Notes under the pieces: model-generated
Seen by the model: the letters and a program-made list of their open reading frames with translations, nothing else
Databases searched by the model: none
Told to the model about the DNA's origin: nothing
Source: Chloroflexota bacterium
GTDB taxonomy: Bacteria > Chloroflexota > Anaerolineae > Anaerolineales > UBA11858
NCBI GenBank assembly: GCA_016865865.1
Contig: VGOC01000031.1
Location: 1-32,812 of the forward strand
Direction: 5' to 3'
DNA: 32,812 nt
Position numbers and translations under genes: made by a program
Shown here: piece after piece, positions 1 through 32,812 of the stretch
How positions within the stretch are numbered: position 1 is the stretch's first letter
How the letters are laid out: each line of letters opens with the position of its first letter

Positions 1-24
1 TGGAATTCTGTTGCTGTCATCCAA

Positions 25-126
25 AACCCGTTGAAACGGGTTAGAAACCGGCGTTTTGAACGTGTTTCAACACGTTTTGTTTCTCAGCGATGAATTCATT
101 CATCGGTTCCTTGAACGAAGGACCCG
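25..126. repeat. Cluster of short hairpins with 8-bp stems and 2-nt loops
   Basis: AACCCGTT-GA-AACGGGTT (25-42), AACGTGTT-TC-AACACGTT (59-76), CGATGAAT-TC-ATTCATCG (88-105); a weaker fourth around 105-125. Confidence 0.75.
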
Positions 127-170
127 ACGAACGCGGCAGTCCACCCAACGATGGTGACGTTCGATCTCGT

Positions 171-1082
171 TTACTTGACCGGCGCGATCAGATACGCATA
201 CAGCGCGGCCAGGTCGTTCTCCGTCATGCGGGCGGCGTTCTGCCAGGGCATGGTTTCCGGGAAGGGACTATTTCCTGGACGAACCCCGCTGCGCATCATC
301 TCGATGAACTGCTCCTGGGTCATGGCGCTAACCAGGGGGCGCGGATTGGGAATGGCCGGCCCAAGGGAGGATGCCGGAGTGCCGGTGGCGTCCGGGCCGT
401 GACAACCCCGGCGATCGCCGTAGGTAGCCACATATTTGCCGTATTCGGCAGTCACGCCTTCAGGTGGCGCGCTGACGCTGGCGGAAGCCGGCAGCGGCTC
501 CCCAAACATCCCGGCTCCAAACATGACGGCTCCCACGAAGTTTAGCCTGTCGCCGGTTGGCCCGGCGGTGGTTGCGGCTGGCAGGCTGCGCAAGTAGGCG
601 ATGATCGCTTCGGTATCTGCATCGCTCAACTGGCTGTAACCCAGTAACGACATGAAACCGAGGAGTTGGCCGTCCCTGGTGTACCCAAAGCGCAAGGCGC
701 GGAACAATTCGCCGTCGGTATACTCTGCCAGCTTGCCGCCTGGGGTCAGATTTTCGGTGTGCATGTCGCCGACGAAGCCAAAACCTTCCGCCACAGCGAT
801 ATTCCAACCGCCGCTGAGCGGTTGCGCTTCGCTGGGGTTACCCTGGCTATCCACAGCCCCATGACAACCAATGCAACTCAAGTTGACCAGGTATTCGCCG
901 CGAGCAACCTGCTCGGGCGTACCGGCCACGGTCAGATCGGGCGCGGGATCGGCGCCGGGGAAGTAGAACGCGGCGACGCCCTTGCCGCCGAAGAAGGTCA
1001 GCGCGGCCAGGATCAACGAACCTGTCAGGCCTGGCTTCAAGGGTATCTTAACCTTCCGCCTGCACCTGCCGGGCGAAAACAA
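171..1082 (-). CDS. Membrane-anchored cytochrome c with two c-type domains, second heme motif degenerate
   Basis: N-terminal hydrophobic segment; CIGCH in first domain; RRGCH in place of CxxCH in second domain; start codon uncertain. Confidence 0.8.
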   Translation of the reverse strand: MFSPGRCRRKVKIPLKPGLTGSLILAALTFFGGKGVAAFYFPGADPAPDLTVAGTPEQVARGEYLVNLSCIGCHGAVDSQGNPSEAQPLSGGWNIAVAEGFGFVGDMHTENLTPGGKLAEYTDGELFRALRFGYTRDGQLLGFMSLLGYSQLSDADTEAIIAYLRSLPAATTAGPTGDRLNFVGAVMFGAGMFGEPLPASASVSAPPEGVTAEYGKYVATYGDRRGCHGPDATGTPASSLGPAIPNPRPLVSAMTQEQFIEMMRSGVRPGNSPFPETMPWQNAARMTENDLAALYAYLIAPVK

Positions 1083-1305
1083 CGCCGGTCACCAGGATGA
1101 TCAGGTGGATGACGGTAAAGGCGATATAGCTGGCCGCGTCATAGCCCCGCGCGATCAGGTAGATGTCATCCAAGACCCCGTGGAGCAGTTCCAACCAGAC
1201 GATCAGCCAGACCGCCCCGAGGTATTTTCTTGCATCACGGGAGGCCCACAACATAAACGTGCCCAGGCCAAAAACCTCGAAGGCAAAGGGTGACCAGCCG
1301 TCCAC
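1048..1305 (-). CDS. Small integral membrane protein, possibly 5'-frameshifted
   Basis: Hydrophobic helices; GTG start in the track; a better RBS+ATG (GAGGAGAAAATTCGATG) lies upstream in another frame. Confidence 0.55.
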   Translation of the reverse strand: MDGWSPFAFEVFGLGTFMLWASRDARKYLGAVWLIVWLELLHGVLDDIYLIARGYDAASYIAFTVIHLIILVTGVVFARQVQAEG

Positions 1306-1536
1306 AAAGGCCTGAGCGGAACCACCAGGTTAGTTTTTTCATCGAATTTTCTCCTCTTATTAGTTGATTGGCCTGCAGCCCATATCGTAGCAAACTTAAT
1401 GTCCCAAAGTCATGGGCGGTTGTCCTGGTTTGGCGGGAGATTCCAGGAAAATATTTTGTGTTTCGGATTTTATGGGGAAATTTTTAGGAGAATCCGTGCT
1501 ATCCGTATCCCTATTTTCGTAATCCAGAACGCGGAT

Positions 1537-2607
1537 TCATTTCTTGCGCCCGATTTTACTAATTGGGGCAATCACCCCCAGGTAGAGCAACAACGCGATG
1601 ACATTGACAAGACCGCCCCACAACCGCGCCCAGCCGAGGTCGGCCATATCGCCTGCAACGCGAAGGATCAGAGAGAGATGCAACAAGATCAGGGGGAGGT
1701 AGAACCTGGGTTTGTACTCGATATCGAAGCCCAAAACCGCCGGAAAGATGATGGGGGCGTGGCCGAAGATCATAGCGAACACAAATCCCAGGAAGATGCT
1801 GTGCAGCATGGCATCATAAATCGGTCCGGCAGGATAGCCGCCATAACGCATAGCAATCCAACCCGCAACGATCAGCCAGATATACCCGCTGAGCAGGCAG
1901 ACGGCGATGAAGCGGGTCAACCCCTCGCGTTTGACCGTCTGCCGGGCGATGTCGAAGCGCAACAGCCAGAAAGCCAGCCCCAGCATCCCAACCCCGGAGA
2001 GGCGGACACCCAAATCCCACGAAAAGAGCAGGGTTGCCAACCCGGCCAGATAGAGGGCCGTGATCCCGTAGAAGAGCGACTGGCTGGCGGATGATTTTTG
2101 GACCATGCGGCCTAATTCCAGGCGTTCACCCGCGATGGTCAAAACCAAAAAACCAGCCCACCACAGCACAAGCTGGAAAACCGGCCAGCCAATGAGCCAC
2201 AGCAAGTTGCCAACCAGCAAGGCCACAGCACCCAAGGACATAACAAACATGTAGCCAGTACGATGTTTGCGCAGGATAGCGGAAAAGATCAGCATCAGCC
2301 AGAAACTGCCAAGAGTCATCAGGATTGGACCAATCTGCTCACCCAGGTCGAAAGCCGCCAACAGGGCGCCGATCCCGCTCAGTAACGGCGAAACGTAAGC
2401 CCAGGCTTTACCCATTGCGACGGCTCTCTCGAGGGCGATCAATGTCCCGAAGAAACCAGCCACCATCAGAGGGCCATGATTGATTGGTAGCGTCGGATGC
2501 AAAACTGGCCAAGACCAACCCAAACGCAACAAACCGCCCCAGGCGGCGGCGATCAGTGTGACCAGCGCCAGAAGCATCAAAGGATAACGATAGAGTTGAT
2601 TTGGCAT
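1537..2607 (-). CDS. NnrS-family multi-TM protein
   Basis: Polytopic; HGPLMVAGFFGTLIALERAVAM and MLHSIFLGFVFAMIFGHAPIIFPAVLG resemble the NnrS family; next to nirS. Confidence 0.7.
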   Translation of the reverse strand: MPNQLYRYPLMLLALVTLIAAAWGGLLRLGWSWPVLHPTLPINHGPLMVAGFFGTLIALERAVAMGKAWAYVSPLLSGIGALLAAFDLGEQIGPILMTLGSFWLMLIFSAILRKHRTGYMFVMSLGAVALLVGNLLWLIGWPVFQLVLWWAGFLVLTIAGERLELGRMVQKSSASQSLFYGITALYLAGLATLLFSWDLGVRLSGVGMLGLAFWLLRFDIARQTVKREGLTRFIAVCLLSGYIWLIVAGWIAMRYGGYPAGPIYDAMLHSIFLGFVFAMIFGHAPIIFPAVLGFDIEYKPRFYLPLILLHLSLILRVAGDMADLGWARLWGGLVNVIALLLYLGVIAPISKIGRKK

Positions 2608-2708
2608 AGGGATCTAAAGCAAGTAGAGTAGCATGATAACCGTGGTTTTGGCAACGATGCTGTGGGATAAGTGAAGTTGCATGTATACCCCCACATGGCT
2701 TATATCCT

Positions 2709-3011
2709 TTACTTTGCCCAACCAAGCTGCTTCCTGGCGCTATCAGACATCATTTCGGGTGACCAGGGCGGGTCCCAGACCAGCTCGATGGTCATTTCAC
2801 CCAAATTGGGGTAGGCCCGCCGCAAGGCTTTATCCATATTGCGGGCAATCACCCCATGCAGAGGGCAGGCTGGAGAGGTCATGGTAAGCTGGATATAGAG
2901 TTCTTCTGACCTGATCTCCACTTTGTAGATCAGACCCAGGTCCACGATGTTCACGCCGACCTCGGGATCGAGAACGACTTTCAGGGTTTCAAGGATAGCG
3001 TCAGGGGTCAT
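2709..3011 (-). CDS. DUF59/MIP18-like metal-sulfur cluster assembly protein
   Basis: DPEVGVNIVDLGLIYKVEI...LTMTSPACPL motif. Confidence 0.85.
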   Translation of the reverse strand: MTPDAILETLKVVLDPEVGVNIVDLGLIYKVEIRSEELYIQLTMTSPACPLHGVIARNMDKALRRAYPNLGEMTIELVWDPPWSPEMMSDSARKQLGWAK

Positions 3012-3045
3012 GGTTCTACCCTATATGCCTGCGAATAAGCCGTTC

Positions 3046-3078
3046 AGGAACACGGTTGCTGCGAGCAACCGTGTTCCT
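3046..3078. repeat. Perfect 15-bp stem, 3-nt loop hairpin between nirS and the DUF59 gene
   Basis: AGGAACACGGTTGCT-GCG-AGCAACCGTGTTCCT. Confidence 0.85.
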
Positions 3079-3090
3079 CTGCTTGCTATA

Positions 3091-5433
3091 TTAGTAGATG
3101 TCATGCACGGTGTTGTAAACGTTGAATTTGCCGGTTGGCGTGATTAGATCAGGGATGCGCCTGATCTCCTCCAGAGTGGCGTCGTCGTAGATCACGATCT
3201 CGCCGGTCTTTCCGGGGGTGTCGGCGGTGCCCCACACGCTGACCCACACCTGAGTGCCGTCTTTGTTGTATTCGAAGTGCACAGCCCGGCCATAATCTGC
3301 CACTTCCCAACACCTGTAGGGTTCAGTAGGATGATCCTTGGCGATCACGCAGACGGTGCGCTGAATCGCCTCGTCGGTGTTCAGGACGTGATCCACCCAA
3401 ATCCACTGGCTATTGGGATGGGTCTTGATGAACAAACCGCCGCCGCCCAGGAGGGGGATATTGCGGACGACTTTCCAGGCGGATTCAGGATGACCTTCGG
3501 GGTCGGTGCCGATGGCGATCAGCGCCCCCTCGCCCAGGTGGGAGGTGCTCCAGACCGGGCCGAATTCGGGATCAACCCAGTTGGCGCCGCGCCCGGGGTG
3601 AGGGACAGCCGGAGTATCCACCAGGGCTTCCAGGTCGCCTTCCAGGGCGTCTACCACTGCGACGGTGTTGGCCTGATTGGCCGCCACCATGAAGTACCGC
3701 TTGGTCGAATCCCAACCGCCGTCGTGCAGGAAGCGCTCGGCCTCGATCATCTTGATGGTGGGATTGACCGGGTCGGAATAATCCACCAGCCAGACCTGGC
3801 CGGTCTCTTTGACGTTGATGATCCACTCCGGCTCGAAGTGGGAGGCCACAATCGAGGCGACGCGCGGCTCGGGGTGGAATTCCTCGGTGTCGTAGGTGTA
3901 GCTGCGTGTGCTGACCACCTTGAAGGGTTCCAGGGTTTCCCCATCCATGATGACGAAATGCGGGGGCCAGTAACAACCCACCACGGCGTACTTGTCGGTG
4001 AAATCACCCAACTCGCCCTCGTATTTGCTGACTTCCACCGAACGGGCGTCGTAACAGGTCTTCACTTCGGCCACTTTGTCGGGGATCTCCATCCAGAGAT
4101 CAATCAGAGCCAGCTTTCCATCGCGCCCGATGGTATAGACATAGCGACCGGTGGCCGACATGCGCGAAATATGCACAGCGTAACCGGTGTCCACGGTGTT
4201 GACCACCTCGAAGGTGTCGCCATCAATAATGGCGACCTGGCCGGCATCTCGCAGAGTCACTGCAAAGTAGTTCTCCCAATCACGGTTAGTTTCGGGCCGG
4301 GCAGGACGCTGATCCACGGGGACGATCACGTTCCATGAAGCCAGCATCTGCTCCAGCGACATTTCGGGCGGTTGAGGCGGCTCATTCTGGATGAATCGCG
4401 CCATCAGATCGGTTTCTTCCTGGGTGAGGGTGCCTTGCTTACCCCAATCGGGCATGCCGCGGGGTGTACCGTTGAAGATGATCGCCGATAGCGCCAAAGT
4501 GCCCTTTGCCAGGGTCTTGTCTGGCGTCAGGGCTGGGCCGGTCGCGCCGTTGCGCAGCACGCCGTGACAGCCCGCGCATCGGTCGAAGAAGATCTGGGTG
4601 GCCTTAGCCCACTCTTCATCGGTCAATGGAGGCGCTTCTCCCACCAGAGCCAGCTCTGGTTGCTCCGTGAGCGTTGCGGCGCTATCCGGCAAGCCCGACA
4701 GGAATTCTGTGACAGCCTCGAGTTCTTGTTCAGTCAGGAGTGTGCCGAATGTGGCAGGCATCAGGCCTTTTTGGCAGTGGCCGCCTGGGCAGTCGGTGGG
4801 GACGAAGGCGTCTGGGTTGACCAGCGACTCATAGATGTACTCCTCGACGGATGTGGCCTCTCCCTGGTATTCCCCGCTTTGCAGGCGATCTTCCGCCACC
4901 ACGCCTATCTCGGACAGATTGGGACCGACCGCGCCCACTGCGCCCGTCACCCCAGGGATCACATGACATCCCCCGCAGCCGCCTTTCGTAAAGGCGCCGC
5001 CAAGAACAGAACCTCCAGCTTGCGCCGCCTCTGGCGCGCCCGCATCCCAGGCGCGGATAGAGGCAACGACATCTCGGATATCTTCATCTGTCAACGGGCC
5101 GCCAAAATCCACGCTCCAGGCAGGCATTTGTGTGCCAGGTACACCTGAGCGGATCACGGAGAAGAAGACCTCATCCAGGGTATTCTTCAACACCTGTTGA
5201 TCGTTCAGAGCAGGTCCTACGACGCCTTGCCCTTCCTCTCCATGGCAGGAGGCGCATTGCGTCTGATAGATCGTCTGGCCTCGCTTGACGCGCTCCTCAG
5301 CGAGCGACAAGGAAGTTCGACCTAACCGACCGGATTCTCGGCTCCAATAGAAGGAAAAACCAACCAGAATCAATAGCGTGAATACCAATCCAATGACAAA
5401 GTAACGTTCGTAGTTCGGTTCGTTCTTGTCCAT
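3091..5433 (-). CDS. nirS: Membrane-anchored cytochrome cd1 nitrite reductase with two additional N-terminal cytochrome c domains
   Basis: N-terminal TM helix; CASCH, CGGCH and CAGCH motifs; NirS signatures YAVHISRMSATGRYVYTIGRDGKL, FLHDGGWD, PHPGRGANW...GPVWSTSHLGEG; ATG at 5433 follows AGGTGG. Confidence 0.9.
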   Translation of the reverse strand: MDKNEPNYERYFVIGLVFTLLILVGFSFYWSRESGRLGRTSLSLAEERVKRGQTIYQTQCASCHGEEGQGVVGPALNDQQVLKNTLDEVFFSVIRSGVPGTQMPAWSVDFGGPLTDEDIRDVVASIRAWDAGAPEAAQAGGSVLGGAFTKGGCGGCHVIPGVTGAVGAVGPNLSEIGVVAEDRLQSGEYQGEATSVEEYIYESLVNPDAFVPTDCPGGHCQKGLMPATFGTLLTEQELEAVTEFLSGLPDSAATLTEQPELALVGEAPPLTDEEWAKATQIFFDRCAGCHGVLRNGATGPALTPDKTLAKGTLALSAIIFNGTPRGMPDWGKQGTLTQEETDLMARFIQNEPPQPPEMSLEQMLASWNVIVPVDQRPARPETNRDWENYFAVTLRDAGQVAIIDGDTFEVVNTVDTGYAVHISRMSATGRYVYTIGRDGKLALIDLWMEIPDKVAEVKTCYDARSVEVSKYEGELGDFTDKYAVVGCYWPPHFVIMDGETLEPFKVVSTRSYTYDTEEFHPEPRVASIVASHFEPEWIINVKETGQVWLVDYSDPVNPTIKMIEAERFLHDGGWDSTKRYFMVAANQANTVAVVDALEGDLEALVDTPAVPHPGRGANWVDPEFGPVWSTSHLGEGALIAIGTDPEGHPESAWKVVRNIPLLGGGGLFIKTHPNSQWIWVDHVLNTDEAIQRTVCVIAKDHPTEPYRCWEVADYGRAVHFEYNKDGTQVWVSVWGTADTPGKTGEIVIYDDATLEEIRRIPDLITPTGKFNVYNTVHDIY

Positions 5434-5442
5434 TTTTACCAC

Positions 5443-5928
5443 CTAGATTTTCGTGAGATGAGAGGGATCATGATGAGAGCGGTCTACCGGATGGCCCGTA
5501 TCCACCCAAATTTCATCATCAACGACCTCTACAGGGAAATAACTCATCGCCCGCGGGGCTGGGCCTCCCAGCAACTCGCCAACCCGGTCGAAAGTCGAGC
5601 CGTGGCAGGGGCAGTGGAAGATGCCTTCTTGCTCATTCCAGGGAACCGCGCAGCCCAGATGCGGACATTTTTGCCATAGCGCGATGACGCCCTCCTCTGT
5701 TCGCGAAATATAGAAACGCCCTGCCAATATCCGGTTGACGCTGTTTATAGAAAAGGTTGCCAGTTTGCCGGCATACACCAATCCCCCAAACCCTCCTGTC
5801 GAGATCGGCTTGATGAATTTCAGGGTTGCGATCACTGCCTGGGCAAAAATCAATGACAGAGACCCTGCCCAGGCAAGGCCTAAGAAGCTGCGGCGGGAGA
5901 GGGGTTTTGTGGATTCATTTGTGCTCAT
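5443..5928 (-). CDS. Rieske [2Fe-2S] protein of a b6f/bc-type complex
   Basis: CPHLGC...CPCHGS; TAT-like SRRSFLG signal. Confidence 0.92.
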   Translation of the reverse strand: MSTNESTKPLSRRSFLGLAWAGSLSLIFAQAVIATLKFIKPISTGGFGGLVYAGKLATFSINSVNRILAGRFYISRTEEGVIALWQKCPHLGCAVPWNEQEGIFHCPCHGSTFDRVGELLGGPAPRAMSYFPVEVVDDEIWVDTGHPVDRSHHDPSHLTKI

Positions 5929-5947
5929 GGGGTACTCTCCTCACAAA

Positions 5948-6724
5948 TTACAGATTGTCCCAAGGACTGTAATCCCCTGGCATATTCCAGGGCCAATATA
6001 GCTCGAAGCCGGGTCCGCGGAACAAAAATCCGGTCAGCGTAAAAACGATCGCGCTGAGGAACAACACGGTAAAAAGGGCTAACATCACCTCGCGGGCGTT
6101 GGGTTGATAGCGCAGTAATACCAGCAGAGGCAGAAGGACGATCACCGACATGATGATAGCAGGGAATACGACATTCAGGACGAAGTCGGGCAACTGACCT
6201 CTCAAGATTTCTCGAATTGGGAAGGAGGTGTCCAAAAGAATGTAAGCGGGCATGGCGAGGCATACATAGATCGCTGTGAACAACACGATCCGTTTTCCGC
6301 GCTTCGATGTGAACCAGATACCCTTCCCGGCAGGAGTATGATCGAGATAGGGTATGGCGATGACGAACAGCACCATCAAAGTGGGCATCAGGATGGCCAT
6401 CAGGGTGGGGTGGCCGTGCTCGAGCATCTCCTGCAACCCCATGAAATACCAGGGCGCTTTCGCGGGATCTGTAGTGATGATGGGATTGGCGATCTCCTCG
6501 AGGGGGGCGTTGACAGCCAGGGACATCAGCAGCAGCGCCAGAATCACGCCCAGGGTCAATAACAATTCCATGATCGCCACGATGGGGAAAGCGAAGATCG
6601 TATCATCCGGCCCGTGATCGGCCATGGGGGTGGGCGCTTTGACCAGCTCGACAAGGGAGTAGGTTTTCATCTGACGATCTTCTGGGCTGAAACTTTCCGG
6701 TTTTTTGTCGGTCGTTCGTTTCAT
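5948..6724 (-). CDS. Cytochrome bc/b6f subunit IV-like protein
   Basis: DPAKAPWYFMGLQEML and PYLD motifs, multiple TM helices; ATG at 6724. Confidence 0.85.
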   Translation of the reverse strand: MKRTTDKKPESFSPEDRQMKTYSLVELVKAPTPMADHGPDDTIFAFPIVAIMELLLTLGVILALLLMSLAVNAPLEEIANPIITTDPAKAPWYFMGLQEMLEHGHPTLMAILMPTLMVLFVIAIPYLDHTPAGKGIWFTSKRGKRIVLFTAIYVCLAMPAYILLDTSFPIREILRGQLPDFVLNVVFPAIIMSVIVLLPLLVLLRYQPNAREVMLALFTVLFLSAIVFTLTGFLFRGPGFELYWPWNMPGDYSPWDNL

Positions 6725-6728
6725 ATCT

Positions 6729-7469
6729 CTATTCCTTATCCTCTTCCGCAGGGTCTTGCACGGCCAAACCGCCATCCTTGCGCACTCGCCACAGATGTAA
6801 CGAGGTCAGTAAGGCGATCACGCCTGGAATGAGCATGACATGCAGCGCGTAGAAGCGGGTCAACGCTTCCTGCCCAACTTCCGGCCCTCCTAGCAAAGCG
6901 GCTTTGATCGCGCTCCCCATGATCGGCTCATACCCCGCCACGCTTGTGCCAACCGTGATCGCCCAATATGCCAGTTGATCCCAGGGCAGCAGGTAGCCGG
7001 TAAAACTCGCGCCCAATGTCAAAATCAAGAGCAAGACGCCAACCACCCAATTGAATTCCCTGGGGGGTTTGTAAGCGCCGGTGTAGAAAACTCGCGCCAT
7101 ATGCAGTACAACCACGATCACCATCAGATGCGCCCCCCAACGATGCAAGTTCCTGAGCAATTGGCCGAAGGGTACGCGGGTCTGCAGAGTCAGGATGTAG
7201 CTGTAAGCCCGTTCTATCGTGGGCGCGTAGTAGAACATCAACAACAGGCCGGTGATGCTCAGAACCGTAAAGACGATCACCGAGATAATCCCTAATCCAA
7301 ACGAGTAAGTGGCTCGCAGACTTTTCCGCCTGACTTTGACCGGATGCAAGTGGAAGAAGATGTTGGTGGTCATCACCAGTGAGCGATCCAGCGGGTTATC
7401 GGGCCAGCCATGTCTGAAGAATGATCGCCAGACACGTGATCGAGTGATGAAATTGATCAATTTACTCAT
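6729..7469 (-). CDS. Cytochrome b6-like protein
   Basis: LRNLHRWGAHLMVIVVVLHMARVFYTGAYKPPREFNWVVGV, GYLLPWDQLAYWAITVGT. Confidence 0.92.
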   Translation of the reverse strand: MSKLINFITRSRVWRSFFRHGWPDNPLDRSLVMTTNIFFHLHPVKVRRKSLRATYSFGLGIISVIVFTVLSITGLLLMFYYAPTIERAYSYILTLQTRVPFGQLLRNLHRWGAHLMVIVVVLHMARVFYTGAYKPPREFNWVVGVLLLILTLGASFTGYLLPWDQLAYWAITVGTSVAGYEPIMGSAIKAALLGGPEVGQEALTRFYALHVMLIPGVIALLTSLHLWRVRKDGGLAVQDPAEEDKE

Positions 7470-7482
7470 GCGTATCTCCTAA

Positions 7483-9513
7483 CTAACGAATGACTTCCTG
7501 GAAACGAAAGGCTTCCATCGTAATCGCATCCGTAGGGCAGCGTTCGGCGCATAACGCGCAACGGGTACAGGCGTTATCATCTTTGAGCATCGCGGCAAGG
7601 GGGAAGGGAGCCTCTTCAAGAAACGAAGATAGCGATGTCCCAAGATAGGCTTCGACCACCTTTCGATATTGTTCATCTCCTTCGAGCTGATCAAGCGTGA
7701 CGATCTTGAGGCAATCCCAGGGACAGACATCAACGCAGGCATTACACAGGATACATTTGCTGCCATCGAAGATGGTATTGACGCTGCACTCCAGGCACCG
7801 GCTTCCCTGCTCGGCTGCCTCCCCCTCTGAATAACCCACCTCGACCACCGCGATGCCCGTCCGCCGATCCAACGGAAGAGAAGGCACTGTACGGCGCTGG
7901 AGTTTGGTCCAGTTTTCGAAAAGGACATGATTGGATAGTTCTGTCCACTCGATCCTGGTTTCCACGCTAAGCGGCTGCCCCTGGACGAAACCCTCGATCC
8001 CTAAAGCTGCCAGATGCCCATGTTTGACCGCATCAATGATCAGCCGGGGGCCATAAGAGACATCACCGCCGGCAAACACATCTGGCGCGCTGGTCTGCCC
8101 TGTCGCCTGATTGATTTCCACCAATCCACGCGCCGAGAGCCGAATATCGTCCGCGCCGCCCAGCACGCCGAGGTCAGCCTGCTGACCAATCGCCAGGATC
8201 AACGTATCGCACTCCCACACCTCTTCTGTGTTGGGCTTGAATTTGGGATCGAAATGTCCCTGCACATCAAACACCGATTCGACTGCGATGACCTCCAATC
8301 CAGTGACCCTGCCGTTTTCCCCCAGGATGCGGTTCGGCCCGAGCCGTGTGAAGATGCGAATGCCTTCTTCGAGGGCGTCCTCCAGCTCGATCTCCGAGGC
8401 CGGCATCTCGTCCCAATCCTCCAGGGCGATCATTCTCACATCCGCCACACCTAGGCGAATGGCAGTGCGGGCGACATCGATGGCTGTGCTGACGGTCTCG
8501 GATTCTTCCTCTGCGCGCGCTTCGGTGTCGGCCAACGCCGCCTGCTGAGCCGCGCTGAGCTGCCCAACCCGCAAGGCTGTACGAGCGGCATCCATGGCTA
8601 CATCGCCGCCGCCAACCACCAGCACCTTCTTCCCCAGCCTGACTTCATAGCCCAAGTTGTAATTCAGCAGCAGATCAACCGCCGTGATGACGCCGTCCAG
8701 GTTTGCCCCCTCGATATCGAGCGAGCGCCCTTTCATGAGGCCAATCCCAAGGAAAACAGCATCGTTCTCTTTCCGAAGGTCAGCCAGCGTGATCTGATCC
8801 CCAATCGGCGTGTTATAGCGTATTTCCACTCCCAGATCCAGGATCTCCTGGATTTCCAGATCCATATCTACCTGGTCAATTCGGTAGAGAGGCACGCCAT
8901 AACGCAACATCCCGCCGCTTTTTGGCCCGGCCTCGTAGATCGTGACTTTGTGCCCCAGGAGCGCCAGGTCGTGAGCCACGGTGAGGCCAGCGGGGCCAGA
9001 ACCGATCACGGCGATTTTAGCCTTTCTGCGTCCAGGCCGTGACGCCAGTTGCATGAGTTGCCTGCGCGACCAACGAGCGGGAGAATACTGTACGGAAGCG
9101 CCGAGGCCGGGAGCATCCTGGATAGGGGCAATTGCTTTTTGCGGGCTCGAGAAAAACCGTCGAAATCCAGGGACGCTCGTTGATACGCCGGAGGATGCCC
9201 CACGGCGCGATTCCGGCCCGTATCGCTCCGTCAGCACGCGCTTGATGGGTCGGATAGCGACCGGCTTTGCCTCGGGGCCAATATCTCCCCGACGGCAGGC
9301 AGTTTCACAGGGCGCGCCGCAGATGCGCCCGCAAATCGTCGAGAGCGGATTTGGGTCGTGCGCAATTTCATAACCCAGCTCGATTTCCCCTCGCGCCGCG
9401 GCGGTCACATAACCACGTGCATCCGTGTAAACAGGACAGGCAGCCTGGCACTTGATCATCTCGCGCCAGGTATCGGTGGTAGGAACTTTCACACGATACT
9501 TGTTTTTGAACAT
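7483..9513 (-). CDS. GltD-like FAD/NAD(P)-dependent oxidoreductase with Fe-S domains
   Basis: N-terminal CGRICGAPCETACRRG; VIGSGPAGLTVAHDLALLGHKVTIYEA; C-terminal CILCNACVDVCP and CTRCALCAERCP. Confidence 0.9.
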   Translation of the reverse strand: MFKNKYRVKVPTTDTWREMIKCQAACPVYTDARGYVTAAARGEIELGYEIAHDPNPLSTICGRICGAPCETACRRGDIGPEAKPVAIRPIKRVLTERYGPESRRGASSGVSTSVPGFRRFFSSPQKAIAPIQDAPGLGASVQYSPARWSRRQLMQLASRPGRRKAKIAVIGSGPAGLTVAHDLALLGHKVTIYEAGPKSGGMLRYGVPLYRIDQVDMDLEIQEILDLGVEIRYNTPIGDQITLADLRKENDAVFLGIGLMKGRSLDIEGANLDGVITAVDLLLNYNLGYEVRLGKKVLVVGGGDVAMDAARTALRVGQLSAAQQAALADTEARAEEESETVSTAIDVARTAIRLGVADVRMIALEDWDEMPASEIELEDALEEGIRIFTRLGPNRILGENGRVTGLEVIAVESVFDVQGHFDPKFKPNTEEVWECDTLILAIGQQADLGVLGGADDIRLSARGLVEINQATGQTSAPDVFAGGDVSYGPRLIIDAVKHGHLAALGIEGFVQGQPLSVETRIEWTELSNHVLFENWTKLQRRTVPSLPLDRRTGIAVVEVGYSEGEAAEQGSRCLECSVNTIFDGSKCILCNACVDVCPWDCLKIVTLDQLEGDEQYRKVVEAYLGTSLSSFLEEAPFPLAAMLKDDNACTRCALCAERCPTDAITMEAFRFQEVIR

Positions 9514-9604
9514 ATTCCATCCTGAAAAGAATGATTCTGCCTGGGGGATAGTTCATCCCCATATCCTTTAAGGCGGAATTCATTCAGCAATTAAATGGCA
9601 ATAT

Positions 9605-9646
9605 GAATATCGCGCCACGAATACTGCGCTACCAATATTGCGCTGA
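9605..9646. repeat. Three tandem degenerate 14-mers upstream of the oxidoreductase gene
   Basis: GAATATCGCGCCAC / GAATACTGCGCTAC / CAATATTGCGCTGA. Confidence 0.5.
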
Positions 9647-9707
9647 TAAATCTTCGCGATTGGCGTAGTTTAACAAGATAATTCTAACGTATCAAAGCTT
9701 ATTTGTC

Positions 9708-9723
9708 TTTGCGCTAGCGCAAA
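9708..9723. promoter_or_regulatory. Candidate Crp/Fnr-superfamily operator (perfect 16-bp palindrome)
   Basis: TTTGCGCTAGCGCAAA fits TTG-N8-CAA; intergenic between the regulator gene and the oxidoreductase gene. Confidence 0.5.
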
Positions 9724-9776
9724 TTTGGACTAATTAGGGCTACCATTGTCAATTAAATTATACCCCAATTGATTTC

Positions 9777-10529
9777 CTACAAATCACACAGACCCGAAGA
9801 ATCTACACGCTCGGCCTCGTTCACATTCTGGATGATGTCTTCTGCAATCGTCACTAATCCATGCGGCGAAAGGATCACCACCTGCTGACGTTTACTCTGC
9901 ACCAGGCCTCTGCTTTCCCAACTCTTGAGCACCCGGCTGACCGTGAACAATGTTGTGCCTGTCAACTCGGCCAAATCCTGGCGCGACAGCCGAAGGTCGA
10001 GCAGCACCCCCTGTTCGATTGTACGCCCCGATTGGTGGGCTAACCGCAAGACCGCCCTGGCAACGCGCTGCTCGACCTTCTGCGTGGATAGCTCGCGGAC
10101 TCTATTCTGCAATTCGCGAATTTGTCCCGCCATGATGTGCATAGCGTTCAAAGCCAGGCGCGGCGCGCCCTCCATCAGTCGATTCATCGTCACCCGGTCC
10201 CAGGCCAGGGCCCGGCACTTCCCCACCGCCTCGGCAGAAACCGGATAGGCGACATGCTTCAGGATGGCAATAATCCCGAACACCCGGCCGGGAACAAGGT
10301 ATCCCAGGATCACCTGTAATCCGTTGGTTGTCACCTGAGTGAGTTTGACCTTGCCTTCGATGAGCACATAAGCGATTTCAGCCGGATCTTCCTCCATGAA
10401 AAAATACGCCCCATCTTTCAGCTCATGGATATTGGCTGCCGCGATCACCGGATCGAATTCCGCATCGTCGAGACCGCGAAATATAGCTGCCCTGCGGATA
10501 AGGTCTGTCTCTGCTCGGGAGAGTTCCAT
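9777..10529 (-). CDS. Crp/Fnr-family transcriptional regulator
   Basis: cNMP-binding-like N-terminus and HTH LSRQDLAELTGTTLFTVSRVLKSWESRGLV; no FNR-type N-terminal Cys cluster. Confidence 0.9.
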   Translation of the reverse strand: MELSRAETDLIRRAAIFRGLDDAEFDPVIAAANIHELKDGAYFFMEEDPAEIAYVLIEGKVKLTQVTTNGLQVILGYLVPGRVFGIIAILKHVAYPVSAEAVGKCRALAWDRVTMNRLMEGAPRLALNAMHIMAGQIRELQNRVRELSTQKVEQRVARAVLRLAHQSGRTIEQGVLLDLRLSRQDLAELTGTTLFTVSRVLKSWESRGLVQSKRQQVVILSPHGLVTIAEDIIQNVNEAERVDSSGLCDL

Positions 10530-10582
10530 GGCTCAATTATTATCCACAGAGCTGTCTCCAGCCACAACCAGAATGGGACAAT

Positions 10583-12424
10583 CTATTCCACCGTCACACT
10601 CTTCGCCAGGTTTCGCGGCTGATCCACATCCAATCCACGTAAGGCGGCGATGTGATAGGCCAGCATCTGCAAAGGGATTACCGTAGTCACCGGGCTGAGC
10701 ATCCAGGGGGTTTCGGGAACCCAAATGACCTGATCGGCCACGGGCGGGATCAGTTCGTCGCCATCGGTCGCCACAGCAATGACGCGCCCGCCGCGCGCTT
10801 TGGCCTGCTCGATCTGGCTGAACATCTTCTCGTACCAGGGATCGCGCGGGGCGATCACCACCACCGGCATCTCCGAATCGATCAAGGCGATGGGGCCGTG
10901 TTTCATCTCCCCGGCAGGATAACCTTCAGCATGGATATAGGAAATCTCTTTGAGCTTCAGGGCGCCTTCATAGGCTGTGGGCATATTGACCCCCCGCCCC
11001 AGGTAGAGGGCATGTTTGGCATCCAACAGCGTTTGAGCGACCTTTTCGATCCCAGCTTCGCGGTCCAGGCACTTCCCCGCCAGATCAGGCACCAGGCGCA
11101 GGTCGGCAACCAGTTTGCGCCGCCTGGCTTCGTCAATCACTCCGCGCAGATCAGCCAACAGAATCGCCAGCATGTACAAATCCACCAGCGGAGCGGTGTA
11201 CGCCTTGGTCGAAGCCACGCCGATCTCTGGGCCGGTCTGCATGGAGATGAAACCGTCGGCGATGCGCATGGCCTGCGAGCCGATCGCATTGACGATCGCC
11301 CATAGCCTGGCCCCTTTCGATCGGCCCTCCTCCATAGCCGCCAGCGTATCGGCAGTCTCGCCTGATTGGCTGATCGCCAGCACCACATCATCCGGCCCGA
11401 TAATCGGGTCGCTGTAGCGGAACTCCGAGCCGATCTCCACCTCCACCGGCACACGGGCGATGCGCTCGATCAGCACCTTTCCCACCATCCCGGCATAGGC
11501 TGCCGTCCCACAGGCGGTAATGTAAATCTTCTCGATTCCGCGCGCCAGCTCCGGGGTCAGTTTGAGGTCTGGCAAGCGGATGCGGCCAGCCTCGAAATCC
11601 ACGCGACCGGCGATGGTATCGGTCAATGAGCGCACCTGTTCGTGGATTTCCTTGTGCATGAAGTGGCGGTATTCGCCCTTCTCCGCAGAGACCGGGTCCC
11701 AAGGCACATGATTGATCTCGAAAGCGACCGGATCGCCGTCCAGCGTATTGACCTGCACCCCATCGCGCGTCACCACGGCCATCTGACGCGATTCCAGGAA
11801 GACCATCTGGCGGGTGTGTTCCAGGATAGCAGGTAAGTCCGAGGCCACATACGTCTCCCCCTCCCCCAGGCCAATCACCACCCCGCCAGCATTGCCAATG
11901 CGGGCAGCCACGATCTTATCGGGTTCTGCGCGCGACATCACCACCACCCCATGCGCGCCGCGCAGATGACCCAGGGCTTTGCGAGCCGCTTCGACCAGAC
12001 CGTCCTGCGAAGAGAGATAGCGCTCCACCAGGTGGACGATCACCTCGGTGTCGGTCTCCGATTTGAACTCGACGCCCTCGCTCTCCAGTTCCTCGCGCAA
12101 CTCCAGGAAATTCTCGACGATGCCGTTATGTACCAGCACCACATCGCCGGTCATGCCCATGTGCGGGTGTGCGTTGCGGGCATTCGGCTCGCCATGGGTC
12201 GCCCAGCGGGTATGTCCAATGCCGATATTGCCATGCACCGGCTCCTCAGCCACCAGGGCGGTCAGGCGCGACAGCTTGCCTGCATCGCGGCGCACCTCGA
12301 TCTGGCCATCCTGCAAAACCGCCAGGCCTGCTGAGTCATAGCCGCGGTACTCCAGGCGCTTGAGGCCGTTCAGGATGATCGGCATGGCATCCTGCGGCCC
12401 GATATATCCAACGATTCCACACAT
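10583..12424 (-). CDS. glmS: Glutamine--fructose-6-phosphate aminotransferase (isomerizing)
   Basis: MCGIVGYIGPQ start, two SIS domains, C-terminal LAKSVTVE. Confidence 0.97.
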   Translation of the reverse strand: MCGIVGYIGPQDAMPIILNGLKRLEYRGYDSAGLAVLQDGQIEVRRDAGKLSRLTALVAEEPVHGNIGIGHTRWATHGEPNARNAHPHMGMTGDVVLVHNGIVENFLELREELESEGVEFKSETDTEVIVHLVERYLSSQDGLVEAARKALGHLRGAHGVVVMSRAEPDKIVAARIGNAGGVVIGLGEGETYVASDLPAILEHTRQMVFLESRQMAVVTRDGVQVNTLDGDPVAFEINHVPWDPVSAEKGEYRHFMHKEIHEQVRSLTDTIAGRVDFEAGRIRLPDLKLTPELARGIEKIYITACGTAAYAGMVGKVLIERIARVPVEVEIGSEFRYSDPIIGPDDVVLAISQSGETADTLAAMEEGRSKGARLWAIVNAIGSQAMRIADGFISMQTGPEIGVASTKAYTAPLVDLYMLAILLADLRGVIDEARRRKLVADLRLVPDLAGKCLDREAGIEKVAQTLLDAKHALYLGRGVNMPTAYEGALKLKEISYIHAEGYPAGEMKHGPIALIDSEMPVVVIAPRDPWYEKMFSQIEQAKARGGRVIAVATDGDELIPPVADQVIWVPETPWMLSPVTTVIPLQMLAYHIAALRGLDVDQPRNLAKSVTVE

Positions 12425-12531
12425 CGGCGCGAATTATAACCCATCCAGAGTGATTGACAAGCCTTCATCATTTCGCTAGGATTAAGGTGTTCACTGGAAA
12501 AAATCGTGGAAGAGAGAATCCACTACCCTAA

Positions 12532-12670
12532 GAGAGTGTTTTAAAACTCAAATCGGCCACAGATGAACACAGACAAAAGGGATTTCGGCGATAAAAGACG
12601 GCTGTTCATCAAGAAAATCGGTGTTCATCTGTGTTTATCTGTGGTTTCTGGCGACTTTTAAAACAGTCTC
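12532..12670. mobile_element. Palindromic MITE-like element (~139 bp)
   Basis: Terminal inverted repeats GAGA(G/C)TGTTTTAAAA; inner inverted CCACAGATGAACACAGA / TCTGTGTTTATCTGTGG; flanked by TAA on both sides. Confidence 0.6.
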
Positions 12671-12688
12671 TAAGGAGAGGCCTGACCG

Positions 12689-13492
12689 ATGAACAGGAAA
12701 TTCGCTTGTCTGAAATTTGGGGTGATCTGCCTATTGATGTTTGGCTTTGTCCTCTCAGCCTGTACACCACGAGAGGCCCTCACGCCTGTTGCCATGCCTG
12801 GCGGTCTTCCTCCCCCCATCGCGACCGAAGCAGAAGAGACACTCTCCACCGCCACCCCAGATCCGTTCGCCAACGACCGCGAGCGCATGGTCGTTGACCA
12901 GATCGAGGCCCGCGGCATCAGCGACCCGGCCGTGCTGGCGGCCATGCGAGCAACGCCGCGCCACGAGTTCGTGCTCGATGAATACCTCGACCAGGCCTAC
13001 GCCGACCACCCCCTGCCTATTGATTACGGCCAGACCATCTCGCAGCCCTATATCGTCGCCCTGATGACGGAGATGCTCGCAGTCGAGGCTGGCGACCGTG
13101 TCCTGGAGATCGGAACCGGCAGCGGCTACCAGGCTGCCGTGCTGGCCGAGATGGATGTCGAAGTCTACACCATCGAGATCATCCCCGAGCTGGCCTCGCA
13201 GGCAACAAAGCGACTGGCCGAATTGAGCTACAGCAACGTCCAAACTCTCAACGCCGATGGGTATTTCGGCTGGGAAGAACATGCCCCCTTCGATGCCATC
13301 ATCGTCACCGCCGCCCCCGATCATCTCCCTCAACCCCTGATCGCTCAACTCGAAGACGGCGGCAGATTGGTGATCCCTATCGGGCCTGTGGGCGCGGTGC
13401 AGACCTTATGGATGTTCGAAAAAGACGGCAAAGAAATCAAGGCAACCAATTGGGGCGCGGTACGTTTCGTGCCGCTGACAGGAGAACACTAA
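12689..13492 (+). CDS. Protein-L-isoaspartate O-methyltransferase family, predicted lipoprotein
   Basis: Signal with LSAC lipobox; VLEIGTGSGYQAAVLAEM SAM motif; PRHEFV...YADHPLPIDYGQTISQPYIVALM. Confidence 0.9.
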   Translation: MNRKFACLKFGVICLLMFGFVLSACTPREALTPVAMPGGLPPPIATEAEETLSTATPDPFANDRERMVVDQIEARGISDPAVLAAMRATPRHEFVLDEYLDQAYADHPLPIDYGQTISQPYIVALMTEMLAVEAGDRVLEIGTGSGYQAAVLAEMDVEVYTIEIIPELASQATKRLAELSYSNVQTLNADGYFGWEEHAPFDAIIVTAAPDHLPQPLIAQLEDGGRLVIPIGPVGAVQTLWMFEKDGKEIKATNWGAVRFVPLTGEH

Positions 13493-13597
13493 ATCCAATG
13501 CTCGCGATTCTATGGTCTCCCTACGGGACAGAACGAGGTAAACTTGTTCGTATCCACTTACTGATTTTTGAAATATAATTGTGTCGAGGAGGTAAAT

Positions 13598-13999
13598 ATG
13601 CCTGTAATTCAAGTTGAAGCCCAGGTGCCAACCGATGAATTGTTGAAGGCGGTAGGGCAATTGAGCCAACCTGATTTAGAGCAATTTGTTTTTCAGGTCA
13701 TCGCATTGCGCGCGAAACGACAAGCGCCTGGTTTACCACGCGATGAATCCGAACTGCTGCTCAAAATCAATGAGGGAATGCCGCCTGATATTCAGGCCCG
13801 ATACAATGATCTGATTGCAAAACGTCAAGACGAGACATTAACACCAGACGAGTACAAAGAATTGCTACGGCTGACACAACAAGTTGAAAAATTGGAAGTG
13901 CGTCGTGTCGAGTACTTGGCTGAACTCGCGCGCTTGCGTAGAATGTCATTAACCGCTCTGATGGAAAATCTGGGAATTCGACCACCCACCTATGCCTGA
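13598..13999 (+). CDS. Small protein of unknown function preceding an HNH endonuclease
   Basis: GAGGAGG RBS before ATG 13598; stop overlaps the HNH start by 8 nt. Confidence 0.8.
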   Translation: MPVIQVEAQVPTDELLKAVGQLSQPDLEQFVFQVIALRAKRQAPGLPRDESELLLKINEGMPPDIQARYNDLIAKRQDETLTPDEYKELLRLTQQVEKLEVRRVEYLAELARLRRMSLTALMENLGIRPPTYA

Positions 14000-14426
14000 A
14001 CGACGCGTTACTTCTGAACTAAAACAAGCCGTGCTTGAGCGCGCCCGCAGTCGTTGCGAATACTGCAAAAGCCAATTGCGTTTCGCTACTCAATCTTTCT
14101 CCACCGAACATATCATCCCGCATCATTCAGGCGGAGAAACCTCATTTGATAATCTCGCGCTTGCATGTCAGGGATGCAACAACCACAAATACACAAAGAC
14201 AGAAGCGCTCGATCCCATATCAGACAATATCGTTCCGCTCTATCATCCGCGACAACAACCCTGGCACGACCATTTTGCGTGGAACGACAATTTCACTCTC
14301 GTTATCGGACTAACACCCACAGGAAGAGCCACAATTCAAGCGCTGCGCTTGAATCGAGAGGAACTTGTCAATTTGCGGCGCGTTTTGTATGCAATGGGAG
14401 AACATCCGCCCGCAGAGATTGATTGA
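13992..14426 (+). CDS. HNH endonuclease
   Basis: CEYCKSQ...STEHIIPHHSGGETSFDNLALACQGCNNHK. Confidence 0.9.
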   Translation: MPERRVTSELKQAVLERARSRCEYCKSQLRFATQSFSTEHIIPHHSGGETSFDNLALACQGCNNHKYTKTEALDPISDNIVPLYHPRQQPWHDHFAWNDNFTLVIGLTPTGRATIQALRLNREELVNLRRVLYAMGEHPPAEID

Positions 14427-14439
14427 ACTCGAACAGACT

Positions 14440-16872
14440 TCAACCAATCCCCGTCCGCCCACCTCTCCAACAGGCTGCCAGAAACGCCCCGGCGTATGCG
14501 CACGCTCCACAAAGCATCACGACAGTAAACCCAAAACTCAACGTAAAGATCGCCGCTAAAACCGAAGCCACTACCGAAGCGCAGCCGTTGATCGCCCAGG
14601 CCCAGGGAGTCCATTGCGGGGCCTGCTTTTCCAGCCAGGCTAGCCCCAAGGGGAAGGGGAAACCCATCAACAACCCCAGGGGAGCTAGCGTTACGATTGC
14701 CGCCCCCAGACGAGCCAAGAGAGGCCAGCCTAAAACGAAATCCAGCAGATGGGACATCGCCAGGGGCAGGGCTATAGCCAGGCATGCCAACCCGCCAAAA
14801 GCAGATCGCCTGGGCAGCCACTCTGCTCTCGCCAGTGCGCTCCCCGCACCGGAGGAGGACAACAACACCCCCACCACGACGGTGAATGCGTAGATCGGCT
14901 GACCGAAGAGGATAATCCATTGCTGGATGAGGGGGATTTCTACAAACAGGAAGGCTACGCCCAGCAAAGCGAAATATAGGAATATCCTGAACGCTCTCCT
15001 CTCTTCGTGCAACCTGGCCGATGAACGTCTCTGCAGAAACAAGGGAAGCAAAATCAAAACCCCGCTCAACGTCACCACTAACGCCAGCAATGCAATCAAT
15101 ACCAGATACCCACTACCCCCAAAAGGCTGCCAGGTCATCCCCAAGGTATTCAACACTTCAGGGGTCTGCGCCCAGGTGAAGAAATGGAAGAAGAACGGCC
15201 GGTTATCAACCGCTGGTCGGATGTCGTATGGATATGACGCATAATACCCCTCTCTCGGAGACGTTGCCAATAACTCCCTTACCTGGAAGTAATAGACTGA
15301 TTCTGGCAGCCTGTTGAAGCGGTTGGTTTCCGACTCCCGAATATCGGGCGCCCAGACGAAATCGTAGCGGCGGCTCTCCACGAATTCACGCGCCGCCGAT
15401 AACTCCCCGGCTGCCCAGCCATCGGGTTTGACCAGCACGGTCATGGTTTGTACGCTGCGATAAGCAACCAGGGCATCCCGTGGGGAGATTCGACCCTGCT
15501 CGTCCAACGCCTCCACCAGCGTGGCGATCAGGCGCAGCTCCTCGCTGGGAGGGCTTTGTAGCCAGCGCGTGGCTACTAACATGCCGCCAGGAGATAATCG
15601 CTCGATGGCATCTGCGAGGGCTTCTACAGTCAGCACATAATCCTCCCCCAGGCTATAGGCGCCGCTGGTGACCGGCCGGTAAGCATCGGTGAGGGGGAAA
15701 TAGACGATGTCGAATGACACTTCATGACGGTGCAGATATACCCGTGCCGATCCCGTGACTACCCGCACATGAGCATGGGAATAGATGTCGAATTCCGGCG
15801 CTGTCTGAGCTACTGCCTGGCGGATCGAAGGATCTTCGATCACGGCGGTAATCTCATCGGCGCCGCCAGCCAAAGCCTGGAGCACCCCCAGGCCGCCGCC
15901 CGGCTCGATCACGAATACTTCGGCATCCGGCTTCAGAGAAAAAGCCAGGGCTTCGGGCATCCAGGCCGCGGCATCGAAGGTTTCGGGAGCGGCCAGGGTG
16001 ATCGGCTGCAAAGCATCGGCGTCTATGGAGAGGCCCAGTTGAGGGGGTGGATTCCCCAAATATTGATAACTCAGCCCAGGCAGACGGCGCGTGGCAGCGT
16101 CCGCGATCACATCCACACGGGAGATAGCATTCCAGCGCCCATAGATGCTCTGAGAGCCGGGAACCAGGCGGGCATAGGACAGGCCTTTATAGGGCGAGAT
16201 CACCATCCCCAGGGGCGAGATCATCCCCCGATTTGCAGCGACCAACCCCACAAAAGAAAGCAAGCCCAGACTCAAAAAAGAGATCAACCCCGCTCGACTC
16301 CTGGAAAAATCTCTGTTAGCCCCTTTTTCCACAAGAAACAGCGCAGATAGAACTCCCATCAGCGCGCTCATCAGCACCGCGCCGGGCACGCCCGCCAATG
16401 AAAGGGACAACGGGGCGAGCAATGCGCCCAGGGAAGAACCTAGCAAATTGGCCGCATAGATGAGGTGTGATTTACCCCTGGTGAGCGCCAGCGCGCCGCC
16501 AATCCCCAGGCCGCTCACCAGGAACGGGATGGTCAAGGCCAGGTAATACAGCAAGAAATAGACGATCTGTCGCCGTTCCCAGGCAATGCTGTAAGAGTCG
16601 AAAGGCAGCCAATTCACCCCCGCGTAGGCAAGGCTGACGCCTGCGGCAAAGCCCAGGCCTGCCCAGAACAGCAACCGCTCCAGGGGGATTGCGCGCAGCC
16701 GAGGAAAAACACTCAACAACGCGCCGCTGGCCCCAAAACCAAGTAATGCCAGACTGACCACCAAAAAGGCAAAATGGTAGAATTGGGCTACAGCCAACAG
16801 CCGGGTGAGGGTGCTCTCGAACAGCAGGGTGGCAGCCGCCAGAGCGGCTACGCTGAAGTTTCGACGATACAT
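14440..16872 (-). CDS. Membrane protein with spermidine-synthase-like domain
   Basis: N- and C-terminal TM blocks; central VFVIEPGGGLGVLQALAGGADEITAVIEDP Rossmann region; start at MYRRNF. Confidence 0.8.
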   Translation of the reverse strand: MYRRNFSVAALAAATLLFESTLTRLLAVAQFYHFAFLVVSLALLGFGASGALLSVFPRLRAIPLERLLFWAGLGFAAGVSLAYAGVNWLPFDSYSIAWERRQIVYFLLYYLALTIPFLVSGLGIGGALALTRGKSHLIYAANLLGSSLGALLAPLSLSLAGVPGAVLMSALMGVLSALFLVEKGANRDFSRSRAGLISFLSLGLLSFVGLVAANRGMISPLGMVISPYKGLSYARLVPGSQSIYGRWNAISRVDVIADAATRRLPGLSYQYLGNPPPQLGLSIDADALQPITLAAPETFDAAAWMPEALAFSLKPDAEVFVIEPGGGLGVLQALAGGADEITAVIEDPSIRQAVAQTAPEFDIYSHAHVRVVTGSARVYLHRHEVSFDIVYFPLTDAYRPVTSGAYSLGEDYVLTVEALADAIERLSPGGMLVATRWLQSPPSEELRLIATLVEALDEQGRISPRDALVAYRSVQTMTVLVKPDGWAAGELSAAREFVESRRYDFVWAPDIRESETNRFNRLPESVYYFQVRELLATSPREGYYASYPYDIRPAVDNRPFFFHFFTWAQTPEVLNTLGMTWQPFGGSGYLVLIALLALVVTLSGVLILLPLFLQRRSSARLHEERRAFRIFLYFALLGVAFLFVEIPLIQQWIILFGQPIYAFTVVVGVLLSSSGAGSALARAEWLPRRSAFGGLACLAIALPLAMSHLLDFVLGWPLLARLGAAIVTLAPLGLLMGFPFPLGLAWLEKQAPQWTPWAWAINGCASVVASVLAAIFTLSFGFTVVMLCGACAYAGAFLAACWRGGRTGIG

Positions 16873-16906
16873 GACAAACCAATTATATACTAAACGGGGA
16901 AGCTCT

Positions 16907-16955
16907 CGAAAAAGGGGTGTAGGGCGTGCTTCGCACGCCCTACACCCCTTTTTCG
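16907..16955. repeat. Perfect 23-bp-stem hairpin, 3-nt loop
   Basis: CGAAAAAGGGGTGTAGGGCGTGC-TTC-GCACGCCCTACACCCCTTTTTCG. Confidence 0.9.
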
Positions 16956-17067
16956 GGCGATACCCTGCCAGGTCTTGCGTGTACACTTCTCATTCAGGTT
17001 TAGTACACCGTAAAATAAGTTCTTGAAATGTTTTGACAAAACCTGCCTGCTGGATGAAAATAGCAGG

Positions 17068-17490
17068 ATGAAAAAACAACATGTCCAACTCAGTCCGTCC
17101 GATCGAGAGTATCTCGAAGCCCTGACCCGTCAGGGAGAACAAACCGCCAAAATGTATCGTCGCGCGCTGGCCTTACTGGAATTAGATCGTGGCAAGACCT
17201 ATTCGGCGGTGTCCGAAACGTTACATGTCACGATTCCAACCTTATCCGTTTGGGCCGCGAAGTACACTGAAAGCGGATTGGAGGTTCTGCAAGATCAACA
17301 TCGTTCGGGACGACCGATCGAGATTGATGGAATCCAGCGAGCCAAGATTACGGCCTTGGCTTGTAGTACACCGCCAGAAGGCTATGCCCAGTGGAGTTTG
17401 CGGTTGTTGGCCGACAAAGTGGTGGAACTGGGCTATTGCGAGCACATTTCCCACACGGAGGTGGGACAGGTGTTAAAAAAAACGAACTGA
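17068..17490 (+). CDS. IS630-family transposase, N-terminal (HTH) frame
   Basis: MKKQHVQLSPSDREYLEALTRQGEQ..., HTH-like region; ends at A8 run 17475-17482. Confidence 0.8.
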   Translation: MKKQHVQLSPSDREYLEALTRQGEQTAKMYRRALALLELDRGKTYSAVSETLHVTIPTLSVWAAKYTESGLEVLQDQHRSGRPIEIDGIQRAKITALACSTPPEGYAQWSLRLLADKVVELGYCEHISHTEVGQVLKKTN

Positions 17491-18197
17491 AGCCGCATCT
17501 CAAACGCACCTGGTGTATCGGGACGTTGGACAGCCGTTTCCTGGCACGCATGGAGCAAATTCTGGAGCTCTATGCCCTGCCTTACGACCCGCTTTATCCC
17601 GTGATTTGCTTCGATGAACGGCCTTGCTTTCTGATCGGAGATAAAATCGAACCGCTGGCACTGCAAACTGGCAAGGTACGCAAAGAACACTATGCCTATG
17701 AAAAGCTCGGCTCGTGTGCGTTGCTGGCGTCCATTGAACCTTTGACAGGCAAGCGATTGGCGCAGGTGCATCCTCAGCGCACAAAACGAGAATACACGCT
17801 CTTTTGTCTGGCCTTGGCAAACATGTATCCTGAAGCTATCAAGATTCGATTGGTGCAAGACAACTTGAACACGCACGACACCAGCGCCTTTTACGAAAAT
17901 CTACCTGCCGACGAAGCCTTGGCGTTGGCCGAACGGTTTGAATTCTACTTCACGCCGAAATCCGCCAGTTGGTTGAACATGATCGAGATCGAATTTTCTG
18001 CACTGGCTCGGCAATGCTTGCATCGTCGCATTCCAACGATTGAACGACTGGAACAAGAAATTCTGGCTTTGGTCGAGGAGCGTGCTTCCAATCAAATCAA
18101 AATCAATTGGCAATTCTCGATACAATCAGCTCGCACCAAACTCAACTCGCATTACACTGCCGTTCAAAACGACAACAAAAAATTCGCAGAAACTTAA
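17391..18197 (+). CDS. IS630-family transposase, catalytic (DDE) frame, probably expressed by -1 frameshift
   Basis: VICFDERP, VQDNLNTHDTSAFYE, FYFTPKSASWLNMIEIEFS; reading continues KKNELKPHLKRTW after the A8 run; upstream part of the listed ORF is not expected to be translated. Confidence 0.85.
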   Translation: MEFAVVGRQSGGTGLLRAHFPHGGGTGVKKNELKPHLKRTWCIGTLDSRFLARMEQILELYALPYDPLYPVICFDERPCFLIGDKIEPLALQTGKVRKEHYAYEKLGSCALLASIEPLTGKRLAQVHPQRTKREYTLFCLALANMYPEAIKIRLVQDNLNTHDTSAFYENLPADEALALAERFEFYFTPKSASWLNMIEIEFSALARQCLHRRIPTIERLEQEILALVEERASNQIKINWQFSIQSARTKLNSHYTAVQNDNKKFAET

Positions 18198-18242
18198 TTT
18201 ACGGTGTATTTACGGGTGTTTCGTAAATTATGATGACATATA

Positions 18243-18558
18243 GTGGACCCGTAAATTCAGACACGAAAAAGGGCGCGGTTAAGGTACACTTTGACCATGA
18301 TCCGCAAACGCTACACGCCCAACCAGAAAGCCAGCCTCGTGCTGGAACTGTTCAAGGAAGAAGATACGTTGCCCCAAGTCGCGTCCCGACACGGCGTCCA
18401 TCCTAACCAGCTTCGCAAGTGGTATGCTGGGTCTACCCCCAAGGGAAGGCGAGAAGGACTGGCTGCGTGGCTCGTTCCTCTCGTCTTTCATTTCCGGCTG
18501 GAGAAAGGCCAGCCCCACCTTAACCAACCCCATTTTTGTGTCTTGACAAATGGGTCCA
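18243..18558 (+). mobile_element. Internally deleted IS3-like element
   Basis: Inverted ends TGGACCCGTAAATTCAGACACGAAAAAGGG / TGGACCCATTTGTCAAGACACAAAAATGGGG; contains only the start of an OrfA-type transposase. Confidence 0.65.
18297..18425 (+). pseudogene. Truncated IS3-type OrfA transposase
   Basis: MIRKRYTPNQKASLVLELFKEEDTLPQVASRHGVHPNQLRKW, then unrelated sequence. Confidence 0.7.
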
Positions 18559-18649
18559 CCCTACTATTATCACCAACAAGTATAGCCAAGTCCCAGAAAA
18601 ACACAAGTGGGAAAATGCACGAACGCTGTTCGCATCACGCTGCGGCAGT

Positions 18650-20341
18650 TTACCCCAATAACCGGGCCAGTTGTTCCAGATCATCCCCCGTAGAAATATG
18701 TAATCCCGACTGGCGAGCAAATTTCGTAGCCTCCGGGGTGAAACCATCGCGGGAGATCATCCAACCCTCAGCCTCCAACAGGGCAGCTTGTTTGACTAAC
18801 TGTTCCAATTCTTTACGCCCGGCGCGCTTGCCGCGCCACTTGATGGATACTGCCCATCGCCTGCCTTGAAGACGAAGCGCATCGGATGTAAATTCTGCCA
18901 GGGCGTCTAGCTCGATCTGTCCATCAGGTGAACGATACCCTTCCACATGGTCAATATTCGGAAGCGCCAGATTTCCCGCCTCGTCCCCCTCCCGCCCGAA
19001 CAGAACTGCCGGAACTTCCTGTCCTGTAAAGCGCCGTATCAATTCGCGCACTTCAGCTTCCTTTGCACGGCCCAACTCACTCGACGCATGCTGGAAGCGT
19101 TCTTCCAGGTCGGATACTAACCCGATCAGATCTTCACAGCGCGGAAACGCGTCTATCTCGACCCCCTTGCTGACGTAAGCGACCCAAAAACGCAGTACAG
19201 CATCCCGGAACTGGTATATGCGATCCTGCTCTTCTACCAGGTCCACTTCACTAAGCCAGCGCAGGTATTCACGCACTGCGTTTGGCGATTTTCTCAAGGC
19301 GCGGGCGATCTCTGAGATCGTAAATCCTTGTTCCTCGGCCAGGAATTGAAGAATGGCTTTCAACATGCCATAACCGCGGGCGCGTTGAAGCGAAAGGTCA
19401 TAGACGTAGCGACAGTAGTTGTATATTTGACCGCCGCGCCACAACGTTTCGAGCAAGAAGGCGTATCGCACGGCATCGGTGGCAACTGTCTCACCGTCTT
19501 GGTCCATGCGGCTCAATCGCTGTACCAACGCGGTGACGTAGAATGGATATCCTGCCGTGTACCGATAGATTTCAGCATAGGTATCCGGGGCAAACTCCGC
19601 TCCCAGCTTACGAATCAATACTTCGGCATCCTGTTGGCTGAATGGTTCCAGGGTCAGAGTTTCGAACTGTAAGAAAAGCGGCGCCTCCGGTGACTGAAAT
19701 AGTTTCATCATGGCGGTCATGGCTGAACCAGCTACTACATAAGCCACGTGATTTTGTCCAGACAGTGAAGCCCGGAAGTATTTCAACGGTTCACGAACGC
19801 CGGGGTAATGGCTGAGCGTGCTGATCTCAGTAAATTCATCCAGAAAGAGAACCATCTTGATATCGAGTTCCTGAGCGAGTTTCTCAGGGAAATCGAAAGC
19901 AAGCTTCATCAGCAACGCCTGATCGGGTTTGCTTCGCGATAACTCCCGCAGCAGGGAGCCAGATACTTGTGAAACGACCTCCGAACGACTGGCAGCGCTT
20001 TCCAGGAGTCGTTCAATCGTCAGATAGGCGTCTATGTTTCCCTGGCCTCCTTCCAACACCCAGTAAACAACCAAACCAATGTATCGCTGGGAGAACAATT
20101 CAGGGGAGGTACATATTTCTTCGAAGTCCATGTAGACTGGCCTGATACCCGCCTGGGTGGATGTTCGAGCGACTTGTTCCTGGATCACTAGAGTCTTGCC
20201 GACGCGGCGGAGTCCCCACAAGGCCACCCGGCGGGGTTTGCCCTCTCGCAAGTCTTCGACGACGCTCTGAAGGAGGCTTAGTTCGTGTACGCGGTTGGTG
20301 AAGATTTGACGAAGATATGGAGGGTAGATATTGGCAAGCAT
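18650..20341 (-). CDS. Archaeal/STAND-type ATPase with C-terminal nuclease-like (DUF234-like) region
   Basis: Walker A LWGLRRVGKTLV, Walker B KMVLFLDEFTEIS, wHTH, C-terminal IELDALAEF...WAVSIKWRGK; start at MLANIYPPYL. Confidence 0.8.
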   Translation of the reverse strand: MLANIYPPYLRQIFTNRVHELSLLQSVVEDLREGKPRRVALWGLRRVGKTLVIQEQVARTSTQAGIRPVYMDFEEICTSPELFSQRYIGLVVYWVLEGGQGNIDAYLTIERLLESAASRSEVVSQVSGSLLRELSRSKPDQALLMKLAFDFPEKLAQELDIKMVLFLDEFTEISTLSHYPGVREPLKYFRASLSGQNHVAYVVAGSAMTAMMKLFQSPEAPLFLQFETLTLEPFSQQDAEVLIRKLGAEFAPDTYAEIYRYTAGYPFYVTALVQRLSRMDQDGETVATDAVRYAFLLETLWRGGQIYNYCRYVYDLSLQRARGYGMLKAILQFLAEEQGFTISEIARALRKSPNAVREYLRWLSEVDLVEEQDRIYQFRDAVLRFWVAYVSKGVEIDAFPRCEDLIGLVSDLEERFQHASSELGRAKEAEVRELIRRFTGQEVPAVLFGREGDEAGNLALPNIDHVEGYRSPDGQIELDALAEFTSDALRLQGRRWAVSIKWRGKRAGRKELEQLVKQAALLEAEGWMISRDGFTPEATKFARQSGLHISTGDDLEQLARLLG

Positions 20342-20354
20342 AGACACCTGTCTC

Positions 20355-20382
20355 AATCAATTGACTTATAAATCAATTGACT
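20355..20382. promoter_or_regulatory. Two 12-bp direct repeats just upstream of the ATPase gene, candidate operator
   Basis: AATCAATTGACT at 20355-20366 and 20371-20382, each containing palindrome TCAATTGA. Confidence 0.45.
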
Positions 20383-20421
20383 GGATTATAACACAGCTTC
20401 AGCCTATCGGCGGAACTTCGA

Positions 20422-22041
20422 TCACCTCAATCCTGCCAGCTCCTGCAAGAAATGCCAGTTTGCCAGGCGGTCGGCCTGGGCATCCAAAAGGATTTGATCG
20501 GGCGCGCCGTCCTTCTTGAAGTTCCTGGCGAAGCGGCCTTCGGAGCGGGCGAAGGTGATGAAGTCAATCATCTCGCCAGTCTTGGGGATGGTGTACCAGT
20601 CTTCTTTCATGGCCGGGTTGCCCTTCAAATCCAGGCGTTCACGGATGGTCTCCCCGTTGCGGGGATCGTAAACGAAGATCGGGAAGGCGCGCGATTCGAC
20701 CGCCAGCTTGGACTGATAGCGACTCATATCATCGGCCACGCCATGCTCCGGCTGGCAGGTCGTGTAGACCACCACCACCGCCGGGCCGGGGAAGCTATTG
20801 GCGTCCATCACCGCCTTGAAGAAGTGATTGGGGATCGAAGCTACGGTCTGCGCCACGTACGTATTGGGATGCATCATCAAAATCCGACCGATCTCTTTGC
20901 GCTGCTCCTGCTTCCCGCCAAGCGCGCTGCCAATCGCCGACATCTTTGCATCCTGGCCCATGAAGGAGGCCGTGCTGGTCTGACCGCCGGTATTCGAGTA
21001 AACCTGAGTGTCCAGCACCAGGACTTTGATATCCATCCCCGAGGCCAGCATCCGGCTCAGGGATTGGAAACCAATATCGAACATGGCGCCATCCCCCCCA
21101 ATCGTCCAGATGCGCTTATTCTTCCAGCCTATCTGATCCCAGCGGGCGCGCACGCCCATCGCCACCGCAGGGGCGTTCTCGAAGAGCGAGTTCGTCCACG
21201 GGACGATATACGGGTTGTAGGGATAGGTCGAGCCGTAGACGGTGTTGCACCCCGTGGCGGCGACCAGGCCGATATTTTCCTGTCCGTACTGATAACCGGT
21301 AGCGGCCAACATCATGCGCAAGGCTGTGGCTTCTCCGCAACCGGCGCAGGAACCCGCGCCGCCCGTGAAGAGCATGGCCTTCTCGGAGAGCATATAATCC
21401 ACCGGCAAACGATCACTGACGAACTCATCCGGCGTGGGCGGCAGGCTGCGATAGAAGGCGATGGCGGCCTGATATTTTGGCACGGTCTCATCCTGCTTGG
21501 GGATCATCTTCAAGGCGTTATACCCCAGGTCGTGGCAGACCTCCACGCACTCCGCGCAGCCCTTACACTTAGTAGGATCTATGAATATGCCGAACTTACC
21601 GGGGTCCTGGCCGCGCTTTTCTTTGGAGGTGTAGAATTTGGTGGTGACGGCGAACTGATTGCTCAAATACTGGCGTTGTTCGGCGTCATCCACCGCGGCC
21701 AGGCGGGCTTCCAGTTCGTCCACTTCGATAACCTTGCCCAAAATAGCCGTGTCGGGGCACTCGACCACACACGACATGCAGCCCACGCAGTTCTCATGAT
21801 TGTATTCCGGGATCTCGGGGGCCAGGAAACTGAAATCTCGCCGGGCAGCCGTCCCGGCAGGGATCAGGCTGCGCGCCAGGTTGACATCGGCGGGCAAATT
21901 CCCCGGGCCAGAACCATCAGCGTAACCTTCCAGCACGCGCTCGAAAAAGGCCTCCACATCAACCACATCCGGGCTGTATCCGCCGTTATCTTTGCCCTTG
22001 CTGATTTCTGTAACTTCGATTTTATCGGTTGTAATACCCAT
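20422..22041 (-). CDS. Pyruvate:ferredoxin oxidoreductase, ferredoxin + TPP-binding part
   Basis: CVGCMSCVVECP, CKGCAECVEVCH, WTIGGDGAMFDIGFQSLSRMLASGMDIKVLVLDTQVYSNTGGQTS. Confidence 0.92.
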   Translation of the reverse strand: MGITTDKIEVTEISKGKDNGGYSPDVVDVEAFFERVLEGYADGSGPGNLPADVNLARSLIPAGTAARRDFSFLAPEIPEYNHENCVGCMSCVVECPDTAILGKVIEVDELEARLAAVDDAEQRQYLSNQFAVTTKFYTSKEKRGQDPGKFGIFIDPTKCKGCAECVEVCHDLGYNALKMIPKQDETVPKYQAAIAFYRSLPPTPDEFVSDRLPVDYMLSEKAMLFTGGAGSCAGCGEATALRMMLAATGYQYGQENIGLVAATGCNTVYGSTYPYNPYIVPWTNSLFENAPAVAMGVRARWDQIGWKNKRIWTIGGDGAMFDIGFQSLSRMLASGMDIKVLVLDTQVYSNTGGQTSTASFMGQDAKMSAIGSALGGKQEQRKEIGRILMMHPNTYVAQTVASIPNHFFKAVMDANSFPGPAVVVVYTTCQPEHGVADDMSRYQSKLAVESRAFPIFVYDPRNGETIRERLDLKGNPAMKEDWYTIPKTGEMIDFITFARSEGRFARNFKKDGAPDQILLDAQADRLANWHFLQELAGLR

Positions 22042-22064
22042 GATTACTCATCCTTTCAATATAT

Positions 22065-22187
22065 GAGTCCACTGAAAAAACTCCAGAACGAGGCGGCGGG
22101 GCGGCATATATGGGGGTGCGTGCTGCGCACGCACCCCCATATATATGCCGCCCCGAATCCTCTACATGTAGTTTTTGCAGTTGACTC
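22065..22187. repeat. Long imperfect palindromic element between the two PFOR genes
   Basis: Arms GAGTCCACTGAAAAAACTCC / GAGTCAACTGCAAAAACTAC around core GGGCGGCATATATGGGGGTGCGTGC-TGC-GCACGCACCCCCATATATATGCCGCCC. Confidence 0.85.
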
Positions 22188-24105
22188 AATAGATGATCTC
22201 GGTCGGGATCTCGAAAACTTCATCGTATCCTCGTTCGACGCACTCCAGGTTCTCTCGCACGACCTGCTCACCGCGTTTACCGAACTTGTTTCTCAGCGCG
22301 CTTTCCGCGGCTTCGAAGAGCTTCTCGCGCGAGAAACCCGCCCTGGTCACAAATGGCGCGACCTTCAGGTAAATCCCCAGCAAGACGATCCCCTGCATAC
22401 GCACTTCCAGAGATGGATCACTGGCGACTTCGCGAGCGATGCGAGCGGCATCCAGCGCCAGGACGCGGGCTTTCCGCTCGCTGATGACCTGCCGCGCGTA
22501 GGGTGGAATCCGTCTCCAAATCTCTTCAGGATCGGTATTGGGGGTGTTGATGAACACCGTCCCGCCCTGCGCCAGACCAGCGACCGGCCTGCTGGTGTAG
22601 AAGGCGTTGAAATCGTTGAGCGGAATGAATTCCAGGCTGTTCATCTCGCTGTGGACGCGAATTCTATCTTCGGCGACCGTCAGATAATAAGTGGTCGGCA
22701 GCCCTTTCTTCTCGGCTCCGTACAACGGGTAGGCCTGGACGTTCAGGCCGAACAACTCCCCGACCACATCGGCGATGACCTTGTTGGTGGTCACCGATCC
22801 AAACCCGCCGATGGAATGGCCCCGCATCGAGAAGGCGCCCTCGGGGCGGATATCCGGCTCCTCGGCGACCGGCAGGGCGGTTTCGTGATCTATGCCCAGG
22901 GAGAAGAATTTGCGCGCCCCGCTGTTGACTATGTGATCGAATGTAGCGATGAAATGCCCGGGGTGGATATCGCGGCTGCCCAATCCGGCAGAGCCGCTGT
23001 AGATCGCCGGGATGCGCTCGATCTCCCCATCAACGAGAGCATCTGCGAAGGCAGATTTGATCTCCATGGTGAGGGGGTTGGACTGGGCAATGGGGTTGTC
23101 CATGCGCTCGATGACGGCGAATCCCTTGAGATTCTTCAGGGCGGAGACGATCTGTTTCCCCGGGAAGGGGCGGAAACTGGTCACATGCAGCGCGCCCACC
23201 TTCCTCCCCCGCTCGCGCATATAGTCCACCGTCGCCTCGGCGGTCTCGATCATGCTGCCCATCCCCACCACGGCGTATTCGGCGCCTTCCAGCCGGTATG
23301 GCTCCACCAGGTCGTAGCGGCGGCCGGTCATCTGGTAGAAGGTCTCCATCGCTTCCTCCACCGCGCCTTCGACCTGATCGTAGAATTCACGCTGGGCGAT
23401 CTTGCCCTTCATGTAGCTATCCTGGTTTTGGACGCCGCCGCTCAGGATGGGGTGGTAGGGGTCCATCAGGTTGATGAGGCGTTCGCCAGGATGCCCCATG
23501 AATTCCTTCATCATCGCAGGTTCGGGCAAGAGCACATCTTCGACGGTGTGGGTGGTCAAGAAACCATCCTGGACGTTCATGAAGGGCGTGGCGCAGTTCT
23601 CGGCGGCCCTGCGGCAGATCAAGGCCAGATCGCCTGCGCCCTGGGCGTTCCTGGCGAAGAGCATCCCCCAGCCGGTATCGGCCACCGCCATGACGTCATC
23701 ATGTCCGGCGTGGACGTTGAGGGCCTGGCTGGTAAGCGCGCGAGCGCCGATGTGGAACACCACCGGCAGGCGTTTGCCCGCGATGGTAAAAAGCACCTCT
23801 TTCATCAGAACCAGCCCCTGGCCCGAGGTGAAGTTGGTCACCCGTCCCCCGGCAGCGGCAAATCCCTCGGCAGCCGAGGCAGAACTGTGCTCCGATTCGG
23901 GTTCCATGAAAATCAGGGTCTCACCCCATAAATTCTTCTTGCCGTTGGCAACCTCGGCCTGATATCCCACCCCCATGATCGTGGACGATGTGATGGGATA
24001 GGCGCACGAGGCCTGGGTGATATGCGATTCGACCCAAACGACATGGCTGCCCCCATCAGCCGTCGTCGGGATACCCGGATAGGGGGGTTTTCCGTTGTTC
24101 GACAT
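22186..24105 (-). CDS. Pyruvate:ferredoxin oxidoreductase, alpha/gamma part
   Basis: ITQASCAYPITSSTIMGVGYQAEVA, TSGQGLVLMKEVLFTIAGKRLPVVFHIGAR; C-terminal gamma-type domain. Confidence 0.92.
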   Translation of the reverse strand: MSNNGKPPYPGIPTTADGGSHVVWVESHITQASCAYPITSSTIMGVGYQAEVANGKKNLWGETLIFMEPESEHSSASAAEGFAAAGGRVTNFTSGQGLVLMKEVLFTIAGKRLPVVFHIGARALTSQALNVHAGHDDVMAVADTGWGMLFARNAQGAGDLALICRRAAENCATPFMNVQDGFLTTHTVEDVLLPEPAMMKEFMGHPGERLINLMDPYHPILSGGVQNQDSYMKGKIAQREFYDQVEGAVEEAMETFYQMTGRRYDLVEPYRLEGAEYAVVGMGSMIETAEATVDYMRERGRKVGALHVTSFRPFPGKQIVSALKNLKGFAVIERMDNPIAQSNPLTMEIKSAFADALVDGEIERIPAIYSGSAGLGSRDIHPGHFIATFDHIVNSGARKFFSLGIDHETALPVAEEPDIRPEGAFSMRGHSIGGFGSVTTNKVIADVVGELFGLNVQAYPLYGAEKKGLPTTYYLTVAEDRIRVHSEMNSLEFIPLNDFNAFYTSRPVAGLAQGGTVFINTPNTDPEEIWRRIPPYARQVISERKARVLALDAARIAREVASDPSLEVRMQGIVLLGIYLKVAPFVTRAGFSREKLFEAAESALRNKFGKRGEQVVRENLECVERGYDEVFEIPTEIIY

Positions 24106-24155
24106 GTGGCTTACTCCTGTTTTTACGATCCTATTATTATTTCGACCTATTCTAT

Positions 24156-24205
24156 CATATATGTCGCCCCGAATCCTCTACTCGTAGTTTTTTCAGTAGA
24201 CTCAA
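24156..24205. repeat. Half copy of the 22065-22187 element
   Basis: CATATATGTCGCCCCGAATCCTCTACTCGTAGTTTTTTCAGTAGACTCAA vs 22140-22189 CATATATATGCCGCCCCGAATCCTCTACATGTAGTTTTTGCAGTTGACTCAA. Confidence 0.85.
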
Positions 24206-24206
24206 C

Positions 24207-24320
24207 GTAACTACTCAGCCAAACGGAGAAATTCCCGAAAAAAGGGTGTGCGTGGGGGTGCTGCGCACCCCCACGCACACCCTTTTTTCGGGCTAATCCG
24301 TTCGATGACTGAGCAGTTAC
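24207..24320. mobile_element. 114-bp palindromic MITE, IS66-like ends
   Basis: Ends GTAACTACTCAGCC / GTAACTGCTCAGTC; 28-bp perfect core stem with TGC loop; 8-bp direct duplication GACTCAAC at 24199-24206 and 24321-24328. Confidence 0.8.
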
Positions 24321-24572
24321 GACTCAACAAGAATAATGATTTTTCCGCACCAAAAGGCGATACGAATGTCGCGCAACAAGATTGAGCGATGGATGACAGC
24401 GCATCACTCCCAACAGGCTGTATCTCAGCAGGCGAGAAAGTGTTAAGTCTTATAGACGAACCTTCGACCCACATCTATAGTAGAATTCTTCTGTTGATAG
24501 TTTTCCATAAAGATAAATACAGAATGCTCCCCAATCGGGCTTCGCCAGGGTAGCTAATCGAGAGGAATCATC

Positions 24573-25301
24573 TTGCAAGGTAAAACGGACCTCATCCACC
24601 GTGATCGGCCGGTATCGGCCATCATCCCTGCCTATAACGAGGCAGAGCATATCAGTTCGCTGCTCGATGTGCTTTGCAAGGTCCGCGCCATATCCGAGAT
24701 CATCGTTGTAGATGATGCTTCCACGGATGACACCGCACAGATCGTTCGCACGCTTGGAGATATGGATGCGCGCATCCTCCTGGCGAGCCTGCCTGCAAAC
24801 CTGGGCAAAGGAGGCGCCATGGCCTCCGGAGCGCAGGCCAGCCAAAACGACCTGATCCTATTTCTGGATGCCGACCTGATACATCTGGAAACCCGGCACG
24901 TCCTGGCACTGATCGAGCCAGTCCAGTCTGGCAGGAGCTGCATGTCTCTGGGATTGTTCAAAGGAGGACGCCTGCTGACCGATTGGTCGCATCGCCTGGC
25001 GCCCTACTTGAGCGGCCAGCGATGTTTGCGATGGAGCGCTTTCCGGGATACCCCTGAACTAGCCGCTGCTCGTTGGGGCGCAGAAGTGGCCCTCAGCCTG
25101 TACGCCTGGCAAAATCGTCTGCCGGTGCAGATCGTACCCCTGGTCGGCGTCACCCACATCATGCGTCCGGAGAAAATCCAGCTCGCCAGCGGACTCGCCT
25201 CGCTGGCGCGCATGTGGCTCGACATCGGCAAATATCTCTTCCGTCATTTCGCCTTCGGGAACAGACCCTCCCTGTATGAATTCTTGAGAAGCAATTCTTA
25301 G
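24573..25301 (+). CDS. Family 2 glycosyltransferase
   Basis: SAIIPAYNEAEHISSLLDVL, IIVVDDASTDDTAQIV, NLGKGGAMASGA, LILFLDADL; TTG start. Confidence 0.88.
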   Translation: MQGKTDLIHRDRPVSAIIPAYNEAEHISSLLDVLCKVRAISEIIVVDDASTDDTAQIVRTLGDMDARILLASLPANLGKGGAMASGAQASQNDLILFLDADLIHLETRHVLALIEPVQSGRSCMSLGLFKGGRLLTDWSHRLAPYLSGQRCLRWSAFRDTPELAAARWGAEVALSLYAWQNRLPVQIVPLVGVTHIMRPEKIQLASGLASLARMWLDIGKYLFRHFAFGNRPSLYEFLRSNS

Positions 25302-25337
25302 TTGAATCCACTGCAAAAACTACTACGAGATGTATAA
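25302..25337. repeat. Fragment of the TTGARTCYACTGMAAAAACTAC repeat family
   Basis: TTGAATCCACTGCAAAAACTAC, starting right after the glycosyltransferase stop codon. Confidence 0.65.
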
Positions 25338-25356
25338 TCAGTACTTCACGAAAATT

Positions 25357-25408
25357 AGATCGAAGACCCGTCCTCGGGTCGCCCAGGGACGGGCTTTTGA
25401 TCTTTTTC
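25357..25408 (+). terminator. Rho-independent-like terminator
   Basis: AGATCGAAGACCCGTCC ... GGACGGGCTTTTGATCT stem followed by TTTTT. Confidence 0.7.
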
Positions 25409-25519
25409 GTGTTCTACTGATAATAAATCAGCGTCATCAGCGTTGATCAGCGTCTAGGCTGCCCCGTTTAGTTCAAGCTACCCTTTTTGGTTCCGGCTTG
25501 TCCGGGTTAGGAGAACACG

Positions 25520-26812
25520 ATGAATCGGAAGAGAACGTTTGGATTATTATTCGTTTCGGTATGGTTGCTTGTCCTGGCGCAACCTGTCTTTGCAGATTCA
25601 CTTCACACAGAAAGCGCGCAATCTTGTAGCGGCGATCAGGATTGCGATGGGTTATCGGATTACGATGAAGAACGTCTCCTGGATTGGTTCAATCCCTATT
25701 TCATCTTCGACGAGGATGAAAATGCGAACATCCTCGAGGAAACAGCCTTTCTATATCAAGTCACACCCATACGAGCCGAAGATTATCAATTTACGAACGA
25801 TTATCACTTTCTCATCCCTGACGGCGCCATGATCACGATCGTCCTGGCCTGGACGCACGATTATGGCGATGAGATGCTAGGGATCAAGGATCATTGGGGG
25901 GACACCGAGGCGATGAGGATGTACATCGCCAAAAACCCTGGAGGCGGTTGGGAATTAACGGCTCTGCTGATCAAACGCCATTATGATGACCCGGAAGGGT
26001 ACGTACCCGATGAATTCGAGTACAAATCCTACGATCAATCGGGGAACCAGGGATGGCATCCCATCGTCTGGGTTTCGGCAGATAAACATGCCATGTATAG
26101 CTCCTGGGAAGAATGCGACGATTACTCTGTTGGATATGAGTATTGTGGTGGACAGGAGATAGGCGTCTATTCTGACTGGTTGAGCTTCAATGTCGGAGAG
26201 AGATATGACCAGAATTTCGATTTCTTCCCTTCTTCGGGATTCGACGAACTGGTGTGGCGTTTTCCTAATGATTATGCCTGGTCAGATTTTCATTTCTGCG
26301 GAGGGCATCCCAACCCTTCCGCTTCTCATTCAGAATGCGTACCAGGCAGCCTAAATGGCAAATGGTGGCCGCCTCAGGATCTGGATGATTTGAGGTATCA
26401 GATGGGAAAAATCGAAAGGGATACGACGGCGTGGTTTTCTGGACTATATGGTTCTGCATACACCGTTTGGGTTGATACAGGCGATGTGGATCGTGCAGGG
26501 ACAGACGGCGACGTCTTCATCACACTCTTTGGAGATGCTGGATCATACGGTTTCGTAGAACTCGATACACCCGATTACGATGATTTCGAGAGAGGCGATC
26601 AGGATGCTTATGATTTTGGCGTGAGAGACATTGGCAATGTGGAGACGATACGGTTGTGGCATTACGCTCTGGGCGACAATCCCGATTGGTTCCTGGATGG
26701 ATTACGCGTGACCGATAATTGGACGGGAAGAGAATGGGAATGTCCATTCTTTCAATGGATAAGCGCTAATCAGACAGACGAAACGGTGGATCTATCTTGC
26801 TATCCAAGGTAA
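25520..26812 (+). CDS. Secreted protein with acidic Ca-binding-like repeat, unknown central domain and C-terminal PLAT/LH2 domain
   Basis: Signal peptide; DQDCDGLSDYDEE; C-terminal YTVWVDTGDVDRAGTDGDVFITLFGDAGSYGFVEL...FERGDQDAYDF...WFLDGLRVTDNWTGREWECPFFQWI. Confidence 0.8.
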   Translation: MNRKRTFGLLFVSVWLLVLAQPVFADSLHTESAQSCSGDQDCDGLSDYDEERLLDWFNPYFIFDEDENANILEETAFLYQVTPIRAEDYQFTNDYHFLIPDGAMITIVLAWTHDYGDEMLGIKDHWGDTEAMRMYIAKNPGGGWELTALLIKRHYDDPEGYVPDEFEYKSYDQSGNQGWHPIVWVSADKHAMYSSWEECDDYSVGYEYCGGQEIGVYSDWLSFNVGERYDQNFDFFPSSGFDELVWRFPNDYAWSDFHFCGGHPNPSASHSECVPGSLNGKWWPPQDLDDLRYQMGKIERDTTAWFSGLYGSAYTVWVDTGDVDRAGTDGDVFITLFGDAGSYGFVELDTPDYDDFERGDQDAYDFGVRDIGNVETIRLWHYALGDNPDWFLDGLRVTDNWTGREWECPFFQWISANQTDETVDLSCYPR

Positions 26813-26834
26813 CATCTAAACTCGAGGGTCAAAG

Positions 26835-26865
26835 AAAGAGCGGGGCCGGCGGCCTCGCTCTTTTT
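26835..26865 (+). terminator. Rho-independent terminator
   Basis: AAGAGCGGGGCC-GGC-GGCCTCGCTCTTTTT. Confidence 0.8.
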
Positions 26866-26903
26866 GTTGATCCTTTTTCAGCGACGAACATTAATACAGC
26901 GCA

Positions 26904-27067
26904 AGCAGCCTGTCGGAGAGGAACAATTAACGCCCTCCTGCTCACGCCGGATTGTCAAATCCGGCGCTCCAGCGGGCTGTGAGGGGCTGTTTTGCGCCAT
27001 TGGCTGCCTGCTTTAGCCTGGATTTGGCAATCCAGGCCGAGCGAATTTCTCTCTCCGACAAACTGCT
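26904..27067. repeat. MITE-like element with nested hairpins
   Basis: Outer AGCAGCCTGTCGGAGAGGAA / AGCAGTTTGTCGGAGAGAGAA; inner GCCGGATT-GTCA-AATCCGGC (26946-26965) and GCCTGGATT-TGGC-AATCCAGGC (27016-27037). Confidence 0.65.
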
Positions 27068-27773
27068 AGAGCCGGTATAACATTCCCAACCCCGCGAGCC
27101 TGGGGCAGACTCCTGCTAAACGCAGCAGTTCCCACATTGTAGCCTGGTTTGCGCTGACGACAGGTTTTCCCAGGTCTTTCTCCAACGCCTCTAATGTGTC
27201 GGCGGTGCGGAAGTTCGTACAACTGATGACCACAGCCTCTGCATCGGGGACATCAACTTCCCGAGCCAACTGGTAGGACGCCCCTACCGGCTGGGTATAG
27301 ATGCCATGCGTCAGGCCCATTCCCTTGATCGTCAGCACCTCGAATCCGTTTCCCTCCAGGAATATGCGCAGCCGTCCCGTGACATCATCCGGGTAGGGAG
27401 CGGCGACGGCCAGTTTGCGAACGCCAAGAGAAGATAAAGCCTTCACGATGGCTGTCGAGGTGGTCGTGCAGGGCGCGCCGGCGGCGGCTTCCATTCGCTT
27501 GATGATCTCCTGATCTCTCCCCGCGCCATAGATAAAACTCCCTGATGTGCATGCGTAGCCAATCGAATCGGGGCTGATCACGCTCAGGTGTGCGGCCGCC
27601 TGTTCGATATCGGGGCTATTTGCCTGCTCCTCGAAGACCTCCACAGTCTGCTCGTCGGTAGCCGCGAAGCGGGTGATGTGGACGGTGACACCTTCCGGGA
27701 CTAATTTCCAATACTCGTCATCCAGCGCCCCATCCGCCGGATAAACGATGCCTATTTTTGCACGCCATGACAT
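27066..27773 (-). CDS. Asp/Glu racemase superfamily (maleate isomerase/EutA/AMDase-like)
   Basis: KIGIVYPADG, CTSGSF and SCTNFRT motifs with both catalytic-type Cys. Confidence 0.85.
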   Translation of the reverse strand: MSWRAKIGIVYPADGALDDEYWKLVPEGVTVHITRFAATDEQTVEVFEEQANSPDIEQAAAHLSVISPDSIGYACTSGSFIYGAGRDQEIIKRMEAAAGAPCTTTSTAIVKALSSLGVRKLAVAAPYPDDVTGRLRIFLEGNGFEVLTIKGMGLTHGIYTQPVGASYQLAREVDVPDAEAVVISCTNFRTADTLEALEKDLGKPVVSANQATMWELLRLAGVCPRLAGLGMLYRL

Positions 27774-29050
27774 AGGGGATCCTCATCAAACGCCTGCCAC
27801 AGAATCGAGACTGGATGTTTCGTCGGCAAACCGGTTCCACGCCTCATTCGGAGCTGGCAAGGACCGCACTCGCTGACCGCCAGGTCGGGCTGACTCTGGG
27901 CCAGGGCGTCGAGCAGATGCTGCCCAACGGCCAGGCTGAGATCATGCTTCTCGTTCTTCAGACCATAACTCCCTGACAGGCCGCAACAGATGGTATCCAG
28001 CACCTCGATCTGCATTCCGGGGATTCGTTCAAGCAACTCGACGAAAGGCTTGCCGATGCGTTGGGCCTTCAAGTGGCAGGGGGTGTGATAACTCATTCGC
28101 TCCGGAACCGGCTTCAGCTTGCTCAACTCCAGCAGCCCATCTTCGACCAGAATTCTGAGATACTCGCCCAGGTCGTAGGCTCGACTGGCCAACGCCTCGG
28201 CGGCGCGCAATCCCAGAGTCCCGGTGTACTCCTCTTTGAGCATGAGGCTGCCTGTGGTGCAGGCGGCGACCACATCATAGCCCTGCTCCAACCAGGGCAG
28301 AAAGGAAGCCAGATTGGCTTCGGCGCGCCTTCGAGCGCCATCCAAATCGCCATTGCCCACCATCGGCATACCGCAACACTGCTGCTGCGGCACAGCCACA
28401 TGCACCCCCAGGCGGTCGAGCAGCATGACAGTATCTTTCGCGGGCTGTGTGTAACTATAACTGTTGAAACACAGGCACAGGCTGCAATGGTCAATGTTCC
28501 CCTCGACTGGCACCCCCTCCCCCTGTGAAACGGGAATGCCAGCCCCGATCATGGAAGATAGCAAATCAGGCCTGGGTTCCATGCGATCCATCTCGTAGCC
28601 GACCGGGCAGGCAGCCGTGCAGATTGTGCACTCGATACAGCGCGAGACGTTGGCGTAATCCACCTTCGATTCGGGGAGCGCAACGGCCCGAGGCTGTTCG
28701 ACGGCGATCTGCTCCAGTCGTTGTTCGCGCTCCTGCTGGCTGACGACCAGGTCCCTGACGATGGGAAGTTTTGGCAAAGCAGCCAGGGTGATATCGCCGC
28801 CGTCGAGCACTTCCCGGCAGGCTAACACGGGTTTGTTATTCAACAAGACAGCGCATGTGCCGCACTTACTGCTCCGGCAGGATGAGCGAAAGGCCAGCGA
28901 GCTATCCTGATCTTGTTGAATCAATTCCAGAACTTCCAGCACCGTCATGCTTGGATGAAAGTCCACCTGGTACATTTGGGTATAACAGGGCGGCTCACGA
29001 TCTGGATCATACCGCTGGATGTGTACCTGGAAAGTTTTAGCGGATGTCAT
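27752..29050 (-). CDS. TfrB-like iron-sulfur subunit: FrdB-type ferredoxin fused to HdrD-like CCG domains
   Basis: CRSSKCGTCAVLLNNKPVLAC, CIECTICTAACP, CSLCLCF, QQQCCGMP, ICCGLSGSYG. Confidence 0.85.
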   Translation of the reverse strand: MTSAKTFQVHIQRYDPDREPPCYTQMYQVDFHPSMTVLEVLELIQQDQDSSLAFRSSCRSSKCGTCAVLLNNKPVLACREVLDGGDITLAALPKLPIVRDLVVSQQEREQRLEQIAVEQPRAVALPESKVDYANVSRCIECTICTAACPVGYEMDRMEPRPDLLSSMIGAGIPVSQGEGVPVEGNIDHCSLCLCFNSYSYTQPAKDTVMLLDRLGVHVAVPQQQCCGMPMVGNGDLDGARRRAEANLASFLPWLEQGYDVVAACTTGSLMLKEEYTGTLGLRAAEALASRAYDLGEYLRILVEDGLLELSKLKPVPERMSYHTPCHLKAQRIGKPFVELLERIPGMQIEVLDTICCGLSGSYGLKNEKHDLSLAVGQHLLDALAQSQPDLAVSECGPCQLRMRRGTGLPTKHPVSILWQAFDEDPLCHGVQK

Positions 29051-30738
29051 TCTGCGCCCTCCTCGCCTGACCCAGGGCGGAGTTCACTCATCACCGGTGG
29101 CCGGCGCGCTGCCCTCAGATGACCACCTTCCAGGGTAACTTCGATACAGAACGGCGTGGAGGCCTCTTCTGGGAAGTCCTGCCGATAATGCGCGCCGCGG
29201 CTCTCCTGACGCTCCAGCGCAGATTGAACGATGGTCTGCGCAACGGTGATCATATTTTTCAATTCCAGATAAGACACCAGGCTGTGGTTCTGAAGCAGGC
29301 TGGGGCCGCTCATGCTGATCTGTGGTAGCAACTCCTGCTCCAGGCCGATCAACTCATACCTGGCTGCTGTTAGGCCTGCGCCGTCGCGTATCACACCTGC
29401 GTACTGCCACATGAGTCGCCGCAAGCGCTGTTTGCCTTGTGAAGGAGTCAGGCGTCCATTGCGCCGGTTCACCAAACCACGGATTTCTCTTTCTACCTCG
29501 GCAGCTTGCGCCTGTTCGGGGGTTGGACGAATTGCTCCGCGGGCGTAACCGGCCGCATGCGCGCCTGCTCGCGCCCCAAACACCAGGATCTCCGCCAGAC
29601 TGTTGCCGCTGAGACGGTTGCCCCCCTGCACCCCCCCAGAGACTTCACCCGCCGCATACAATCCGGGTACGGAGGCGCATCCGCTGATATCTATAGCAAC
29701 GCCGCCCATGAAATAATGCGCCGCCGGAGCCACTTCGAGGCGCACAAGCTGCATATCGAAGCCGCGGTCTCTGGCGACTTCGTATTCATGCTGAAAACTG
29801 AGGAAGGTCTCTTTTGGCACATCCGTAGCATCGAGGTAAACGCCGCCATGTGCTGTGCCGCGCCCTTCGACGATCTCTGTAAAGATAGCCCGCGCCAGGC
29901 GATCGCGGGTGGTGTGTTCCAACAATTCGGGTTCGTAACGCGCCATGAAGCGTTCTTCTTCGCTGTTGTATAGGGCGGCGTATTCTTGAATCCCCAGGAT
30001 GAAACCGCGCAGTGAGGGGGGATGAACCAGCCCGCAGGGGTAGAATTGCACCTGTTCCATATTGAGCAGGCGCGCGCCGGCCCGTAGAGCCAGCGCCAGG
30101 CCGTCGCCGGTGTTCTGAATCGGGTTGCTCGTGCTCGGGTAGAGTTGGCCGACGCCCCCTGTGGCTAAAACAACCGCCGGCGCGTTCACCTGGACAACCT
30201 CCCCGACGCCCACATCGAGGCCTATCGCGCCGGCAATCGCCCCGTTATGGATGAGCAATCGGCAGGCCATCACGTCGGGGCATCGCTCGATCTGGCGCAG
30301 CCGGGCTTGATTGCGAAGCACTTTGACCATCTGCAAACCCACCCGGTCGCTGATCGTCATCACGCGGGGGTAACTATGTCCCCCGGCCTGGTCCAGGACA
30401 TACCTCCCATCGGGGCCGCGGTCGAATTTCAACCCCCAGCTCTCCATCTCTACGATGCGCTGCTGAGCTTCTTCGACCAGGATGCGCACCATAGGCTGAT
30501 CGTTGAGGTACGCGCCGCCGATGACTGTGTCGCGGAATTGCACATTGGCGTTATCGCCCGGCTTGCTCCAGGGGCCTACCGCCGAGACTCCCGCGCCCCC
30601 AACGGTGCTGCCCCCGCGCCCAATCAGCCCTTTATCCCGGACGTAGACGCGCCCGCCTCCATCTGCCGCGCGGATGGCGGCATAGAGGCCAGCCCCGCCA
30701 GTGCCGATGACTAAGATGTCGGCTTCATATCGTCTCAC
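29047..30738 (-). CDS. Fumarate reductase/succinate dehydrogenase flavoprotein-like subunit (TfrA-like)
   Basis: VIGTGGAGLYAAIRAADGG; HYFMGGVAIDISG; PGLYAAGEVSGGVQGGNRLSGNSLAEILVFG; 4-nt overlap with the downstream Fe-S subunit. Confidence 0.88.
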   Translation of the reverse strand: MRRYEADILVIGTGGAGLYAAIRAADGGGRVYVRDKGLIGRGGSTVGGAGVSAVGPWSKPGDNANVQFRDTVIGGAYLNDQPMVRILVEEAQQRIVEMESWGLKFDRGPDGRYVLDQAGGHSYPRVMTISDRVGLQMVKVLRNQARLRQIERCPDVMACRLLIHNGAIAGAIGLDVGVGEVVQVNAPAVVLATGGVGQLYPSTSNPIQNTGDGLALALRAGARLLNMEQVQFYPCGLVHPPSLRGFILGIQEYAALYNSEEERFMARYEPELLEHTTRDRLARAIFTEIVEGRGTAHGGVYLDATDVPKETFLSFQHEYEVARDRGFDMQLVRLEVAPAAHYFMGGVAIDISGCASVPGLYAAGEVSGGVQGGNRLSGNSLAEILVFGARAGAHAAGYARGAIRPTPEQAQAAEVEREIRGLVNRRNGRLTPSQGKQRLRRLMWQYAGVIRDGAGLTAARYELIGLEQELLPQISMSGPSLLQNHSLVSYLELKNMITVAQTIVQSALERQESRGAHYRQDFPEEASTPFCIEVTLEGGHLRAARRPPVMSELRPGSGEEGAE

Positions 30739-30747
30739 GTGCGTTCC

Positions 30748-31491
30748 TCAATCGCCTAATCGAAAGAGACTCCCCAACCCCGGCTGTGCTTCGTGCACAC
30801 CGGCCAACCTCAGCGTATGCCACATGGAGGCCATGTTGGCGCTGAAGACCGGTTTGCCGAAATCATCTTCCAGGCTCTGGGCGATGGGGCTGAGCACGAT
30901 GCCGGTATCGCTGACGAAGATCGCCTCCGCCTCGGGGGTGTCTGCCTGCAAAACCAGCTCTCGCAGAGCCGGAGCGCCCAACCGGCCGATGTCCCAATCC
31001 CGGGTCAGATTCAACCCGACCTGATTGACCACCTCGAAACCGAAATGCTCCACATATTGAACCAGTTTCTCGTTGAGACGGGGTTCATAGGGCGTCGCCA
31101 GGGCGACTTTTTTCACGTGCAACGCTTCGAAAGCCGTCACCAGCGCAGTGGAGGTGGTGGTTGCCGGGCAGCCGCTATGCGCGCTGAGGCGCTGGCGCAG
31201 TTGTTCGTCCCACCCAGGGCCGCGGCTGAAACTGCCCGATGTGCACATCCAGCACAGCGCGTGGGGATACACGGTAGCTAGATCAGCCGCCAGTCGCTCG
31301 AATGGTTCCCCTCCGGCGACCTCGGTCATAGTTTCCAGGGTTACGCTTCCCTCTTCATCGGGCATGCTGGTGCGGGTGATGTGAATCGATACTCCCGCTG
31401 GCGCGAGGTGGTAATACTCCATATCGGCCAATCCCGAAGCCGGATAGATGATGCCCAGGCGCGCTCGCCAGCCAAAAAGATTGTGTTCCAT
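30748..31491 (-). CDS. Asp/Glu racemase superfamily paralog lacking the second Cys
   Basis: RLGIIYPASG, CTSGSF, but FVSDTGI where the paralog has ISCTNF. Confidence 0.82.
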   Translation of the reverse strand: MEHNLFGWRARLGIIYPASGLADMEYYHLAPAGVSIHITRTSMPDEEGSVTLETMTEVAGGEPFERLAADLATVYPHALCWMCTSGSFSRGPGWDEQLRQRLSAHSGCPATTTSTALVTAFEALHVKKVALATPYEPRLNEKLVQYVEHFGFEVVNQVGLNLTRDWDIGRLGAPALRELVLQADTPEAEAIFVSDTGIVLSPIAQSLEDDFGKPVFSANMASMWHTLRLAGVHEAQPGLGSLFRLGD

Positions 31492-31510
31492 AAATCTACT
31501 CCTGATGATC

Positions 31511-31963
31511 TCAAACCACCCGAACTTGCTGAGACGCCTTCGTCAACACCTCACAGCCGTCTTCCGTGACCAGGGTGGCGTCCGAGATGAAATAGTCGCC
31601 TGCCCGTCCCGTCCCCATCAACCAGGACAAAAGATGGAAGACCATGCCGGCGCGCAATATCATCGAGCTGCCGCGGCGCAGGCCAATCGGCACCCCCCCG
31701 CCGGACCAGGCCGGGGGAAACGCGCTCCTGACCATGTATCCGCAGTGATGACGCCGGTAATGAGAAAGCCCGGCGGCATCGACGCGCGCCTGCCAGGCCT
31801 GGTAGACCTCATCAGCCTTTGCGCCCGCCTCATGGAAATATTCCAGAATCTCCTGATGGGGCATCCAAAGGCCCACCTCTTCCAGTACGCGCAGGGCGGT
31901 CTCGTGTATCAGGCGCACCTGTTCTGCGGTTAGAATCTCTAAATAGGGTCGGGGCGTTGACAT
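31511..31963 (-). pseudogene. Chimeric relic: MttB-family N-terminus joined to M24 peptidase (ectoine hydrolase/Xaa-Pro peptidase-like) C-terminus
   Basis: MSTPRPYLEILTAEQVRLIHETALRVLEEVGLWMPHQEILEYFHEAGAKAD then AWQARVDAAGLSHYRRHHCGYMVRSAFPPAWSGGG...LRAGMVFHLLSWLMGTGRAGDYFISDATLVTEDGCEVL. Confidence 0.7.
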
Positions 31964-31989
31964 ATTCGTTCCTCTAGAATTTTTTTCAG

Positions 31990-32812
31990 CTACTCCAATA
32001 TCTCGCGCATCTGCTCCACAGCCCGCTCGATGTTTTCGACGGAATTCGCGTACGAGAGGCGCAGGTAGCCTTCCCCGTATTCGCCAAAAGCGGAACCGGG
32101 TAGTAAGGCCACGCCTGCTTCTTCGAGCATCCAATGAGATACTTCGTTCGACGTTTTGCCCAAAGCCTTGATGTTGGGGAAGACATAGAACGCGCCTTGC
32201 GGTCGTCGGCAGGTCACGCCTGGCAGGCTGTTCAATCCATTCACGATCACATCCCGGCGATGTTGGTATTCCGCCACGACAGACTCTACCTGAGCCTGCG
32301 GCCCGGTCAGCGCCTCCATGCCAGCATACTGGATGAATTGCGCCGTCGAGCCAACCGAATGAGTCAGCAAAAGCCCCACCCGCCGGGCCAGCTCTTTGGG
32401 CATGATCCCAAATCCAAGCCGCCAGCCCGTCATCGCATACGTCTTGGAAAAGCCATCCATGATGATCGTGCGTTCAGCCATTCCTGGGAGCGAATAGATC
32501 GAAGCGACTTCCTGTCCATCATACACGATACGGGCGTAGATTTCGTCGGAAAGCAGCCAGATGCCGAAACGCTGAGCAGCTTCGGCGATATGCTCCAAAT
32601 CCTTCTTGGGGATCACGCCTCCCGTAGGGTTACCAGGCGAGTTGATGATAATCAGCTTCGTGCGCGCATTGACCAACTCATCGAAGATATCCAAATCGAA
32701 AGAGAAATTATTCTCCTCGACCAATGGCACAGGGACGGGAACTCCTCCCGCCACGCCGATCATCGCCTCGTAGGTGGGAAAACCAGGATTCGGGTAGATC
32801 ACTTCATCGCCT
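31990..32812 (-). CDS. Class I/II PLP-dependent aminotransferase (N-terminus outside window)
   Basis: SPGNPTGGV, LLSDEIYARIVYDG, DGFSKTYAMTGWRLG; frame open to window edge. Confidence 0.92.
   Translation of the reverse strand, partial: GDEVIYPNPGFPTYEAMIGVAGGVPVPVPLVEENNFSFDLDIFDELVNARTKLIIINSPGNPTGGVIPKKDLEHIAEAAQRFGIWLLSDEIYARIVYDGQEVASIYSLPGMAERTIIMDGFSKTYAMTGWRLGFGIMPKELARRVGLLLTHSVGSTAQFIQYAGMEALTGPQAQVESVVAEYQHRRDVIVNGLNSLPGVTCRRPQGAFYVFPNIKALGKTSNEVSHWMLEEAGVALLPGSAFGEYGEGYLRLSYANSVENIERAVEQMREILE

Follow-up and report, generated by a model that had tools for sequence, protein, structure and literature searches.

Organization of the locus

The window, by which we mean the whole analysed stretch of 32,812 nucleotides, encodes on its minus strand a NirS-type protein joined to a membrane-anchored cytochrome c domain, directly downstream of genes for a Rieske/cytochrome b complex. 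Its main features are given below; residues of the fused protein (P0001) are numbered from V1 at 5442.

1537–2607, minus strand: polytopic membrane protein (mem356) of 356 aa with no Pfam hit, a conserved 3′ neighbour of unfused nirS in Chloroflexota
2709–3011, minus strand: SufT-like MIP18-family protein, a conserved 3′ neighbour of unfused nirS
3091–5433, minus strand: fused gene for TM-C0-C1-C2-NirS, 780 aa, ATG at 5433
3094–4281, minus strand: d1 propeller, with His424, His573 and His615
4363–4659, minus strand: C2, the usual heme c domain of NirS, with CAGCH at 289 and Met330
4678–5010, minus strand: C1 cytochrome c domain, with CGGCH at 156 and Met227, equivalent to C1 of Chloroflexi C1-C2-NirS (PMC8756737)
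5005–5034, minus strand: C0/C1 linker, the fusion junction, placed by alignment of the fused and tri-heme proteins
5035–5307, minus strand: C0 cytochrome c domain, with CASCH at 63 and Met106, homologous to domain 1 of a bc-complex tri-heme cytochrome
5344–5403, minus strand: single TM helix, residues 14–33, from hydropathy on relatives and a helix in the AF2 model
5443–5928, minus strand: b6f-like Rieske protein, also matching the Rieske structures 9rk4 and 9rk3, which we take to be Kuenenia proteins
5948–6775, minus strand: subunit IV-like protein, with APWYF at the Qo-loop position
6729–7469, minus strand: cytochrome b6-like subunit, in which Ser replaces the heme cN cysteine
7483–9513, minus strand: GltD-like FAD/NAD(P) oxidoreductase with C-terminal 2[4Fe-4S] (Fer4 domains), the first gene of the cassette
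9777–10529, minus strand: Crp/Fnr-type regulator, in relatives directly upstream of unfused nirS

The minus-strand frame is open from 5442 to 3091 (783 codons), and the plus strand of 3091–5433 is not open. Homologues support the ATG at 5433 as the start, which gives the window's fused gene 780 aa and a product of 85.4 kDa; an in-frame GTG at 5442, upstream of this ATG, is the less likely start. As the original prediction had it, the gene directly follows the Rieske gene: its ATG, preceded by AGGTGG, lies 9 bp beyond the Rieske stop codon. The cassette runs in the order NAD(P)-oxidoreductase, b6, subunit IV and Rieske, then fused nirS, and cytochrome b6, subunit IV and a Rieske protein with HLGC/CPCHG, all present in the window, form a b6f-like set. 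The heme cN cysteine (Cys35 of b6) is Ser or Thr in all 26 aligned cassette b6 proteins, and subunit IV carries APWYF where PEWY is expected. The loss of this cysteine would be compatible with an altered N side of the complex, of which it is no proof.

Neither cytochrome c1 (PF02167) nor cytochrome f (PF16639) was found by profile search in the 94%-complete host genome or in three relatives with the fusion, so that the predicted lack of a c1/f gene applies to the whole host genome as well as to the window. A second Rieske/b6 set is located on host contig C15 (L178) together with a 737-aa protein having seven CxxCH motifs. No narG was found in the window's genome, and the nitrite must therefore come from elsewhere. 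Elsewhere in the window, a cytochrome c protein encoded at 171–1082 (minus strand) lacks the first cysteine of its second heme motif (RRGCH), which reflects either a single-Cys heme or a sequence error, and at 27066–31491 (minus strand) two arylmalonate-decarboxylase-like genes flank those for an SdhA-like flavoprotein and an Fe-S/CCG protein in an uncharacterised catabolic cluster.

The fused protein as NirS

The predicted succession of a TM helix, CASCH, CGGCH and CAGCH domains and a d1 propeller is real, and it is not a product of chance because seven assemblies share it. As the window is part of a draft assembly (168 contigs), misassembly might have joined two unrelated genes into a chimera. 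However, the seven assemblies belong to two lineages with differing linkers and flanking genes, and the junction is in-frame; misassembly was rejected on account of these independent copies, its probability being practically negligible. Cytochrom_D1 of Pfam matches residues 388–778 (E 1e-131), the match of PF02239 to the fused protein reaches 441.6 bits, and C0 of the window matches Cytochrome_CBB3/Cytochrom_C only. An AF2 model of the fused protein (49 sequences) has a pLDDT of 81 and a pTM of 0.71, with good confidence for d1 and C2, moderate confidence for C1 and poor confidence for C0, because only seven alignment rows cover C0.

In a phmmer search, residues 255–783 aligned end to end with Pseudomonas aeruginosa NirS (5guw/1nir) at 619 bits, against 152 bits for 6rtd, an entry labelled 'cytochrome c' that presumably represents NirN, and 30 bits for NirF. 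The fused protein is therefore NirS rather than NirN or NirF, in agreement with the original prediction. H424, H573 and H615 align with His182 and His327/His369 of the Pseudomonas enzyme and are invariant in the alignment, and the pocket residues His573 and His615 lie exactly 42 residues apart, as had been noted. Met106, Met227 and Met330 are candidate Met ligands and His424 is the d1 ligand; the candidate heme ligands and the d1-pocket ligands are retained in the window's protein. Pseudomonas cytochrome cd1 NirS is a soluble, periplasmic enzyme that receives electrons from c551 or azurin. The window's protein shares with it (1nir, 5guw) the C2 and d1 domains, the ligands and the spacing of the His pair; in contrast, the Pseudomonas gene is encoded with nir biosynthesis genes, which were not found in the window's genome.

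NirF and NirN were detected in no Chloroflexota genome checked with PF02239, the host included, and this profile detects NirF/NirN beside NirS in Magnetobacterium and Persephonella. The host genome (94% complete) yielded no radical SAM protein above the NirJ cut-off and no match to siroheme decarboxylase, and canonical NirJ was found in none of the Chloroflexota NirS genomes checked. A radical SAM gene within a heme operon, hemACDB-rSAM-hemE, was considered as NirJ and rejected, since it scores below the NirJ cut-off. Siroheme decarboxylase was not found in most of the Chloroflexota NirS genomes checked, with weak matches in a few. Heme d1 may be absent in the host or may be made by a route other than the known one. 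That the d1 biosynthesis genes were not found is the main caveat to the reduction of nitrite to NO, which is the predicted activity of the fused NirS. In the isolate Anaerolinea thermolimosa (G567, C1:319358-320958), the NirS frame is split into two overlapping frames with a TGA, and this nirS may be inactive or contain a sequence error.

The same gap in d1 biosynthesis, seen in the host and in other Chloroflexota with this NirS, would fit a relative of NirS that is inactive on nitrite, either lacking heme d1 or using some other cofactor, and that serves, for instance, as a sensor or as another kind of oxidoreductase on the bc complex. However, the match to cytochrome cd1 extends over more than 500 aligned residues, no residue of the d1 pocket varies in the alignment, and both kinds of cassette, fused and parent, are associated with nar operons and a Crp/Fnr regulator; such a protein is accordingly quite improbable.

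Parentage of the N-terminal domain

A survey covered 80 related NirS loci. Six of these share TM-C0-C1-C2-d1 with the window, most of the others encode C1-C2-d1, and a third set encodes C2-d1 only. Upstream context was counted for the 58 loci with at least 3 kb of upstream sequence, among which subunit IV and Rieske genes were adjacent to all five fused loci and to none of the 53 unfused ones; the full cassette lies upstream in four of the five. The C1-C2-NirS chimera has already been described from Chloroflexi (Schwartz et al., 2022; PMC8756737) and corresponds to NirS clade 1g in another study (PMC10999283). The window's protein shares C1, C2 and d1 with it, whereas the described chimeras have no bc-derived C0 and their listed neighbourhoods contain no Rieske/cytochrome b genes. 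Since C1 is already present in the published chimera, the extra part is C0 and not a di-heme module; by sequence comparison, C0 is the new part of the window's protein.

Relatives of the window's b6, 67–86% identical to it, are encoded in the same gene order, with a separate cytochrome of ~380 aa, having one TM helix and three CxxCH motifs, in the slot of nirS. The TM-C0 domain of this tri-heme cytochrome is 42–69% identical to that of the window, and the alignment of fused and tri-heme proteins breaks right after C0. By this alignment, the fusion retained the TM helix and C0 of the bc-complex cytochrome, whose other two heme domains gave way to C1-C2-NirS. No copy of the tri-heme cytochrome was found in the host genome. 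Because cassette relatives have the tri-heme gene in the nirS slot and share TM-C0 with the fusion, the fused gene is taken to be that of the complex's c subunit.

The original prediction had placed a di-heme module, analogous to the di-heme QcrC of actinobacterial bc1 complexes, in the position of cytochrome c1. The replacement itself stands: the fusion holds the c-subunit slot, bears the N-terminal domain of this subunit and comes from a genome with no cytochrome c1/f. The QcrC-like module, on the other hand, dissolves into a C0 from the tri-heme bc cytochrome and a C1 from the chimeric Chloroflexi NirS. QcrC is likewise a membrane-anchored multi-domain c cytochrome in the cytochrome c1 place and would function similarly, whereas the parent here is tri-heme, and the score against NF050122 (44 bits, against a cut-off of 200) reflects generic cytochrome c similarity; with the tri-heme parent found, a QcrC origin of the extra domains was rejected.

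The N-terminal domain might also provide only a membrane anchor and an electron inlet for a NirS that is not a subunit of the complex and takes electrons from any periplasmic cytochrome or, by collision, from the bc complex. Anchoring alone is common, as unfused C1-C2-NirS proteins mostly have an N-terminal hydrophobic helix too. However, C0 is the N-terminal part of the complex's own c subunit and stands in that subunit's slot in both fusions, and nothing else of the c subunit is left in the host genome, which makes a mere anchor unlikely.

Two independent fusions

In a tree of b6, subunit IV and Rieske proteins, the fused loci fall in two places: the window and C14-27 branch within the tri-heme group of the genus to which the window belongs, and the fused group of Desulfolinea lies next to G434/G462. 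AU tests rejected a single fused clade for b6+IV+Rieske (p 2.6e-4), for C0 alone (p 4.6e-4) and for C1-C2-d1 (p 9e-58), and the window's C1-C2-d1 nests within the Chloroflexi C1-C2-NirS family. One ancient fusion is thus rejected on both halves of the protein, and these phylogenies indicate that the fusion arose at least twice, in two lineages of uncultured Chloroflexota. Two loci stand apart from the common pattern. L038, which nests with the fused clade and appears without C0, has a run of N (an assembly gap) inside C1 and carries no weight. At L035:6644-7988, fused NirS is accompanied by frameshifted subunit IV and Rieske genes, and no b6 or oxidoreductase gene was found in the stretch covered; this partial cassette, due either to assembly error or to decay, is kept as an exception.

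Unfused counterparts and linkage to nar genes

A member of the window's genus (G539, the same as G568) has the order pcm-glmS-crp-[C1-C2-NirS]-mem356, with the tri-heme cassette elsewhere in its genome, and the window reads pcm-glmS-crp-[oxidoreductase-b6-IV-Rieske-C0]-C1-C2-NirS-suf-mem356, where pcm and glmS are names that we assigned from reading the sequences. In the window the cassette separates crp from nirS; the two genes are adjacent in G539. On one 27-kb contig of G426, from the same family, both parents are present unfused with narGHJI between them. The Desulfolinea cluster has the order diheme c-narG-narH-narJ-narI-narK-narK-fmdE-oxidoreductase-b6-IV-Rieske-fusion, and G462 is gene-for-gene syntenic with it, with the tri-heme cytochrome as its last gene.

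In seven genomes (G426, G464, G499, G514, G537, G554 and G462; the Rieske and tri-heme frames of G554 were not resolved in the ORF list), narG lies next to a cassette that has no NirS, and the parent complex therefore probably serves N-oxide respiration. At loci L145-L161, L239, L248 and L249, the oxidoreductase/b6/IV/Rieske/tri-heme cassette is often joined to diheme c-narGHJI-narK and sometimes to an FmdE-family gene. The Chloroflexota tri-heme cassette apparently encodes a bc complex dedicated to nitrate respiration.

Proposed electron path and comparison with known systems

Judging from the domain architecture and the origin of its parts, from the replacement of the tri-heme cytochrome in the same slot, from the two fusions and from the nar linkage of the parent complex, the fused protein is probably the c subunit of a b6f-like Rieske/cytochrome b complex, in which the last two heme domains have been replaced by C1-C2-NirS to give a covalent quinol:nitrite oxidoreductase. 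In the simplest reading, a Rieske/cytochrome b complex of nitrate respiration would have had its c subunit turned into a nitrite reductase. Menaquinol would give up its electrons at the Qo site formed by b6 and subunit IV, and one electron would pass from the Rieske protein through C0, C1 and C2 to heme d1, where nitrite would be reduced to NO outside the membrane. This direct wiring, which had also been foreseen, is what we infer, and such a membrane-bound enzyme would need no diffusible electron carrier. The other electron would return via the b hemes to reduce either quinone, in a Q-cycle, or, by way of the GltD-like subunit, NAD(P)+.

An NAD(P)/FAD oxidoreductase is encoded with b6-IV-Rieske in the window and its relatives, as in Kuenenia-type complexes. 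Two Kuenenia Rieske/cytochrome b complexes, Kuste4569-4574 and Kustd1480-1485, have been described (PMC12954380). Kuste4569-4574 brings together b6-like, subunit IV-like and Rieske proteins, a multiheme c cytochrome, an NAD(P) oxidoreductase and an HAO-like nitrite reductase candidate, and transfer of an electron to NAD(P)+ via the oxidoreductase has been proposed (PMC12954380). The Kuenenia complexes resemble the window's in their b6- and IV-like proteins, the Rieske protein, a c cytochrome in place of cytochrome f and the NAD(P) oxidoreductase, a likeness of shared protein families, but the candidate for nitrite reduction, proposed for Kuste4569-4574, is an HAO-like octaheme protein in its own right, whereas in the window NirS and the c subunit form one polypeptide. 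A covalent version of the Kuenenia scheme, in which a fusion-based quinol:nitrite oxidoreductase, evolved twice, would bifurcate quinol electrons, passing one to nitrite and driving the other uphill to NAD(P)+ via the GltD-like subunit, is put forward as a tentative possibility. Haloarchaeal nar clusters also contain Rieske/cytochrome b genes (narB, narC; PMC7754194, PMC4683180). As in the window, a bc-type complex is encoded there with an N-oxide reductase, which it is thought to feed; unlike in the window, this reductase acts on nitrate and not nitrite, and is not fused.

Implications

C1-C2-NirS and Rieske/cytochrome b complexes tied to N-oxide reductases were known before. The merging of NirS with a bc c subunit, twice, is apparently new: the open-access literature searched contained no report of NirS fused to a bc-complex subunit, and a review in which Desulfolinea nitratireducens is named is silent on the gene in its main text. 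The link to nitrogen oxides of Rieske/cytochrome b complexes that have unusual c subunits and NAD(P) oxidoreductases, for example those of anammox bacteria, has long been a puzzle. That the gene fusion was repeated in two lineages argues strongly for a joint function of the two parts, and it suggests that the tri-heme Chloroflexota bc complex belongs to nitrate/nitrite respiration. A single 85-kDa protein now offers a test object for direct electron transfer from a bc complex to nitrite, and the two independent fusions point to one machine that would burn membrane quinol directly on nitrite.
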